Source: Proteiniphilum sp. X52
GTDB taxonomy: Bacteria; Bacteroidota; Bacteroidia; Bacteroidales; Dysgonomonadaceae
Assembly: GCF_003712195.1 (NCBI RefSeq)
Contig: NZ_RDSD01000012.1
Coordinates: 62,001 to 126,000 of the forward strand
Length of the DNA: 64,000 nt
Direction: 5' to 3'
A program made the position numbers and the translations under genes. This document shows positions 1 through 64,000 of the stretch, piece after piece. The notes beneath the pieces were generated by a model. That model was not told the origin of the DNA, searched no databases, and saw nothing but the letters and a program-made list of their open reading frames with translations. The number at the start of each line of letters is the position of its first letter. Position 1 is the first letter of the stretch.

Positions 1-1
1 A

Positions 2-1111
2 GAAGGAGAATTAGAAGCTGTACAATCTATCAATATTGTGGCGCCTCTTATCTCATGGAGATATGGTAATCTGAAAATTACCGAACTGGTAAAAGATGGA
101 CAGGAGGTGAAAGCAGGAGACACACTCATCGTCTTCGACCCGTCGGAAGTTCTTAAAGGCATTGTCGAGGCGGAGTCGAGTTTGGAAATAGCCAAGGCTG
201 AGTTTGAGAAGATGATCGCTCAGCAGAAATCCGATCTGGAAGAGCTGAGAGCCGGTTATGAGGTGGCGCGAATTTCCCATGAAATATCTAAAATACGATT
301 TGAGTCGGCGGAGTATGAATCGGAGATAAAGAAAAAAGAGATACAACTGAATCTTGATAAGGCAGATATTGCTTTGGAAAGAGCCAAAGAACAGATAGAT
401 AACCGGATAAAAATACAGAGGGAAGAAGTGAAGCAAAAAAATCTTTCCATCATGCAGTTTCAATCCCGGCTTGATGAAGCGCATGAGACACTGAAAAAAT
501 TGTCTGTGGTTACTCCTTCATCCGGAATTGCCATCATCTCGCGGAACTGGAGCAGTAACAATAAATTTCAGATTGGCGATCAATGCTGGGGTGGATTTCC
601 CATTATTCAGCTCCCCGATCTGGCCGTGTTAAAAGCAACGGTCAGGATTAACGAAGTGGATGTGGCCAAAATCAGTAAAGGTCTGAAAGTGGAGATAAAG
701 CCGGACGCATTTTCAGATAGCATCTTCACCGGGACAGTCAACTCAATTGCCAATCTTGCCGTGAACAAAGAGGGATCATCGAAGATAAAAGTATTTCCGG
801 TTGAAATATTGCTGAACGAGTCGGACAAGCACCTGCTCCCCGGCCTTACCGTGAGTTGCAGAATTATCATAGACAAGATCGAGGATGTGCTTTATATTCC
901 CTTGGATGCGGTCAGACCAGAGGGAGATAAGAACTTTGTCTATAAAAAGAGTACAAGAGGTTATGATAAAATAGAAATTGAGACCGGCCAGAATAACACC
1001 GATTACGTGGTCGTTGTCAATGGACTCAAAGAAGGGGATGAAATTGCACTGGTGGATCCCTTTGCAGTAGAACCCGACGAGAAGAAACCGGAAAGCAGTG
1101 AGGCGGGATAA
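2..1111 (+). CDS. Periplasmic adaptor (HlyD/MacA-type membrane fusion protein), 5' end missing
   Basis: The frame is open from base 2, so the true start and the signal peptide lie upstream of the window; the first in-window GTG (38) falls inside the conserved 'E-x-GELEAV' start of the biotinyl-lipoyl half-motif and is not a real start. Order seen: first lipoyl half (KDGQEVKAGDTL), a long charged alpha-helical hairpin (about residues 55-160 of the visible part), second lipoyl half (VVTPSSGIAII), then beta-barrel and membrane-proximal domains. Such proteins bridge an inner-membrane ABC permease to a TolC channel in the periplasm. It heads a run of five same-strand genes and is paralogous to the next gene. 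The substrate cannot be told from sequence. Confidence 0.88.
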   Translation, partial: EGELEAVQSINIVAPLISWRYGNLKITELVKDGQEVKAGDTLIVFDPSEVLKGIVEAESSLEIAKAEFEKMIAQQKSDLEELRAGYEVARISHEISKIRFESAEYESEIKKKEIQLNLDKADIALERAKEQIDNRIKIQREEVKQKNLSIMQFQSRLDEAHETLKKLSVVTPSSGIAIISRNWSSNNKFQIGDQCWGGFPIIQLPDLAVLKATVRINEVDVAKISKGLKVEIKPDAFSDSIFTGTVNSIANLAVNKEGSSKIKVFPVEILLNESDKHLLPGLTVSCRIIIDKIEDVLYIPLDAVRPEGDKNFVYKKSTRGYDKIEIETGQNNTDYVVVVNGLKEGDEIALVDPFAVEPDEKKPESSEAG

Positions 1112-1149
1112 TTGATAATTGTCAATGAATAAAACACTAAAATAATCGT

Positions 1150-2151
1150 ATGAAAAAAAACATTATATATCGGCTTTCGGTGTTTTTCCTGCTGTTGTTT
1201 TCTGTTTCCTGCAAAAAGGGTGTTTGGTCGGAAGGCAATGAAAGACGAACATCGGATGGAAGTACCATTATAGAAACGGGAGAGCTTGCCGCGATCAATT
1301 CCATATCCTTTGTCATACCCAGGTACGGGCGTCATTGGTATCAAATGAAGATCATCGGGCTGCTGAATCATGGAGAAATAGTGAAAAAAGGAGATTCAAT
1401 TGCTCAACTGGATCCTGCGGATATCAATAAATTTATCCTGGATCAGGAGAGTAATCTGGAAACCCAATTGGCCGTGTTGGAAAAATTGTATGTGGAACAG
1501 GAAAACAGGGAACAGGAAAGCGAATCGAGAATCAGAAACGAACTGGCGTCATTCGATTTAAAAAAGATCGAATGGGAAGCATCCCGTTTTGAATCGGAAC
1601 GGTTACGACGGATAAAAAAACTGGAGTTTGACCAGGCAGAGATCAATCTTGAGAAAGAGAAGAGGATCTATGAGTTGAATAAGGTCATCAATGCTAACGA
1701 TTTGAAAATTCAGGAGATCAGGGTCGAACAGATTAGAAAAGAGATAGAAAATGCGAAAGCATTGCTGCCGGCACTCACTTTACGGACACCTGTATCGGGT
1801 GTGTTCCAGATTGAATTGAACCGGCAAAATGTCAATCCTACTCTATACAAAATAGGGGATAATATTTATGCGGGAAATAATTTGGCCAAAGTTCCCGAAC
1901 TGGAGTTTATGAAAGTGAATACCCAGGTGAATGAGACCGACTTTTTAAAAATAGATGTCAACCAAAAAGTGGCAGTTCGTTTAGATGCCTTGCCAAAGGT
2001 GGTGTTTGAAGGTGAAATAGCCTATATCGGGAAGTTATGCAGGTTGAAAGACCAAAAATCCCGTCAAAGAGTTTTTGATGTGGAAGTCAGGATATTAGAG
2101 CCGGATGAGAGATTAAAGCCGGGGATGACAGTGAGTTGTGAATTTTTATAA
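1150..2151 (+). CDS. Second periplasmic adaptor, lipoprotein (HlyD/MacA-type)
   Basis: A 333-residue protein with a lipoprotein signal: a basic start, a hydrophobic core and a lipobox ending SVSC with Cys21 as the likely lipidated residue. It then repeats the architecture of the preceding protein: a GEL-A-I start of the first lipoyl half, NHGEIVKKGDSIAQLDP, a coiled-coil hairpin (about residues 100-205), a second lipoyl half (LRTPVSGVFQI), and a beta-barrel domain ending LKPGMTVSCEF. It stops right after this strand, so the C-terminal membrane-proximal domain present in its paralogue is missing. It lies 38 bp after the first adaptor and 8 bp before the permease, so all are probably one transcript. 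The pair may form a mixed adaptor ring (inference). Confidence 0.87.
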   Translation: MKKNIIYRLSVFFLLLFSVSCKKGVWSEGNERRTSDGSTIIETGELAAINSISFVIPRYGRHWYQMKIIGLLNHGEIVKKGDSIAQLDPADINKFILDQESNLETQLAVLEKLYVEQENREQESESRIRNELASFDLKKIEWEASRFESERLRRIKKLEFDQAEINLEKEKRIYELNKVINANDLKIQEIRVEQIRKEIENAKALLPALTLRTPVSGVFQIELNRQNVNPTLYKIGDNIYAGNNLAKVPELEFMKVNTQVNETDFLKIDVNQKVAVRLDALPKVVFEGEIAYIGKLCRLKDQKSRQRVFDVEVRILEPDERLKPGMTVSCEFL

Positions 2152-2159
2152 AACAGCAT

Positions 2160-3398
2160 ATGCAATACGGTGAAAATATTCGCTTGGCACTTCAGGGACT
2201 GGTCGACCATAAATTTCGCTCTTTCCTGACAATGCTGGGAATCATATTTGGTGTGGCATCGGTGATTACTATGTTATCGATTGGGGAAGGTGCAAAACGC
2301 GAGGCTATTGCCAAATACCAGGATTTGGGGGTAAGTAATATCATCGTCAGGGAAAGATCACTCTCCGATGAAGAGCTGGAAGAGGTGCGGGCTAAATTCT
2401 CCCAGGGTCTTTCCATTCAGGATGCCAATGTCATTGAGGAAATTGTACCGGGAGTGGAAAGGGTCGCGTCGCAGGCAGAAAAAAATACCGAAGTGAAGTT
2501 TGATGACAAATCGGTAAAATCTACCGTGATAGGCATTACCCCCAATTTTCTCAGTTTGATGAATTATAAAGTACAACAAGGCTACTTCATCAATGAAAAA
2601 CATTACAACGAACGATTAAAAGTGTGTGTCCTGGGGGCGGGTGTGGCTGCCAGTTTTTTTAAAGGTGAAGATCCTATCGGTAAGCTGGTAAAGATAGACG
2701 ACCAATGGTTAGAAGTGATTGGCGTACTGGCATCGAAAAGTCTTTTTACTGAAACCGTGGGTGAACTGGCTGCAAGGGATCTCAATACGGATGTCTATGT
2801 GCCGTTATCTTTGTTCCTGAACCGTTTTACACGGGATAATATCCTCTCCAGCGAAATACAGCAGATCACGGTTCAGATCAATCATTCGGATAAATTGATC
2901 GAGGCTTCCAAAATTATTGATGAGATATTAAAGAGACATCACTTTAATAATGACGATTACAGTATTGTGATCCCTTACGAGCTTCTTAAACAGGAGGAAA
3001 AAGAACGGCAGATCTATAACTTCCTTTTGGGAGCCATTGCCGCCATATCGTTATTGGTAGGAGGCATAGGTATCATGAACATCATGCTGGCAACTGTGAT
3101 GGAGCGCACACGCGAGATAGGGATCCGAAGGTCGGTAGGAGCCCGGAAGATCGATATCATGAGCCAGTTTGTCACCGAATCGGTGGCAATCAGTATTACC
3201 GGTGGATTGATAGGTGTGCTGATCGGTGTGGTGTTGTCGTTGATCGTTACCCTGTTTACGGATATAACCACCTTTATCAAACCCTACTCCGTTTTTATCG
3301 CATTCTCCTTTTCGGTAATCGTGGGGGTGAGTTTTGGCTATCTGCCGGCAAAGAACGCCGCCAATTTGAAACCGGTAGACTCTATCCGTTACGAATAA
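2160..3398 (+). CDS. ABC transporter permease, MacB/FtsX family
   Basis: A 412-residue inner-membrane protein with the MacB layout: a first transmembrane helix near residues 18-40 (LTMLGIIFGVASVITMLSIG), a periplasmic core domain (MacB_PCD, about 45-275), then three C-terminal helices forming the FtsX domain. The typical RTREIGIRRSVGARKIDI cytoplasmic loop is present between helices 2 and 3. Unlike E. coli MacB, the ATPase is a separate gene just downstream. MacB-type permeases work by mechanotransmission, pushing periplasmic substrate into a TolC channel rather than moving it across the inner membrane. The neighbouring adaptors, ATPase and TolC gene support a complete tripartite pump; the cargo is unknown. 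Confidence 0.93.
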   Translation: MQYGENIRLALQGLVDHKFRSFLTMLGIIFGVASVITMLSIGEGAKREAIAKYQDLGVSNIIVRERSLSDEELEEVRAKFSQGLSIQDANVIEEIVPGVERVASQAEKNTEVKFDDKSVKSTVIGITPNFLSLMNYKVQQGYFINEKHYNERLKVCVLGAGVAASFFKGEDPIGKLVKIDDQWLEVIGVLASKSLFTETVGELAARDLNTDVYVPLSLFLNRFTRDNILSSEIQQITVQINHSDKLIEASKIIDEILKRHHFNNDDYSIVIPYELLKQEEKERQIYNFLLGAIAAISLLVGGIGIMNIMLATVMERTREIGIRRSVGARKIDIMSQFVTESVAISITGGLIGVLIGVVLSLIVTLFTDITTFIKPYSVFIAFSFSVIVGVSFGYLPAKNAANLKPVDSIRYE

Positions 3399-3409
3399 AA
3401 TAAAATGAT

Positions 3410-4108
3410 ATGTTGATAGAAATAAAAAACCTGAAGAAGAGTTATTCCCTCGGAGAAAATGAAATCCCGGTCATACACGGTATCAACCTCCATATCGAAA
3501 AAAACGAATATGTGGCGATCATGGGGCCTTCCGGTTCGGGTAAGTCGACATTAATGAATATCCTCGGCTGCTTGGATACCGCATCGAGCGGGCATTACTA
3601 TCTGAACAATATTGATGTGAATACTTTGGATGATGATGCCCTTTCGCTTACCAGAAACAGGGAAATAGGTTTTATTTTTCAGAATTTTAATCTGCTGCCC
3701 CGGTTGAATGCCATTCAGAATGTGGAATTGCCGTTAGTTTACGCGGGAATACCGGGTATTGAGCGCCGGGAAAAGGCGTTGAAAGCTTTGGAAAGGGTAG
3801 GGTTGTCTGACCGGTTGCACCATAAACCTTCGGAATTGAGTGGCGGACAGCGGCAGAGAGTAGCTATCGCCAGGGCTCTGGTAACCAACCCCGGGATATT
3901 GTTGGCCGATGAGCCGACCGGGGCGCTCGATTCTATCACCGGGGTAGAGATCATGAGGCTGTTCGATGAATTGCACAAAGAAGGAAACACCATTATTTTA
4001 ATCACGCATGAACAGGAAATAGCAAACTATGCCCATCGGAATATTTATCTGAAAGACGGGATGATCCATTCCGATCAGCCGAATATTAAAAGGAAAGAGT
4101 TAAGTTGA
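3410..4108 (+). CDS. ABC transporter ATP-binding protein, MacB/LolD type
   Basis: A 232-residue ATPase with every catalytic motif: Walker [10 protein letters not shown] (about residues 39-47), the Q-loop in FIFQNFNLL, signature [15 protein letters not shown], Walker [13 protein letters not shown] and the H-loop ITHEQ. It belongs to the MacB/LolD/FtsE subgroup, which pairs with FtsX-domain permeases, matching the gene 11 bp upstream. It provides the energy for the tripartite exporter encoded here. Confidence 0.95.
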
Positions 4109-4114
4109 TGATTA

Positions 4115-4155
4115 GAACTTGGAACTTAAAACTTGGAACTTGGAACTGAGAACTT
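4115..4155 (+). repeat. Heptanucleotide tandem repeat, GAACTTR x about 6
   Basis: The spacer between the ATPase and TolC genes begins with six 7-bp units (GAACTTG, GAACTTA, AAACTTG, GAACTTG, GAACTGA, GAACTT), then a run of TTTTCAC-like units up to about 4182. The same 7-bp unit occurs seven times at 35781-35828, so this is a dispersed microsatellite family and not chance composition. Confidence 0.8.
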
Positions 4156-4205
4156 TTCACTTTTCATTTTTCACTTTTCACTAATTCCCAAATCAATAGG
4201 ATCTT

Positions 4206-5690
4206 ATGAGAAAATTGTTTTTAATCTGTACATATTTGTGTGTCTCTTCACTCTTATTGCATAGCCAGTCGGTGCATATCCTTACTTTGGAAGAAAGTAT
4301 CGAGATTGCGAAGAGCAAAAGTTACAGTATGTTGAAATTAGGAGAAGACCTTAAAATTGCCGAATATAATTTGAAGTCCGCTACCAGCCGGTTGAAGACG
4401 CATATTGATATGACCATTGGAGCTCCTCAATACACTGAAACTATTGAAAGCTGGAAAGATACCACCGGTATTACCTTTTATTATCCTGTGAAAGAGCTAG
4501 GGTATTCCACCATATTGACGATCAACCAGCCTTTGCCGACAGATGGTAATATATTTATTCAGAATATGTTATCGAGTGGGGAAAATTTAAATAGCAATTT
4601 TCGTTCTTCCCGCCTGCGCTCCCGTATTGGATTTAGTCAGCCGCTTCATTCTTTCTACGCCTACAATAATATCCGGTCGACACTGAAAAGAGCGGAACTT
4701 GATTACGAGCGCTCCAGCAAACAGTATAAAAGGGAAGAATTGAATCTTGTATATCAGGTAAGTAGCGCATATTATAATTTATTGTCGCTCCAAAGAAGTA
4801 CCGAGATCGCCCATCTCGACCTGGAAAGGCAGATGGATGCGCATGAAATATCGAAGAATAAATATGCTGCCGGATTGATACGTGAAGTAGATGCTTTACA
4901 GATGGAGGTCGATTTGGCCGAAGCGCAAAATAATCACGATATTGCGGTTTTAAATGAAGTGTCTGCCAGAAACTCCTTCAAAGAATTGTTAGGGTTGAAT
5001 TTGGATGATAGCGTGACATTGCACAACGAGTTAAACTATCAGATTATAATAATCGATCCAGAGAAGGCTATTGAGATGGCACTCAAAAACAGGTTGGAGG
5101 TCAGAGAGCAGGAGATACAGATAGAATTGCAGAAGTTGAACATAAAGCAGCAGAAATCAAACGGAATGATCAGAGGGAGTATCGACGCTTATTTCGAAAG
5201 GGCCGGTATAGATCAGCAAACCGATATTGGTCTTTTCCCTTCCATTCGAAATTCATACAGAAACCTGATAGATAGAAATTCCAGTTATGGTGTGGGGTTG
5301 ACCATTACAATACCCATCCTCGATTGGGGAGAAAACAGGGCTTTGGTAAGAGCTTCCGAATCTCGGTTAAAACAATACAATTATCGGAAAGAAGAGGTTG
5401 AAAGGGAAATCGAGACCGAAGTGAAAAATCTTATAGCCAGCATCAACAGCAATTTAAAAAGATTGCAGGTGCTGGAAAAAAACGTGTTGGTTGCCGAAAA
5501 GAGTTTTGAGATAACGCGCCAACGGTTTTCTGACGGTGACATTGACAGTCAGGCGTTGGCCTTGGAGAGGAATCGTCTGAACAATGCTTATACATCCCAC
5601 CTGAGAGCGTATATCAATTATCAACTCTCGTTGGCTGATCTGATGAGGAAAACCTTTTATGATTTCCAGAATCAGTGGGAAGTAGACTAG
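4206..5690 (+). CDS. TolC-family outer membrane efflux protein
   Basis: A 494-residue protein with an N-terminal signal peptide (hydrophobic stretch about residues 4-20, cleavage near HSQS). Two OEP-type halves are visible, each rich in long amphipathic helices with heptad spacing, as expected for the alpha-barrel that spans the periplasm (for example KYAAGLIREVDALQMEVDLAEAQNN and QRFSDGDIDSQALALERNRLNNA, written here only to name the regions at about 220-245 and 440-465). The GxxxxxDxLQMEVDLAEA pattern is the usual TolC family signature. It is the last gene of the export operon; its stop is only 4 bp from the end of the convergent hemW. Confidence 0.92.
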   Translation: MRKLFLICTYLCVSSLLLHSQSVHILTLEESIEIAKSKSYSMLKLGEDLKIAEYNLKSATSRLKTHIDMTIGAPQYTETIESWKDTTGITFYYPVKELGYSTILTINQPLPTDGNIFIQNMLSSGENLNSNFRSSRLRSRIGFSQPLHSFYAYNNIRSTLKRAELDYERSSKQYKREELNLVYQVSSAYYNLLSLQRSTEIAHLDLERQMDAHEISKNKYAAGLIREVDALQMEVDLAEAQNNHDIAVLNEVSARNSFKELLGLNLDDSVTLHNELNYQIIIIDPEKAIEMALKNRLEVREQEIQIELQKLNIKQQKSNGMIRGSIDAYFERAGIDQQTDIGLFPSIRNSYRNLIDRNSSYGVGLTITIPILDWGENRALVRASESRLKQYNYRKEEVEREIETEVKNLIASINSNLKRLQVLEKNVLVAEKSFEITRQRFSDGDIDSQALALERNRLNNAYTSHLRAYINYQLSLADLMRKTFYDFQNQWEVD

Positions 5691-5694
5691 TCAC

Positions 5695-6822
5695 TTAACC
5701 GACCCACATCAGGTCGCTCATGATACCGTCGGAGATAAAGATACCGTCGCGGGTCAGTTTCAACCTGTCGTCTTCGGTCTTCAGCAGATTCCTGTCCAGG
5801 TGCTTTCGCGCATTTTGGAGGCAGTAACGGTAAAATTCATCACCAAAGCGGGTCATAAGTTCCCTAAGATCGAGTCCCCACATAGTACGCAGACCTGTGA
5901 GCACGGTTTCATTGTATTTTTCACCGAGGCTCAGATATTCTGTTTCACGGTGCAATATGCCCGATTCCATACCCCTGATATAGCGGGTAAGTGAGGCCAC
6001 ATTCACGGAACGGTTGTCTCCATCGAAGGAATGGGCTGCAGGACCCAAACCCAGGTATTTCTCGTTCTTCCAATAAGAACTGTTATGTCGGGAAAAGTAA
6101 CCCTCTTTCCCAAACGCCGAAATTTCATAGTGGATGTATCCATGCGAGGTGAGCTGCTCAATCAGCATGGTGAACAAGGTGGTGCTGACCTCTTCACCTA
6201 TCGGTTTTATCCTGCCGGCTTGTAAAAGCCTGTGCATTTTTGTTTTCTCTTCATAGATGAGATGGTAAGAGGAGATATGAGGTATATCGAGGGCAATGGC
6301 CTGTGCCAGATTATACTGCCAAATCTCCTCTGTCTGTCGCGGTAAACCATACATCAGGTCGATGCTTATATTCCCGAAACCATGTTGCTGGCATCTCTTC
6401 ACCGTGTCGATGGCTTGCTGCGCTGAGTGGCGCCGGCTCAGGAATGTCAGCTCTTCGTCGTCAAAACTCTGTATGCCGATGCTGAGGCGGTTGACAGGTA
6501 ATTGGGAGAGCATCTCCACATACGCCTCCGAAAGATCGTCGGGGTTTGCTTCCACCGTGATCTCCGCATCCGGCGCAATGGAGAAGTGGTGGTGTAGGGT
6601 ATCGAATATCCTGTCGAAATGTTCCTGCCGGAGCCGTGAAGGGGTTCCACCGCCAAAGTAAACGGTCTTCACCTGTTCCCGAATCTCATCTTTTCTTATC
6701 CTGGCTTCGGCACAGAGCGCGTCGACGAAAGCATCCATCTGCGTTTCGTTGGTACCGGTGTAAAAATCACAGTAAGTACACCGGGTTTTACAAAAAGGAA
6801 TATGGATATATATGCCCGCCAC
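5695..6822 (-). CDS. hemW: Radical SAM heme chaperone HemW
   Basis: A 375-residue protein that opens with YIHIPFCKTRCTYCDF, the CxxxCxxC iron-sulfur motif of radical SAM enzymes with the extra Cys-Asp-Phe typical of HemN/HemW, followed by YFGGGTPS and EANPDDLS for S-adenosylmethionine binding and a C-terminal HemN-like domain. HemW proteins lack coproporphyrinogen oxidase activity and hand heme to respiratory enzymes; the length (about 375, not about 455) fits HemW and not HemN. It lies 30 bp downstream of the glycerophosphodiesterase gene and probably shares its promoter. Many genomes label this family 'coproporphyrinogen III oxidase', which is likely wrong here. Confidence 0.93.
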   Translation of the reverse strand: MAGIYIHIPFCKTRCTYCDFYTGTNETQMDAFVDALCAEARIRKDEIREQVKTVYFGGGTPSRLRQEHFDRIFDTLHHHFSIAPDAEITVEANPDDLSEAYVEMLSQLPVNRLSIGIQSFDDEELTFLSRRHSAQQAIDTVKRCQQHGFGNISIDLMYGLPRQTEEIWQYNLAQAIALDIPHISSYHLIYEEKTKMHRLLQAGRIKPIGEEVSTTLFTMLIEQLTSHGYIHYEISAFGKEGYFSRHNSSYWKNEKYLGLGPAAHSFDGDNRSVNVASLTRYIRGMESGILHRETEYLSLGEKYNETVLTGLRTMWGLDLRELMTRFGDEFYRYCLQNARKHLDRNLLKTEDDRLKLTRDGIFISDGIMSDLMWVG

Positions 6823-6852
6823 TTTTTTACACTTTCGCAGTCCGTTTCTGAA

Positions 6853-7629
6853 TCATTGTGCCTGTAGTATCTCTTTTACCAGCAAAGGTTCATCGGTGGT
6901 GATATAATCTACTTTCAGGTCGATGATCTTTTGGATATCTTCTGGTTTGTTCACCGTCCATACATTTACTTTTTGCCCCAACGCGTGAGCTTCCTTCACC
7001 CATTCCGGTTTTTGATACAACACGTTGAAGTGATAGTCGAATCCGCTCAGCCCCATTTTGGCAAGCACACGGGGTGACAAATCACCATTGAGATAATAGA
7101 CCGGCGCGTCCGGATCGAGTTTCCTGACCTGCTGTACAAAATTTATTCCGAAAGAAATATATTCCACCCTGTCCTGCAGTCCGCGTTCATGTACCATTTC
7201 GATCACTTTCTTCGCCAAATCGTCCTCCCTCTCTTTTGATCTGTGCGTTTTCAACTCAATGATCAGTTTGGTGTGCTTGCATTGGGAGAAAGCGTTCAGG
7301 TATTCTTCCATTGTCGGGAGTGGTTCTCCGTTGGCAAGTTTTACCCTTCTGAGCGTGGCAGCCGGTGTGTCCTGCACAATCAGCTTTTTTCCTTCCAGAG
7401 TGACATCCGCATCATGATTTACCACCGGAATACCATCGGAAGAGAGCCATATATCCACCTCAGAGCCATATACCCGGATGGAATCGGCTTTTATCAGGGC
7501 TGCAATGGAGTTCTGTGCCGAACCGTCGGTCTTCCAGTAACCGCGGTGGGCGATAATCTCAGTTTGTGACCAGCCATAAACGGCAATAAATAAGATAAAT
7601 GAGAGACTTAGAGAAATTCTTTTGTTCAT
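6853..7629 (-). CDS. Secreted glycerophosphodiester phosphodiesterase
   Basis: A 258-residue protein with a cleavable signal peptide (hydrophobic about residues 7-20, cleavage after YGWSQ). The GDPD fold motifs are present: IIAHRGYW (catalytic HR), EVDIWLSSDG with the metal-binding Glu/Asp, and PVVNHD with the second catalytic His. The enzyme hydrolyses deacylated phospholipid headgroup diesters to glycerol-3-phosphate and an alcohol, probably in the periplasm. It is shorter than E. coli GlpQ, like many Bacteroidetes GDPDs. A TATATTTG promoter element lies 30 bp upstream of the start. Confidence 0.92.
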   Translation of the reverse strand: MNKRISLSLSFILFIAVYGWSQTEIIAHRGYWKTDGSAQNSIAALIKADSIRVYGSEVDIWLSSDGIPVVNHDADVTLEGKKLIVQDTPAATLRRVKLANGEPLPTMEEYLNAFSQCKHTKLIIELKTHRSKEREDDLAKKVIEMVHERGLQDRVEYISFGINFVQQVRKLDPDAPVYYLNGDLSPRVLAKMGLSGFDYHFNVLYQKPEWVKEAHALGQKVNVWTVNKPEDIQKIIDLKVDYITTDEPLLVKEILQAQ

Positions 7630-7658
7630 ACCGGTAATTGTTTGTAATAATATTAAAA

Positions 7659-7666
7659 CAAATATA
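7659..7666 (-). promoter_or_regulatory. Promoter -7 element (TATATTTG) of GDPD-hemW
   Basis: On the minus strand this is a perfect TAnnTTTG box; the start codon is about 30 bp downstream, giving a leader of about 24 nt. The only TTTG upstream (7681-7684) has a spacer of 14 bp, too short for a proper -33 element, so the promoter may be weak or need an activator. Confidence 0.55.
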
Positions 7667-8012
7667 CATTATTAAATTCACAAATTTATCACATTTCCGC
7701 GAATTTGGAGAATCACAGATCTATTTTAGCTGAGAAGCCCCGGCTCTAAAACAACCTTTATTCCTTACCCTTGATGTTTTGCTCTTGAGGGAGAGGAATG
7801 TTATTCAATAGAAGCTCTTTTTATTCTTATTAACGACATAGAGGGCATTCTATGCAGGGCAAAAAGAGGATGATTAAAAAAAGAAGAAGTATGCAATCAT
7901 TATTCGAAATAAATCCCTCTTCTTTATTTTGTTGAATATTAGTGTTGTATGCGGCGATTCTATTTTTTATTCTTATAAATAGGGATTTCGATTAAAAATT
8001 GACACATTTTTA

Positions 8013-8044
8013 TTTGCATGGGTTGATTGATATATTTATCTTTG
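8013..8044 (+). promoter_or_regulatory. Consensus Bacteroidetes promoter upstream of susC
   Basis: TTTG at 8013-8016, a 20-bp spacer, and TATCTTTG at 8037-8044 match the Bacteroides sigma-ABfr consensus exactly. The expected transcript start is near 8050, which would give susC an unusually long leader of about 690 nt unless a second promoter lies closer. Confidence 0.65.
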
Positions 8045-8135
8045 TTTTAATTAAAAATGTGAATTTGCGCCAAAGGTAAAACAAAATGAGTAATAGCGTG
8101 AAAATATCAGCCTCTTTTCCTTTTGCTTCCAGTAT

Positions 8136-8185
8136 GTTAACTAATGTTAACCAATGGGGGGGGCATTTTACACTATTTAACCAAT
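8136..8185 (+). repeat. Phased GTTAAC-AAT direct repeats plus G8 tract
   Basis: Three near-identical motifs, GTTAACTAATG (8136), GTTAACCAATG (8146) and TTTAACCAAT (8176), start 10 and 30 bp apart, so all face the same side of the helix. A run of eight G residues (8156-8163) lies between the second and third. This could be a multi-site operator for a regulator of the SusC/SusD genes; no regulator gene is adjacent. Confidence 0.5.
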
Positions 8186-8739
8186 TTGAAAAAATTTTTA
8201 AATCGTCACCTTGTGGTTTAAAGTCAACAAATCCAACTCCTTCTTCTTTCTTCGAGATGGCGAGAGCCAGGTTGTTTCATTTCCGGTTTGTTATCGGTTA
8301 TAGATACCATTCGCATATTCCCCCAAAAAAGAGGATTATTCTATTTTCATCAAGCTCCGTAAATATTCCGGGACATTCATGGGATGTTCCGGATAATAGC
8401 ATATTGCCGTGATTCAAAGGAATGCGGCAGGTGTTTGTCATGTCTCCGCTTATCCGCTGTTCTGTTTAGAAAAACTGTTCGGAACAAGTTTTATAAAACT
8501 GTCTATTACTTATCTAATTTTTAAAATTATGCATAGAAAGCATTTGATCTACTTGTTTATCAATAAACCAACTTAAAACCGATTGGCTGGTTCATCCTCT
8601 GTTCCACAGGTAATCCTGGTGTATTGTCCGGTTTTGTGGGGAAGGGAGAATCCGCGGAATGAATCTTAAGGCAAAACTATTTTGGCTGGCACCGAATCAA
8701 ATACGCATTTTAAAATATTAATTCAAACAACATGAAAGT

Positions 8740-11700
8740 ATGAAACAAAGAATGTTAAGTCTAATGAGGGGGTGGTTATTCGCATCTGTGTGGATGATAT
8801 CCCTGGGAATGTTTGCGCAAACACGTGTTCAGGGTACGGTTACGGATGTGGGCGGCACGCCGATGATCGGGGTGAATGTCGTCGAAAAGGGAACCCTGAA
8901 CGGCACGGTTACCGATTCCGAAGGGAATTTCACATTGAATGTGGCCTCTCAAAATTCGGAATTGGTCTTTACCTATGTGGGTTATATCACTGAAGAGGTG
9001 CTTGTGGGGAGTAAACGCTCCATTACCGTAGTGATGGTAGAGGATATGGAGAGTCTTCAGGAAATTGTGGTGGTCGGTTATGGAACCCAGGCCAAGAGAG
9101 ATATCACCGGTTCGGTGGCGGTGGTGAATACGAAAGAACTTCTCGCTTCCTCCGGCGCTTCGGCTACGCAACAGTTGCAGGGCAAAACGCCAGGGGTATA
9201 TATCGGACAGACCGGTTCTCCCGGTTCGGCTACCATGGTGCGTATCCGCGGAGTCAATACAATCAACGACAACGGGCCGCTGTATGTGATCGACGGTGTT
9301 TCCACCCGTAATCAGAACTTAAGCAGTCTCAACCCGAATGATATAGAGAGCATGCAGGTGTTGAAAGATGCTTCTTCGGCAGCTATTTACGGTGCGCAGG
9401 CCGCGAACGGTGTGATCCTGATCACCACCAAAAGAGGAACCGGATCGGGGCAGCCGAAACTTTCCTACGACGCCTATTACGGTATGCAAAAAACCGGGAG
9501 AAGGTATGACCTGCTCAATTCCGCGGATCGGCTGGCCATAGAGTGGGAATCGCAGTCGAACGCATTGATGCTTCGTGACGTGACCGGCCAAACACCTTCT
9601 CATCCTCAGTTTGGTACGGGAGCATCACCTGAAATACCCCAATGGCTGGTTGTAGGTGGAGCGAGTAAAACACAGGATATTAACGATTACTCTTTCCCTG
9701 ACCTGCAAATGGTGCCTTATTCGGATACCGACTGGTGGGACGCAATAGACCGCGTGGCACCGATCCAAAATCACCAGTTGACGTTATCGGGAGGAGGAGC
9801 AAAGGGAAGGTACCTGATGGGTTTAAACTACTTCGACCAACAGGGAACCGTGATCCATACCTTTTATACCCGTTATCAGACTCGCCTGAATACTTCGTTT
9901 GATATCCGTCCGTGGCTGCGTATGGGCGAAAACCTGCAATATACGTGGACAAAAGACCTGGGGCTGAACGTAACGGCAACCGAGTCCACGCACTACTCAT
10001 GGACTTACCGTGCTTCCCCATGGGTTCCCGTAAAAGACACTTTTGGCAATTGGGGCGGATCGAAAATCACTGGCACCGGAAACTGGCAGAATCCCGTGGC
10101 CATGCGGGAGCGTGAAAGAGGAAACTACTGGAGTAACTCGCGTATCTTCGGGAACGTATGGGCTGAAGCGGATCTGATGAAAGGGTTGATGTTCCGTACC
10201 AGTTTCGGGCTGGATTATACCAATGCCTATAGCTATTATATGAGTAAGAAGAATCCGGAATTCTCTGAAAGTCCGGGCACAAACCATTTTCAGGAAGCGG
10301 CTTCTTTCAATTTCCGCTGGGTATGGACCAATACGCTCACTTACAATAAAGTGTTCGAAGATATTCATTCGCTGAACGTGACATTGGGGACCGAAGCAAT
10401 TCGCGACGGGTTAGGCAGAGGCATGGAAGCCAGGCGTTATCATTATTTGCTGGAAGACAATCACAATACCTGGGTACTCCCGATGGGAGCCAATGACAAC
10501 CTGCGTACAAATAACTCATGGTACAACGGCGAATTTGCATTGTTCGGTGTTTTCGGCAGGGCTGATTATGCCTTTGCCGATAAATACCTGTTCACCGGTA
10601 TCGTCCGTCGCGACGGGGTATCACGATTTGCGAAAAAAAACCGCTACGGAACATTTCCTTCCATGTCCGTAGGATGGCGCATGTCGGAAGAAAATTTTAT
10701 GGACAACACAAGGGAATGGCTGGACGACCTGAAACTGCGCGTGGGTTATGGCCATACCGGAAATGCTGAAATTCCCCGCGCGACCAATTTTGCCATGCTT
10801 TTCGGGACATCGCCTGACGTGACCAATTACGACTTGGGCGGTTCCAATACCGGTTCGGATCTGGGATACAGGCTGGCCACCTACGGGAACGAAGATACCC
10901 GGTGGGAAGCGATCAAGATGACGAATGTGGGAATAGATGCCACCTTCGGCCAAGGACGTTTTTCTACGACCCTCGAATTCTATAATAAGGTCACTTCGGA
11001 TATGTTGATCGAGGCAGGTTATTCCGCTTTGGCCAATACCGAGATTGGTCGCCCCTACATTAACTACGGCAGCATGCGTAACAGGGGATTCGATTTTATG
11101 TTCAATTACAGGGATAAGGCTGGTGATTGGGCATGGGATATCGGACTGAATGCCTCTACCTATAAAAATAAAGTATTGAAACTCTCTGACGCCGATGATT
11201 ATGCGCTTTGGGGAAAGGGGGATCGTTTCGATATCGGGGAAACCCGAACCATCAAGGGAAGAGCTGTGTCGGAATTCTACGGATTCAATATTATCGGATT
11301 TTATGAGGACGAGAATGACGTGCTCAATTCACCCATACCTTATAAAGCCACGGAAAAGCCCACCGCGCAAGATGCCAAGCGGTATATCGGCAAATATAAA
11401 TTTGAAGATGTGAGCGGCCCCGACGGGGTGCCCGACGGGAGAATAACCATGGACGACCGCAAGGTCATCGGCAGCCCGCATCCCGATCTTATTTTAGGCC
11501 TGAATGCTGCCTTAACCTATAAAAACTGGGATTTCAGCATGTTCTGGTATTCCACGATAGGCAATGACCTTTTGAATAACACCAAATATTTCACCGATTT
11601 TCCACTATTTGCAGGAAACCGTTCCACGCGGATGCGCGACCTGTCATGGAAAATGAACGGAGACAATTCCAAAGCCGAATTGCCGATCCTGGATTCACAG

Positions 11701-12006
11701 GACGACTGGACCGGAACCGTGCTCAATTCGTATTATATAGAAGACGGGTCGTTTGTGAAACTGAAAAACCTCGTAGTGGGATATACATTCCCCAAAACAA
11801 TACTGGACAAAGTGACCATATCGAATCTGAGGTTGTATATACAGGCGGAGAACCTGCTGACTCTCACTAAATATACCGGTCTCGATCCGGAGATTACCAA
11901 CAGGGATGCCGGAGAAAGAAACCGTGCCGACCTCAGGAGAGGAATCGACGGCGGCGGATGGCCAACGACGATGCGGTTTCTCTTTGGCGTTAATTTTGAA
12001 TTCTAA
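8740..12006 (+). CDS. SusC/RagA-family TonB-linked outer membrane transporter
   Basis: A 1088-residue protein: signal peptide (cleavage after GMFAQ), a carboxypeptidase-regulatory-like beta-sandwich domain (about 28-105), the TonB-box region EIVVVGYGTQAKRDITGSV (about 109-127), a plug domain with the SusC signature LQGKTPGVYI and IRG-x-N motifs (about 140-235), then a TonB-dependent beta-barrel ending in Phe (FGVNFEF). It forms the outer-membrane pore that imports a substrate bound by the SusD lipoprotein encoded 20 bp downstream, using energy from TonB-ExbBD. No STN signalling domain precedes the CPD domain, so direct anti-sigma control is unlikely. No glycoside hydrolase or peptidase lies in the locus to hint at the substrate. 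Confidence 0.96.
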   Translation: MKQRMLSLMRGWLFASVWMISLGMFAQTRVQGTVTDVGGTPMIGVNVVEKGTLNGTVTDSEGNFTLNVASQNSELVFTYVGYITEEVLVGSKRSITVVMVEDMESLQEIVVVGYGTQAKRDITGSVAVVNTKELLASSGASATQQLQGKTPGVYIGQTGSPGSATMVRIRGVNTINDNGPLYVIDGVSTRNQNLSSLNPNDIESMQVLKDASSAAIYGAQAANGVILITTKRGTGSGQPKLSYDAYYGMQKTGRRYDLLNSADRLAIEWESQSNALMLRDVTGQTPSHPQFGTGASPEIPQWLVVGGASKTQDINDYSFPDLQMVPYSDTDWWDAIDRVAPIQNHQLTLSGGGAKGRYLMGLNYFDQQGTVIHTFYTRYQTRLNTSFDIRPWLRMGENLQYTWTKDLGLNVTATESTHYSWTYRASPWVPVKDTFGNWGGSKITGTGNWQNPVAMRERERGNYWSNSRIFGNVWAEADLMKGLMFRTSFGLDYTNAYSYYMSKKNPEFSESPGTNHFQEAASFNFRWVWTNTLTYNKVFEDIHSLNVTLGTEAIRDGLGRGMEARRYHYLLEDNHNTWVLPMGANDNLRTNNSWYNGEFALFGVFGRADYAFADKYLFTGIVRRDGVSRFAKKNRYGTFPSMSVGWRMSEENFMDNTREWLDDLKLRVGYGHTGNAEIPRATNFAMLFGTSPDVTNYDLGGSNTGSDLGYRLATYGNEDTRWEAIKMTNVGIDATFGQGRFSTTLEFYNKVTSDMLIEAGYSALANTEIGRPYINYGSMRNRGFDFMFNYRDKAGDWAWDIGLNASTYKNKVLKLSDADDYALWGKGDRFDIGETRTIKGRAVSEFYGFNIIGFYEDENDVLNSPIPYKATEKPTAQDAKRYIGKYKFEDVSGPDGVPDGRITMDDRKVIGSPHPDLILGLNAALTYKNWDFSMFWYSTIGNDLLNNTKYFTDFPLFAGNRSTRMRDLSWKMNGDNSKAELPILDSQDDWTGTVLNSYYIEDGSFVKLKNLVVGYTFPKTILDKVTISNLRLYIQAENLLTLTKYTGLDPEITNRDAGERNRADLRRGIDGGGWPTTMRFLFGVNFEF

Positions 12007-12026
12007 ATCGTATTAAAAAAGAAACT

Positions 12027-13787
12027 ATGAAACAGAATAATCTATTTTACATATTGATCGTTTCGATCACTATATTGTTGATTTCCTGCGGGGAAGATTT
12101 CCTCTACAAAGCACCTCAGGGCAGTATTGACCAGGATGCACTCAAGAGCCAAACAGGAATTGACCTGTTGACTGTAACCGCTTATGCCAATTTGACCGAG
12201 AACGGATGGGGTGCTTCACCTTTCAACTGGACTTTTGGCGGAATGTATGGCGGCGATGCCAACAAGGGATCCGACACCAATGACCAATCGGTGCTCAATG
12301 AGATGGAAAAATATGATGTGGCTTCTACCAACGGATATCTTGGTGATAAGTGGAATTGGATCTATAAAGGAGTCAAACGGGTGAATATCGCGCTGCAAAC
12401 AATGGCGATGGTGGAGGATCTGCCGGAAGCGTTCCAGTCAAAGAGAAACGGAGAACTGCATTTCCTGCGGGCATTGTTTTATTTTGAAGGAATCAAGGTT
12501 TTTGGGCCATATATCCCCTGGATAGACGAAACCATTACCGACAATGACCCTAAAGTACACAACGATATCGATATTTACCCAAAAGTATTGGAAGATATTG
12601 ACATCGCCATCCGTGACCTGCCCAATACACAAGATGCTTCGGGTCGGGCTAATATATGGGCGGCAAAAGCATTGAAAACCAAGATATTGATGCAGAAAGG
12701 CGATCTGGCCGCTGCCAAGCCGATCCTGAAAGATATTATTGATAACGGACAAACTTCCAACGGCGCAAAATACGCTTTGGAGGATGACATGAATGCCAAC
12801 TTCGACAGCTATCGCGATAACGGAAAGGAATCGATATTTGCCGTACAGTTTTCAGCAGAATCCGGCAATGCTAACAGTGGTATGTCACTATGTTATCCTT
12901 ACGGGGGAGCAACTGAACCGGGCGGCTGCTGCGGTTTTTATCAGCCTTCTTATGAATTGGCCAACTCGTTTAAAGTCGGAGAGGACGGTTTGCCATTATT
13001 GGACAATTCTTACAGGAATGCTCCTTTTGTCGATATGAAATATGTTCCGGCAGAAGGGGAGCAAAATGCACCTCTTTCAAAGAATAACAATGATGTGGCG
13101 GTAGATCCCCGGATTGATTTTGCCATCGGACGTTATGGTATACCCTATAAAGACTGGGGTTTACCTAAAAACAGCTGGGTACGGGATGTGAACAACGGGG
13201 GATATTATGTGCCCAAAAAACATGTATATACCAAGAGAGAATTAGATGCCGGGTTGGCCAATGGTGGCTTCCACGATGGATGGGCGCCGGGGTCGGCTAT
13301 GAATTTGCAATACCTGAGCCTGCGGGACATAATATTGCTTTATGCCGAGTGTCTGGCCAATGATGACGACCTCTCGGGAGCTATGGAATTGGTAAATCAG
13401 ATACGTGCCCGTGCCGCGTTGGATGTGAATATCATCAAAAATAACGGTAAACCTGCGGCAAATTATAAAATAGCCAACTATCCTCCCTCTCACGCGGCGT
13501 TCAGTGATAAAGAAACCTGTATAAAGGCGGTTCGTATGGAGCGAAAGCTGGAACTGGCCATGGAAGGGCAACGTTGGTTCGATCTCGTCCGTTGGGGCGG
13601 GGAAGAGATGGCAAAAGCAATCTCCGATTATGTGGAATTTGAGAAAGCACATATTAATAAATTCGCTTTCTCCAATAAATTGCCTGCGAGCAAAACCATG
13701 TTCCCTCTTCCCCAGGAGCAGGTGCAGACCATGGGTAACGATGAAAACGGTAAACCCTATCTGTTGCAGCCTGAACCCTGGAGATAA
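12027..13787 (+). CDS. SusD/RagB-family nutrient-binding lipoprotein
   Basis: A 586-residue lipoprotein with a lipobox ILLISCG (Cys about 21) followed by an Asp/Glu-rich EDF sequence typical of surface-exported Bacteroidetes lipoproteins. The SusD fold is recognisable from FLRALFYFEGIKVFG (TPR region), a central insertion, and the strongly conserved C-terminal ERKLELAMEGQRWFDLVRWG. SusD lids the SusC barrel and captures ligand. It is co-transcribed with susC and followed by a clear terminator. A local Gly/Cys-rich patch (PGGCCGFYQ, about residues 297-305) is unusual and could sit near the ligand site. Confidence 0.95.
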   Translation: MKQNNLFYILIVSITILLISCGEDFLYKAPQGSIDQDALKSQTGIDLLTVTAYANLTENGWGASPFNWTFGGMYGGDANKGSDTNDQSVLNEMEKYDVASTNGYLGDKWNWIYKGVKRVNIALQTMAMVEDLPEAFQSKRNGELHFLRALFYFEGIKVFGPYIPWIDETITDNDPKVHNDIDIYPKVLEDIDIAIRDLPNTQDASGRANIWAAKALKTKILMQKGDLAAAKPILKDIIDNGQTSNGAKYALEDDMNANFDSYRDNGKESIFAVQFSAESGNANSGMSLCYPYGGATEPGGCCGFYQPSYELANSFKVGEDGLPLLDNSYRNAPFVDMKYVPAEGEQNAPLSKNNNDVAVDPRIDFAIGRYGIPYKDWGLPKNSWVRDVNNGGYYVPKKHVYTKRELDAGLANGGFHDGWAPGSAMNLQYLSLRDIILLYAECLANDDDLSGAMELVNQIRARAALDVNIIKNNGKPAANYKIANYPPSHAAFSDKETCIKAVRMERKLELAMEGQRWFDLVRWGGEEMAKAISDYVEFEKAHINKFAFSNKLPASKTMFPLPQEQVQTMGNDENGKPYLLQPEPWR

Positions 13788-13801
13788 ATCAGTGTGATTA
13801 T

Positions 13802-13843
13802 AAAAGAGGGTATGTCCATGGTGTGGGATTGTACCCTCTTTTT
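13802..13843 (+). terminator. Rho-independent terminator after susD
   Basis: An 11-bp perfect stem, AAAAGAGGGTA paired with TACCCTCTTTT, closes a 19-nt loop and ends in a T-run. It starts 15 bp past the susD stop codon and closes the susCD transcript. The A-run on its left side means it could also stop transcription from the other strand. Confidence 0.88.
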
Positions 13844-14041
13844 AATCGTTATTCCGTATGATTGTAGTAAAACAATGATTAATTGATTTTAAGGATCCGA
13901 TCAAAATGAGTTGAAACTATCTGTTTGGATACCCAATGGGAAATTAGCCTATTAACGAAAAAGAACAACGAAAAGCAATTTGTGTCTGGTACTTGGTGTT
14001 TTGGCCTTCATTTCAAGGCCACCTATAATATAAAAGAAACG

Positions 14042-14536
14042 ATGATGTCAAAAATATTCAACCTGTGTTTGCCTGTTTTATTTCTATCCTGCCTTATTAG
14101 CGGTTGTGATCGTTCTTCCGGCCTGAAAGATTTCACCTATAGGTATAGCATGGAGAGTGTCAATAATTTCAAGGTCGAATTCCAGTTGAATCCGGATTCC
14201 ACCTATCAGATCACTCGGCATAACTATTTTTTCGATAAGTTTGAAGGGAAGGCAAGACCTCTGATTAAAGAAGGAATATTGACACAAGAAGAATTTGACA
14301 TATTCGCCGGGTTGATAGCCAGAAGTAAGCTGGGAAAGATGAAAGACGCGTATGGTTTCGACCGGAAAGGTGATGTCGACAACAGTATCGTTTATATGGT
14401 CGAATTAAAACAAGATGAAAAAAGCAAGTTCGTTTCGGTCAATAGTGGCACTGATGAACATCTGCCGGATGGTTTCAATCATTTGATTGCGTTTACCGGA
14501 GAGTTCATCAGTGATAAAATGGAGGTGTTGGAGTAG
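14042..14536 (+). CDS. Small lipoprotein of unknown function
   Basis: The frame is open further upstream, but the start at 14042 (or the second Met at 14045) gives a proper lipoprotein signal: MSKIF, a hydrophobic core and lipobox LISGC, leaving a mature part of about 140 residues. The mature part is polar, with no motif I recognise; it ends EVLE. It lies after the susD terminator and therefore has its own or read-through expression. Its stop is 3 bp from the end of the convergent lyase gene. I do not recognise the family. Confidence 0.72.
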   Translation: MMSKIFNLCLPVLFLSCLISGCDRSSGLKDFTYRYSMESVNNFKVEFQLNPDSTYQITRHNYFFDKFEGKARPLIKEGILTQEEFDIFAGLIARSKLGKMKDAYGFDRKGDVDNSIVYMVELKQDEKSKFVSVNSGTDEHLPDGFNHLIAFTGEFISDKMEVLE

Positions 14537-14539
14537 CAT

Positions 14540-15988
14540 TTAGAGGCTTTCTCCGAAATCTTCCTTGAATTTGGCGATCAGTTTCTGAGGCCAGTCATTT
14601 ACCGGTTCCAGTCCTCCCATAAAGAAACGGAGTACGGGTGGCTCGTATACGAAACGGAGGCCGCCGATTAATGCCCGGTTTTCATACAGCCAGGTCATCC
14701 GGTCTTCTACATATTTGATCTGCGATAAGGTGAACACCCGGCGGGGTACTGCCAGCCGCACCAGTTCCATGTCGGCATAGGTTTCGTTGCCATACTCGTC
14801 ACGTTGGTTGGAGATGGAGCCTCTTTCCATCCCCCGGATCCCTGAAATAAGAAAGAGCGCCGCGGCCAATGCTCCCGCGGGATATTCTTTTTGCGGGATA
14901 TGATCGCACACCTTCATCGCATCCACGTGGGCGCCCAACACGCCGGCCGGCTTTACCACCGGCACACCATGTGCGTCCAGCGCATTCACCAAATAAGCGA
15001 TAAAATCGGGACTCTGGCTGATCATCGTTTCGTCGAGTGTTTCATATAGGCCTACTGCCATTGCTTCAATTTCACGTACAGAGATACCTCCATAGGTGAG
15101 AAATCCTTCGAAGAGAGGGACAAGTGCTTCCATCTCCCGGTAAATGTCGCTATTATCCGTGCAGATACCGCCTCCGCGGGAAGAGCTGAGTTTCCGCGCT
15201 GAAAAGTAGACAATATCCGCCAGGCCGGTCATGACCTTCATCACTTCCCCCATTGAGCTTCCTTTAAATTCTTCCTCCCGCTGTATCACTAAGTAGGCGT
15301 TCTCGCCCAGTAAACTGGCATCGAGCACAAGCCGGATATTGTATTTATCGGCAATAGCCCTTACATCTCTCAGATTCTGTACGGAAAATGGTTGCCCCCC
15401 GATAAGATTTGTAGAAGCTTCCATGCGGATGAACGGGATGTTCTTGGCGCCATGGACTTTAATCACTTCTTCCAGTTTTTCAATATTCATGTTTCCCTTG
15501 AAAGGGTGGGAAGAGTCGATCACATACGCTTCGTCGTACAGTAGTTCGGCGATCTTGCCCCCATACTGGGTGATGTGCGCCATGGCAGTGGTAAAGTGGT
15601 AGTTCATCGGAACCAGATTGCCCTTTCGCACATAGGCGTTCGACAAGATGTTCTCTGCGGCGCGACCCTGGTGTACCGGAAGATAATACTTCTTACCCAG
15701 CACATCTTCCACCGCTTTCTGCAGGCGGAAGAAACTTTGCGATCCGGCATAGGCGTCATCGGCCTGCATCATGGCGGCCATTTGATTGTCACTCATCGCA
15801 TTGGTGCCGCTGTCGGTAAGCATGTCGAGGAATACATCCTTGGTATTGAGCCGGAAAGTGTTGAATCCGCCTTCCCGAAGCGCTTCCAGTCTTCTCTCGA
15901 TTGGTACTAAATGCAACTTCTGCACTACACGTACCTTGTGCAACTCCAACGGAATATTCTCTCCGTTGTAAAACTTAATTTCATTCAT
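14540..15988 (-). CDS. Tryptophanase / tyrosine phenol-lyase family PLP enzyme
   Basis: A 482-residue fold-type I beta-eliminating lyase. Family motifs are clear: DMLTDSGTNAMSDNQ, GDxAYAGS-like DDAYAGSQSFF, HQGRAAEN, FKGN, GGQPFS, and EPPVLRFF at the C-terminus. The PLP lysine is probably Lys266 in YFSARKLSSSRGGG. Enzymes of this family split tryptophan or tyrosine (or cysteine) into the side chain, pyruvate and ammonia. Two positions differ from the E. coli-type enzyme: the DSARFAENAY loop that supplies an Arg near the cofactor reads DASLLGENAY (223-232), and the S-A-K-K motif reads S-A-R-K. The exact substrate is therefore open; tnaA would be the usual label. Its promoter is at 16087-16118. 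Confidence 0.85.
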   Translation of the reverse strand: MNEIKFYNGENIPLELHKVRVVQKLHLVPIERRLEALREGGFNTFRLNTKDVFLDMLTDSGTNAMSDNQMAAMMQADDAYAGSQSFFRLQKAVEDVLGKKYYLPVHQGRAAENILSNAYVRKGNLVPMNYHFTTAMAHITQYGGKIAELLYDEAYVIDSSHPFKGNMNIEKLEEVIKVHGAKNIPFIRMEASTNLIGGQPFSVQNLRDVRAIADKYNIRLVLDASLLGENAYLVIQREEEFKGSSMGEVMKVMTGLADIVYFSARKLSSSRGGGICTDNSDIYREMEALVPLFEGFLTYGGISVREIEAMAVGLYETLDETMISQSPDFIAYLVNALDAHGVPVVKPAGVLGAHVDAMKVCDHIPQKEYPAGALAAALFLISGIRGMERGSISNQRDEYGNETYADMELVRLAVPRRVFTLSQIKYVEDRMTWLYENRALIGGLRFVYEPPVLRFFMGGLEPVNDWPQKLIAKFKEDFGESL

Positions 15989-16086
15989 GGGGCTTGTGTG
16001 TCTGTCTTATAGTTACTAATTATTTGATAATTCTTGAATATTGTTGTTAATATCAGGTTTTTCCTGATAAATTTAAATTAAAACTG

Positions 16087-16118
16087 CAAATATAATGAAA
16101 GCCGAGAGAAAAGCCAAA
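16087..16118 (-). promoter_or_regulatory. Promoter of the beta-eliminating lyase gene
   Basis: On the minus strand: TTTG (16118-16115), a 20-bp spacer, TATATTTG (16094-16087), a perfect match to the Bacteroidetes consensus. The leader to the start codon would be about 93 nt. The surrounding sequence (from 16085) matches the repeat unit found at 45857-46036. Confidence 0.7.
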
Positions 16119-16119
16119 A

Positions 16120-16153
16120 TTGTGGGCCTTTTCCGAAATATCCCCTATCTTTG
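16120..16153 (+). promoter_or_regulatory. Promoter of the YgjP-like gene, back to back with the lyase promoter
   Basis: TTG at 16120-16122, a 23-bp spacer and TATCTTTG at 16146-16153. Only 4 bp separate the box from the ATG at 16158, so a transcript would begin at or next to the start codon. The -33 element directly abuts the one used by the divergent lyase gene, so the two promoters may compete for polymerase. Confidence 0.6.
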
Positions 16154-16157
16154 CCGA

Positions 16158-16871
16158 ATGTACGCGTACTACGACAACCAGTTAGGAAATATTCTGATTA
16201 AACCCAACGTGAGGGCAAAGAACATCATTGCCCGAAGAAGGGAGGGGGAAATACATCTGACTGTCCCGCATGGCTTTGATTTCAAAAGAGTTCCCGGGGT
16301 GTTGGATGAGATGCGTCCGCGGCTGATCAAAATGGCGGTTGCCACTGAACCGTTGATTACTGAGGAATCCGTCATAAATACTTTTACGTTTCAAGCCCGA
16401 ATATCGAGAACCGATAAAATGAAAAACGTTCAGATGAGATTCAGGGATGGAGAGTTGATGATTTTCATTCCTGATGGATTGGATTTGACGGGCGGACAAC
16501 TGCAGCATACGGTCAAGGAGATCATCAGGCGGCTCCTGCGGCATGAGGCAAAACGTGTTCTGCCACAAAAGGTCGTCTTTTGGGCAAGAAAATTCAATTT
16601 GCCATTTAATCAGGTAAAGATCAACAAAAGCACAACCCGTTGGGGAAGTTGTTCACACCAAAAAAACATCAATCTCTCGTTCTATCTGATGTTGTTACCT
16701 GAAAAACTGATCGACTACGTTGTGCTTCACGAGCTGGCGCATACTGTCGAGATGAATCATGGTGAGAAATTCTGGGATTTGTTGAGCAAATTATGCCAGG
16801 AGGACGCCAGGGCAATCAGCCGTTCGGTTCGGAAATTCAATTCACCGGATTACAATTTGATAAAACCATAA
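16158..16871 (+). CDS. YgjP-like zinc metallopeptidase (DUF45/M48-like)
   Basis: With the start at 16158 the protein has 237 residues. The C-terminal half carries the DUF45 signature: STTRWGSCSHQKNINLS, then DYVVLHELAHTVEMNHGEKFW, in which HELAH (191-195) and the following His-Gly form the zinc site, as in SprT/WssJ-like peptidases. There is no signal peptide or membrane segment, so it is cytoplasmic. An in-frame ATG at 16095 would add 21 residues but lies upstream of the likely promoter, so I prefer 16158. The physiological substrate of YgjP proteins is not known to me. Confidence 0.88.
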   Translation: MYAYYDNQLGNILIKPNVRAKNIIARRREGEIHLTVPHGFDFKRVPGVLDEMRPRLIKMAVATEPLITEESVINTFTFQARISRTDKMKNVQMRFRDGELMIFIPDGLDLTGGQLQHTVKEIIRRLLRHEAKRVLPQKVVFWARKFNLPFNQVKINKSTTRWGSCSHQKNINLSFYLMLLPEKLIDYVVLHELAHTVEMNHGEKFWDLLSKLCQEDARAISRSVRKFNSPDYNLIKP

Positions 16872-16977
16872 CCAGGATAAGTGCGATCCTGTGTTGCTTA
16901 TCACATACCCTCCGGGATAAAGCATGACAAAAATGAAATAATTCCGTGAGGATGAAACCGGTTTAATGAAAAAAGCC

Positions 16978-16985
16978 TATATTTG
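16978..16985 (+). promoter_or_regulatory. Promoter -7 element (TATATTTG) of the ROK kinase gene
   Basis: A perfect TAnnTTTG box 53 bp before the start codon. No TTG lies 17-23 bp upstream, so the -33 element is weak or missing. Confidence 0.55.
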
Positions 16986-17038
16986 TGCGCATAAAATTCT
17001 AATGATCATCATTGACTAACTTTTTAATAAACAAATCT

Positions 17039-18004
17039 ATGGATAAACCCTATGTGATAGGTATTGATGTGGGCGGTACGAACACCGTCGTGGGCATCGT
17101 GGACAAAAGAGGACAGATTTTGAAGAGCGGCAGCATCAAGACAGCTAAACATTCCCAGGTGGAAGATTATCTGGATGAACTTACCAACCTGATCGAAGAT
17201 CTTATCGCGGGAACAACAACCAAGGATCAGATCAAAGGGATTGGTGCCGGTACACCCAACGGTAATTATTTTACCGGAAGCATTGAGTTTGCTCCCAATC
17301 TCCCTTGGAAAGGAGTGATCCCTTTTGCCCAACTGCTGGAAGACCGGGTGGGTATTCCCGTGGCGCTTACCAATGACGCGAATGCGGCGGCTATCGGTGA
17401 AATGACCTACGGTGCGGCCCGAGGGATGAAAGATTTTATTGTGATCACACTCGGGACAGGTGTGGGTAGCGGTATTGTGGTGAACGGACAATTGGTGTAC
17501 GGGCACGATGGTTTTGCCGGTGAACTCGGGCACGTGATCATGCGCCGGCACAATGGCCGTTTATGCGGATGCGGCAGAACCGGTTGCCTGGAAGCCTATG
17601 CTTCGGCCACCGGTGTGGCGCGCACAGCCCGTGAATACCTCGAACTGAAGCCTGATACCCAGACACGCCTTCGTAATATCCCGGCCGAGGACATAACTTC
17701 CAAAGATGTGTTCGATGCGGCTATGGCCGGAGATGAACTGGCGAAAGACATCTTCAAATTTACCGGAGATATGCTGGGTGAGGCATTTGCCGACTTTGTG
17801 GCTTTTTCCAGCCCCGAGGCTATTGTCCTCTTCGGAGGCCTTTCCAAAGCGGGTAACCTCATCATGGATCCTATCCGTGAGAGTATGGAGAGAAACATGT
17901 TACCCATCTTCCGGAATAAAGTCAAACTGATGTTTTCCGACCTGAAAGAGAGCGATGCCGCCGTATTGGGCGCCAGCGCGCTCGGCTGGGAAGTGAGAAA
18001 TTGA
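17039..18004 (+). CDS. ROK-family glucokinase-like sugar kinase
   Basis: Starting at the ATG at 17039 gives 321 residues beginning MDKPYVIGIDVGGTNTVVGIV, the phosphate-binding loop of ROK kinases; an upstream in-frame start would only add nine unconserved residues. Other motifs: ITLGTGVGSGIVVNG (second phosphate loop), GELGHVI with the catalytic Glu/His pair, and the zinc-binding CGCGRTGCLEAYAS. The most likely reaction is ATP-dependent phosphorylation of glucose or a related sugar. There is no DNA-binding HTH, so it is an enzyme and not a ROK repressor. It stands alone, with its own promoter and two hairpins downstream. Confidence 0.9.
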   Translation: MDKPYVIGIDVGGTNTVVGIVDKRGQILKSGSIKTAKHSQVEDYLDELTNLIEDLIAGTTTKDQIKGIGAGTPNGNYFTGSIEFAPNLPWKGVIPFAQLLEDRVGIPVALTNDANAAAIGEMTYGAARGMKDFIVITLGTGVGSGIVVNGQLVYGHDGFAGELGHVIMRRHNGRLCGCGRTGCLEAYASATGVARTAREYLELKPDTQTRLRNIPAEDITSKDVFDAAMAGDELAKDIFKFTGDMLGEAFADFVAFSSPEAIVLFGGLSKAGNLIMDPIRESMERNMLPIFRNKVKLMFSDLKESDAAVLGASALGWEVRN

Positions 18005-18042
18005 CCCGGTACCGGAAGGAAGAGCCATTTTTTTTGGTATAG

Positions 18043-18085
18043 AAGGGGGGAACTGCGAATAAGGCAGCGCCCCTTTTCAGTTTTT
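18043..18085 (+). terminator. Possible first terminator after the ROK kinase gene
   Basis: AAGGGG pairs with CCCCTT and an inner CTGC pairs with GCAG across a short internal loop; a TTTTCAGTTTTT tail follows. It is imperfect, so less sure than the next hairpin. Confidence 0.5.
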
Positions 18086-18105
18086 ACCCCTGTATGTAGG
18101 GTCCG

Positions 18106-18133
18106 GCCGGCAAGCGATTGCCGGCTGTTTTTT
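18106..18133 (+). terminator. Rho-independent terminator, GNRA loop
   Basis: GCCGGCAA and TTGCCGGC form a perfect 8-bp stem closed by the stable tetraloop GCGA and followed by TGTTTTTT. It lies about 100 bp after the kinase stop and separates it from the purH promoter. Confidence 0.85.
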
Positions 18134-18160
18134 CAAATTTATGCAAAACTAACAAGTCGA

Positions 18161-18194
18161 TTGACAGAAAAGAGCGATAGATTTTATACCTTTG
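18161..18194 (+). promoter_or_regulatory. Promoter of purH (and possibly the mre operon)
   Basis: TTG at 18161-18163, a 23-bp spacer and TACCTTTG at 18187-18194. The start codon of purH is 38 bp beyond the box. No good promoter is visible in the 46 bp between purH and mreB. Confidence 0.65.
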
Positions 18195-18231
18195 TACTCA
18201 TTTTATAAATAACGACTTAAACGGACGCATA

Positions 18232-19755
18232 ATGTCAAAAAAAATTCAAACAGCCCTCATTTCGGTTTACCATAAGGATGGGCTGGAGGAAATACTTCGG
18301 GAATTACATCATTTACGGGTCAAATTTATTTCTACCGGTGGCACCCGGGAATTTATCCAGTCACTAGGTTATGAGTGCGAGGCGGTGGAAGATGTCAGCG
18401 GCTATCCCTCTATTCTGGGAGGCCGGGTAAAGACCCTTCATCCGAAAATCTTCGGCGGGATCCTTTACCGGCGCGATAACGAAACCGATAAAAAACAGGT
18501 GAAATCTTATGATATTCCTTCTATTGACTTGGTTATTGTTGATCTGTACCCTTTCCGTGAGACGGTTGCTGCCGGTGGTTCGGAAGAAGAGATCATTGAG
18601 AAGATAGATATAGGAGGTATTTCGCTTATACGTGCTGCTGCGAAGAATTACAAAAATGTGCTTATCGTTGCTTCGAAAGATCAGTATAAACCGCTGCTCG
18701 ATCTTTTAAAAGAAAGGGGAGGACTCTCAGGCATAGACGATCGCCGCCGGTTTGCCAAAGAGGCTTTTATGGTCTCCTCCGGGTATGATTCGGCGATATT
18801 CGGTTATTTTGACGGTGATGATCATTCGGCACTGCGTATAGCCCGGGAGGGTGGGAAACAGCTGCGTTACGGTGAAAACCCTCACCAGAAGGGAGTGTTT
18901 TATGGTAATTTCGACGAAATATTTGAGCAACTCCATGGCAAGGAGATTTCCTATAACAACCTCCTCGACATGGATGCGGCTGTTTCGTTGATCTCAGATT
19001 TCAACGAGACGGCTTTGGCTATTCTCAAACATAACAATGCCTGCGGCATGGCTTGTCGTCCCACAGTGAAAGAAGCATGGGATGCCGCCTTGGCTGCCGA
19101 TCCGGTATCGGCTTTTGGCGGTGTGGTGGTGACCAACCGACGGGTGGACAAAGAAGCAGCCACAGCCATGAACGAGATCTTCTTCGAGATGATCATCGCG
19201 CCGGAATACGATAAAGAGGCGCTGGATATTTTGTTCCAAAAGAAAAATCGTATAATTTTGGTATTGATATCGAGTGAGAAAGCTACACAACGTTTGCAAT
19301 ACCGTTCGGTGTTGAATGGCGCCTTGGTGCAGGATAAGGATCTGAGTGTGGAGACTGCTGCCGGGTTGCGGGTGATGACAGCCAAAGCCCCTACGGCAAA
19401 AGAAACCGAAGATTTGCTGTTTGCCAATAAGCTGGTGAAGCATACCAAGTCGAATGCCATTGTGCTGGCAAAGGACAAGCAGCTGATCGCGAGCGGTACG
19501 GGACAGACTTCGAGGGTTGACGCGTTGAACCAGGCCATAGAGAAGGCGGCCACATTCCATCTCGACCTGGAGGGGGCGGTGATGGCCAGCGATGCTTTCT
19601 TCCCCTTTCCGGATTGTGTGGAGATCGCGCACAAAGCCGGGATTACTGCCGTTATACAACCCGGCGGTTCAGTCCGCGACGGTGAATCAGTAGATTACTG
19701 CAATCAAAACGGCCTTTCGATGGTGAAGACCGGCGTAAGGCATTTCAAACATTAA
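18232..19755 (+). CDS. purH: Bifunctional AICAR transformylase / IMP cyclohydrolase
   Basis: A 507-residue enzyme for the last two steps of IMP synthesis. The N-terminal cyclohydrolase domain shows FISTGGT and GGRVKTLHPKIFGGIL (about 35-85); the C-terminal transformylase domain carries KHNNACGMA with the catalytic Lys-His pair (about 264-272) and PGGSVRDGESVDYCN near the end. The length matches the usual purH product of Bacteroidetes. It starts with an ATG 38 bp after its promoter box and is followed at 46 bp by mreB, so some read-through into the cell-shape operon is possible. Confidence 0.97.
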   Translation: MSKKIQTALISVYHKDGLEEILRELHHLRVKFISTGGTREFIQSLGYECEAVEDVSGYPSILGGRVKTLHPKIFGGILYRRDNETDKKQVKSYDIPSIDLVIVDLYPFRETVAAGGSEEEIIEKIDIGGISLIRAAAKNYKNVLIVASKDQYKPLLDLLKERGGLSGIDDRRRFAKEAFMVSSGYDSAIFGYFDGDDHSALRIAREGGKQLRYGENPHQKGVFYGNFDEIFEQLHGKEISYNNLLDMDAAVSLISDFNETALAILKHNNACGMACRPTVKEAWDAALAADPVSAFGGVVVTNRRVDKEAATAMNEIFFEMIIAPEYDKEALDILFQKKNRIILVLISSEKATQRLQYRSVLNGALVQDKDLSVETAAGLRVMTAKAPTAKETEDLLFANKLVKHTKSNAIVLAKDKQLIASGTGQTSRVDALNQAIEKAATFHLDLEGAVMASDAFFPFPDCVEIAHKAGITAVIQPGGSVRDGESVDYCNQNGLSMVKTGVRHFKH

Positions 19756-19801
19756 ACACAAAGCATAGTTACTATCGAATAGCTTAATATATTTATACAT
19801 T

Positions 19802-20827
19802 ATGGGCTTATTTTCATTTACACAGGAGCTGGCAATGGACCTTGGTACCGCCAATTCCGTCATTGTGAACAACGCGGGAAAGATACTCCTGGACGAACCC
19901 TCTATCGTGGCGCTGGATCGCAAGACCGACAAGATGATTGCTTTGGGCGAAAAGGCAAGACAGATGCACGGTAAGACACATGAGAATATTCGTACGGTGA
20001 GACCGTTGAGAGACGGTGTGATCGCCGATTTCAACGCTGCGGAGCAGATGATCCGGGGCATGATCAAGATGGCGAACAAAAACAGAGGAGGGTTGTTCTC
20101 CCCTTCGCTGCGCGTGGTCGTCTGCATCCCCTCGGGAAGCACCGAAGTGGAGATCCGTGCCGTGCGCGACTCGGCGGAACATGCCGGAGGCCGCGATGTC
20201 TATATGATCTTTGAACCGATGGCCGCAGCCCTCGGGATCGGTCTCGACGTGGAAGCCCCTGAAGGCAATATGATCGTGGACATAGGTGGCGGCACCACTG
20301 AGATCGCCGTGATCTCGCTCGGAGGCATCGTTTCCAATAAATCGATCAAAATTGCCGGTGATGATTTTACCGAAGACATCCAGGATTATATGGGACGTCA
20401 ACACAATATCAAGGTGGGGGACCGCACTGCCGAACAGATCAAGATCAATGTGGGCTCTGTGCTTACTGAGCTCGACAATCCGCCTGAGGATTTTATCGTG
20501 CACGGACCTAACAGGATGACCTCACTGCCCATGGATGTGCCTGTATCCTATCAGGAGATTGCGCATTGCATCGAGAAATCGGTGTCCAAGGTCGACTCGG
20601 CTGTGCTGAGCGCGCTGGAGCAGACGCCTCCCGAATTGTATGCCGATATTGTACGCAACGGTATCTACCTGACCGGCGGCGGTGCTTTGCTGAGAGGGCT
20701 CGATAAAAGGCTGACCGAGAAAATTGGCATCCCTTTCAGGGTGGTGGACGACCCCCTGCATATGGTAGCCAAGGGAACCAGTATCGCACTGAGGAATATT
20801 GATAAATTTACCTTTTTGATGCGCTAA
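19802..20827 (+). CDS. mreB: Rod shape-determining actin homologue MreB
   Basis: A 341-residue actin-like ATPase: phosphate 1 motif MDLGTANSVI, phosphate 2 motif MIVDIGGGTTEIAVISLGG, adenosine motif IYLTGGGALLRGLD. Length and motifs match MreB throughout. It polymerises under the inner membrane and guides lateral wall synthesis by the MreC, MreD, PBP2 and RodA proteins encoded in order downstream. Confidence 0.98.
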   Translation: MGLFSFTQELAMDLGTANSVIVNNAGKILLDEPSIVALDRKTDKMIALGEKARQMHGKTHENIRTVRPLRDGVIADFNAAEQMIRGMIKMANKNRGGLFSPSLRVVVCIPSGSTEVEIRAVRDSAEHAGGRDVYMIFEPMAAALGIGLDVEAPEGNMIVDIGGGTTEIAVISLGGIVSNKSIKIAGDDFTEDIQDYMGRQHNIKVGDRTAEQIKINVGSVLTELDNPPEDFIVHGPNRMTSLPMDVPVSYQEIAHCIEKSVSKVDSAVLSALEQTPPELYADIVRNGIYLTGGGALLRGLDKRLTEKIGIPFRVVDDPLHMVAKGTSIALRNIDKFTFLMR

Positions 20828-20886
20828 TTCGCCGTGAGTTCTTAGCGGCTGGCTAAGGGAAGATCAGGCATAAGGCATAGGTTTAT

Positions 20887-21735
20887 ATGCGTAATCTTTT
20901 TATCTTTATCATTCGAAATAGTCACTGGTTGCTTGCCGCACTGCTGGTAGCAGTCAGTTTCTATCTCGTTTTTACGCACAATTCCTATCAACGCAGCGTC
21001 TATCTTACTTCAGCCAACCAGGTGACAGGATGGTTTTACTCGCTCTCCGGGGATGTCACATCGTTCTTCCATCTGAAGAAAAATAATCAGTTGTTGTTGG
21101 AACGAAGTGCCGAACTGGAGAAACAGATCCTTGCTCTCAAAGACCGGATTGCTCTCCTTGCTGCCGCCGATTCCGCAGAAGTGAACGCATTCGTAAGTGA
21201 TTCCGTCCCGATGCCGCAATTCGGTTATATCCCCGCCGAAGTGGTCAACCTGAGTTTTTCGGGTGTAAATAACTTCATCACCATCAGTAAAGGATCCCGG
21301 CACGGTATCAAACCCGATATGGGGGTGATCTCAACAGGTGGCGTGGTAGGGGTGGTGTCGGTCGTATCGCCCAACTTCTCAGTGGTAATCCCGGTTATCA
21401 ATCCCAAATTCCGGCTAAGTGCCAGGCTGAAAAATTCCGAAAATTACGGCTCTGTCTTCTGGGACGGGACAAGCATCGGTGAGGCGCAATTGCAGGAGTT
21501 GCCTAAGCATGAAGATTTTCATAAGGGTGATACTGTGATGACCAGCTTTTCCCGCATCTTTCCCAGAAATACTGTCATTGGTTTTGTCAGTAGTCAGGGA
21601 GAGTCGAAGGATGATAATTTCAATACGTTCAATATTCAACTGGCCACCAATTTCTATACGTTGCAGGACGTGCTGGTGATCGATGATACCTATTATGAGG
21701 AACAGAAACAGCTCGAAGAGACGTTACAGGAATGA
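20887..21735 (+). CDS. mreC: Rod shape-determining protein MreC
   Basis: A 282-residue protein with one N-terminal transmembrane helix (about 9-28), a coiled coil (about 60-100) and the periplasmic beta-barrel MreC domain, with recognisable ISKGSRHGIKPDMGVIS and GVVGVVSVVS segments. MreC links cytoplasmic MreB to periplasmic PBP2. Its stop overlaps the mreD start (ATGA), which suggests translational coupling. Confidence 0.95.
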   Translation: MRNLFIFIIRNSHWLLAALLVAVSFYLVFTHNSYQRSVYLTSANQVTGWFYSLSGDVTSFFHLKKNNQLLLERSAELEKQILALKDRIALLAAADSAEVNAFVSDSVPMPQFGYIPAEVVNLSFSGVNNFITISKGSRHGIKPDMGVISTGGVVGVVSVVSPNFSVVIPVINPKFRLSARLKNSENYGSVFWDGTSIGEAQLQELPKHEDFHKGDTVMTSFSRIFPRNTVIGFVSSQGESKDDNFNTFNIQLATNFYTLQDVLVIDDTYYEEQKQLEETLQE

Positions 21736-22247
21736 AATTGAGTTATATATACGAGTTAGTGCTTTTTGTGGCGCTGATCCTGCTTCAGACGTTGCTGCTG
21801 AACCGGATCAGCCTGTTCGGTATCGCCACTCCTGTCCTGTATATCTATTTCCTGCTGAAGCTGCCGGTAGGCAGAAACCGCTATTATGTGATCACTTCCG
21901 CCTTTTTGATGGGGCTGATCATCGACATCTTTTTAAATACACCGGGAATGAATGCGGCCGCGATCACTATGGTCGCGGCTCTTAGAAAAAATGTCCTGGG
22001 GCTTTTCTTTGAAAGGGAAGGATACGATGATTTCGTGCCCGGCATCCATACTGCCGCCGCCCCTTTCGCGCGATTCACTATTTTCATGGTGCTCCTGCAT
22101 CTCACGTTGTTGTTCTTTATTGAATCGTTCACACTTTTTAATCTGAAGAATACTCTGCTACGGATTGCGACCTCATCGGCCGTCACCATCCCGTTGATTA
22201 TTGCGTTGGATAGTTTAATGTTTAGGAGAAAACCGGGTGAACAATAA
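21732..22247 (+). CDS. mreD: Rod shape-determining membrane protein MreD
   Basis: A 171-residue, very hydrophobic protein with about five transmembrane helices. Sequence conservation in MreD is low; the call rests on position between mreC and the PBP2 gene, size and topology. The start overlaps the mreC stop by 4 bp and the end overlaps the next gene by 11 bp. Confidence 0.92.
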   Translation: MKLSYIYELVLFVALILLQTLLLNRISLFGIATPVLYIYFLLKLPVGRNRYYVITSAFLMGLIIDIFLNTPGMNAAAITMVAALRKNVLGLFFEREGYDDFVPGIHTAAAPFARFTIFMVLLHLTLLFFIESFTLFNLKNTLLRIATSSAVTIPLIIALDSLMFRRKPGEQ

Positions 22248-24129
22248 TGCCAATCCCCTTGCCAAAAGACGATACGTGATTGCCGCGGCGGCGGTGATGA
22301 TCGTATTGGTGTATCTGGCTCAACTCTTCAAGTTGCAGTTGATGAGTCCCCAATACAGGGAGTATGCCGACAGTAACGCTTTCCTGCGCAGGACTCTCTA
22401 TCCGGCAAGAGGCGCCATATATGACCGGAATGGTAAACTGCTGGTCTATAACAGGCCTACCTATGATGTGATGATGGTGGTCCGTGAGATGAAACAGTTC
22501 GACACGCTCGATTTTTGCCGCACGCTCAATATCGATATGGAACGGTTTTATAGCCTGAATGCCGATATGAGAGACCGCCGGAAGAACCCCGGTTATTCAT
22601 CCTATACCCCGCAACTGTTCATGACACAGCTCAATGTGGAGGAATACGGGCTATTGCAGGAGAAACTGTATAAATTTCCGGGGATTTATATTCAGAGCCG
22701 TACTGAACGGCAATACAATTACCCCAACATGGGACTTATCCTTGGCTACATCGCCGAGGTTGATAAGAATAAGATGGCCGCCGATCCCTATTATGTGAGG
22801 GGTGATTATGTCGGAAAATCGGGCATTGAGTTGTCGCATGAAGAAGACCTCCGGGGTGAAAAGGGGGTGGAAATACTTCTCCGTGACGCGCATGGGAGAG
22901 TGCAGGGAAAGTATGAAGATGGTGCGCATGATAAAGCGCCGGTATCGGGGAAAGACCTTACCTTGGGTATCGATATCGATCTGCAGGCATACGGTGAGAA
23001 ACTGATGCACAACAAAGTGGGCAGTATTGTGATGATCGATCCCAAAACCGGTGAGATACTCTGCATGGTCTCGGCCCCTGCCTATGACCCCGTACTTCTT
23101 ACCGGAAAAAGTTTCAGCGCCAATTACCGGCAGCTTGAAAGCAATCCCTTTAAACCGCTTTTCAACAGGGCTATTGCCGGCACATATCCGCCGGGATCGA
23201 CCTTTAAACCCACGCAGGGCCTCATCTTCCTGCAGGAAGGTATTCTCACTCCCGAGACACGATATGCCTGTTATGGCGGATATCCTCCACTGGGAGGACG
23301 TCCCGGCTGCCATTCCCACGCTTCACCCTTGTCCATCCAATACGCCCTCACCACATCCTGTAACTCTTTCTTCTGCTACGGATTGAACGCCATGTTGAGT
23401 AACAGGAGCAAGTATGCCACGGTAGGGGCCGCTTTCGACGTGTGGCGCGACCATATGGTGGATATGGGCTTCGGTTATCCGTTGGGAGTAGATCTCCCTT
23501 CCGAGAAAAGAGGTTTTATTCCCAACAGCAAATTCTATACGAACGTTTTCAAAACGGAACGTTGGAATGCGCATAATATAATCTCCATCGCCATCGGACA
23601 GGGTGAGATCCTTGCCACACCCCTGCAGATCGCCAACCTGGGTGCCATGATCGCCAACAGGGGATATTATTATACACCCCATGTGGTAAAAGAACGCAAA
23701 GGAGCGGCACTGGAGGCAACCTATACCACGCGGCATGACTCAGGCATCAACAGGGAGTACCTCGATATAACCGTCAAGGGAATGGCTGACGCGGTGACCA
23801 TGGGTACCTGTCGCGGTATTAATCTGGCACCGTTTGTGGAAGTATGCGGCAAGACCGGTACGGCTGAAAACCCGCATGGCGATGACCACTCGCTCTTTAT
23901 GGGCTTTGCGCCGAAAGATGATCCGCAGGTGGCTATCGCCGTCATTGTGGAGAATGGACGGTTTGGCGCGACAAATGCTGTGCCCATCGCAAGGTTGATG
24001 ATGCAGAAATTCTTCAGGGGAGAGATACCCGAGAGCGATCAATGGTTAGAGACCACTATCATGAAGCGTGAAATACTACCCTACGTGTATACCAGGAATC
24101 TGCCTGCCGTCAAGTCTCCTGACAATTAA
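22237..24129 (+). CDS. mrdA: Penicillin-binding protein 2 (peptidoglycan transpeptidase)
   Basis: A 630-residue class B PBP with a GTG start inside the end of mreD. An N-terminal transmembrane helix (about 12-32) is followed by the pedestal domain with RGAIYDRNGKLLVYNRP, then the transpeptidase domain: active-site Ser321 in PPGSTFKP, the SxN motif in TSCNSFF, and CGKTGTAENPHG. PBP2 cross-links lateral wall peptidoglycan together with the glycosyltransferase RodA, the next gene 10 bp downstream. Confidence 0.97.
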   Translation: MNNNANPLAKRRYVIAAAAVMIVLVYLAQLFKLQLMSPQYREYADSNAFLRRTLYPARGAIYDRNGKLLVYNRPTYDVMMVVREMKQFDTLDFCRTLNIDMERFYSLNADMRDRRKNPGYSSYTPQLFMTQLNVEEYGLLQEKLYKFPGIYIQSRTERQYNYPNMGLILGYIAEVDKNKMAADPYYVRGDYVGKSGIELSHEEDLRGEKGVEILLRDAHGRVQGKYEDGAHDKAPVSGKDLTLGIDIDLQAYGEKLMHNKVGSIVMIDPKTGEILCMVSAPAYDPVLLTGKSFSANYRQLESNPFKPLFNRAIAGTYPPGSTFKPTQGLIFLQEGILTPETRYACYGGYPPLGGRPGCHSHASPLSIQYALTTSCNSFFCYGLNAMLSNRSKYATVGAAFDVWRDHMVDMGFGYPLGVDLPSEKRGFIPNSKFYTNVFKTERWNAHNIISIAIGQGEILATPLQIANLGAMIANRGYYYTPHVVKERKGAALEATYTTRHDSGINREYLDITVKGMADAVTMGTCRGINLAPFVEVCGKTGTAENPHGDDHSLFMGFAPKDDPQVAIAVIVENGRFGATNAVPIARLMMQKFFRGEIPESDQWLETTIMKREILPYVYTRNLPAVKSPDN

Positions 24130-24139
24130 ACAATAAGAT

Positions 24140-25603
24140 ATGATGATCTATCAGGGAAGCAACGAAATAGAGGAAAAGGGGAAAGTGGACAAGCCGACTG
24201 TCATTTTCTACCTCGTTTTTGTGCTGCTGGGATGGCTCAATATCTATGCGGCCAGTTTCGATCTGGAAAATGCCACGGGACTGTTCGACCTCTCTTCCAG
24301 GGCGGGGATGCAGTTGATCTGGATGGGTACTTCATTCCTACTGGCTTTTGTTCTGCTGAAAATCGATACCGCTTTCTATGAAACGTACGCATTTCTGTTT
24401 TATCTGGCAGGTATTCTATTGCTGGTGGTCACCCTTTTGGTGGCGGAAGAAATCAACGGTTCCCGTTCATGGCTGATTATCGGACCGGTGCGGCTGCAAC
24501 CCGCGGAATTTATGAAATTCATTATCGCCCTTACATTGGCCAGGGTATTCAATTCATATAGCTTTCACCTGATGGAACGGAAGAACCTCTGGTTGGTAAG
24601 TGCTGTCATCCTGTTGCCGGTGATCCTGGTAATCGCGCAGAGCGAGACGGGGACGGCCCTTGTATACCTGAGTTTTATCCTGGTGTTATACAGGGAAGGG
24701 TTACCCGGTGGATTCCTCTTTATGGGGATCGCGGCTATCCTCTATTTTGTGCTGGGTATCCGGTTCTCTGATCAACAGATGGGCGCCCTTTCCGAAGGTG
24801 AATTCGTCACAGTCATTCTTATTATTATTTTCTCGGCAGCCATGATATGGAATTATATCAAACGGCGTGACACCTTCTTCACGCTTCTGCTGTCGGCAGC
24901 CGCTGTTTTTTTACTGGCTTTTGTGGCTTCATTTTTTACCCCACATGTCGACTGGGGAATAGTGGCCATCACGGCATTGTCGTATACTGCCCTTTATCTG
25001 TTATTCCATTTTTTCAGATACGGAAAAAGAACATATCTCTATATTTTTCTGTTTCTGATCGGCTCTTTTGCCTTTCTTGAATCGGTGGAGTATGTGTTTT
25101 ATGATGTGCTTCAGCCGCACCAGCAGATGCGTATTAAGGTGACGTTGGGAATGGAACAGGATTTGAGTGGAGCGGGATATCATGTGGGACAATCCAAAAT
25201 CGCCATCGGGTCGGGAGGGCTGACGGGAAAAGGATTCCTCAATGGTACACAGACCAAGCTCAAGTATGTTCCCGAACAGGACACCGATTTTATTTTCTGT
25301 ACCATAGGTGAGGAACACGGATTTATAGGCTCCTCCGTTGTCCTGTTGCTGATGATGTTCTTTGTGCTCCGGCTGCTCCGCCTGGCGGAGCGGCAGACAA
25401 CCGTTTTTGGCCGCACTTATGGTTATGGCGTGGCGGGCGTCTTCCTGTTTCATATGATCGTCAATATCGGTATGGTGATCGGCATTATGCCCGTCATTGG
25501 AATTCCGTTGCCTTTTTTCAGCTACGGGGGATCTTCGTTATGGGGATTTACTATTTTACTCTTTATTTTTCTTCGGATCGATAAATCGAGAAAACGGAGT
25601 TGA
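24140..25603 (+). CDS. rodA: Peptidoglycan glycosyltransferase RodA (SEDS family)
   Basis: A 487-residue membrane protein with ten or more predicted helices. SEDS hallmarks are present: SRSWLIIGPVRLQPAEFMKF (about 110-130), the AIGSGGLTGKGFLNGTQT loop, EQDTDFIFCTIGEEHGF with the catalytic Asp, and PFFSYGGSSLWG near the C-terminus. It is about 100 residues longer than E. coli RodA because of extra hydrophobic segments in the middle (about 215-305), a feature common in Bacteroidetes. Last gene of the elongasome cluster. Confidence 0.95.
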   Translation: MMIYQGSNEIEEKGKVDKPTVIFYLVFVLLGWLNIYAASFDLENATGLFDLSSRAGMQLIWMGTSFLLAFVLLKIDTAFYETYAFLFYLAGILLLVVTLLVAEEINGSRSWLIIGPVRLQPAEFMKFIIALTLARVFNSYSFHLMERKNLWLVSAVILLPVILVIAQSETGTALVYLSFILVLYREGLPGGFLFMGIAAILYFVLGIRFSDQQMGALSEGEFVTVILIIIFSAAMIWNYIKRRDTFFTLLLSAAAVFLLAFVASFFTPHVDWGIVAITALSYTALYLLFHFFRYGKRTYLYIFLFLIGSFAFLESVEYVFYDVLQPHQQMRIKVTLGMEQDLSGAGYHVGQSKIAIGSGGLTGKGFLNGTQTKLKYVPEQDTDFIFCTIGEEHGFIGSSVVLLLMMFFVLRLLRLAERQTTVFGRTYGYGVAGVFLFHMIVNIGMVIGIMPVIGIPLPFFSYGGSSLWGFTILLFIFLRIDKSRKRS

Positions 25604-25651
25604 AATGAAAAATGATGCGGAAATAAACAGGGCGTCCTTCCCTCCTGTGAA

Positions 25652-27019
25652 ATGAAAATGAACAGCTGTTACCTGAATCGTAAAGCGATGAAAATGCTTA
25701 CAGGCATATTGTTTACGGGCCTGTTCTCTGTGATCATGACCGTACAGGCCTCTCCCGCGGACTCGCTCTTACTCTACTTCCGACAAGTGGAGGAAGCCAC
25801 CTTGCTGCATCAGGGGTTGTGGGATAAAGATATTTACGGTCCCATCCTCCTTGTGGATGCCGCGACAAGAGAGGTTTATGCCAACGTGCCCGATGCACAC
25901 GGTGTCTTGAAATTCGATAAAGGCATTTACAAGGGCATATTGCCCAAAGAAGTAACCATTTCCAATACCGATATCCAATGGAGCGGCACTCATTGGGCGA
26001 TGATCACATTGCCATTATCTGCCAACGAACATGATCGTGTTGATATTATTACCCATGAGTTGTTTCACGTAGCCCAACCTTCCCTGGGCTTTCAGATCAG
26101 GAGGGAAGAGAATAACCATTTGGATGTCAGAGAAGGGAGGATATACTTGCGTCTTGAAATGGCAGCGCTGGAAGCGGCATTAAAAGCCCGAAGATTTGAA
26201 CGGGCAGAGGAGCATCTGAAAAACGCATTAATTTTCAGGAAGTATCGTCAAATGCTATATCGGGGCTCCGAAACAACGGAAAACAGTCTCGAATTACTGG
26301 AAGGATTGGCCACTTACACGGGGCAGATAATGAGTGGGCGTAATAAATGGCAGTGGAGAGAATATCTTATCCGGCGGATCGAACTGTTTGAAAAAGTACC
26401 CTCATTTGTACGCTCATTTGCCTATGAAACAGTACCGGTGTACGGATTTTTCCTCTATCAGAAAGATAACCATTGGAATAAAAAAGTGGATGGGGAAACA
26501 CAACTCACTGAATTCTTCTCAGAAGCATTCGAAGCAGACATGCGCATCCTGTTGCAGTCGTATGTAAAACAGGTTGCTGAAGATTATCGGGGCCGCACAA
26601 TTGCCGATGAGGAGGGCAAACGGGAAGTATCCCATAATTTGGTGCTTGAGATGTATCGGGGGAAATTTTTCGAGGAGCCGCGTCTCGAAATACGGCTGGA
26701 AGAGATGAATATGGCTTTCAACCCGCAAAATATCATTCCTCTTGACGAGGATGAGGGAACGGTTTATCCCACCATCACCCTCAGTGATAACTGGGGCGTA
26801 CTTACTGTGGAGGAAGGAGGGGCATTGCTCAGAAATGATTGGCGATGGGTGATTGTTTCGGAACCGTTGGAGATAACCGGCAAGAGAATTGCCGGAGAGG
26901 GATGGGTGATTGAACTCAATGAAGGATATGAGATAAATAGAATTCCGCGGGGTGATTATCAAATTTTGAGAAAGACACCTGTCAACCACCCACCGGAGAA
27001 AGGGGACTCTTTTTATTAG
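25652..27019 (+). CDS. Secreted gluzincin-like protein of unknown family
   Basis: A 455-residue protein with a signal peptide (an internal Met at 25691 starts a cleaner one; cleavage after VQASP). It contains HELFH (135-139) in a helix-like IITHELFHVAQ and, 78 residues on, ELLEGLATYTG with Glu217, the arrangement expected for a gluzincin zinc site (HExxH plus a downstream Glu). Helical segments follow, and the last 90 residues look beta-rich. I do not recognise a named family. It follows rodA by 48 bp and may be co-transcribed, which would place it with cell-envelope functions; that is inference. Confidence 0.75.
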   Translation: MKMNSCYLNRKAMKMLTGILFTGLFSVIMTVQASPADSLLLYFRQVEEATLLHQGLWDKDIYGPILLVDAATREVYANVPDAHGVLKFDKGIYKGILPKEVTISNTDIQWSGTHWAMITLPLSANEHDRVDIITHELFHVAQPSLGFQIRREENNHLDVREGRIYLRLEMAALEAALKARRFERAEEHLKNALIFRKYRQMLYRGSETTENSLELLEGLATYTGQIMSGRNKWQWREYLIRRIELFEKVPSFVRSFAYETVPVYGFFLYQKDNHWNKKVDGETQLTEFFSEAFEADMRILLQSYVKQVAEDYRGRTIADEEGKREVSHNLVLEMYRGKFFEEPRLEIRLEEMNMAFNPQNIIPLDEDEGTVYPTITLSDNWGVLTVEEGGALLRNDWRWVIVSEPLEITGKRIAGEGWVIELNEGYEINRIPRGDYQILRKTPVNHPPEKGDSFY

Positions 27020-27027
27020 ACCATCGA

Positions 27028-27059
27028 TTTGGTCACGAAAAATAATATGGTTAATTTTA
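27028..27059 (+). promoter_or_regulatory. Possible promoter of the YgbA_NO/regulator pair
   Basis: TTTG at 27028-27031, a 20-bp spacer and TAATTTTA at 27052-27059; the last base of the -7 box is A instead of G. The expected leader is about 85 nt. Confidence 0.35.
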
Positions 27060-27151
27060 CGCTTCAGACTATTCTTCGCCATGGCATAGCTCAAGCAAGC
27101 TCGGCCTGTGCATTTGGCTTAACGGAATGGTGCGTTTTGAAAGGGATTATA

Positions 27152-27493
27152 ATGAACGAAGGAGAGAAGAAAGTTGTCAGCAGGATGATCGCGCTTTACT
27201 GCCGGTCTAAACACAGTTCGGGTAAGGAGTTATGTGCAGAATGCGGGTCGTTGCGGAGGTATGCCTTGCAGCGATTGGAGACTTGCTGTTTTGGAGAAGA
27301 GAAGCCCACCTGCGCTAAATGTCCCGTCCACTGCTATAACCACAGCATGCGGGAGAAAATCAAGGAAGTGATGCGTTTCGCGGGTCCGCAGATGTTGCTT
27401 GTGCATCCTGTGGCAGCTATCCGTCATCTTTATCGTGAACGCAGGCATGAGCGCGATTTTACCGCAAAAGTCAAAGCAAATCGCAACAGGTAG
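27152..27493 (+). CDS. YgbA_NO family (nitrous oxide-stimulated promoter) protein
   Basis: Starting at the ATG at 27152 (preceded by purine-rich AAAGGGAT) gives 113 residues; the frame is open for 41 further codons upstream but that stretch looks like leader sequence. Features: MIALYCRSKHSS, then six cysteines arranged as LCAECGSL, ETCCFGEEKPTCAKCPVHCYN, then MREKIKEVMRFAGPQMLLVHPVAAIRHL, all typical of the YgbA_NO family (known in E. coli as ygbA, part of the NsrR/nitrosative-stress regulon). The cysteines suggest metal or Fe-S binding. Its stop codon overlaps the start of the next gene (TAGTG), so the two are translationally coupled. Confidence 0.85.
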   Translation: MNEGEKKVVSRMIALYCRSKHSSGKELCAECGSLRRYALQRLETCCFGEEKPTCAKCPVHCYNHSMREKIKEVMRFAGPQMLLVHPVAAIRHLYRERRHERDFTAKVKANRNR

Positions 27494-28368
27494 TGGCTTT
27501 ATTGAATCAATATAGTGTTATGGCCGATGTGCTGATGGAGCACAATGAGCTTATTCCTGTGCTGAACCGTTTCGGGATACGGCTTGGCGTGGGAGACAAG
27601 ACTATTGGGGAACTGTGCGATGAATACAGACTCAACCCCGACTTCATCCTTACCATCCTGAATGTCTATCTCAATGAAAACTACCTCCCTGAGGCCTCAC
27701 TTGCCCTGTTTGACGCCCAAGCCATTGCCGATTATTTCCAGTGCGCGGTGGAAAGTTATATTCACGAATTGATACCCAACATTGGAAAACACTTGAATGC
27801 TTTTGTCGTCATCAATGGTGCCGAAAATGAAGAGCTGAGAATACTCAATGACATCTTCCACAAATTCAAGGAGAAAATGACGGAACACCTGCGGAATCAA
27901 ACCCTCTTCGATGATGATTTCCCCTATGAATTGCTACACGACCTGAAGAATATTTTAATCAGGCATCTCTCCAAAGAGTTCAATCAGAATCTTATGCACG
28001 CGATCATCTTTTCCGTCCATTCTTTTGAAAAAGATCTTGCCGTCCACAACAGGTTACGTGAGAAAGTACTTCGACCCAAACTCGACGAATTGGACTCAAC
28101 CGGTATCCGACACCTGCATCATGCCATTTCCGGTGAGCATGCGCCGCAGCAACCCGACCGCCATCCCCACCAGCTTACCAGCCGGGAAGAGGAAATCCTG
28201 CGGCTTATAGTGAGAGGATACCTTAATAAAGAGATAGCGGAAAAACTGCACATCAGCCATAATACAGTCCTCACACACCGAAAGAATATCATTTCAAAAA
28301 CAGGAATTAAAACCGTGTCGGGACTCACTTTTTATGCTATCCGTAAAGGGTTGATATCCATGGGATGA
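27493..28368 (+). CDS. RIC/hemerythrin-like sensor fused to LuxR-type DNA-binding domain
   Basis: A 291-residue protein with a GTG start overlapping the upstream stop by one base. Residues 9-62 resemble the ScdA_N/DUF542 helical domain of iron-sulfur repair (RIC) proteins but without its Cys-Cys motif (here GIRLGVGDKT). Residues 78-200 look like a four-helix hemerythrin-like domain, with candidate iron ligands His91, His132, His149, His185 and Glu190 (DLAVHNRLREKVLRPKL). Residues 227-288 are a LuxR/GerE helix-turn-helix (LTSREEEILRLIVRGYLNKEIAEKL). A di-iron domain sensing NO or oxygen and driving DNA binding is the simple reading; the partner gene supports a nitrosative-stress role. Confidence 0.82.
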   Translation: MALLNQYSVMADVLMEHNELIPVLNRFGIRLGVGDKTIGELCDEYRLNPDFILTILNVYLNENYLPEASLALFDAQAIADYFQCAVESYIHELIPNIGKHLNAFVVINGAENEELRILNDIFHKFKEKMTEHLRNQTLFDDDFPYELLHDLKNILIRHLSKEFNQNLMHAIIFSVHSFEKDLAVHNRLREKVLRPKLDELDSTGIRHLHHAISGEHAPQQPDRHPHQLTSREEEILRLIVRGYLNKEIAEKLHISHNTVLTHRKNIISKTGIKTVSGLTFYAIRKGLISMG

Positions 28369-28710
28369 ACTGTTCCGGGATTCTAAGCGAATGGTGAAAA
28401 ATTAAAACATTACCTTTATCGCGTGAAGCGCGTTGTCATATCCATGATCCAAGGTGTTGGAATCATATCCTTGACCCCCGATTTCCTCTGTTCGTTCCGT
28501 CGGGATCTGATGAGGAAATAGGGAATCACCGCAAAGATGCAATTAAGCCGGTAAATACTTTTAAAAGAGAATAAAAAGAATTATTTTTGTTCTCATTTAG
28601 AGCCGGAGGATACGGGTAATTACAACCTGTCAGGATAAACAGGGAAAAGACGTTTTCGTTAAGCAATACGAGATGAATGAACCTCAAAATAATAAATAAA
28701 ATAGCGAATT
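28369..28710. other. 342-bp spacer upstream of mutA
   Basis: No gene is visible. It contains a -7 box (28584-28591). I looked for a cobalamin riboswitch because the next gene needs B12 and did not find a convincing B12 box. The stretch 28440-28540 is GC-richer and could fold, but I see no clear terminator. Confidence 0.5.
28584..28591 (+). promoter_or_regulatory. Promoter -7 element (TATTTTTG) of the mutA operon
   Basis: A TAnnTTTG match 119 bp before the mutA start. No TTG stands at the -33 position. Confidence 0.45.
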
Positions 28711-30609
28711 ATGAGTAATCAGAGAGAGAAACTTTTCACAGGTTTTCCTCCCATTTCCACTGAAGAGTGGATGGAAGTCATCACAAAAGACCTGAAAGGG
28801 GCCGACTTCCAAAAAAAACTGGTGTGGAGGACCAACGAAGGGTTTAATGTGAATCCTTTTTATCGCGTAGAAGATATAGAAGGATCCCTTGCGGCCGAAA
28901 ATCTGCCGGGCCAGTTCCCCTATGTGCGCAGTACCAGAAAAGATAATAAGTGGTATGTGCGTCACGATATCAAAGTGAAAGACTTTGCGGAGGCTAACAG
29001 GAAAGCGCTTACCCTGCTGGAAAAGGGTGTCACCTCTTTGGGTTTTCGTCTGCCGAAGAATGCACTTTCGGCTGAAAACGTAGAGATACTCCTTCAGGGG
29101 ATCGCCCCCGACAGGGTAGAGTTGAACTTCAGCACCTGCATCTCGCGCACCATCGATCTGGCCCGCCTGGTCACGGAGTATGTCCGTTCGCAGAATCTCA
29201 ATGTGATGGAATGCCACGGTTCTATTGAATTCGATCCTTTCAGGAAAATCCTCAAAAAAGGGATTGACGAACCCGATTGGGTGGAAAAGGCAGTGGAGAT
29301 GGTGAACATTACCGCGCCGCTTCCCCGCTATCGTGCCATTACCGTATCGGGAGACAGGATGAACGATGCCGGCGCTTACAGCTATCAGGAGCTGGGATAC
29401 AGCCTGGCCTATGCAAACCAAGTGTTATCGGCGTTGATCGGGAATGGTGTCGATCCTTCCATGGCTGCGAAAAAGATAAAGTTCGAAATGGGGGTGGGGG
29501 CCAACTACTTCATGGAGATTGCGAAATTTCGCGCGGCACGTTGGCTGTGGGCCCAGATCGTGGATGCCTACAAACCGCCCTGTGCGCATGACTGCGATAA
29601 CAAATCGCCCGACGGCACCTGCCGCTGTGCCGCGAAAATGAATATACATGCCTCCACTTCTCGATTCAACCAGTCGTTGTACGACCCCTATGTGAATATG
29701 CTGCGTACCCAAACAGAGGCGATGTCCGCTACCATCGCCGCGGTCGATTCGCTTACCGTGCGTCCTTTCGACGAGGCTTTCGAGACACCTACTGCCTTTG
29801 CGGAACGGATTGCCCTCAACCAGCAACTGCTGCTGAAAGAAGAGTCTCATTTCGATAAGATCACCGATCCTTCATCAGGATCATATTATATTGAAACACT
29901 CACATCCGCTCTGGCCGAACAAGCCTGGAAGTTGTTCCTCGAAACCGAAGAGACCGGTTTCTACGAAGCCATCAAGGCAGGCACCGTACAGGATGCCATC
30001 AATGCTTCCGCCAATGCCCGCTTCAATGCGGTAGCCAACCGACGGGAAATCCTGCTGGGTACCAATCAGTATCCCAACTTCGGCGAGGCCATGAGCCAAA
30101 AGATAGAAGATGACCAGGCCCACTGTGGTTGCGGAAATGATGAGACCCACAACAGCCCGCTCAAGCGGCTCAATACGCGTCGTCTTTCCAACGCTTTCGA
30201 CGAATTGCGTCTGGCTACCGAACGGAGTGGCAGACGACCCAAAGTATTTATGCTTACCATCGGTAATCTGGCCATGCGTTTGGCACGCTCGCAGTTCTCA
30301 AGTAATTTCTTTGCTTGTGCCGGTTACGAGATCATCGACAACCTCGGATTCAAAACGGTAGAAGAGGGGGTCGATGCAGCCCGGGGCAAAGGTGCCGACA
30401 TAGTGGTGCTCTGCTCAAGCGATGATGAATATGCTGCGTTGGCCCCTGAAGCTTATAACCTTCTCAAAGGGGGAAAAGAGATTTTCGTGGTGGCCGGCGC
30501 TCCCGCCTGCGCGGACGATCTCAAGGCGATCGGTGTCGAACACTTTATCAACGTGCGCAGTAATGTGTTGGAGACGCTGAAATCATTCAATGAGAAGCTT
30601 TTGCATTAG
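28711..30609 (+). CDS. mutA: Methylmalonyl-CoA mutase small (beta) subunit
   Basis: A 632-residue protein aligned by motif with the mutase family: DLKGADFQKKLVWRTNEGFNVNPFYR at the start (named region, residues 27-52), then AGAYSYQELGYSLAYANQVL and MGVGANYFMEIAKFRAARWLWAQI of the TIM barrel. The C-terminal B12-like domain lacks the DxHxxG cobalamin-binding motif, which marks the non-catalytic subunit of the two-subunit bacterial enzyme. Two short Cys-rich insertions (HDCDNKSPDGTCRC, about 292-305, and CGCGND, about 472-477) stand out. It pairs with mutB, 1 kb downstream, to interconvert succinyl-CoA and methylmalonyl-CoA in propionate formation. Confidence 0.95.
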   Translation: MSNQREKLFTGFPPISTEEWMEVITKDLKGADFQKKLVWRTNEGFNVNPFYRVEDIEGSLAAENLPGQFPYVRSTRKDNKWYVRHDIKVKDFAEANRKALTLLEKGVTSLGFRLPKNALSAENVEILLQGIAPDRVELNFSTCISRTIDLARLVTEYVRSQNLNVMECHGSIEFDPFRKILKKGIDEPDWVEKAVEMVNITAPLPRYRAITVSGDRMNDAGAYSYQELGYSLAYANQVLSALIGNGVDPSMAAKKIKFEMGVGANYFMEIAKFRAARWLWAQIVDAYKPPCAHDCDNKSPDGTCRCAAKMNIHASTSRFNQSLYDPYVNMLRTQTEAMSATIAAVDSLTVRPFDEAFETPTAFAERIALNQQLLLKEESHFDKITDPSSGSYYIETLTSALAEQAWKLFLETEETGFYEAIKAGTVQDAINASANARFNAVANRREILLGTNQYPNFGEAMSQKIEDDQAHCGCGNDETHNSPLKRLNTRRLSNAFDELRLATERSGRRPKVFMLTIGNLAMRLARSQFSSNFFACAGYEIIDNLGFKTVEEGVDAARGKGADIVVLCSSDDEYAALAPEAYNLLKGGKEIFVVAGAPACADDLKAIGVEHFINVRSNVLETLKSFNEKLLH

Positions 30610-30636
30610 AGTGAAGAATAAAGGACAAGGAGTAAA

Positions 30637-31542
30637 GTGTTGGGAAAACTGAAAAACTGGATCATTGTGGCGCATCCCTGGGCGTTCCCCGCATCGGCAT
30701 CGCCGGCGCTGATTGCCATATCCTATCTCTTTTACCTCTATAAAAGAGGGGAGATCGCCGGATTAAACTGGACATATGGCATTTTGGCTCTTTTCGGCGC
30801 GGTCATTTTCCATATGGCGGGAAACCTGATAGGTGAGTACCATGACTATATCAGTGGAGTAGACCGCAAAGAAAAGACCGGCCCGTCGCGACTGATCGTG
30901 ATGGGGATTTTCAAACCCACAACGGTTCTCTATTATGGCTATGCGGTGCTCTTTGTCGGTATTTTATTAGGAATTTATCTCCTGTTAAATACCGGTCTTC
31001 CACTGCTGTTCATCGGCATTATCGGGATCGTCAGCTCCACGCTTTACTACAAATTCAAGTATATGGGGTTGGGAGACCTGCTTATCTTTATCTGTTACGG
31101 TTTGTCGATTGCCTTGGGAGTGGCTTATGTCATGACCGGACAATTGTTGTGGCCCATACTGCTCGTAATAACGCCTGTGGGTTTGCTCATCGTGGCCATA
31201 TTGCATGCCAATAACACGCGCGATATGCTGCAGGACAAGCAAGCCGGTATACGTACTCAGGCAATGAATATGGGGCTCGAAGGGTCTCAGGTCACCTATC
31301 AGACAATGCTTTTGGTCGCTTACCTGCTGATTGCGATCATGGTGATGATACAGATGCTCGACACCTGGGTGTTTCTGGTACTTTTCAGTTTTCCGCTAGC
31401 CATCAAGAATATTAAACTGATGAGGAAAGCGACAATGGACGACCTGGGGATTATCCGCTTTCTGGATACCCACACAGCCCAATTGGTGCTCTTATTCAGT
31501 CTGCTCATGGTGGCCGGCAATGTGATAGCTTCTTTTATATAA
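30637..31542 (+). CDS. UbiA-family prenyltransferase (MenA-like)
   Basis: A 301-residue membrane protein with a GTG start, preceded by the purine-rich AAGGAGTAAA. Eight or so transmembrane helices carry the two Asp-rich motifs of UbiA enzymes: NLIGEYHDYISGVD (first) and NNTRDMLQDKQAGIRT (second). The second motif closely resembles MenA, which adds a polyprenyl chain to 1,4-dihydroxy-2-naphthoate in menaquinone synthesis. It sits between mutA and mutB with 27- and 84-bp gaps, so it is likely in the same transcript. Whether this is the cell's MenA or a second UbiA enzyme cannot be decided here. Confidence 0.85.
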   Translation: MLGKLKNWIIVAHPWAFPASASPALIAISYLFYLYKRGEIAGLNWTYGILALFGAVIFHMAGNLIGEYHDYISGVDRKEKTGPSRLIVMGIFKPTTVLYYGYAVLFVGILLGIYLLLNTGLPLLFIGIIGIVSSTLYYKFKYMGLGDLLIFICYGLSIALGVAYVMTGQLLWPILLVITPVGLLIVAILHANNTRDMLQDKQAGIRTQAMNMGLEGSQVTYQTMLLVAYLLIAIMVMIQMLDTWVFLVLFSFPLAIKNIKLMRKATMDDLGIIRFLDTHTAQLVLLFSLLMVAGNVIASFI

Positions 31543-31577
31543 AAACAAAGGTGATTTACAATAAAAATGATCGAACC

Positions 31578-31605
31578 AAGTCCAAAAGTCCTGATTTTTG
31601 GAGCT
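31578..31605 (+). other. Hairpin in the mutB leader
   Basis: TCCAAAA (31581-31587) pairs with TTTTGGA (31596-31602), extended by AAG and CTT across a bulged base. It lies 22 bp before the mutB start and has no T-run, so it is more likely an mRNA-stability or translation element than a terminator. Confidence 0.4.
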
Positions 31606-31626
31606 TGATTCTAAAAGTCTACAAAA

Positions 31627-33774
31627 ATGAAACCAAATTTTAAAGATATTGATATTCACTCAGCCGGTTTTACATCGACCGATGTGGCGGGATGGGCTGA
31701 AAAAAACGAGATCAAAGCCGATTGGCTTACGCCGGAACAGATTCCGGTGAAGCCGGTCTATACGAAGGAAGACCTCCGGGACATGGAGCATCTGAACTAT
31801 GCCGCCGGCTTGCCGCCTTATCTGCGCGGACCCTATTCCACGATGTATGTGATGCGCCCGTGGACTATCCGCCAGTATGCCGGATTCTCCACCGCTGAAG
31901 AGTCCAATGCTTTCTACCGTCGCAACCTCGCATCGGGACAGAAAGGGCTTTCGGTGGCGTTCGACTTGCCCACGCACCGCGGTTACGATGCCGATAACGA
32001 GAGGGTAGTGGGCGACGTGGGAAAAGCCGGTGTCTCCATCTGCTCGGTGGAAGATATGAAAATATTGTTCGATGGTATCCCGCTTAACAAGATGTCGGTG
32101 TCCATGACCATGAATGGCGCCGTGCTGCCTGTCCTCGCATTCTATATCGTGGCGGCGCAGGAGCAGGGAGCGCAACTCGAGGAGATGGCCGGCACCATCC
32201 AGAACGATATCCTGAAAGAGTTTATGGTGCGTAATACCTATATCTATCCGCCGGAATTCTCGATGAAGATCATCGCGGATATCTTCGAGTTTACCTCGCA
32301 AAAGATGCCCAAATTCAATTCCATCTCCATCTCCGGATATCACATGCAGGAGGCGGGTGCCACCGCCGATATCGAGTTGGCCTACACTCTGGCTGACGGT
32401 ATCGAATATCTGCGAGCCGGCATCAACGCCGGCATCGATGTGGATGCCTTTGCTCCCCGTTTGTCGTTCTTCTGGGCTATCGGCATGAACCATTTTATGG
32501 AAATAGCCAAGATGCGGGCCGCGCGCCTGTTGTGGGCAAAGATCGTGAAGAGCTTCGGCGCCAAAAATCCCAAATCGATGGCATTGCGCACCCACTCACA
32601 GACATCGGGCTGGTCGCTCACCGAACAGGACCCGTTCAACAACGTGGGACGTACCTGTATCGAGGCGATGGCTGCCGCGCTGGGACATACCCAGTCGCTC
32701 CATACCAACGCGCTCGACGAGGCCATTGCGCTGCCGACCGATTTCTCGGCTCGTATTGCCCGTAATACACAGATCTATATACAGGAAGAGACGCAAATCA
32801 CCCGCCAGGTCGACCCATGGGCAGGCTCCTACTATGTGGAATCAATCACACAGGAACTGGTGGATAAGGCGTGGAATCTTATCCGGGAGGTCGAAGAATT
32901 GGGAGGGATGGCCAAAGCCATCGAGACGGGCATCCCCAAGATGCGTATCGAAGAGGCGGCGGCACGCACCCAGGCGCGTATCGACTCGGGTGTGCAGGCT
33001 ATCATCGGTGTGAATCGCTACAGGCTCGACCAGGAAGATCCTATCGATATTCTTGATATTGATAATACTGAAGTGCGTAAACAGCAGGTGGAACGCCTTA
33101 ACCAGTTGAAGGCCAATCGTGATAACGAGGCGGTGCAAAAGGCGCTCGACGCCATCACCCGTTGTGTGGAGACCAAACAGGGTAACCTCCTCGAACTCTC
33201 GGTGGAGGCCGCGCGGGTGCGCGCCACCCTGGGAGAGATCTCCGACGCATGTGAGAAAATAGTGGGACGTTATAATGCGGTAATCAGAACAATTTCAGGC
33301 GTGTATTCATCAGAATCGAAAGGAGCGCCGACGCTCGAGAAAGCGCGCGCCCTGACAGACCAGTTTGCCCGGAAAGAAGGGCGCAGGCCCAGGATCATGG
33401 TGGCCAAGATGGGACAGGACGGCCACGACCGCGGAGCCAAGGTGGTCGCTACCGGTTATGCCGACTGCGGCTTCGACGTGGATATGGGACCCCTGTTCCA
33501 GACGCCGGCCGAGGCGGCCCGTCAGGCCGTGGAGAATGATGTGCATGTGTTAGGGGTCTCTTCCCTGGCTGCCGGACACAAAACACTTGTGCCGCAGGTG
33601 ATCGAAGAACTGAAACGGCTGGGGCGTCCCGATATCGTGGTGATTGCCGGCGGTGTGATCCCCGCGCAGGATTACGATTTCCTTTACCGTGCCGGCGTGT
33701 CGGCCATCTTCGGGCCGGGAAGCTCCGTCACCGAATCAGCTTGCCAGATCATGCAGGTGTTGATGAATGAATAA
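31627..33774 (+). CDS. mutB: Methylmalonyl-CoA mutase large (alpha) subunit
   Basis: A 715-residue catalytic subunit. The TIM barrel includes [25 protein letters not shown] (named region, about 71-95), DLPTHRGYD and [19 protein letters not shown]; the C-terminal domain has [13 protein letters not shown] with His600 as the lower cobalt ligand, plus the [11 protein letters not shown] and [12 protein letters not shown] loops that hold the cobalamin tail. It carries out the adenosylcobalamin-dependent radical rearrangement of methylmalonyl-CoA. The gene ends the mutA-UbiA-mutB cluster before a strong terminator. Confidence 0.98.
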
Positions 33775-33802
33775 GTAAGCCCGCGCTTTTTTATATTTAC
33801 AG

Positions 33803-33856
33803 ATCCGCTCCCCAAGCCTGTCCGGATCAGACAGGCCGGGGAGCGGATTGTTTTTT
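33803..33856 (+). terminator. Strong Rho-independent terminator after mutB
   Basis: An 11-bp outer stem (ATCCGCTCCCC with GGGGAGCGGAT) and an inner stem (GCCTGTC with GACAGGC) are followed by TGTTTTTTG. It begins 28 bp past the mutB stop. Confidence 0.92.
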
Positions 33857-33969
33857 GTTTCGCTTAAGGTTTAATTCCCGACCGCTCACGGCGGAGAATA
33901 AACGCAAAGAAGATACAGGCTCTCGCCGTACCAGCGGGAGTGTGGTGGCGGCGCTGCGGAATTGCGGTT

Positions 33970-34671
33970 TTACATTTTTCCCCCGCCGCGCGAACTCACA
34001 TGATCGATAACGGGGGCGATATTGAAATATACTCTCTCCACGCCGAATCGGTTTTCTCCGAGGGTTAGATAATTTATCTTTTTGCTTGAGAGGATTTTAT
34101 CATTGCCACCAAAGTTGTAACCCAGAAAAGGAAGTATGTCGTATTCATGAGCCACCTTGATTACGTAAAACGGAGTTTTATCCGACATCCCGTCACCCGT
34201 GCCCGCGATAGCATTCTGCACAACACGCCGTTGTTGCGCCACTTTTTTATATTCTTCGGTATTGTTCTGTTGGGCATATACCAGCAGTTTGGCATTTAAC
34301 GCGCGCAGGTTGAACGGATCTTCCAGCAACAGCGCATTGGAATATTCCAGTATATTGGCATAATCAGTGGTCGAGAACGATTTTTTCGATAATACTTCTG
34401 CCAGTTTGTTGTTATATGAGGAGGTGTCGACCGGCATGTATTGAGGCTGATAGATAAAACCGAAATAGAGATGCCGTCCTTCCTCAAGGGTCATTTTCTC
34501 GTCTCCGGCCATATATTTCTCCATCAATTTGGGATAATAGTAGGTGGAAGCCGGCTCTTTTATGTTTCTTTCGATCCGCGCGAAATCGGGAGCGCTGAAA
34601 AACTCTTCCTGCGCGTGTGCCGAAAATGCCACAGCCGCGATGAGTGTGAATATGGACAATAATTTTCGCAT
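33970..34671 (-). CDS. DUF4919-like secreted protein
   Basis: A 233-residue protein with a signal peptide (cleavage after SAHAQ). The mature part begins EEFFSAPDFARIERNIKEP and contains MTLEEGRHLYFGFIYQPQY, which I recall from the DUF4919 family of Bacteroidetes, followed by helical TPR-like segments (LEYSNALLLEDPFNLRALNAKLLVY). The C-terminus is beta-rich. Function unknown. It has its own consensus promoter. Confidence 0.8.
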   Translation of the reverse strand: MRKLLSIFTLIAAVAFSAHAQEEFFSAPDFARIERNIKEPASTYYYPKLMEKYMAGDEKMTLEEGRHLYFGFIYQPQYMPVDTSSYNNKLAEVLSKKSFSTTDYANILEYSNALLLEDPFNLRALNAKLLVYAQQNNTEEYKKVAQQRRVVQNAIAGTGDGMSDKTPFYVIKVAHEYDILPFLGYNFGGNDKILSSKKINYLTLGENRFGVERVYFNIAPVIDHVSSRGGGKM

Positions 34672-34709
34672 AGCTTTCTGTTTTCTGTGTTAGTAATCAC
34701 GTTACAATG

Positions 34710-34741
34710 CAAATGTATTTTCTAAATTCGGTTTTAACAAA
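34710..34741 (-). promoter_or_regulatory. Promoter of the DUF4919 gene
   Basis: Minus strand: TTTG (34741-34738), 20-bp spacer, TACATTTG (34717-34710). The leader is about 33 nt. Confidence 0.7.
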
Positions 34742-34877
34742 AAAAATTAGATAAGAAACCTTAATAGCCTTATAAAACGAGGATGGATGATAATGATAAG
34801 CATGACCTGCCAAAAAGAACCGAAACAGAAGTGATGCACTGCTCCGGTCCAAATTTGTTTCAGTAGGGGAAAAACGG

Positions 34878-35759
34878 TTATTGTTTCCCTGAGACGGTGA
34901 CGCTTCGGTCGATCTTGGAGATGAGTCCTTGCAACACGCTGCCCGGGCCAAGTTCTACAAACTCGGTGGCGCCGTCGGCAATCATCTGCCGTACCGATTG
35001 TGTCCATTTTACCGGTGAAGTGAGCTGTGCGATCAGATTCTGCTTGATGGTGTGGGGATCTGTTTCGCCTGTGGTGGATACATTCTGGTACACAGGGCAG
35101 AGGGGGGCCGAGAAACGGGTCGATTCAATGGCATCCGACAATTCCACACGGGCAGGTTCCATCAGCGGTGAGTGGAAAGCGCCGCCTACCTTCAGGGGTA
35201 ATGCGCGTTTGGCGCCTGCCTCTTTCATCAGTTCGCAAGCTTTTTCTATTCCACTATTGGAACCGGAGATCACGATCTGTCCCGGACAGTTGTAATTGGC
35301 GGGCACAACCACGTCATCGATCGACGCGCATATCTCTTCCACCTTTTCGTCGGGAAGCGCCAGGATGGCTGCCATGGTGGAGGGATTGGCTTCACACGCC
35401 TTTTGCATGGCCAACGCGCGGGCATACACCAGTTTAAGCCCATCCTCAAATGATAAGGCTCCCGCGGTTACCAACGCTGAAAACTCTCCGAGTGAATGGC
35501 CGGCAGTCATATCCGCCTGGAACTCTTCTCCCAGCGTTTTTGCCAGAATCACCGAGTGGAGGAAGATGGCAGGCTGCGTAACCTTTGTCTGTTTCAGGTC
35601 TTCATCCGTTCCGGCAAACATCAGGTCGGTGATCCGGAACCCCAGTATTTCGTTCGCTTTTTCAAATAACTCTTTCGCCAAGGGCGATGTTTCGTACAAC
35701 TCTTTGCCCATGCCCACGAACTGGGCCCCCTGACCGGGAAATACGTATGCTTTCTTCAT
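34878..35759 (-). CDS. fabD: Malonyl-CoA:ACP transacylase FabD
   Basis: A 293-residue acyltransferase. FPGQGAQFVGMGKE opens the protein; the nucleophile is Ser89 in GHSLGEFSAL, and the catalytic His is in GGAFHSPLM (about residues 195-203). It loads malonate onto acyl carrier protein for fatty-acid synthesis. It lies 53 bp after the acyl-CoA synthetase gene, across a heptanucleotide repeat, and I see no separate promoter. Confidence 0.96.
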   Translation of the reverse strand: MKKAYVFPGQGAQFVGMGKELYETSPLAKELFEKANEILGFRITDLMFAGTDEDLKQTKVTQPAIFLHSVILAKTLGEEFQADMTAGHSLGEFSALVTAGALSFEDGLKLVYARALAMQKACEANPSTMAAILALPDEKVEEICASIDDVVVPANYNCPGQIVISGSNSGIEKACELMKEAGAKRALPLKVGGAFHSPLMEPARVELSDAIESTRFSAPLCPVYQNVSTTGETDPHTIKQNLIAQLTSPVKWTQSVRQMIADGATEFVELGPGSVLQGLISKIDRSVTVSGKQ

Positions 35760-35780
35760 ATGATTAAAACTAATTTAGTA

Positions 35781-35828
35781 GAACTTGGAACTTAGAACTT
35801 AGAACTTGGAATTTAGAACTTGGAACTT
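35781..35828. repeat. Heptanucleotide tandem repeat, GAACTTR x 7
   Basis: Seven 7-bp units (GAACTTG or GAACTTA, one GAATTTA) in the fabD/acyl-CoA synthetase spacer. The stop codon and the last few codons of the synthetase (Ser-Ser-Lys-Phe) lie within the repeat. The same unit occurs at 4115-4155. Confidence 0.85.
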
Positions 35829-37474
35829 CTTTCGCGTATCTCCACCCGTCGGATCTTTCCGCTGATCGTTTTGGGTAGTTCATTTACGAATTCAATCAAC
35901 CGCGGGTATTTGTAGGGAGCCGTTACCTTCTTTACATGCTCCTGGATCTCTTTGGCCAGTTCATCGCCCGCTTGCGCTTTATATTCTTCCGCCAGCACGA
36001 TGGTTGCCTTGATGATCTGGCCCCTGATCTCGTCGGGTACGCCGGTGATGGCGCATTCCACCACGGCGGGGTGGGTCATTACAGCGCTTTCCACCTCGAA
36101 GGGTCCGATGCGGTAACCGGAACTCTTGATCACATCGTCGGTACGTCCTAAAAACCAGTAGTAGCCGTCCTCATCACGCCAGGCCATATCGCCCGTGTGA
36201 TAAATATGATCCGCGTATACTTCCCGGGTAAGCGTCTCATCACGATAATAGCCTTTGAACAGGGAAAGAGGACGCTTTTCGTCGGTATAAAAGACGATCT
36301 CTCCCTGCTCCCCGTCTTCGGCCGAACGTCCGTCGTGTGTCAGCAGATCCATCTTGTAAAGAGGGTTGGGGACACCCATCGCACCCGGTTTGGGCTCTAT
36401 CCATGGAAAAGTGATGATGGTCGGGGCGGTCTCAGTCTGCCCGAATGCCTCCATCATCTTGATGCCGGTCAGTTTATAAAAAGTCTCGAATACTGACGGA
36501 TTGAGCGCTTCCCCCGCTGTGGTACAGTATTCGAGAGCCGAAAGGTCATATTGGGTCAGATCCTCACGGATCAGGAACCGGAAGATGGTGGGGGGAGCGC
36601 AAAACGAAGTGACTTTGTATTCCGATATCATCCGCAGCATATCCTGTGGGATAAAACGGCCGTCGAAGTCGTAGACAAAGATGCAGGCCCCCACGATCCA
36701 CTGTCCATATAGTTTTCCCCATACCGCTTTGGCCCATCCGGTATCTGCCACGGTCAGATGCACGCTGTCCTCGTGCAGGTTATGCCAGTATTTGGCGGTA
36801 GTGATATGTCCTAAGGGATAGGTGAAATCGTGTGTCACCATCTTGGGTTGTCCTGTGGTTCCGGAGGTGAAATAGAGCAGCATGACATCGTCGTTATCGT
36901 TCACCCTCTCCGGCCTGACGAAAGGCGCCGCTCCTTCCACTCCCCGGTGGAAATCGATCCATCCTTCGGGAATGGTGCCGCCCACCATGATGCGGTGTTG
37001 TACCGTGGGAGATTGGGCCATTGCCAGGTTCACATGCTCAATCAGGTTGTTGTCCCGCACGGCCACGATAGCCTTTATATCTGCCGCATTGTTGCGGTAA
37101 ACGATATCTTTGTCGGTCAGCAGGTGGGTTGCAGGGATCGCTATGGCTCCGATCTTGTGCAGTGCCAGGATGGCCGGCCAGAACTCGATGCTTCGTTTCA
37201 AGATAAGCATTACCATATCTCCTTTTCCGATGCCGATTGACTGGAAGAAGGAGGCTGCTTTGTCCGAGAGCGTTTTCAACTCGCCGAACGTCAGATCCCT
37301 GTGCGCCCCTTTGTCGTTAGTCCAGCAGAGCGCCCGTTTACCGGGGTTTGTCCGTGCCCATTCATCCGTCACATCATATGCGAAATTGAAGTTCTCAGGC
37401 ACTGAGATTTGATAATTGTCAATAAAATCCTGCTGCGAGGTGAATGAGGTTTTCTTTACAAATTTTTCTAACAT
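35813..37474 (-). CDS. AMP-forming acyl-CoA synthetase (medium-chain/acetyl-CoA type)
   Basis: With the Met at 37474 the protein has 553 residues; an alternative GTG at 37558 overlaps the upstream regulator's stop (GTGA) and would add 28 residues that do not look conserved. Adenylation motifs: LLYFTSGTTGQPKM (ATP P-loop, about 220-233), MMEAFGQTETAPTI, YHTGDMAWRDEDGYYWFLGRTDDVIKSSGYR (named region, with the ATP/hinge residues), and PKTISGKIRRVEIRE with the catalytic Lys. It activates a short- or medium-chain carboxylate to its CoA thioester. It is transcribed after, and probably controlled by, the XRE-cupin regulator. Confidence 0.92.
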   Translation of the reverse strand: MLEKFVKKTSFTSQQDFIDNYQISVPENFNFAYDVTDEWARTNPGKRALCWTNDKGAHRDLTFGELKTLSDKAASFFQSIGIGKGDMVMLILKRSIEFWPAILALHKIGAIAIPATHLLTDKDIVYRNNAADIKAIVAVRDNNLIEHVNLAMAQSPTVQHRIMVGGTIPEGWIDFHRGVEGAAPFVRPERVNDNDDVMLLYFTSGTTGQPKMVTHDFTYPLGHITTAKYWHNLHEDSVHLTVADTGWAKAVWGKLYGQWIVGACIFVYDFDGRFIPQDMLRMISEYKVTSFCAPPTIFRFLIREDLTQYDLSALEYCTTAGEALNPSVFETFYKLTGIKMMEAFGQTETAPTIITFPWIEPKPGAMGVPNPLYKMDLLTHDGRSAEDGEQGEIVFYTDEKRPLSLFKGYYRDETLTREVYADHIYHTGDMAWRDEDGYYWFLGRTDDVIKSSGYRIGPFEVESAVMTHPAVVECAITGVPDEIRGQIIKATIVLAEEYKAQAGDELAKEIQEHVKKVTAPYKYPRLIEFVNELPKTISGKIRRVEIRERSSKF

Positions 37475-37554
37475 GATAGCCTGATTATAGCGTCGAGACC
37501 CCTGGATTGGAAGGAGCATGACGGTTGGAGGAAAATATTTTGTCTCACCATTGA

Positions 37555-38115
37555 TCACGGGTATAAGATCACGGCAAGGAACTTTACCGGCTTGTCGTTG
37601 AGCGCTTTCATGCCGTGCGGCAGCGACGAATCGAAATAGATGCTGTCGCCTTCTTCCAATACCAGATTCTTGCCGTTGATGTGTAACATCATGCTTCCTT
37701 CCAACACCATATTGAATTCCTGTCCCGCGTGGATATTTTGGTAGAAATCGGTCTCCATGGACTTGGGTTCTACCGTGACGACGAAAATTTCCGCCACATT
37801 ATTGGTGAAACCTGAAGTAAGCGATTGATACTTGTAGGCCGAAACTCTTTCCACGCTTACACCTTTGTCTTTGCGGGTGATAAAATAGGAATTCATGCGG
37901 GGCTCCGTGCCGAACATCAGTGTCCCCAGATCCACATTGAACTCCCGCTCGATCCGCTGTAAAAACGAGACGGAGATGTCTTTCTCACCCGCCTCAAATT
38001 GCAGGTAATCGTCCGTGTCAACCTCTAATCTGTGAGCCATCTCGTCGGGGGAGAGGTTGACCGCGTCGCGCAACCCTTTTATCCGTTCGCCTATTTGTCT
38101 AATATCTGTTGTCAT
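37555..38115 (-). CDS. XRE-family regulator with C-terminal cupin domain
   Basis: A 186-residue regulator: an N-terminal helix-turn-helix of the lambda-repressor type (about 7-62, IKGLRDAVNLSPDEMAHRLEV) and a C-terminal cupin barrel (about 110-184) with HAGQEFNMVLEGSMML and LEEGDSIYFDSSLPHGM. Proteins of this shape bind a small ligand in the cupin and act at palindromic operators. It directly precedes the acyl-CoA synthetase gene with overlapping signals, so the ligand may be an acid or acyl-CoA. Its own promoter contains a perfect palindrome at 38174-38191. Confidence 0.93.
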   Translation of the reverse strand: MTTDIRQIGERIKGLRDAVNLSPDEMAHRLEVDTDDYLQFEAGEKDISVSFLQRIEREFNVDLGTLMFGTEPRMNSYFITRKDKGVSVERVSAYKYQSLTSGFTNNVAEIFVVTVEPKSMETDFYQNIHAGQEFNMVLEGSMMLHINGKNLVLEEGDSIYFDSSLPHGMKALNDKPVKFLAVILYP

Positions 38116-38159
38116 CGCTGTGCATGTATGAGTGTTGATAGATATGTGAAAACGTGAAA

Positions 38160-38191
38160 CAAAAATAATCTTTTTTGTTTATACAAACAAA
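38160..38191 (-). promoter_or_regulatory. Promoter of the XRE-cupin operon with embedded palindrome
   Basis: Minus strand: TTTG (38191-38188), 20-bp spacer, TATTTTTG (38167-38160), a full consensus match. Between and over the -33 element lies a perfect inverted repeat, TTTGTTT-ATAC-AAACAAA (38174-38191). A protein bound there would cover the -33 box, so autorepression is likely. Confidence 0.72.
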
Positions 38192-38255
38192 TAGAGGCTC
38201 AGTGCCATAATCGCCATGCCAACCGTCAACCCGATAATGGGAGATGGCGTTCACC

Positions 38256-39053
38256 CTATTCCCGCGGTGGGTGACCATCTATGATGGTTTTCATAATTTC
38301 CTGGTGAATAACACCGTTTGAAGCGACCAGTTCTTTGTTGAAAAGGTAATTATCGCCTCCGGAAAAGTCGGTGCATCTTCCGCCCGCGCATTGCAGGATG
38401 AATGCTCCGGCGGCTACATCCCATGGTGAGAGGCCGCTATGAAAGTAACTGTCACATACGCCTGCCGCCACGTAACAGATTTCCAGCGCGGCCGATCCCT
38501 TAATGCGGAAACTGCATTGGCGGAATTGCCGCATGGCATTCCTGAGGATCTGTTCACCCCTCTCATCAAGGCTGTACGGAATGCCGAAGCCGATATAGCT
38601 GTTGACCAGGGTGGAGTGACCGCTCACTTTTATCGGATTATCGTTCAGAAAAACCCTTCCCGCACCGGTGGCAGAATACATCTGCGCGGCCGGCGGATCA
38701 TATACCACACCCAGGATGATTTCATTTTCCTTCATCAAGGCGATACTCACCGAGAAAGGAAAGTCGCCGTGTACATAATTGGTGGTGCCGTCCAGCGGGT
38801 CGATGATCCATGTGTGCTCCTTCTGTTCAAACGCCACAGTCTCCTCTTCGGTGAGGAACCCCGCTTCGGGAAGTAACCGGCTTAACCCCTCTACTAGCCG
38901 GCTCTCCGCCTCTTTGTCGATATAGGTCACATAGTTACGGGTGCCTTTTAGCTCAATGTCCCTCTTACGCAGGAGGGTTTGTTCCGTTTTCAGATATTCC
39001 CCCGTAGAGCGGGCAAGTTCTTTCACCTCATTGCAAAGTTTTTCCAAATCCAT
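38256..39053 (-). CDS. Inositol monophosphatase family phosphatase
   Basis: A 265-residue enzyme with the IMPase/FBPase metal site: a Glu in TEEETVAFE, then WIIDPLDGTTNYVHG (about 89-103) and SGLSPWDVAAGAFILQCAGG (about 208-227) with the second metal-binding Asp. It removes phosphate from a small sugar or nucleotide; SuhB (inositol phosphatase) and CysQ (3'-phosphoadenosine 5'-phosphate phosphatase) are the main possibilities and cannot be separated here. Cytoplasmic. No consensus promoter is visible in the 95-bp spacer upstream. Confidence 0.9.
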   Translation of the reverse strand: MDLEKLCNEVKELARSTGEYLKTEQTLLRKRDIELKGTRNYVTYIDKEAESRLVEGLSRLLPEAGFLTEEETVAFEQKEHTWIIDPLDGTTNYVHGDFPFSVSIALMKENEIILGVVYDPPAAQMYSATGAGRVFLNDNPIKVSGHSTLVNSYIGFGIPYSLDERGEQILRNAMRQFRQCSFRIKGSAALEICYVAAGVCDSYFHSGLSPWDVAAGAFILQCAGGRCTDFSGGDNYLFNKELVASNGVIHQEIMKTIIDGHPPRE

Positions 39054-39148
39054 ATTGTGTTTTTTAGAATCAAGACCATTTTAAATTCCCGATTCGAAAT
39101 TGTCAAATCATAGGGTTGTTGAATCAATAAGTCATCCATTGTCCATCG

Positions 39149-41692
39149 TCAATCATTCGGGAACATCGAATCCCACCAGCGGGAGTCATCTTTCAGCCAT
39201 TTGGCAAACCAGGCATAGATGGCGTTATTCCAAGCGATCCGCTTGTCGTAATCATAGATAGCATGGTTTTCCCCTTCCACCTGGATAAACTCCACCTCCT
39301 TGCCGAGCAGTTTCAAGGCGTTGTACATTTGGATGCTTTCGCCGATGGGAACATTGGTGTCGGCTGTGCCATGCAGCAGTAGCAACGGCGTGTTGATCTT
39401 GTCGGCGGAAAAGAGCGGACTTTGTTTCACATAGAGGTCGGGATTGTTCCATGGATAACTTCCCGCGCTTGCCCCTGCGCTGTAAGAGTAGCCCCAATAT
39501 CCTTCACCCCAGTAACTGGTGATGCTGCTGATCCCGGCATGCGATACCGACGCGGAAAACAGGTCGGTTCGGGTGATCAGGTACTGCGTCATAAATCCGC
39601 CGTACGATGCGCCGATATTGCCGATTTTCGTTCCGTCCACAAAGGGGTGGGAGGCTACGAACGCTTTGGTTCCTTCAATGATCTCCTCGGCAGTTCGGTC
39701 GCCCCAGGCATTCACATGGCGGGCAGAGAACTCCTGTCCGTAGCCGGTAGTTCCGCTCGGTTGCAGCGTGTAGACCACATAATCCTGCGCGGCGTAGACA
39801 TGTAACGGATAAGTGCTCTCAAATGTTCGTGAGGTAGGGCTGGTCCCGCCATAGTAATAAACGATCAGGGGATATTTCTTCTTCGGATCGAAATGGGGAG
39901 GCAGATAGTAACGTCCTTCGATCACGTCGCCGAAAGAACTGGTGAATTGCCAGTCTTTCACTTCTCCTAATTGCAGTTTGTTCAGTCGTTCCGCGTAAGG
40001 ATCGGATATCAGGGTCGATTCCATCGTCTTCAGGTTCAGCAGGTAACTGCGGTTCGAATTCGATGTGCTTACCCCTGTATAAGTCGCCCATGCGGTATTT
40101 TCGGCAATATTGAATGAGCGGATCACATCCTCTTTGAGCGGTAGTTTGTCGAACTTTTTCCGTCTCGGATCATAGCGGTACATATTTGCGCGGTCACCCT
40201 CTTCCACGCGGTAATAGATATATCCGTCGTGCGCGTTCCATTCCTGTGCGTGAATGGCAGGATCGAAGTTTTTGGAGACCGGTTCCACCTGCCGGGTGGC
40301 CAGATTCATGATAAACGACTGTGTGTCGTAGCTGTTGGCAATCTGCCCCTCTTTGATATGAAGGCCGATACCTCCGAATGCCTCGGGAGCGCCGTGGATC
40401 AACAGTTGTTTTCCGTCGGGTGAAAACTGGGCGGAGTAGGCGTACCTTTCATTTTTCCAGATCGTATCCACCTCCATGGTCTCCAAATCCAGCATATAGA
40501 GCGAACTTCTGCGGAAAGGACGCTCCTGGAGATATTCTTCAGAAGTTGAAAAGAGCAGCTTCTTCACATCGTCGGTCACATCGTTGAGCGAAGCCGTTTG
40601 CCGGCCAAAGGTGAGTTGTTGGGTGAGACCCGTGTCGAAGAAATAGCGGTATAAAAAATAGCGGTCACGGTAACCCGGCAGCCTGTCGTCGATCCCCAGC
40701 AGCCGTTTCAATCCTCCGGGGTTGCTGATGGTAATGCTTTCCTTCGTGGAGAAGAAAACCGATCGCTCATCGGGCGCCATATGGAAATTCTCTTTCGGTA
40801 ATCCTTCGGCCATGATTTCAGTTTCTGCTGTGAGCGGATCCAGCCTGTAGAGTGTTCGTCGGCCGTTGTCGTCGGTTACAAAATAGAGCAGGTCTGATTT
40901 TGGCATCCAGTTCAGTTGTGCCCTGACACCCGGCTCCGAAAGGATCATCCGTTTCTGCTTGGCATCATATATCTCTGTATAACTGCGGCTATTCCCTCCG
41001 GACAACGTCTCACGCAGGTTTAGCAGCACGAATCGGCCACTGGGGGAAATCGACGAGCCATTTACCCTTTTTCCTTCCACTATATCTTTGATATTGATCC
41101 TTCGGTTGTCTATGTTATTGAATGTATAGACGAGCAGGGAGTCCTTTTCGTCAGGCTTCAGTTCAATCTTTAAAGCGGGATCTGCCTTATACTCTGCCGA
41201 GGTGAGCATCTTGATGATAATACGCATGTTGTTCGCCGGCCCGTTCAGGTTCGTATCCACTGATCCTGACTGGTGCAGGCTGTCGTTCACCTGTGTTTTG
41301 GTTGCCCGTTTCACGTTATCCACCCACAATTCCAGCGGGTTGGGCGATGTTATGGTGAGCTTCCCTTTGCCATAACGGTCACCGGTGACGAAGAAAGAGA
41401 ATAGTTGCAATGCTTTTCCCTGTTGTGGTTTTGTCAGATTGAAAAATCCGGCCGTGTCCGGGGTCAGCTCTTTGGTGAACCGTTCCTGTGCCGGAAAGGA
41501 GACCGGATAGGCGAGTAGCTTTTCATCCGAGAAGGTGGATTTGTCGAGGTTTGTACTATCCAGCATTACCGGTCTGTGAACCGGAATCGGATCGAAAGAA
41601 TAGATCCTGTCCGGCATCAGCGGCTGCTGCGCCTTTGCGCTTGTCACCAGCAGTAACCCGCTGATGATGTGAAAAAAACAATGTCGTTTCAT
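39149..41692 (-). CDS. Secreted S9 prolyl oligopeptidase family peptidase
   Basis: An 847-residue protein with a signal peptide (cleavage after SAKAQ). The first two thirds show beta-propeller features of the DPP-IV/prolyl oligopeptidase type (repeated FSPDGKQLL, SPSGRFVLL, MAPDERSVFF). The catalytic alpha/beta-hydrolase domain carries Ser696 in GASYGGFM, Asp778 in HGTADTNVP and His810 in GENHAIYD. It probably trims peptides in the periplasm, in line with a peptide-fermenting lifestyle. It is longer than classical DPP-IV because of an extra N-terminal beta-rich segment (about 90-200). Confidence 0.93.
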   Translation of the reverse strand: MKRHCFFHIISGLLLVTSAKAQQPLMPDRIYSFDPIPVHRPVMLDSTNLDKSTFSDEKLLAYPVSFPAQERFTKELTPDTAGFFNLTKPQQGKALQLFSFFVTGDRYGKGKLTITSPNPLELWVDNVKRATKTQVNDSLHQSGSVDTNLNGPANNMRIIIKMLTSAEYKADPALKIELKPDEKDSLLVYTFNNIDNRRINIKDIVEGKRVNGSSISPSGRFVLLNLRETLSGGNSRSYTEIYDAKQKRMILSEPGVRAQLNWMPKSDLLYFVTDDNGRRTLYRLDPLTAETEIMAEGLPKENFHMAPDERSVFFSTKESITISNPGGLKRLLGIDDRLPGYRDRYFLYRYFFDTGLTQQLTFGRQTASLNDVTDDVKKLLFSTSEEYLQERPFRRSSLYMLDLETMEVDTIWKNERYAYSAQFSPDGKQLLIHGAPEAFGGIGLHIKEGQIANSYDTQSFIMNLATRQVEPVSKNFDPAIHAQEWNAHDGYIYYRVEEGDRANMYRYDPRRKKFDKLPLKEDVIRSFNIAENTAWATYTGVSTSNSNRSYLLNLKTMESTLISDPYAERLNKLQLGEVKDWQFTSSFGDVIEGRYYLPPHFDPKKKYPLIVYYYGGTSPTSRTFESTYPLHVYAAQDYVVYTLQPSGTTGYGQEFSARHVNAWGDRTAEEIIEGTKAFVASHPFVDGTKIGNIGASYGGFMTQYLITRTDLFSASVSHAGISSITSYWGEGYWGYSYSAGASAGSYPWNNPDLYVKQSPLFSADKINTPLLLLHGTADTNVPIGESIQMYNALKLLGKEVEFIQVEGENHAIYDYDKRIAWNNAIYAWFAKWLKDDSRWWDSMFPND

Positions 41693-41756
41693 ATTTAGAG
41701 CATAAAGAGAATATTTGATTAGCCATCAATCATCACATCAATCAATCATTGAATTA

Positions 41757-42653
41757 TCACGCCAATTTGTCACTGTGCCAAACAAAATGACCGTCGAATG
41801 CGCCCTGCCAGTCGGGTTCCTTTTCAAAAAGACCGAATACCGACGAGCCTGATCCGCTCATGGAAGCATATACCGCCCCCATTTCATAAAGCTGTTGTTT
41901 GATCCTGCAAATTTCGGTGAATTTTTTGAAAACAGGAAGTTCGAAGTCATTCTTCAATAGCTCTCTCCATGTTTCGGGTGGTTTCCGGATAATATCTCTC
42001 AGCGGTAGATCGGGTTTTCGAGGGGTGATCATCGCGTAAGCCTCTTTGGTGGAGACCATGATGTCCGGTTTCACAAGGATAAGCGTGTAGTCGCTCAAGT
42101 CCATCTCTATGGGTTCCAGTTCGTCGCCGGTGCCTGAAGCAAAAGCGGGCCGGTTCAGGATGAAGAAGGGGCAATCGGCACCCAAACGGGCGGCACGAAG
42201 CATCAGTTCCTCTTTTGAATACCCTAAGTCGAAAGCCTCGTTGAGCAGCCTGAGCATACATGCCGCGTCGGAGGAGCCGCCACCCAATCCCGCGCCCGGG
42301 GGAATCTTTTTGAGAAGGTGGATGTCTATTTCCGGCAGCTTTTTCTCAGTGGCTATCAGGTGCAGCGCTTTGACCGCCAAATTATTTTCCGGTGACCCCT
42401 CGATCGGGATGCCGGTTTGGAAAAAACGGTACTTGGCGGCAGACGGTCTCTCGCCCGCCGTTGAGCCTGTGCTCGCGCTCGACTGCGGAACCCCGGCAGC
42501 CCCTTTCACCCCGGGCTCCACTGCCGGGATGATCTCCAGGGCATCTTTTAACCCGACAGGATAAAAAATGGTCTCCAGGTTGTGATAGCCATCTTTTCGG
42601 CGCGAGACAACGTGGAGCCCTAAATTGATTTTTGCGTTGGGAAAACAGATCAT
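41757..42653 (-). CDS. ispE: 4-diphosphocytidyl-2-C-methyl-D-erythritol kinase IspE
   Basis: A 298-residue GHMP kinase of the non-mevalonate isoprenoid pathway: FPNAKINLGLHVVSRRKDGYHNLETIFYPV (named region, residues 4-33, with the catalytic Lys), and the ATP loop PPGAGLGGGSSDAACML (about 118-134). A Ser/Ala/Gly-rich stretch of about 30 residues (about 43-73), in a loop where relatives have only a few, looks inserted; its DNA contains a perfect 8-bp dyad (42492-42499 with 42521-42528). The frame is kept and all catalytic motifs are intact, so the enzyme is probably functional. Confidence 0.94.
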   Translation of the reverse strand: MICFPNAKINLGLHVVSRRKDGYHNLETIFYPVGLKDALEIIPAVEPGVKGAAGVPQSSASTGSTAGERPSAAKYRFFQTGIPIEGSPENNLAVKALHLIATEKKLPEIDIHLLKKIPPGAGLGGGSSDAACMLRLLNEAFDLGYSKEELMLRAARLGADCPFFILNRPAFASGTGDELEPIEMDLSDYTLILVKPDIMVSTKEAYAMITPRKPDLPLRDIIRKPPETWRELLKNDFELPVFKKFTEICRIKQQLYEMGAVYASMSGSGSSVFGLFEKEPDWQGAFDGHFVWHSDKLA

Positions 42654-42672
42654 TCGCCTATGCTTTAGCTTG

Positions 42673-42702
42673 CAAATATAGTATTTCTTTTTTTATTCTC
42701 AA
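42673..42702 (-). promoter_or_regulatory. Promoter of ispE
   Basis: Minus strand: TTG (42702-42700), 19-bp spacer, TATATTTG (42680-42673). The leader is about 14 nt. Confidence 0.65.
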
Positions 42703-42720
42703 CTGTCGATTTCACATTGC

Positions 42721-43581
42721 GCAATTGCGGGCTACGGATGGAGTATTTCGGGTTTATCTGTATGGCAGCTTACACAGATCGATTGCAAGACCGAGTCCAA
42801 GTCTTTGAATCCTTTGCAGTTTACATACCAATACTATTTCCCCGGTTCTCAAGGCAGCCTGATAAAGGAAACAGAACAGTTCTTGTCTTCTTATTTCGCG
42901 AGCGGGTCAATAGCCAAGCCGGTATACATGCGCGGTAAATTTATCAGGAACCGTTTCAATGACGGGTTGGTCACCTTTCCCGGAAATTACAGCCCCTATA
43001 CGGAGATCGGTAAAAGGATCATCACAAAATGGCCTTTCAAGTACACGCATGAATTGTATGGGAGCAATTGTGGTCCGGATAATGATATCCTGATTGCGCC
43101 GGGGCTTTCCTTTTTCAACCAGATGCATACCATCAAGACCGAAGACGGATTTCAGACTATTTCTGCTGTCGATGTGAACGGCGACGGAGTAGACGAGGTC
43201 GTGAAAGTGAATTTCCACGGCGTGAATGCCTCCGCCAATGCGTCCAGGCCTTACCAGGTGACGATGCTTACCCCCACCGGAACGGCGGTGCCCGTAAGGG
43301 AGCAAAGCGTCACCTACACTTCGTATCAACGCCCCAACAACATTACGGAAAACGGTATTACCGCAACATTTGCTTACAATGCCGGAGGAGAAAGGGTGAA
43401 GATGCAGGTGGCGCAAGGTGCGACGGCGCTGTTGACAAGGTACTACATTGGTAAAAAATACGAACTGGATGCGCAAACCAATACGGAACGCCTTTATTTG
43501 GGCGGCGATGTTTATTCCGCCCCGGCGGTATATGTAAAGGAGAATAATGTTTGGAAAATTTACTACATTTTCATAATGTAG
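42721..43581 (+). pseudogene. Remnant of an RHS/SpvB-type repeat protein
   Basis: One frame is open from about 42694 to the stop at 43579, but it lacks any proper start. It reads as pieces of a much larger protein stitched in frame: AGYGWSISGLSVWQLTQI (about 42727-42780) is the N-terminal SpvB motif; 42990-43245 is an FG-GAP/VCBS segment (ISAVDVNGDGVDEVVKV); 43340-43560 is the part just before the RHS core (ITENGITATFAYNAGGERVKM, TERLYLGGDVYSAP). It breaks off at KIYYI, where intact relatives continue into an RDYLGS motif. Full RHS proteins exceed 1500 residues, so this is a decayed, internally deleted copy. It begins within the ispE upstream region. Confidence 0.75.
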
Positions 43582-43635
43582 GATGCGCCTCGGAAAAACT
43601 CAAACAAGTTTGGTTTTTTTCTTGGCTTTCAGTGA

Positions 43636-43695
43636 TCCCAAAACAACAGCATCGAGAGGCTGTATCTGGCTGGCGATGTGTATTCTGCTCTAAAA
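43636..43695 (+). pseudogene. Second RHS fragment
   Basis: A short in-frame stretch encodes QNNSIERLYLAGDVYSAL, nearly the same as QTNTERLYLGGDVYSAP in the remnant just upstream (43468-43530). It is a separate copy because the two differ at several positions and are about 165 bp apart. It is flanked by a stop codon upstream and overlaps the end of the convergent DUF5686 gene. Confidence 0.65.
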
Positions 43696-45843
43696 CTCAA
43701 ACGCCGCCCGCACTCCCACCTGTCTGAATCCGGTTTTGTGGAATGAGGTGAAGATGCCGGCATTGAAGAAACGGTTGCCGATACCATATCCGAGTTCGGT
43801 ATAGGAGACGATTTGCGGAGTATATAACTGACTCAGGTAAATTCGTTCATTCTCTGCAAAGTCGGAGACGAATGGAATATTTTTCAGTATCAGGAAAGGA
43901 GCTTCGAACATGGTATGGGCTTGAATGTATGAGTCGGAGGCGTTATACAGGTCGCGGCTCAACAGGTTGAAAATGCCGCCCAGACCGTCATTCCAGTTTT
44001 CGGGGAAATTGCTTTTGGAGAAATAGACAAAGTCGGCGAAATACTCGGTTTTCTGGTTGATGAATTTGCCCGCGCCCACATGATATTGGAAAGAGTGCAT
44101 CAATCCGAACGGGATATTCTGGCTGATATCGAACTCAATGCGGTCGTATTCTGTTGTGCTCCCAAGAATATGCTGGAAACTTCGGGATAACTCCAGCTTG
44201 AAGGTCGGAAAGGGTGACCGTTCATAGATTTTCTGGCGCCCGTCATACCGGTAATATTGTCTGGGAGTCCAACTGATACGGATAAACGGGGCAAATGATT
44301 TCCTGGTGCCGAACAGGCCTTCTATCGGTTCACTGTCGGGGGTGGTAGAGCGTAGTTTGCTTATGTTGTCCTTGCTTTTCCTGATATGGTAATCGATGCC
44401 GGTGTGTAAAAGTAACCCGTTGGTCATTTCGTAGGTGTTGAAGAGTTTCAGGTAATAATCCCTGTAGTAGTTCACAGAGATATCCTCGAAGTTGATCCCC
44501 CGCTTATTGAGGCTATCCTGTATCTGGTCCACGAAGAGGGAGCTGTAAGTCGGATTGCCGTTCCCTATGGAAATGGTGGCACTTCCCAGCCGGAAAGGGT
44601 CATAGTTCCACGTGGTAGTCACGTCGGTCAAGAATTCCTTGGATCGGAACATATATCCTGCGAAAGCATTCATCTTCACGGTGCGGTTTCGTTTCAGGTC
44701 GAAATTAAAAGACAGTTTCTGGCGGTAGGTCACACCGTCTCGTGAGGTATACCCGACCATCAGCGGATTCAACAGCCCCGAATAACCTATTGCCGTCGAG
44801 CGGTACTTATAGTTGGAGTTCATCACCATCCGCTGGGCTACTTGTTGCGCAATATTCGGGCCGCGCAGTGAATCTCCGTTGGCCTTCCGGGCAGTTTCAT
44901 CTGCCTGCCGCCGCAGATGTTGTGCCATCACATCCTTTTCTATGGCTTGCAGAGGTATGGGACGCCGCTCGTTCCAGAAGGCGGAGTCCCTCTGTAACGG
45001 TACCGAGTCGAGTCTTATCTTATAAAAGTCGCTGATATTGAGGGAACGCACCGGTTCCATGGTTCGCCTCAACTGTATTTCCTTATAGTCGATGGTGGCA
45101 AGGTGCCTGCTTGCCAGTACATTTCCCAAATAGGAAGATGTCCCATAAATAGTGAACTCCACGGGTAAATAATGAGTGACCCAGTCGTCTCCCATCGTTA
45201 TCTCGAACGAAAAATTGGAGAAAATATCAATCCCTTCACCCATGAAAAAAATCACGCGCCAGCTTCCCTTCTCAATAATAAAAGTGCCTTTCAGGAGTTT
45301 GCTGTTTTCATAAATGGGACTGAAGTTGATGCTGTAATAGGTTTTTTCATTTTCGATAAAGGTGCGTGTCAGGCTGTAGCGGTAGTATTTTGAGGTTTTG
45401 AACCGGATGGGCATGAAAAAACTCTCATCATTGGTCGTTTCACCGTAAATATTGATATTCAATAACTCGAAAGGGATCATTTCTATGTCTTTCCTGCCGG
45501 TAAGCGTGCCGGTCACATGCCGTACATCCTGGACATAGTTATTCGGGTAATCGAATCGTAAATCGCTGATAGTCTCAATTAAAGCTGTATCATTGTGAGG
45601 ATCGTGCAGCACAAAATCGGGAATAAGATGAGTGTATTTATAGAGAAAATTCTTTTTCAGCGTTTCCACATAAGTGCGCGTATATACTTCCGCTGAAAAA
45701 CTCTCTACCAGATCGTTATATTTTTCAGCCGCACTCATTGCCCTCCTCATAATGGTGTCCACCGGCAGCTCGTCGGCTAAGGCGAAATTCTTGAAGGAAG
45801 CAACTAACAGAAACAGGATGTACAGGGTGACTTTCCCTTTCAT
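43690..45843 (-). CDS. DUF5686 outer-membrane protein
   Basis: A 717-residue protein with a signal peptide (cleavage after FALAD). N-terminal features (IMRRAMSAAEKYNDLVESFSAEVYTRTYV, about residues 30-58) and the following beta-rich domain match the DUF5686 family, and the last 350 residues read as a beta-barrel ending in Phe (VRAAFEF). Most relatives carry a carboxypeptidase-regulatory-like domain before this region; here it is absent, so the protein is about 110 residues shorter. Function unknown; surface or envelope protein. Its upstream region is a tandem repeat carrying promoter elements. Confidence 0.85.
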   Translation of the reverse strand: MKGKVTLYILFLLVASFKNFALADELPVDTIMRRAMSAAEKYNDLVESFSAEVYTRTYVETLKKNFLYKYTHLIPDFVLHDPHNDTALIETISDLRFDYPNNYVQDVRHVTGTLTGRKDIEMIPFELLNINIYGETTNDESFFMPIRFKTSKYYRYSLTRTFIENEKTYYSINFSPIYENSKLLKGTFIIEKGSWRVIFFMGEGIDIFSNFSFEITMGDDWVTHYLPVEFTIYGTSSYLGNVLASRHLATIDYKEIQLRRTMEPVRSLNISDFYKIRLDSVPLQRDSAFWNERRPIPLQAIEKDVMAQHLRRQADETARKANGDSLRGPNIAQQVAQRMVMNSNYKYRSTAIGYSGLLNPLMVGYTSRDGVTYRQKLSFNFDLKRNRTVKMNAFAGYMFRSKEFLTDVTTTWNYDPFRLGSATISIGNGNPTYSSLFVDQIQDSLNKRGINFEDISVNYYRDYYLKLFNTYEMTNGLLLHTGIDYHIRKSKDNISKLRSTTPDSEPIEGLFGTRKSFAPFIRISWTPRQYYRYDGRQKIYERSPFPTFKLELSRSFQHILGSTTEYDRIEFDISQNIPFGLMHSFQYHVGAGKFINQKTEYFADFVYFSKSNFPENWNDGLGGIFNLLSRDLYNASDSYIQAHTMFEAPFLILKNIPFVSDFAENERIYLSQLYTPQIVSYTELGYGIGNRFFNAGIFTSFHKTGFRQVGVRAAFEF

Positions 45844-45856
45844 TTATTACAAGTTA

Positions 45857-46036
45857 CAAATATGATGAAAGTTGAGAGGCAAGCCAAGCTTGCTTGGGCT
45901 TGCCCGAGACGCATCTCATATTCTGCAAATATGATGAAAGTTGAGAGGCAAGCCAAGCTTGCTTGATCTTGCCCGAGACGCATCTCATATTCTGCAAATA
46001 TAATGAAAGTTTGAGAGGCAAGCCAAGCTTGCTTGA
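45857..46036 (-). repeat. 69-bp tandem repeat, 2.6 copies, each with a promoter element
   Basis: Two complete copies (45857-45925, 45926-45994) differ at only two positions; a third partial copy runs from 45995 to about 46036. On the minus strand each unit carries TTGG, about 21 bp and then CATATTTG (copies 1 and 2) or TATATTTG (copy 3), i.e. a Bacteroidetes promoter pointing at the DUF5686 gene. Each unit also holds an inverted repeat, GGCAAGCC with GGCTTGCC in copy 1. A relative of the unit lies at 16085-16122. Confidence 0.9.
45995..46026 (-). promoter_or_regulatory. Best-matching promoter upstream of the DUF5686 gene
   Basis: Minus strand: TTG (46026-46024), 21-bp spacer, TATATTTG (46002-45995). 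The two degenerate copies nearer the gene have C at the first position of the -7 box (45857-45864 and 45926-45933); the closest would give a leader of only about 7 nt. Confidence 0.6.
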
Positions 46037-46261
46037 ATGTTTTTGATAAGCGAGCACAGCGGTGAACTTGTTTTAACTATGTCGAGCGAGGAAAACACCT
46101 TTTCCGATGCGCCTGGCATATTCTCCAGACTTGCATTTTTAACCATTGGAGTTTTTTATAAGAGGGATGTGGGTAAACGTTTTTTTGCCGGAAAAAGATG
46201 ATGACAGATCCCTTCCGATAGTAAAAAAGATGTTTTTTACGGTTATTTATAAAAAAAACGG
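46037..46261. other. Spacer upstream of the Crp/Fnr gene
   Basis: No gene. Apart from the dyad at 46221-46240 it holds only AT-rich sequence with several T-runs (46170-46176, 46233-46238). Confidence 0.5.
46221..46240 (+). promoter_or_regulatory. Perfect dyad at the -33 position of the Crp/Fnr promoter
   Basis: GTAAAAAAGATGTTTTTTAC is an 8-bp inverted repeat with a 4-bp centre; its right arm ends 21 bp before the -7 box, where the -33 element should be. Confidence 0.45.
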
Positions 46262-46269
46262 TATATTTG
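46262..46269 (+). promoter_or_regulatory. Promoter -7 element (TATATTTG) of the Crp/Fnr gene
   Basis: A perfect TAnnTTTG box; the start codon is 28 bp beyond. There is no TTG at -33. Confidence 0.6.
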
Positions 46270-46274
46270 TGTTT

Positions 46275-46289
46275 TAGAACATAGTTCTA
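46275..46289 (+). promoter_or_regulatory. Operator candidate TAGAAC-ATA-GTTCTA
   Basis: A perfect 6-bp inverted repeat with a 3-bp spacer covering the expected transcript start and 9 bp before the start codon of the Crp/Fnr gene. Its position suits a repressor, possibly the gene's own product. Confidence 0.55.
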
Positions 46290-46297
46290 TAACATTC

Positions 46298-46999
46298 ATG
46301 GCCGGAAAGAAGAAAGATGTGATCGATATATCCTCCTCATTACCAGACATTTGGAGGATGTTGACGGACGCGGAACGCGAAATTTTGCGCAGTAACGCCC
46401 GAATAGTTCATTTTAAAAAGAATGAACTGATTTATCTTGAAGATGATACGCCCAGAGAACTGATGTGTCTTTTTTCAGGAAAAGTGAAAATTTTCAAAAG
46501 CGGAGTAGGCGGGCGTAGTCAGATTATCAGAATTATACGTCCGATACAATATTTTGGTTACAGGGCCTATTTTGCCCGCGAGAATTATGTGACTGCCGCC
46601 ATGGCTTTCGAGTCCTGCGCAGTCTGTATGATCCCCATGGAGTTGATAGAGAGGTTTCTGCGGGAAAACGGCAATTTGGCCTTTTTCTTTATCCAGATGT
46701 TGTCGGTCGACCTTGGCATTGCCGATCAGCGGGTTGTCAATCTCACGCAAAAACATGTGCGGGGAAGACTGGCCGAATCGCTCCTGGCGTTGAAGGAAAG
46801 TTACGGCCTGGAAGAAGACGGTGCTACCATCAACATTTATCTGGCACGTGAGGATCTGGCCAGCCTCTCCAATATGACCACTTCCAACGCCATCCGGACC
46901 CTTTCCAATTTTGTGAATGAACGCATCATCGCCATCGACGGCAGAAAAATAAAGATCATAGATGAAGAGCGGCTCCACAAAATAAGCCGCATGGGATGA
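46298..46999 (+). CDS. Crp/Fnr-family transcription regulator
   Basis: A 233-residue regulator: a cyclic-nucleotide-binding-like beta roll (about 18-135, including FKKNELIYLEDDTPRELMCLFSGKVKIF, named region), a long dimerisation helix, and a winged helix-turn-helix (about 165-225, IYLAREDLASLSNMTTSNAIRTLSNFVNERII). No N-terminal Cys cluster of the Fnr Fe-S type is present; one Cys pair (about 107-110, SCAVC) lies in the roll. The effector is unknown; heme or a redox signal is possible. GH3 is 81 bp downstream but has its own promoter box. Confidence 0.93.
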   Translation: MAGKKKDVIDISSSLPDIWRMLTDAEREILRSNARIVHFKKNELIYLEDDTPRELMCLFSGKVKIFKSGVGGRSQIIRIIRPIQYFGYRAYFARENYVTAAMAFESCAVCMIPMELIERFLRENGNLAFFFIQMLSVDLGIADQRVVNLTQKHVRGRLAESLLALKESYGLEEDGATINIYLAREDLASLSNMTTSNAIRTLSNFVNERIIAIDGRKIKIIDEERLHKISRMG

Positions 47000-47053
47000 A
47001 CGGTTTTTTAATTAAATTGTGACTTTGTTTTTCCTATTTTCGAATCGCATGCC

Positions 47054-47061
47054 TACCTTTG
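47054..47061 (+). promoter_or_regulatory. Promoter -7 element (TACCTTTG) of the GH3 gene
   Basis: A perfect box 19 bp before the start codon. The nearest TTTG (47024-47027) is 26 bp upstream, slightly too far. Confidence 0.55.
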
Positions 47062-47080
47062 CGGTTCAATTCATTACGGA

Positions 47081-48598
47081 ATGATCCAGAAAATAACCCG
47101 CTCCATACTCGCCGCCTATTACAGGCCGGTGAAAAAATTTGTAAAAGATCCGCTAGGAACACAACAACGAACCCTTGACTACTTGCTCGAGCATGGGCGG
47201 AATACGCTTTACGGAAAAAAAAACAACTTTCACTCCATTCGAAACAGCAGTGATTTTTCTACCCGGGTGCCGGTCATCTCGTACGAAGAGTTGCGCCCCT
47301 GGCTCGATAAAATAATCATCCATAAGCAGCGGGATGTGCTCTGGGATACGCCGGTGAAGTGGTTTGCCATGTCGTCGGGCACTACCGGTGAGAAGAGCAA
47401 ATATATTCCTGTCACCCGGGAGTCCTTATACAATTGTAACTATCGCGCCGGTTATCATATGCTGGGAATCTACGCGCGTCATCATCCTGATACCGCATTC
47501 ATATTGGGTAAGACATTGGTATTAGGGGGAAGCCAGCAAATCAACCGTATCGGTGGCGATATCTATACGGGCGATATATCAGCCATCCTGATGAAGAACC
47601 TTCCCGCGGCAGCGAAGAGAAGAAGAACGCCCGAAAGCATTGCCTTGTTGCCCGATTGGGAAGAGAAATTGCAAAAGTTGGCCGACTATGCTGTAAAGGC
47701 CGATATCCGGGCCCTGGTGGGCGTACCCTCCTGGATGTTGGTGTTGTTGAAAAAGATTGTGGAAGATACCGGCTGCGCCATCCCCGAGCTATGGCCCCAC
47801 CTCGAAGTATTCTTCCATGGTGGTGTCGGATTTCTCCCGTTTCAGGAACAATATGAAAAACTGATACCCTCAGGGAAGATGCGATACTGGGAAACCTATA
47901 ATGCTTCGGAGGGATTCTTCGGTGTGCAGTTTTCACCCGCTTCCAAAGATATGTTATTGTTGTTCGATAACGAGGTGTATTATGAATTTATTCCTTTCGG
48001 AGAGTGGGATAAGAGTAATCCGGTGGCCGTCCCCCTGAGCGGAGTGGAGACAGGTAAGCAGTACGCCCTGGTAATCTCGACCAGTGGAGGGCTTTGGCGT
48101 TACAGGATAGGAGATACGATTCAATTTACCTCCATCGATCCTTATCTTTTCAGGATTACAGGCCGTACCCAGCAGTTTATCAACGCGTTCGGTGAGGAGC
48201 TGATCGTTGACAATGCCGACAAAGCCATTGATGAAGCGTGTCGCCGTACCGGAGCAAAAGTGACTGAATATACGGCAGCGCCGGTCTATTTTGGAGAACA
48301 GGGCAATGGCGCCCACGAATGGCTCATTGAATTTGAAATCCCGCCCGCCGGCGATACTGACGAGTTCACCCGCATTCTCGATGAGAACCTCAAGCTGCTT
48401 AATTCCGACTACGAAGCAAAACGTTCTTATAATCTCTCATTGGGCATGCCGGTTGTGAAGGTCATGGAAAAAGACACTTTTTACAACTGGTTGAAATACA
48501 GGGGAAAAGCGGGAGGCCAGAATAAAGTGCCCAAGCTATCCAACGACCGGAAACATGTGGATAGTATCCTCGATTTTATCGTAAGCAACACTCAATAA
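47081..48598 (+). CDS. GH3-family acyl-adenylating enzyme (acid-amido synthetase-like)
   Basis: A 505-residue protein with the three ATP-binding motifs of plant GH3 enzymes: SSGTTGEKSKYIP (about 95-107), YNASEGFFG (about 271-279) and STSGGLWRYRIGD (about 336-348). Plant GH3 proteins join carboxylic acids such as indole-acetate or jasmonate to amino acids; bacterial members are widespread in Bacteroidetes, and their substrates are not known to me. No signal peptide, so cytoplasmic. It stands between the Crp/Fnr regulator and bamD, with its own promoter. Confidence 0.9.
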   Translation: MIQKITRSILAAYYRPVKKFVKDPLGTQQRTLDYLLEHGRNTLYGKKNNFHSIRNSSDFSTRVPVISYEELRPWLDKIIIHKQRDVLWDTPVKWFAMSSGTTGEKSKYIPVTRESLYNCNYRAGYHMLGIYARHHPDTAFILGKTLVLGGSQQINRIGGDIYTGDISAILMKNLPAAAKRRRTPESIALLPDWEEKLQKLADYAVKADIRALVGVPSWMLVLLKKIVEDTGCAIPELWPHLEVFFHGGVGFLPFQEQYEKLIPSGKMRYWETYNASEGFFGVQFSPASKDMLLLFDNEVYYEFIPFGEWDKSNPVAVPLSGVETGKQYALVISTSGGLWRYRIGDTIQFTSIDPYLFRITGRTQQFINAFGEELIVDNADKAIDEACRRTGAKVTEYTAAPVYFGEQGNGAHEWLIEFEIPPAGDTDEFTRILDENLKLLNSDYEAKRSYNLSLGMPVVKVMEKDTFYNWLKYRGKAGGQNKVPKLSNDRKHVDSILDFIVSNTQ

Positions 48599-48699
48599 AT
48601 GGTGATTTCTGATGGGTGATGGGTGATTTTTTTATTGTGTCAAATCCTAAAATAGAATAAAAACTCCCGATCTGTTACCCATTAATGAGAAAGATTCAG

Positions 48700-48707
48700 T
48701 AAATTTG
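48700..48707 (+). promoter_or_regulatory. Promoter -7 element (TAAATTTG) of the bamD cluster
   Basis: A TAnnTTTG box 25 bp before bamD. No TTG at -33. It would drive bamD, the omega gene and the DUF4293 gene as one transcript. Confidence 0.55.
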
Positions 48708-48732
48708 CACCCTAAAACCCACATGTGACGTA

Positions 48733-49560
48733 ATGAGAATAAAACTGTGCCACTTTTTACTGCTCGCGTTGGTATTGAGCTCCTGCAACGAGTACAATAA
48801 GATTCTGAAAAGTACTGACAGAGACTTGAAATACAGTTATGCGAAAAAGTATTTCGAGGAAGGAAAATACAACCGTTCCATCACATTGCTTGAAGAGCTG
48901 GTTACCTTTATGAAAGGGACGGCCCAGGCCGAGGAGTCACTCTATCTCCTGGCTCAGAGTCATTACAACTCTAAAGATTATTATTCGGCCACACAGTGGT
49001 TCACATCTTACTATAACACCTATCCCAAGGGTGAATACGCCGAGCCGGCTCTTTTCTATTCAGCTTACGGCATGTATCTTGATTCGCCCGAGCCCCGCTT
49101 GGATCAGACAAAGACGTATACAGCCATCGCCGAATTCCAGAAATATATAGAACGCTATCCACAGACGGAAAGAGCCGAGCAGGCGAAGAACTATCTTTTC
49201 GAGTTGCAGGAAAAACTGGCGTATAAGGAATTGCTGGCTGCCCAACTCTATCTGAACCTTGGTAATTATATGGGAAATAATTACGAGTCTGCTGTGATCA
49301 CAGCCCAAGAGGCGATGAAGAGCTATCCTTTCTCCAAATATCTGGAGGAGTACCAGATGACTATCCTGCGCGCCCGCTTTGAATATGCGCAGAATAGTAC
49401 GTTACGGGCGCAACCCGAGCGTTACCGTTTGGTGGTCGATGAATATTTCAATTATAAGAATTCCTTCCCCGAAGGAAAATACACGGCTGAAGCCGACAGG
49501 TATTATCATGAAGCGCAGCAGAGAATAGATGTGCTTCCGGCTTCCGGATCAATGAAGTAA
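48733..49560 (+). CDS. bamD: Outer membrane protein assembly factor BamD
   Basis: A 275-residue lipoprotein with lipobox VLSSC (Cys about 18). The rest is made of TPR-like helical repeats (KKYFEEGKYNRSITLLEELV, ESLYLLAQSHYNSKDYYSA, and PALFYSAYGMYLDSP). BamD is the essential lipoprotein of the BAM complex that inserts beta-barrels, such as the SusC protein of this window, into the outer membrane. The bamD, omega, DUF4293 order is typical of Bacteroidales. Confidence 0.93.
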   Translation: MRIKLCHFLLLALVLSSCNEYNKILKSTDRDLKYSYAKKYFEEGKYNRSITLLEELVTFMKGTAQAEESLYLLAQSHYNSKDYYSATQWFTSYYNTYPKGEYAEPALFYSAYGMYLDSPEPRLDQTKTYTAIAEFQKYIERYPQTERAEQAKNYLFELQEKLAYKELLAAQLYLNLGNYMGNNYESAVITAQEAMKSYPFSKYLEEYQMTILRARFEYAQNSTLRAQPERYRLVVDEYFNYKNSFPEGKYTAEADRYYHEAQQRIDVLPASGSMK

Positions 49561-49589
49561 AATAGAAGAAAACAAGGCATATAATAAAA

Positions 49590-49925
49590 ATGGATTACAA
49601 GAAAATTGCTGCAAGCACCAACACCGAGACACGCGATGTAATGAAAATGTCGGATCCGGTGGGTAACGTATATGAAATGGTGATGATCATCAGTAAGAGG
49701 GCAAACCAGTTGGCCGTTGAAATGAAACAGGATCTCGATGCCAAACTGCAGGAATTCGCTTCTTACAGCGATAATCTGGAAGAGGTGTTCGAAAACCATG
49801 AACAGATAGAGATATCGCGTTTCTACGAAAAATTACCCAAACCCTCTCTGTTGGCCATAGAAGAGTGGAAGGAAGGAGAGATTTATTATCGCAATCCGTC
49901 CAAGGAAAAAGAAATGTTCGGGTAG
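49590..49925 (+). CDS. rpoZ: RNA polymerase omega subunit (Bacteroidetes type)
   Basis: A 111-residue protein. The middle (VGNVYEMVMIISKRANQLAVEMKQDLDAKL, about residues 25-54) matches the RpoZ/Rpb6 helical core, and the acidic C-terminus is common in Bacteroidetes. It helps assemble the RNA polymerase beta-prime subunit. Located 29 bp after bamD and 1 bp before the next gene. Confidence 0.82.
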   Translation: MDYKKIAASTNTETRDVMKMSDPVGNVYEMVMIISKRANQLAVEMKQDLDAKLQEFASYSDNLEEVFENHEQIEISRFYEKLPKPSLLAIEEWKEGEIYYRNPSKEKEMFG

Positions 49926-49926
49926 T

Positions 49927-50382
49927 ATGTTGCAACGTGTACAAACGGTCTTTCTCCTCCTGGCAGCAGCAGCTATGCTGATTGCCTGCGTGACGCCTTT
50001 GGCGTTATTCCTCCATAATGCCGACCAGGCAGTGTTTGAGGCAATGGGTGTCTATCTGAACGGTCAACTCAACGACTCCACGTGGGGACTCTTTGTCATA
50101 GGTGCCGCCAGTTCGGTGCTGGCGCTTTTCACGGTCTTTCTCTACAAAAAAAGGATGTTGCAGATACGCTTCTCCATCTTCAATATCCTCCTCATGATAG
50201 GGTTTTATCTCTATTTCGGATTTATTGTATATCAACTCGCATCAGTGGAGAGCCTTCACTTTCAAAAAGTGGGTATAGGTATTATCATGCCTGTGATCGC
50301 CATTATCCTCACCATCCTTGCCATTCGGAGAATAGGCGCCGACGAAGCGCTGGTGCGGTCGCTCAACAGGCTTAGAAAGTAA
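49927..50382 (+). CDS. DUF4293 membrane protein
   Basis: A 151-residue protein with four predicted transmembrane helices (about 8-28, 53-73, 80-104, 112-132) and a basic end (LNRLRK). It begins MLQRVQTVFLLLA, typical of DUF4293, which is almost always found after the omega gene in Bacteroidales. Function unknown. Confidence 0.88.
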   Translation: MLQRVQTVFLLLAAAAMLIACVTPLALFLHNADQAVFEAMGVYLNGQLNDSTWGLFVIGAASSVLALFTVFLYKKRMLQIRFSIFNILLMIGFYLYFGFIVYQLASVESLHFQKVGIGIIMPVIAIILTILAIRRIGADEALVRSLNRLRK

Positions 50383-50414
50383 GGGCGAAAATCTCGCACA
50401 ATACCCTATTGTGA

Positions 50415-50455
50415 GGATAGCTTGTCAACTATTTATTGACGGGCTATCCTTTTTT
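50415..50455 (+). terminator. Rho-independent terminator after the bamD cluster
   Basis: GGATAGC pairs with GCTATCC and an inner GTCAA pairs with TTGAC, followed by six T residues. It is 33 bp past the DUF4293 stop. Confidence 0.92.
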
Positions 50456-50490
50456 ATGGGATTCACACCATTTTAAATTGGATTTTTTTA

Positions 50491-50498
50491 TACTTTTG
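50491..50498 (+). promoter_or_regulatory. Possible promoter -7 element (TACTTTTG) of the M48 gene
   Basis: Matches TAnnTTTG; 71 bp to the start codon. No properly spaced -33 element is present. Confidence 0.45.
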
Positions 50499-50542
50499 TC
50501 AAAATTGATTTAATGATTTAATGATTTTGTTGATTTGAAATT

Positions 50543-50563
50543 TTGAATCTTGAATCTTGAATC
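50543..50563 (+). repeat. Heptanucleotide repeat TTGAATC x 3
   Basis: Three exact 7-bp units in the M48 leader, next to related TTTAATGA units at 50513-50527. The unit length equals that of the GAACTTR repeats at 4115 and 35781. Confidence 0.6.
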
Positions 50564-50569
50564 CAAAAA

Positions 50570-51493
50570 ATGAATGATATGGAACAAAAGAAATTACAGG
50601 GAACAATGAAATTCACGCTCGTGATATTTGTGGCGGCGCTGTTGTTAGAGTCATGCGGAAGCGTGCCGTTTACCGGCAGAAGGCAGCTTCAGTTAGTATC
50701 CAATGAAGAGGTGATGGCATTGAGCCTGCAACAGTATCAGGAGTTTATGCGTTCGGCTCCCGTTGAAAGAGGCACACCCAATGCACAGATGGTAAGCCGT
50801 GTCGGCACCCGGATCGCCAACGCGGTGAAAACTTTTTATACCAATAACGGTTATGCGTCGGAACTCGATAATTATGCGTGGGAGTTTAATCTGGTGAAGG
50901 AGAATAGTGTGAATGCCTTTGCCATGCCGGGCGGCAAGGTGGTCGTTTACACCGGCCTGCTCTCCGTCACCCAAACCGAAGAAGCATTGGCGGTGGTCAT
51001 GGGACATGAAATAGCCCATGTGCTCGCCCGCCACTCCAATGAGAGATTGAGCCAACAAGTGGCCCTGCAATATGGAGGTGCCATCGCGGGAGGACTTTTG
51101 GGTAATTCGCAGGTCATGCAACAACTGGGAAGCACCGTCTTTGGCCTGGGAGCACAGTATGGAGTGATGATGCCCTATGCCCGGAAACACGAGTATGAAG
51201 CCGATGAGATCGGCCTCACGCTCATGGCCATAGCCGGTTATGATCCCCGGGTGGCCGTTCCTTTCTGGACAAGGATGGCACAACAATCAGGCGGATCCAA
51301 GGTTCCTGAAGCCTTGAGCACACACCCCAACGACAATAATCGCATCACCCGTATCGAGTCTGTCATGCCCAATGCATTGAAGTATTATAAAGGCGCGGGA
51401 GTGCAGAATAATACCCAAGAGCCCATTAAAACCAAGGTGACGGTACCGGCGGAAACCGGTAAGGCGAAGACCTCTAAAGAGTGGACTTTCTAA
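50570..51493 (+). CDS. M48-family metallopeptidase lipoprotein
   Basis: A 307-residue lipoprotein with lipobox LLLESC (Cys about 24; the internal Met at 50606 would give a tighter signal peptide). The peptidase domain has VVMGHEIAHVLARHSNER with the HEIAH zinc motif (about 144-148) and the third ligand Glu in YARKHEYEADEIGL. It resembles the periplasmic quality-control peptidases LoiP and BepA, but lacks BepA's TPR domain. Likely role: breaking down misfolded envelope proteins, fitting the bamD gene nearby. Confidence 0.92.
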   Translation: MNDMEQKKLQGTMKFTLVIFVAALLLESCGSVPFTGRRQLQLVSNEEVMALSLQQYQEFMRSAPVERGTPNAQMVSRVGTRIANAVKTFYTNNGYASELDNYAWEFNLVKENSVNAFAMPGGKVVVYTGLLSVTQTEEALAVVMGHEIAHVLARHSNERLSQQVALQYGGAIAGGLLGNSQVMQQLGSTVFGLGAQYGVMMPYARKHEYEADEIGLTLMAIAGYDPRVAVPFWTRMAQQSGGSKVPEALSTHPNDNNRITRIESVMPNALKYYKGAGVQNNTQEPIKTKVTVPAETGKAKTSKEWTF

Positions 51494-51525
51494 TTTGGCC
51501 ATTCTTCTTAAAATGGTTATCTTTG
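51494..51525 (+). promoter_or_regulatory. Promoter of parC
   Basis: TTTG (51494-51497), 20-bp spacer, TATCTTTG (51518-51525), a perfect consensus match starting right at the stop codon of the M48 gene. The leader is about 150 nt and contains the palindrome at 51551-51574. Confidence 0.72.
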
Positions 51526-51550
51526 AGCAATAATTTAATATGCCGACATA

Positions 51551-51574
51551 CCCGTCCCGACACGTCGGGACAGG
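51551..51574. repeat. Intergenic palindrome in the parC leader
   Basis: A 10-bp stem with one mismatch around a CACG loop; the core GTCCCGA and TCGGGAC arms match perfectly. There is no T-run. GC-rich palindromes of this kind recur between genes in Bacteroidetes and may be REP-like; a leader role in parC expression is also possible. Confidence 0.5.
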
Positions 51575-51682
51575 TGACGACTCATGTGCCAATATGATTG
51601 GCAGTCAAAGGATTGTGGGCTCTGCCGGTGGGTGATTTTTGGCATATCCGCATATTGATCAATTAGCACTTTATATAAATAT

Positions 51683-54388
51683 ATGTCTCCCAAATTACCT
51701 AACGACGACGATATAAAAGAGAGAGAGGAAAGTATGGAAGAAGATGAAACCCTTCTTTCCTCCGAGTCTTTCTCCGGCTCCAAAGTGCCGGTAAGGCTGG
51801 GCGACGACAGCTCGCTCAACCTCTCCAAGATGTATCAGAATTGGTTCCTCGATTACGCTTCCTACGTGATCCTCGAACGTGCCGTGCCGCATATCTTCGA
51901 TGGTCTCAAGCCGGTACAGCGCCGTATCCTGCACGCCATGAAGCGGATGGATGACGGCCGCTACAACAAGGTCGCCAATATCATCGGGACGACCATGCAA
52001 TACCACCCGCACGGCGACGCTTCCATTGGCGACGCTCTGGTTCAGCTTGGACAGAAAGATCTGCTGATCGATTGTCAGGGTAACTGGGGGAATATCCTTA
52101 CCGGCGACGGTGCTGCCGCGCCGCGTTATATCGAGGCGCGACTCAACAAATTTGCCCTTGAAGTGCTCTTCAATCCCAAGACTACCGAGTGGAAAGCATC
52201 TTATGACGGCCGGAACAAGGAGCCGGTCACGCTCCCCGCCAAATTCCCTCTCCTTCTGGTGCAGGGAGCGGAAGGGATCGCTGTGGGCCTCTCTTCCAAA
52301 ATATTGCCTCACAACTTCAACGAGGTATGCGATGCCGCCGTAAATTACCTGAACGAGGAAGAGTTTACATTATATCCTGACTTCCAAACCGGAGGATATA
52401 TCGACGTTGAGAAATACAACGATGGTGAAAGGGGTGGGTCGGTGAAGATCCGTACTACCATCTCAAAAATAGATAACAAGACCTTGGTCATAAAAGATAT
52501 CCCTTACGGAAAGACTACCGCGGGGCTGGTGGACTCCATCCTTAAGGCGAACGACAAAGGGAAGATCAAGATCAGAAAGGTGGATGACATCACGGCGCAA
52601 AATGTGGAGATCCAGGTACAACTGGCCCCCGGCGTTTCTTCCGACAAGACGATCGATGCCCTCTATGCCTTTACCGATTGTGAGATCAGCATCTCTCCCA
52701 ACTGCTGTGTCATTGACGACAACAGGCCGCATTTTCTTACCGTGAGCGACGTATTGCGCTCCTCCGTCGATACCACGCGGGAGCTGCTGCGCCGTGAGCT
52801 GGAGATCGAAAAAGGTGAAAAGCAGGAAGCGCTCCTTTTCGCGTCACTCGAAAAATTATTTATTGAAGAAAGGATCTACAAGGATAAGGAGTTCGAGAAC
52901 GCGAAAAACATGGATATCGCCGTGGCGCATATCGATCAACGGCTCGAGCCCTATAAACCCTCTTTTCTTCGTGAAATCACCCGGGAGGACATCCTTAAGC
53001 TGATGGAGATCAGAATGGGACGTATCCTCAAATTCAACTCCGACAAGTCGGATGAGTTGATTGCCAAACTCAGGGAAGAGATCGGCGAGATCGATCATAA
53101 CCTCAACCATTTGGTTGATTACACCATCGCATGGTTCCTGATGCTCAAAGAAAAGTATGGAAAGAATTTCCCGCGCCGCACCATCATCCGCAGTTTCGAG
53201 AATATCGAGGCCACCAAGGTGGTCGAAGCCAATGAAAAACTCTATATAAATCGTGAAGAGGGTTTCATTGGTACCGGCATGAAAAAGGACGAGTTTGTCT
53301 GCAACTGCTCCGATATCGACGATATCATTGTCTTCTTCAAGGACGGCAAATACAAGGTGGTGAAGGTGAGTGATAAGATGTTCGTCGGTAAAGGCATCCT
53401 CCATGCAGGGGTCTTTAAGCGGAATGATAAACGTACCATCTACAATGTGGTGTACCGCGATGGCAAGAAAGCGCCGCACTACATTAAACGGTTTGCCGTT
53501 ATAGGCGTCAACCGCGACAAGGAATATGACCTGACCCGTGGTAAACCGGGCTCGCGCATCGCTTACTTTAGTGTTAATCCCAACGGAGAGGCCGAAACGA
53601 TCAAGGTAATCCTCAAGCCTAAGCCGCGTATGCGTATCCTCCAGTTCGAGAAAGATTTCAGTGAGATAGAGATCAAGGGGAGACAAGCTATGGGGAATAT
53701 TCTTACTAAAGCCGAGGTATACCGCATTCAGCTTAAACAGAAAGGGGTGTCAACGCTCGGCGGCCGCAAGGTGTGGTTCGACCCCGACGTCTTCCGCCTC
53801 AACTACGAAGGCAGTGGTAAATTCCTGGGTGAATTCCAGGGTGACGACATGATCCTGGTGGTCACTACCGAAGGCGAATACTATATCTGTAATTTCGACC
53901 TCACGAATCACTTTCCACATAATATACTCCATATTGGGAAGTTTGATGAACATAAGGTATGGACGGCGGCACTCTTTGACGCCGACCAGGGTTATGCCTA
54001 TCTTAAACGGTTTACCTTTGAACCTTCTGAGAAACCGCTTCGCTTTGTGGGCGATAACGCCGATTCCCGCTTGTTCTTGCTCACCGATACGGTTTACCCA
54101 AGGGTGAAAGCCGTCTTTGGAGGGCATGACGACTTCAGGGAACCGCTGGAAATCGACGTGGAGGAATTTATCGGTGTGAAAAGTTACAAGGCAAAAGGGA
54201 AACGCGTATCCAATCATGAGGTGGTGAAGGTGGAGGAACTGGAACCGCTCCGTTTCCCCGAACCCGAAGAGGAGCCGCAACAGACAATGGAAGTGGAGAT
54301 CGGTGAGGAGAACGGTGAAAATGGTGAACACGATATTTCCGATGCGGATCTGCGTGACCAGATCACTGGCCAGATGAAGTTGTTTTAA
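51683..54388 (+). CDS. parC: DNA topoisomerase IV subunit A (ParC-like)
   Basis: A 901-residue type IIA topoisomerase A subunit. RAVPHIFDGLKPVQRRILHAM and MQYHPHGDASIGDALV form the winged helix; the catalytic Tyr is in AAPRYIEARL. The C-terminal half has beta-propeller-like repeats but no clear GyrA-box (QRRGGKG), which argues for ParC over GyrA. The last 60 residues are strongly acidic. It cuts and reseals DNA with ParE to separate daughter chromosomes and is the quinolone target. The start ATG is preceded by a 150-nt leader. No parE is in the window. Confidence 0.9.
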   Translation: MSPKLPNDDDIKEREESMEEDETLLSSESFSGSKVPVRLGDDSSLNLSKMYQNWFLDYASYVILERAVPHIFDGLKPVQRRILHAMKRMDDGRYNKVANIIGTTMQYHPHGDASIGDALVQLGQKDLLIDCQGNWGNILTGDGAAAPRYIEARLNKFALEVLFNPKTTEWKASYDGRNKEPVTLPAKFPLLLVQGAEGIAVGLSSKILPHNFNEVCDAAVNYLNEEEFTLYPDFQTGGYIDVEKYNDGERGGSVKIRTTISKIDNKTLVIKDIPYGKTTAGLVDSILKANDKGKIKIRKVDDITAQNVEIQVQLAPGVSSDKTIDALYAFTDCEISISPNCCVIDDNRPHFLTVSDVLRSSVDTTRELLRRELEIEKGEKQEALLFASLEKLFIEERIYKDKEFENAKNMDIAVAHIDQRLEPYKPSFLREITREDILKLMEIRMGRILKFNSDKSDELIAKLREEIGEIDHNLNHLVDYTIAWFLMLKEKYGKNFPRRTIIRSFENIEATKVVEANEKLYINREEGFIGTGMKKDEFVCNCSDIDDIIVFFKDGKYKVVKVSDKMFVGKGILHAGVFKRNDKRTIYNVVYRDGKKAPHYIKRFAVIGVNRDKEYDLTRGKPGSRIAYFSVNPNGEAETIKVILKPKPRMRILQFEKDFSEIEIKGRQAMGNILTKAEVYRIQLKQKGVSTLGGRKVWFDPDVFRLNYEGSGKFLGEFQGDDMILVVTTEGEYYICNFDLTNHFPHNILHIGKFDEHKVWTAALFDADQGYAYLKRFTFEPSEKPLRFVGDNADSRLFLLTDTVYPRVKAVFGGHDDFREPLEIDVEEFIGVKSYKAKGKRVSNHEVVKVEELEPLRFPEPEEEPQQTMEVEIGEENGENGEHDISDADLRDQITGQMKLF

Positions 54389-54409
54389 CTCCGCAGAGAC
54401 AAAAATAAG

Positions 54410-55255
54410 ATGAAGAAAACAGCGCTATTGCTTAGTATATGGATGGGCGTTCTTTGCGTGACGGTTTCACAGGAGAATCGCTCACCTATGCTTCCGGCAA
54501 GCCCTGTCAACCAAGCCACCCTTTTGGGTGTCGGAAAAGCGTTTCTCAACGACAGCTACCTTTCGCCGCTTCAATATGGCGGAATCAGCCTGTCTCTCAT
54601 GCATGACCGTATTCAGGGAACTCCCTGTTTTAACGGCAACCTGCTCCTGCAGCAACAGTTCCTCATACAGACGGCCATCACCAAAAATCCCACAGCCTCG
54701 GCGTCGGAATATTACGGCGATCTCGATTACCGGCTTACCGGGTTTTATCCACTGTTTGCCGGCTCCAATCTGAGGCTCTATGGTGGAGCAGGATGGGTAG
54801 CCTCACTGGGGGGTATATACAACGTGCGAAACTCCAATAATCCCGGTTCACTGAAGGTGTCTGCCAATCTCAACCTTTCGGCTATGGCTATCTACAACTG
54901 GAAGATACTCACCTTCCGGTGGCAGCTCGCCACGCCTTTTGCCGGTATGTTCTTTTCCCCTGAGTACGGACATTCTTATTACGAGATATTCACCCTCGGC
55001 AATAACAAAGGAACTATCCATTTCGGATCCTTCCATAACCAACAGGCATTGCGCAACTATTTGTCGGTCGATGTGCCTGTGTATAACATGACCCTCCGCG
55101 CGGCCTATCTGGGTGATTACTATAACACCCGGGTGAACGGGCTTGACACCAGGATTATATCCCATCAGTTCATGGTCGGTCTTGCCGTGGAGTCTCTCAA
55201 TTTCGGGGGGAAAAAGGTGCGTGGTAATCCCTCGCTCCCATCTGTGTATTATTAG
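54410..55255 (+). CDS. Predicted outer-membrane protein (DUF3316-like)
   Basis: A 281-residue protein with a signal peptide (cleavage near VSQEN). The mature part is rich in alternating beta-strand patterns with aromatic residues (LRLYGGAGWVASLGG, MTLRAAYLGDYYNTRVNG), consistent with a small beta-barrel, and resembles DUF3316 proteins of Bacteroidales; the match is from memory and moderate. It follows parC by 21 bp and is probably co-transcribed. Function unknown. Confidence 0.7.
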   Translation: MKKTALLLSIWMGVLCVTVSQENRSPMLPASPVNQATLLGVGKAFLNDSYLSPLQYGGISLSLMHDRIQGTPCFNGNLLLQQQFLIQTAITKNPTASASEYYGDLDYRLTGFYPLFAGSNLRLYGGAGWVASLGGIYNVRNSNNPGSLKVSANLNLSAMAIYNWKILTFRWQLATPFAGMFFSPEYGHSYYEIFTLGNNKGTIHFGSFHNQQALRNYLSVDVPVYNMTLRAAYLGDYYNTRVNGLDTRIISHQFMVGLAVESLNFGGKKVRGNPSLPSVYY

Positions 55256-55354
55256 TGGAATGCAGAGCGGGAGAGGAGGTGACCGGGCAGAAAAGGAGGA
55301 TTTGAAAATTGAATGGTTCGCGCGATTTGAATCCGATATCCCAAATATAAAAAT

Positions 55355-56527
55355 ATGCGATATAATTTTGATGAAATAGTAGATCGTTCCGGCACTGATG
55401 CCGTCAAACTGGAGAAGTTGAAGCCTGTCTTTGGGCATGAGGATCTTATCCCGCTCTGGGTGGCCGACATGGATTTCAAGTCCCCCCCCGCTATCATAGA
55501 AGCGCTGAGACAACGTGTGGAGCATGGTCTCTTTGGTTATACCCTTCCTTCGGAGGCGTATGCTTCTTCTATTGTCAATTGGCTCGAAAGACGCCACCGT
55601 TGGCAGGTACAAGAGCAGCATGTCAACTTTGTACCCGGAGTGGTCAAAGGATTTGCTTTTGCCATCGATGAATTTACAGCGAAAGGTGATAAAATCATCA
55701 TCCAGCCGCCTGTGTATCATCCATTCCGTATTGTCACCGCGTCTCTTGGGCGTGAGGTGGTCCACAATCCGCTTATTCTCGAGAATGGGCGGTACAAGAT
55801 GGATTTCGAAGGTTTGCGCGGGATCGTTTCGGATAGCGACTGCAAGATGTTAATCCTTTGTAATCCTCATAACCCGGGTGGCAGGGCCTGGTCACCCCAA
55901 GAATTGGGAGAGTTGGCGGATATCTGCCACGAGAATAACATACTGGTCGTTTCCGACGAGATACATGCCGATATGGCGTTGCCGGGATACCGGCACACAC
56001 CCTTTGCTTCGGTGTCCGCAAAGGCGGAAGAGATCTCGCTCACACTTATGGCACCCAGCAAAACATTCAATATTGCCGGCATTGTCAGCTCATTCGCGGT
56101 CATCCCCAACAAAACAATCAGGGAAAGATACCTTGCCTATCTCGAACCGCGTGAGTTGCAGCAGGGCACTATCTTTGCTTTCACCGCCACCCGTGCCGCC
56201 TACGACGAATGTGAGGAGTGGCTCGACCAGATGCTTGATTATGTGCAGGCCAACATCGATTTTGTGAATGATTATCTACAAGAGAATATCCCGCAGATAA
56301 AGGCAATCATGCCCCAAGCCTCTTTCCTGGTATGGCTCGACTGTCGCGCGCTTAACCGGTCACAACCGGAACTTGTAAATCTTTTCGTGGAAAAAGCCCG
56401 CCTGGCGTTAAACGACGGCGCTATGTTCGGCCCGGGCGGAGAGGGGTTCATGCGTCTTAATGTGGGATGTCCGCGAGCCATCCTTGAAAAGGGATTAAAT
56501 AATTTAAAAAAAGCAGTACACCCCTAA
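55355..56527 (+). CDS. MalY/PatB-type PLP-dependent C-S lyase
   Basis: A 390-residue fold-type I enzyme. MalY/PatB traits: PLWVADMDFKSPPAIIEALRQR (about 29-50), HGLFGYT, LCNPHNPGGRAW, VVSDEIHADM with the PLP-ring Asp, and the PLP Lys in APSKTFNIAG (about 229-238). These enzymes cleave cystathionine or cysteine conjugates to a thiol, pyruvate and ammonia. Possible H2S or thiol producer from amino acids. The start is about 100 bp downstream of the outer-membrane protein gene. Confidence 0.92.
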   Translation: MRYNFDEIVDRSGTDAVKLEKLKPVFGHEDLIPLWVADMDFKSPPAIIEALRQRVEHGLFGYTLPSEAYASSIVNWLERRHRWQVQEQHVNFVPGVVKGFAFAIDEFTAKGDKIIIQPPVYHPFRIVTASLGREVVHNPLILENGRYKMDFEGLRGIVSDSDCKMLILCNPHNPGGRAWSPQELGELADICHENNILVVSDEIHADMALPGYRHTPFASVSAKAEEISLTLMAPSKTFNIAGIVSSFAVIPNKTIRERYLAYLEPRELQQGTIFAFTATRAAYDECEEWLDQMLDYVQANIDFVNDYLQENIPQIKAIMPQASFLVWLDCRALNRSQPELVNLFVEKARLALNDGAMFGPGGEGFMRLNVGCPRAILEKGLNNLKKAVHP

Positions 56528-56648
56528 ACATCGGGGCCGCTCAGTTGTTTAAGAAGGATGGAAAGGAGTGGGAAAGAGGGAAAGTCATGGTTGCAATCGG
56601 ACAACTTACGAAACTTGAAATACAATTATAATTTATAAATAAGAAACA

Positions 56649-57266
56649 ATGCGAATCACGGACAACAAATATGTCACCGTTACCTATGACCTTAATGTGG
56701 GTGAAGGTGAGGAACGGGAATTGATGGAACGGGCAACAGCCCAGCAACCGCTGGAATTTATTTTCGGCACAAACTCCATGCTCGAAGCCTTCGAGAATCA
56801 ACTAAGAGGGCTTTCCCAAGGTGATAAATTCTCTTTCCGGCTCACTCCGGAAGAGGCTTATGGTGATTACGACGATGCCAAGGTGGTTGAACTGCCCAAA
56901 AATATCTTCGAAATTGATGGGAAAATCGATGAAGGAGTGCTCTTTGAGGGGAATACCCTTCCCATGATGGACTCTTCCGGAAACCGCCTTGACGGGTCTG
57001 TGGTTTCAGTCGGCGATGATGTGGTTATTATGGACTTTAATCATCCGCTGGCAGGTGAGATCATGCATTTCGAAGGAACCGTGATGGGCGTGCGGGAAGC
57101 CTCCGTCGAAGAGATCGCCGCTCTTTTTTCCGGGGGCGGTTGCGGTTGTGGATCCGGCGGTTGCGGTTCGGCGGATGAAGGTGGCTGTGGCTGCGGTTCT
57201 TCCGGCGAAAGTCAGGCCGGAGGCGGAGGCTGTGGTTGTGGGGCGGGTGGTTGCGGAAGTTGCTGA
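56649..57266 (+). CDS. SlyD-like FKBP peptidyl-prolyl isomerase with Cys/Gly-rich tail
   Basis: A 205-residue protein. The FKBP domain (about 5-70 and 120-150) is interrupted by the 'insert in flap' chaperone domain (about 75-118), the SlyD arrangement, with GTNSMLEAFENQLRGLSQGDKFSF and GNRLDGSVVSVGDDVVIMDFNHPLAG. After residue 160 comes a tail of about 45 residues made largely of Gly with nine Cys in CGCG and GGCG motifs. E. coli SlyD has a His/Cys tail that binds nickel; here there is no His, so a soft-metal or cluster-delivery role is a fair guess. Confidence 0.92.
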   Translation: MRITDNKYVTVTYDLNVGEGEERELMERATAQQPLEFIFGTNSMLEAFENQLRGLSQGDKFSFRLTPEEAYGDYDDAKVVELPKNIFEIDGKIDEGVLFEGNTLPMMDSSGNRLDGSVVSVGDDVVIMDFNHPLAGEIMHFEGTVMGVREASVEEIAALFSGGGCGCGSGGCGSADEGGCGCGSSGESQAGGGGCGCGAGGCGSC

Positions 57267-57377
57267 TTCCGCTTTCATCACTTAATCGAAATAGCGCCGG
57301 CGATGCCGACACGGGATTAGTTTATCGGAAACGCTCGGCCTGCCCGGACTGCAAGGAGAGTCAAATTATACAACCCC

Positions 57378-59471
57378 ATGTTATTATCATTAGACTTGTC
57401 ACTCCCAATCACCAATCCTACGGTGCAGTTTCTGATCCTGTTCGTGATCGTGTTATTTGCGCCCATCCTGTTCAATAAGATCAGAATACCTTCTCTGATG
57501 GGACTTATCATCGCCGGGGCTGTGATCGGTCCCTATGGGGCAGGGTTGATGTTACGGGACAGTAACATGATCATGTTGGGTAACGCGGGGTTGCTCTATA
57601 TCATGTTCCTTGCCGGCATAGAGATTGACGTGGCCGAATTCAGGAAGAACAGCTCAAAGAGTTTGGTGTTCGGAATGCTCACTTTCTCCATTCCCATGAT
57701 CATCGGCACCTTTGCGGGCTTGTACCTGCTCAACCTCACACTTATTTCATCCATACTGCTGGCAAGTATGTTTGCTTCCCATACGTTGGTGGCCTATCCT
57801 ATCATCAGTAAACTGGGAGCGGGAAAGAACAGGGCGGTGACTGTCGCGGTAGGAGGGACAATGATCACCGACACGCTGGCACTGCTGGTGCTGGCCGTTA
57901 TTGTCAGCATGAATGAGGGACAGGTCACCCCGGCCTTCTGGACAGAGATGACCCTCTCGTTGGTCCTTTTTTCACTGGTCGTCGTTTTTCTTTTTCCCGT
58001 TGTCGGAAGATGGTTCTTCAAGAAATTTCATGACAGCACCTCGCAATTCATTTTTGTGCTGACGATGATATTCCTTGGCGGGTTTTTGGCCGAACTGGCC
58101 GGAATTGAGGCGATCATCGGGGCTTTCCTCGCCGGACTTTCCATGAACAGGCTTATCCCTCATGTTTCTTCATTGATGAACAGGATCGGCTTCGTGGGAA
58201 ACGCCATCTTTATTCCCATATTCCTCATCAGTGTGGGGATGCTTATTGATTACCATGCCTTTATCACTGGATTCGAAACCCTTAAAGTGGCAGCGGTAAT
58301 GACAGTGGTGGCCATTCTTGCCAAGTTTCTGGCTGCATGGGCTACACAAAAGATTTACGGTTATACCAAAGCCGAACGCATGCTTATCTTCGGACTCAGC
58401 AACGCCCAGGCAGCCGCCACCTTGGCCGCAATAATGGTGGGACACAGGGTGGGCTTACTCGATGATAGTATCCTCAACGGCACGATTGTCATGATCCTTG
58501 TCACATGCACTATCGCCTCTTTCCGTGCACAAAAGGGGGCTGTGGAGGTCTCCCTCTCAGAGGGGGTGGTAAAAGAGGAAGAAGGGAATCCGGACGAACG
58601 TATCCTTATTCCTGTCGCCAATAAAGACACGCTCAGAGACTTGATCGATCTTAGCCTGACGATAAAATCCAAGGCGAATGTCGACAACCTTTACGCGCTC
58701 AATATCATCAAAAGTAATGAGTCCACACCTGAGACGGAGAAAGCTTCGGAAAAATTACTTGAAGAGGCTGTTCTGCTGGGTGCCGGCGCCGACACAGTCA
58801 TTCAGCCTCTGCAACGTTACGACATGAACATACTCAACGGAATCCTGGGAGTAGTGAAAAAATATGCTATCACCGATATTGTGATGGGACTTCACGTGAA
58901 GCAGGAGATATCGGAGTCTTTCCTTGGCAATCTCGTGGAAGGAGTGCTTCATAAGTGTCAATCCACTCTTTTCGTGTATAAAGCCATACAGCCATTGGGT
59001 ACGATTAAACGCAGGCTGGTTATCATCCCTCCCAATGCCGAGAAAGAGGTCGGTTTTTCACTCTGGTTGTCCAAAATATGGAATTTAGGCCGTAACTCGG
59101 GCGGGAAACTAAGTTTCCACGCCGCCGATGAGGTCCTCGATATCCTTCGCTATGTGCGCAAGAAACATCCTATAGATGCGGAATTTAATGCGTTTAGTGA
59201 TTGGAAAGAACTTGCCGGGCTGGCAAAAGAGGTCGGAAAAGATGATGGATTGGTTATCGTGATGAGCCGCCAGCGGAAGATATCCTATGATCCTGCTATG
59301 CGTAATATCCCCGATTACATCAACAAGCATTTCAAAGATAGCAATTTTATGTTGCTTTATCCGGTACAATCCACCTCCGTGGAAGATTATCACAACGATA
59401 TGATCAATGCCTCACTGATAACGCCTGTTCGCAACCAGGATGGATTGGGTGCCACCTTTGATAAGCGATAA
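57378..59471 (+). CDS. Kef/CPA2-type cation:proton antiporter with C-terminal USP-like domains
   Basis: A 697-residue protein. Residues 1-385 contain about 12 transmembrane helices of the Na+/H+ exchanger fold, with LMGLIIAGAVIGPYGAG (conserved helix), GLLYIMFLAGIEID and GGFLAELAGIEAIIGAFLAGLSMNRLIP. Residues 400-690 are cytoplasmic and look like two universal-stress-protein domains in tandem (ERILIPVANKDTLRDLIDLS and RRLVIIPPNAEKEVGFSLWLSKI). No RCK/TrkA-N domain is present, unlike KefB/KefC. It probably exchanges Na+ or K+ for H+ with nucleotide-sensitive regulation (inference). Confidence 0.9.
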   Translation: MLLSLDLSLPITNPTVQFLILFVIVLFAPILFNKIRIPSLMGLIIAGAVIGPYGAGLMLRDSNMIMLGNAGLLYIMFLAGIEIDVAEFRKNSSKSLVFGMLTFSIPMIIGTFAGLYLLNLTLISSILLASMFASHTLVAYPIISKLGAGKNRAVTVAVGGTMITDTLALLVLAVIVSMNEGQVTPAFWTEMTLSLVLFSLVVVFLFPVVGRWFFKKFHDSTSQFIFVLTMIFLGGFLAELAGIEAIIGAFLAGLSMNRLIPHVSSLMNRIGFVGNAIFIPIFLISVGMLIDYHAFITGFETLKVAAVMTVVAILAKFLAAWATQKIYGYTKAERMLIFGLSNAQAAATLAAIMVGHRVGLLDDSILNGTIVMILVTCTIASFRAQKGAVEVSLSEGVVKEEEGNPDERILIPVANKDTLRDLIDLSLTIKSKANVDNLYALNIIKSNESTPETEKASEKLLEEAVLLGAGADTVIQPLQRYDMNILNGILGVVKKYAITDIVMGLHVKQEISESFLGNLVEGVLHKCQSTLFVYKAIQPLGTIKRRLVIIPPNAEKEVGFSLWLSKIWNLGRNSGGKLSFHAADEVLDILRYVRKKHPIDAEFNAFSDWKELAGLAKEVGKDDGLVIVMSRQRKISYDPAMRNIPDYINKHFKDSNFMLLYPVQSTSVEDYHNDMINASLITPVRNQDGLGATFDKR

Positions 59472-59533
59472 TACTTTGATATACTGCGCCCGACAACGGG
59501 TAATTGGTCATTTGGTAATTAGTAATTTTAAAG

Positions 59534-60613
59534 ATGAACACATTCGGAACAATATTCAGGTTGACATCCTTCGGAGAGTCGCATGGCGCGGCGGTGGGAG
59601 GTGTGATCGATGGCTGCCCTCCGGGATTGGAGCTTGATATGGATTTTATACAGTCGGAGCTCGACAGACGTCGTCCCGGTCAGTCCCGTATCACTACCCC
59701 GCGTAAGGAGGCGGACAAAGTGGAATTTCTTTCGGGAGTATTTGAAAATAAAACTACCGGCGCTCCTATCGGTTTCATCGTGAGGAACGAAAACCAGCAG
59801 TCGTCTGATTACGATAACATCAAAGAGGCTTTTCGCCCCTCACATGCCGATTTCACCTATCAGGAGAAGTATGGTATCCGCGACTATCGTGGTGGAGGAC
59901 GATCGTCGGCGCGGGAGACCATTGCCCGTGTGGTGGCCGGTGCTGTGGCGAAAATTTACCTCCGTCGTCTCAATATAGACATCACAGCCTATACTTCACA
60001 GGTGGGCGATATCGCATTGGAGAACGATTACAGGATATACGACCTTTCACGCGCGGAAGATAATTTTGTCCGTTGTCCCGATCCTCATGTCGCGGAACAG
60101 ATGATCAAATTGATTCAGGAAGTACGCTATCAGGGAGACACCATCGGCGGAACCATCACCGGTGTGATCAAAGGGACACCGGTGGGATGGGGTGAACCGG
60201 TATTTGGTAAACTCCATGCCATGCTCGGCTCGGCCATGTTGAGCATCAACGCTGTCAAAGGGTTCGAGTATGGCTCCGGTTTCGATGTGGCCGAGCGCGG
60301 TTCCCGGGTGAATGACTCTTTTTATAACGACAATGGCAGGGTGGCTACCCGCACTAACTATTCGGGTGGCATTCAAGCCGGTATTTCCAATGGGCAGGAT
60401 ATCTATTTCCGTGTAGCCTTCAAGCCGGTTTCCACTATCCTGCGGGAGCAGCGGACGGTGGATATGCAAGGCAACGACACGATCATTAAGGCACGCGGAC
60501 GACACGACCCTTGTGTGCTGCCCCGCGCGGTACCCATTGTCGAAGCCATGGCGGCTATCACCCTTCTGGATGCTTGTCTGCTCTCGAAAGCTACAGCACC
60601 GCTTCATCCGTGA
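59534..60613 (+). CDS. aroC: Chorismate synthase
   Basis: A 359-residue enzyme of the shikimate pathway. The three signature regions are clear: [22 protein letters not shown] at the start, [21 protein letters not shown] (about 115-135), and [19 protein letters not shown] (named region) near the end with flavin-binding residues. It converts EPSP to chorismate using reduced FMN. Confidence 0.98.
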
Positions 60614-60667
60614 TTTGAACGGTGAAAACGGGAATTCCCCCGAAGGGGAGAAGTAAAACAGCGAATC

Positions 60668-61582
60668 ATGGAAAAACAGAGGGTTATGGAAAAACAGGAG
60701 GTTATGGGAAAGAAGCGGATCAAGGGAAAGATGGTGATTCTACTTTCGATGATGATGTTATCCCCGGTCTTCGCGCGGGAAATCAGTATGCCTCCTGAAG
60801 CGGTTTATACCGCAGAAGACCGGCTGATATTCGATCGTTACATTGCCTATGTCGGCCCGTGGCGATCAGCGCCTACTGACAGCCTGCTTGAAAAGACAGC
60901 TCTTTTCTTTTTGAATTTTCCTTATCGATCCCATACGCTGGAGATGCCCGGAGAGGAGAAGTTGGTGGTCAACCTGCGCGAATTCGACTGTACCACTTTC
61001 GTCGAATCGGTCATCGCGCTGGTTCGTACCGCCCGTTCGCAGAGCCCCGGTTTTGATATTTTCCTCCACGAGTTGCAACGTATCCGCTATCGCGAGGGCG
61101 ACCTGCGAGGATATGCCTCACGGCTTCATTATACATCCGACTGGTTTTATGATAACGAGAAGAAAGGGTTCTTGAAAAACAGCTCCGCCGGATTAGGCGG
61201 TATCCGTGAGGAGAAAACGATCGATTTCATGACTACCCATCGCAACGCTTACCGGCAATTGAAGAACGACGAAGTGCTGCTTCAGGAGATGCAAGTGATA
61301 GAAAACGGCATCAATGAGCGGAATGGATTATATTATCTGCCCAAAGAGTGTATAGCCGGTAAGGCCTCCCTGATCCCGCATATGTCCATGATTGCCTTTA
61401 CCACCAGTATTAAAGGGCTTGACGTCACCCATGTGGGATTTGCCTTTCAGGAGGAGGGCCGGCTCACTTTTATACATGCCTCATCCACGCGGGAAAAAGT
61501 GGTGATCGATCAAAAAACGCTCAGCGACTACTGTGCCGGTCAACCTTCCTGTACCGGCGTCGCCATCGCGGAAGTACTATAG
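60668..61582 (+). CDS. Secreted DUF1460 protein (amidase-like, NlpC/P60-like fold)
   Basis: A 304-residue protein with a signal peptide (cleavage after VFAREIS); the first 20 residues contain two MEK-x(3)-M-type repeats, so the internal Met at 60704 could be the real start. DUF1460 traits: LNFPYRSHTLEMPGEEKLVVNLREFDCTTFVESVIAL with the catalytic-type Cys in FDCTTFVE (about residue 108) and HVGFAFQEEGRLTFIHAS with the His. Members are thought to act on peptidoglycan peptides. It converges with the S41 protease gene with a 54-bp gap. Confidence 0.85.
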   Translation: MEKQRVMEKQEVMGKKRIKGKMVILLSMMMLSPVFAREISMPPEAVYTAEDRLIFDRYIAYVGPWRSAPTDSLLEKTALFFLNFPYRSHTLEMPGEEKLVVNLREFDCTTFVESVIALVRTARSQSPGFDIFLHELQRIRYREGDLRGYASRLHYTSDWFYDNEKKGFLKNSSAGLGGIREEKTIDFMTTHRNAYRQLKNDEVLLQEMQVIENGINERNGLYYLPKECIAGKASLIPHMSMIAFTTSIKGLDVTHVGFAFQEEGRLTFIHASSTREKVVIDQKTLSDYCAGQPSCTGVAIAEVL

Positions 61583-61636
61583 TCTCAGACTAAAAACACC
61601 TTTCCGCCATTCCTGCGCTCCACCTTTTTTCCTTTC

Positions 61637-63349
61637 TCAAGAATACTGATTTTCCGGTTTTTCCTTCATTTCTGCTGTAGGTGGCACCTTGGCCGGTAGC
61701 GGCCGAAGTATCGACCGGTACATCTCCGCGTTGCGCAGCACCTCCACGGCCTTGTCGTACACCTTGTCGTCCGACAATTGATGCAAAAGTACTCCCTTCT
61801 TATAATAGAAGCGCTGCACGATCTCCGATTCGATCATGCTCGCAATATCCTTTTTGAAGAGTTCCAGGTCCCGATCCAGATTGGCATGTAACTTTGCTTC
61901 CAACGCCGCGAATTCTTCCTTGGCTACGTCCATATATCCTTCGAATTCCATCATACTCTTCAACTGTTGCAGCGTGCGTTCGCTCAACTGGTCGTATTCG
62001 AAATCCCGGTTCTTCACAAATTCCTTGAACGCTTCGTAATCGCTCTCCGAAAGCCTGAACTGGTGGGGTGGGGCAATCTCTTTGTGTTGTTGCACCCACT
62101 CTGTCACATAATCAAAGATTACATGGTCTGCCATCAGATAGTAGGCGATGGTTCCCCCGGCAGGCTGCGGAATGGTGATGTCGGGCGTGATTCCACCTCC
62201 GTCACGTACTTCACGGCCGTTACGCGTCTTAAATACATTGGTCAGCGAGTCGGGCACCCGCGCCACGCTTCCGTCGGGGTTGCGGTGCGAGTAATCCAGC
62301 GCCTGGATGCAGCGCCCACTCGGTATGTAATATTTTGAAGTGGTAATTTTGATGTTTCCACCGTATGGCAGATCGCGTGGCGTTTGCACCAATCCTTTTC
62401 CGAACGACCGGTTACCGACTATCACCGCCCTGTCGAGATCCTGAAGACCTCCCGCCACGATTTCTGACGCCGATGCCGAGCCGGTATCGATCAATACCAC
62501 GATAGGTATAATCTCATCCAACGGCTGATTGCGTGTCAGGTAGGTTCTGTCCCACTGTTTTACCTTTCCTTTGGTCGATACGATCTCTTCTCCTTTCGGC
62601 ACAAACAGGTTCACCACATCCACCGCCTCGTCCAGGATACCCCCGCCGTTACCGCGCAGGTCCATGATCAACGAGGTGGCTCCCTTTTGCTTCAAATCCT
62701 GTACCGTTTTCTTTACCCGGTCGGCACTTCGCGTCGTAAAACTCCCGAAATGAAGATAACCGATCTTATCATCCGTGACGCCCGCATAGGTGATGGGATC
62801 GATTTCTATCTTCTCTCTCACGATCTTCAGTGTCCGATCCTTCTTTTCTCCGGGTCGCCGGATCGTCAATTCAAGCGAGGTGCCCGGTGTTCCTTTCAGC
62901 TTGTCGCTTACCTCTTTCACCGTCGATTTCCGCATATCTTTTCCGTCTACCGCAAGGATGGCGTCACCCGCTTTCAGGCCTGCCTTATCCGCCGGCAGTC
63001 CCTCATGGGGTTCATTGATCACCACCTGTCCGTTGTGATAAGATATGATCGCCCCGATACCTGCATACTCGCCCGTGGTCATAAACTGAAGGTCTTCCAT
63101 ATTCTCTTCCGCGTAATATTCGGTATAAGGATCCAAACGCGTCAACATATTGCGGATACTGTTCTGTACCAAATTATTCACCTCCACGCTGTCCACGTAA
63201 AACATGTCCAGCTCACGCAGTACCGAGTTGAAGATGTCAATATTCTTATTGATGTCGAAATAACGTTGATTTTTATTATCTGCCGGTGACTGCGCTGCCG
63301 CTTGCAATGTTATAAAAACCACCAGCACGCAAAGAACAATTTTTCTCAT
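61637..63349 (-). CDS. S41-family C-terminal processing protease
   Basis: Starting at Met 63349 gives 570 residues with a typical signal peptide (cleavage after LQAAAQ); a start 18 bp upstream is possible but adds a poor n-region. A PDZ domain (about 85-165, EYAGIGAIISY and GLKAGDAILAVDGKDM) is followed by the peptidase domain with SLIMDLRGNGGG, IVVLIDTGSASASEIVAGGL (catalytic Ser) and VGNRSFGKGLVQ (catalytic Lys). CtpA/Prc-like enzymes trim C-termini of periplasmic proteins. The last 100 residues form a helical extension with coiled-coil character. Confidence 0.94.
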   Translation of the reverse strand: MRKIVLCVLVVFITLQAAAQSPADNKNQRYFDINKNIDIFNSVLRELDMFYVDSVEVNNLVQNSIRNMLTRLDPYTEYYAEENMEDLQFMTTGEYAGIGAIISYHNGQVVINEPHEGLPADKAGLKAGDAILAVDGKDMRKSTVKEVSDKLKGTPGTSLELTIRRPGEKKDRTLKIVREKIEIDPITYAGVTDDKIGYLHFGSFTTRSADRVKKTVQDLKQKGATSLIMDLRGNGGGILDEAVDVVNLFVPKGEEIVSTKGKVKQWDRTYLTRNQPLDEIIPIVVLIDTGSASASEIVAGGLQDLDRAVIVGNRSFGKGLVQTPRDLPYGGNIKITTSKYYIPSGRCIQALDYSHRNPDGSVARVPDSLTNVFKTRNGREVRDGGGITPDITIPQPAGGTIAYYLMADHVIFDYVTEWVQQHKEIAPPHQFRLSESDYEAFKEFVKNRDFEYDQLSERTLQQLKSMMEFEGYMDVAKEEFAALEAKLHANLDRDLELFKKDIASMIESEIVQRFYYKKGVLLHQLSDDKVYDKAVEVLRNAEMYRSILRPLPAKVPPTAEMKEKPENQYS

Positions 63350-63367
63350 ATAATATAATTGATTCAT

Positions 63368-63702
63368 TTTTTTATTTCAAAATTCAGCTACGCGGATTGG
63401 TAATTCACATCCATGATTGGTGATCCCGGATTCGGAATTTCCACCTCCCTTTTCCACCGTCCCCCAATCATATGTCGACTTCCCCTCCTTCTCAAGGGGC
63501 AAAGGAACAAATTTTTGATGAAAATGAAATATAGTTTTAGTTATATGTTTATAAATCCATGTTTCTGTCAGGATGTAACTTCCATTTATTGTAGTCCGTT
63601 TTTTATTAGTCTGTTTTTTTTTGCATGTAAACCGCGCGTGCCTCGCAACAAAAGCAGTCGGTTTGTTGTTATCTTTGAAGTTTTTCAGATTAATTCGTGT
63701 TT
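63368..63702. other. 335-bp spacer between the S41 protease and VanZ genes
   Basis: A divergent spacer with pyrimidine-rich stretches. Apart from the plus-strand box at 63670-63677 I see no promoter for the protease gene and no gene. Confidence 0.5.
63670..63677 (+). promoter_or_regulatory. Promoter -7 element (TATCTTTG) of the VanZ-like gene
   Basis: A perfect TAnnTTTG box 25 bp before the start codon. No correctly spaced TTG upstream. Confidence 0.55.
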
Positions 63703-64000
63703 ATGAAGACCCTGCTTCGTTATCTATTTCTGCCTCTACTTACAGTATTGCTTATTTTTATTGCCACCTGTCTCATCTCATCTTCCCGGATGCCCGGTAT
63801 GCCCGAAGGTTTTCCGTGGGATAAGTTGGTGCATTTTGGTATGTTTTTTGCGCTTTCCGCCGTCTCGTTGATCGATTATTACAGGTTATGCAAGGGAAAC
63901 CCGCCCACTTTGCGATGGATTTTCTGGGGCTTTTTCATTCCCGTGCTTTATGGAGGAGGTATTGAGTTGATGCAGAAATATTTCTTCGTGTCGCGCAGTG
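63703..64000 (+). CDS. VanZ-like membrane protein, 3' end missing
   Basis: The first 99 residues of a protein cut by the window end. It starts MKTLLRYLFLPLLTVLLIFI, a transmembrane helix, then FPWDKLVHFGMFFALSAVSLIDYYR and, near the end, GGGIELMQKYF, which match the VanZ-like family (D-K-x-x-H-x-x-x-F and E-x-x-Q). Other VanZ-like proteins are linked to glycopeptide tolerance, but most are of unknown function. Confidence 0.85.
   Translation, partial: MKTLLRYLFLPLLTVLLIFIATCLISSSRMPGMPEGFPWDKLVHFGMFFALSAVSLIDYYRLCKGNPPTLRWIFWGFFIPVLYGGGIELMQKYFFVSRS

Follow-up and report, generated by a model that had tools for sequence, protein, structure and literature searches.

A regulator gene encoded directly behind a ygbA-like gene in Proteiniphilum sp. 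X52 specifies, to judge from its sequence, a degenerate fused offshoot (P0002) of a gene pair that is widespread in Bacteroidales and consists of a RIC-like protein and a LuxR regulator. Both genes are located in the window, the whole stretch of 64,000 nucleotides that was analysed; its family is Dysgonomonadaceae and its order Bacteroidales. The P0002 pair is a variant of a gene pair that is already known from related gut and mouth bacteria. We consider it probable that P0002 acts as a one-component regulator of the Bacteroidales system of RIC-like and CdhR-type LuxR proteins, and that it works independently of a di-iron centre. The features discussed below are the following.

27028..27060, + strand: promoter-like element TTTG-N20-TAATTTTAC upstream of ygbA (pattern count)
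27068..27131, + strand: copy of a dispersed repeat of about 60 bases, between the promoter and the ygbA start (own-genome matches)
27152..27493, + strand: ygbA-like gene (P0001, 113 aa, YgbA_NO family; PF11756, PRK10410.1-2)
27493..28368, + strand: gene of the RIC-like/LuxR fused regulator (P0002, 291 aa, GTG start; 88 distinct sequences aligned)
27493..27708, + strand: ScdA_N/DUF542-like helical domain of P0002, about residues 1-72, without Cys-Cys, Cys42 kept (RIC/ScdA matches)
27715..28089, + strand: predicted four-helix bundle of P0002, di-iron set lost, N96/H100/H158 conserved (AlphaFold2, Foldseek, alignments)
28171..28347, + strand: LuxR/GerE DNA-binding domain of P0002, about residues 227-285 (PF00196; LiaR/VraR/GerE structures)

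Both open reading frames and their positions were recovered as given in the preliminary description, including the one-base overlap TAGTG, in which the G of the ygbA stop codon TAG is shared with the GTG start of P0002. The assignment of the first gene to the YgbA_NO family is borne out by Pfam (PF11756, E 7.4e-42, 142.5 bits, cut-off 25) and by NCBIfam PRK10410.1-2 (124 bits, cut-off 88), and that of a LuxR-type DNA-binding domain in the second gene by the GerE match (PF00196, E 2e-15, 56.6 bits, cut-off 23.5, residues 227-277), the domain to which all matches of P0002 in a PHROGs search were confined. The N-terminus had been described as RIC-like without the Cys-Cys motif, which agrees with the NCBIfam matches to RIC (TIGR03652, E 5.2e-6, residues 15-136; 26.4 bits, below the equivalog cut-off of 204.7) and ScdA (PRK13276, E 1.3e-5, residues 4-145, also below cut-off); Pfam ScdA_N was not listed for P0002. 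In 155 of the 156 family members overall, as in P0002, the first 60 residues contain no Cys-Cys. The orthologue of Proteiniphilum acetatigenes DSM 18083 is 91% identical to P0002.

The four-helix bundle expected in the preliminary description is predicted by AlphaFold2, in models that are based on seven sequences only, with helices at residues 75-108, 113-135, 145-158 and 165-199. The pLDDT is 75.7 for the whole protein and 84.0 (pTM 0.79) for residues 1-212, and the linker of residues 214-225 is of low confidence. In a Foldseek search with the N-terminal model the top 11 PDB hits were all YtfE or ScdA (prob 0.60-1.00), with E-values of 0.03-0.32 and TMq of 0.25-0.45 (YtfE 0.37-0.45); none of the matches reached E 0.001. 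The models are indicative of a RIC-like N-terminal fold, composed of ScdA_N and a four-helix bundle, with an uncertain placement of the domains; the geometry of the bundle is uncertain because the TM-scores of the YtfE hits are low and their E-values lie between 0.03 and 0.5. P0002 shares the order of a ScdA_N-like domain and a four-helix bundle with the RIC proteins YtfE, ScdA and DnrN, which also provide its top structural hits, but it differs from them by the absence of both Cys-Cys and the di-iron set and by the addition of a DNA-binding domain.

The irons of YtfE are bound by H84, H204, H129 and H160 and bridged by E133 and E208, as stated in the excerpts of PMC9268430. At the positions H84, H129, E133, H160, H204 and E208 P0002 has V86, H132, Q136, a deletion, H185 and R189, according to an alignment of 99 fused and 57 unfused proteins whose register is the same as that of a profile-profile alignment. 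All six ligands are present in 41 of the 57 unfused proteins. Ten of the 99 fused proteins keep H84, H129, E133, H204 and E208; six of them also retain H160, and the other four have a histidine one or two columns beside it. Nine of the ten stem from outside the family of the window and one (L170) from within it. In the remaining 89 fused proteins, which without exception stem from loci of the window's family, the set is lost; two of these proteins have a glutamate at one of the glutamate columns and none at both.

The preliminary description had proposed a hemerythrin-like domain with His91, His132, His149, His185 and Glu190. The letters are indeed there and the bundle is predicted, but the metal site did not survive, the ligand columns being lost: H91 is offset by five residues from V86, which occupies the first ligand column; H149 is some eight residues away from where H160 would be, a position lost in the deletion; and E190 is one residue beyond the E208 column, which is occupied by R189. 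Among 88 distinct orthologues H91 is conserved in 57, H132 in 29, H149 in 49, H185 in 82 and E190 in 40, and among 11 representatives at 60% identity the respective numbers are 4, 7, 3, 11 and 5, so that the raw count understates the conservation of H132, which does occupy a ligand position. His185 is the only one of the five that is both ligand-positioned and well conserved. Pfam Hemerythrin (PF01814) was not listed for P0002 at a limit of E 10, in scans whose HMMER filters drop most matches above about E 0.1, nor did it match the one degenerate unfused relative scanned; it does match all four canonical relatives that were scanned, with E 1.1e-5 for the unfused paralogue encoded in the P0002 genome and E 4.9e-11 to 3.8e-8 for the other three. 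The five-residue site was rejected on the basis of the alignments and the conservation counts.

In the fetched set 51 of the 57 distinct unfused RIC-like ORFs are directly followed by a LuxR ORF on the same strand, with gaps of -38 to +59 bases. These relatives were drawn from best hits (30 loci and 40 stretches chosen among the matches listed), and the proportions of 41/57 with and 16/57 without the ligand set are therefore not population frequencies. The LuxR partners carry an additional N-terminal part of about 115 residues, for which nothing above the Pfam cut-off was found in the three partners scanned; from its size and position we would guess that it is receiver-like. The fused proteins of the family consist of the RIC-like part and the LuxR DNA-binding domain without this N-terminal part. 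One unfused pair of a RIC-like and a LuxR protein, with all six di-iron ligands, is located in the genome of strain X52 itself (C14:440659-441913, L171; the RIC-like paralogue at C14:441512-441913), which carries this canonical unfused pair in addition to the degenerate fused P0002. One family genome harbors a second fused RIC-LuxR protein that is canonical and retains its ligands (L170; G385:C16:7543-8418), and the other nine canonical fused proteins fetched are all from outside the family.

The N-terminal half of P0002 is homologous to the RIC-like partner: when the fused clade was aligned profile against profile, canonical RIC-like proteins matched over 204 columns (E 7.6e-57) and degenerate unfused proteins over 205 (E 4.8e-74). 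Proteins were called canonical or degenerate according to their ligand columns, whose state within each class is therefore a matter of definition, and the tree is the independent support for the two classes. In the phylogeny of 91 RIC domains (24 of the 89 fused-degenerate rows and all others), a quick and unrooted tree with some long branches, the degenerate clade and the fused-degenerate subclade within it are both supported by an SH-aLRT of 100, and the canonical fused clade is found elsewhere (96). Tree and profile alignment place P0002 among the RIC-like proteins that are paired or fused with a LuxR DNA-binding domain of this clade. The degenerate clade, which includes unfused pairs, is devoid of the di-iron set. 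The tree needs one change between canonical and degenerate and two changes between fused and unfused, suggesting that the di-iron site was lost once and prior to the fusion. The DNA-binding domains of the fused clade have a mean identity of 65.1% to the partners of degenerate RICs, compared with 54.5% to canonical partners and 45.8% to canonical fused proteins; a tree of this domain, built from 71 columns and with 5 of its 78 inner branches starred, is poorly resolved. Most simply, a canonical pair would first have lost its di-iron site and then have been fused, the LuxR protein being shortened by its N-terminal part.

Comparable pairs have been published. According to the excerpts of PMC10434189, a hemerythrin-domain protein and CdhR are encoded in an operon of P. 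gingivalis (PG1236-37) and B. thetaiotaomicron (BT0519-0520) that is upregulated under iron limitation (6.9-7.3-fold and 16-20-fold, respectively), the operon is fused into one regulatory protein in Prevotella intermedia (PIN17_RS10465), and the mechanism of CdhR is unclear. In the excerpts of PMC10101095 and PMC4082711 CdhR is reported to activate the hmu genes and to repress mfa1 and luxS. On the basis of these published descriptions, P0002 resembles the CdhR operon and the P. intermedia fusion in combining a hemerythrin-domain protein with a DNA-binding regulator, as neighbours or in one chain, but it lacks the di-iron set as well as the stretch of about 115 residues with which LuxR partners begin, and it is coupled to ygbA. 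Its fusion is separate from that of the canonical fused clade in the tree, and the latter would be the Prevotella one. The domain order itself is not new, because the excerpts of PMC10434189 already describe it for P. intermedia, and the notion that it is unrecorded in print had to be abandoned. What stands of the earlier statement that no characterised regulator has this order is that no characterisation of a fused protein was found: experiments on any fused member did not turn up in the literature searched, most subscription papers lying outside it. The loss of the di-iron set, the second fusion, the newly conserved residues and the ygbA operon were likewise not found in the literature searched. 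Hemerythrin-coupled signalling proteins are also known from Vibrio cholerae (Bhr-DGC) and P. gingivalis (PG_0686; excerpts of PMC10101095); they share with P0002 a hemerythrin-like bundle as input of a signalling protein, but their output is a diguanylate cyclase, in contrast to the LuxR output of the RIC-like P0002. DUF2023, which is found near BT0519-0520 in the excerpts of PMC10434189, is present in 13 of 25 genomes searched and at none of the RIC loci, and no ORF in the fetched loci matched an RluA-like motif (RluA being a cdhR neighbour). In an oral bacterium the genes influenced by CdhR concern heme uptake and the community, as far as these excerpts tell. The relatives that kept the metal set allow a comparison that could disclose the part of the metal in CdhR-type regulation.

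The degenerate clade comprises 105 proteins (89 fused, 16 unfused) and is characterized by a set of newly conserved residues. N96 and H100 are present in 105/105 and H158 in 101/105 proteins; of the canonical relatives at most 3/51 have N96, 3/51 have H100 and 2/51 have H158. After redundancy reduction at 60%, N96, H100 and H158 are found in 11/11, 11/11 and 10/11 fused and in 6/6 unfused proteins each; among the fused orthologues three have a different residue in place of H158 and one has a gap there. Canonical relatives commonly share D150, R187 and, in part, N164/N166, so that only N96, H100, H158 and N186 mark the clade. Ligand loss and residue gain coincide in a single clade, which amounts to one observation. 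Judged from the predicted helix lengths, H100 and H158 would lie at equal height, beside the conserved N164/N166 and at the opposite end of the bundle from the old site. A di-iron repair or sensor fold has lost its metal set in this clade and yet stayed joined to a DNA-binding domain. The bundle could have a purely structural or protein-protein role, in dimerisation or in docking the canonical pair of the same genome, in a regulator without a ligand of its own, which we regard as possible but on the unlikely side. Such a role is compatible with the disappearance of the metal ligands, with the presence of the canonical pair, and with the Asn, Arg, Asp and Arg residues that the unfused degenerate proteins have at the H84, H129, E133 and E208 columns (15, 15, 16 and 16 of 16), as a salt-bridge network would. 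The invariance of N96 and H100, however, goes beyond the need of a generic bundle.

The distribution of the fused gene bears on its relation to ygbA. P0002 has matches at E 1e-10 in 96 of the 101 genomes of the window's family, and 89 of the 101 have a homologue that was counted as a fused gene (identity 43-93% apart from the window itself; two were matched in two pieces and a few are cut by contig ends), a spread that goes beyond a chance arrangement. With adjacency defined as one strand and a gap of -20 to 200 bases, and with partial fused-gene matches in two genomes left uncounted, both genes are adjacent in 44 genomes, present but apart in 17, and represented by the fused gene only in 28 and by ygbA only in five; seven genomes, in a set of which some are incomplete, have neither. 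The fused gene is thus located directly behind ygbA in 44 of the 61 family genomes with both. This adjacency occurs in seven genera, in one of which each of the ten genomes shows it, and is absent from the larger sister genera g2 (25 genomes) and g3 (six genomes). P0002 has matches in 244 of the 295 genomes of the order; outside the family most of the best matches listed are partial. Some cover residues 2-145 and fall into ORFs of about 240 aa, others cover residues 208-290 and fall into ORFs of about 200 aa; where only the latter residues are matched, many of the proteins may be ordinary LuxR proteins. YgbA was found in 66 of the 295 genomes of the order sample, and among 30 ygbA loci fetched from it (up to 1.5 kb on each side) the regulator lies beside two, both from the window's family. 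The 44 adjacent pairs and these two loci document that the operon of ygbA and the regulator is real and maintained, but local; the regulator is encoded directly behind ygbA in one branch of the family. The coupling of a YgbA_NO protein to a RIC-derived LuxR regulator, put forward in the preliminary description, is supported, and so is the conserved linkage of the two genes (44 of 61 genomes).

In genus g2 a gene for Fe/Mn superoxide dismutase, identified in one case by Pfam and in the others by BLAST cluster, is located upstream of the fused regulator in 18 of 22 loci. The g2 loci are L139-L167, and in 17 of them the fused regulator and the superoxide dismutase gene are divergently oriented. 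In seven g2 genomes ygbA was found 9-23 kb from the fused regulator on the same contig, and in an eighth at a distance of 138 kb. The linkage with ygbA might be incidental and the regulator serve iron or heme homeostasis like CdhR, an explanation that strikes us as rather doubtful. It draws on the upregulation of CdhR-type pairs under iron limitation and the action of CdhR on the hmu genes, as described in the excerpts cited above, as well as on the 28 family genomes in which the fused gene is present but ygbA gave no match and the 17 in which both genes are apart, some genomes being incomplete; it is at odds with the operon order kept in 44 genomes of seven genera and with the superoxide dismutase gene beside the fused regulator in the sister genus. 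In E. coli both ygbA and ytfE are named as NsrR targets (excerpts of PMC1274295 and PMC5320621) and ygbA is strongly induced by NO (excerpts of PMC5320621). The E. coli regulon resembles the situation in the family in that YgbA_NO is associated with a RIC-derived protein, here an adjacent one, but in contrast to E. coli the RIC-derived protein is itself the putative regulator and part of the operon with ygbA. An operon of ygbA with its own putative regulator, in anaerobes that to our knowledge are not pathogens, offers a way into the function of YgbA. We know of no function established for this protein.

The reading of P0002 as a di-iron-independent one-component regulator, which we prefer, can be formulated as follows. 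As a LuxR-type dimer P0002 would bind DNA near its own promoter; the RIC-derived bundle would receive a signal and pass it across the linker of residues 214-225 to DNA binding. This signal would not act via a hemerythrin di-iron centre but via a new site around Asn96/His100/His158 or via a partner protein, and P0002 probably regulates its own operon together with other redox- or iron-stress genes. A role in redox, nitrosative or iron stress is suggested by the ygbA gene, the superoxide dismutase neighbour and the induction of the published pairs under iron limitation. P0002 may respond to NO; the genome of strain X52 has NrfA, and a search of it for Hcp gave no match. A more specific version holds that an invariant Asn96/His100/His158 site, near which Asn164/Asn166 would be located in the fold, took the place of the di-iron ligands after their loss in a single step. 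This site would bind a new signal, such as a small oxidised molecule, heme or a metal other than iron, and in one branch the switch would control ygbA. We put it forward tentatively and think it unlikely in its entirety; if true, a repair-protein fold would have become a gene switch and YgbA would gain a dedicated regulator. A di-iron sensor of NO or O2 is unlikely for P0002, and the full proposal of the preliminary description, a hemerythrin-type NO/O2 sensor on a LuxR domain that controls ygbA, is highly improbable: RIC ancestry, the predicted bundle, the conserved H185, H132 in 29/88, the ygbA linkage and NrfA as a possible NO source speak for it, but both bridging-glutamate positions and two of the four YtfE histidine positions are changed or deleted in P0002, H91 and H149 are off the ligand positions and poorly conserved, and neither a Pfam Hemerythrin match nor an Hcp match in the genome was obtained.

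The region upstream of the operon is distinguished by a promoter-like element. Upstream of the ygbA-regulator operon, 38 of 42 regions contain the pattern TTTG-N17..23-TANNTTT(A/G), compared with 9 of 47 where the regulator stands without ygbA. Its TTTG and TAnnTTTG boxes represent what we take to be the Bacteroidetes promoter type. A shared upstream motif, as envisaged in the preliminary description, did not emerge: the dyad scan of 79 upstream regions (38 with and 41 without ygbA, after removal of near-copies and short regions from the 42 and 47) gave no usable shared operator. Two dyads stand out among the 38 ygbA-containing regions, AAAAT-N5-ATTTT in seven and TAAAA-N7-TTTTA in eight, compared with a maximum of four in 20 shuffled sets. 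We do not interpret them as operators: both coincide in part with the -7 box, which is conserved among these related sequences, and the dyad found most often in the other 41 regions is a different one (9/41). The repeat of about 60 bases has 20 matches in its own genome at E <= 0.01, including itself, the weakest being only 19 and 38 bases long. None is found at the same place in L045, whose orthologue is 93% identical; as seen by eye, the leaders of L008 and of several other loci (e.g. L059, L118) are longer there and of other sequence. Further upstream of ygbA, at 25652-27019 of the window, a protein of 455 aa without Pfam match at E 0.001 is encoded, relatives of which are located upstream in 29 of the 89 fused loci.
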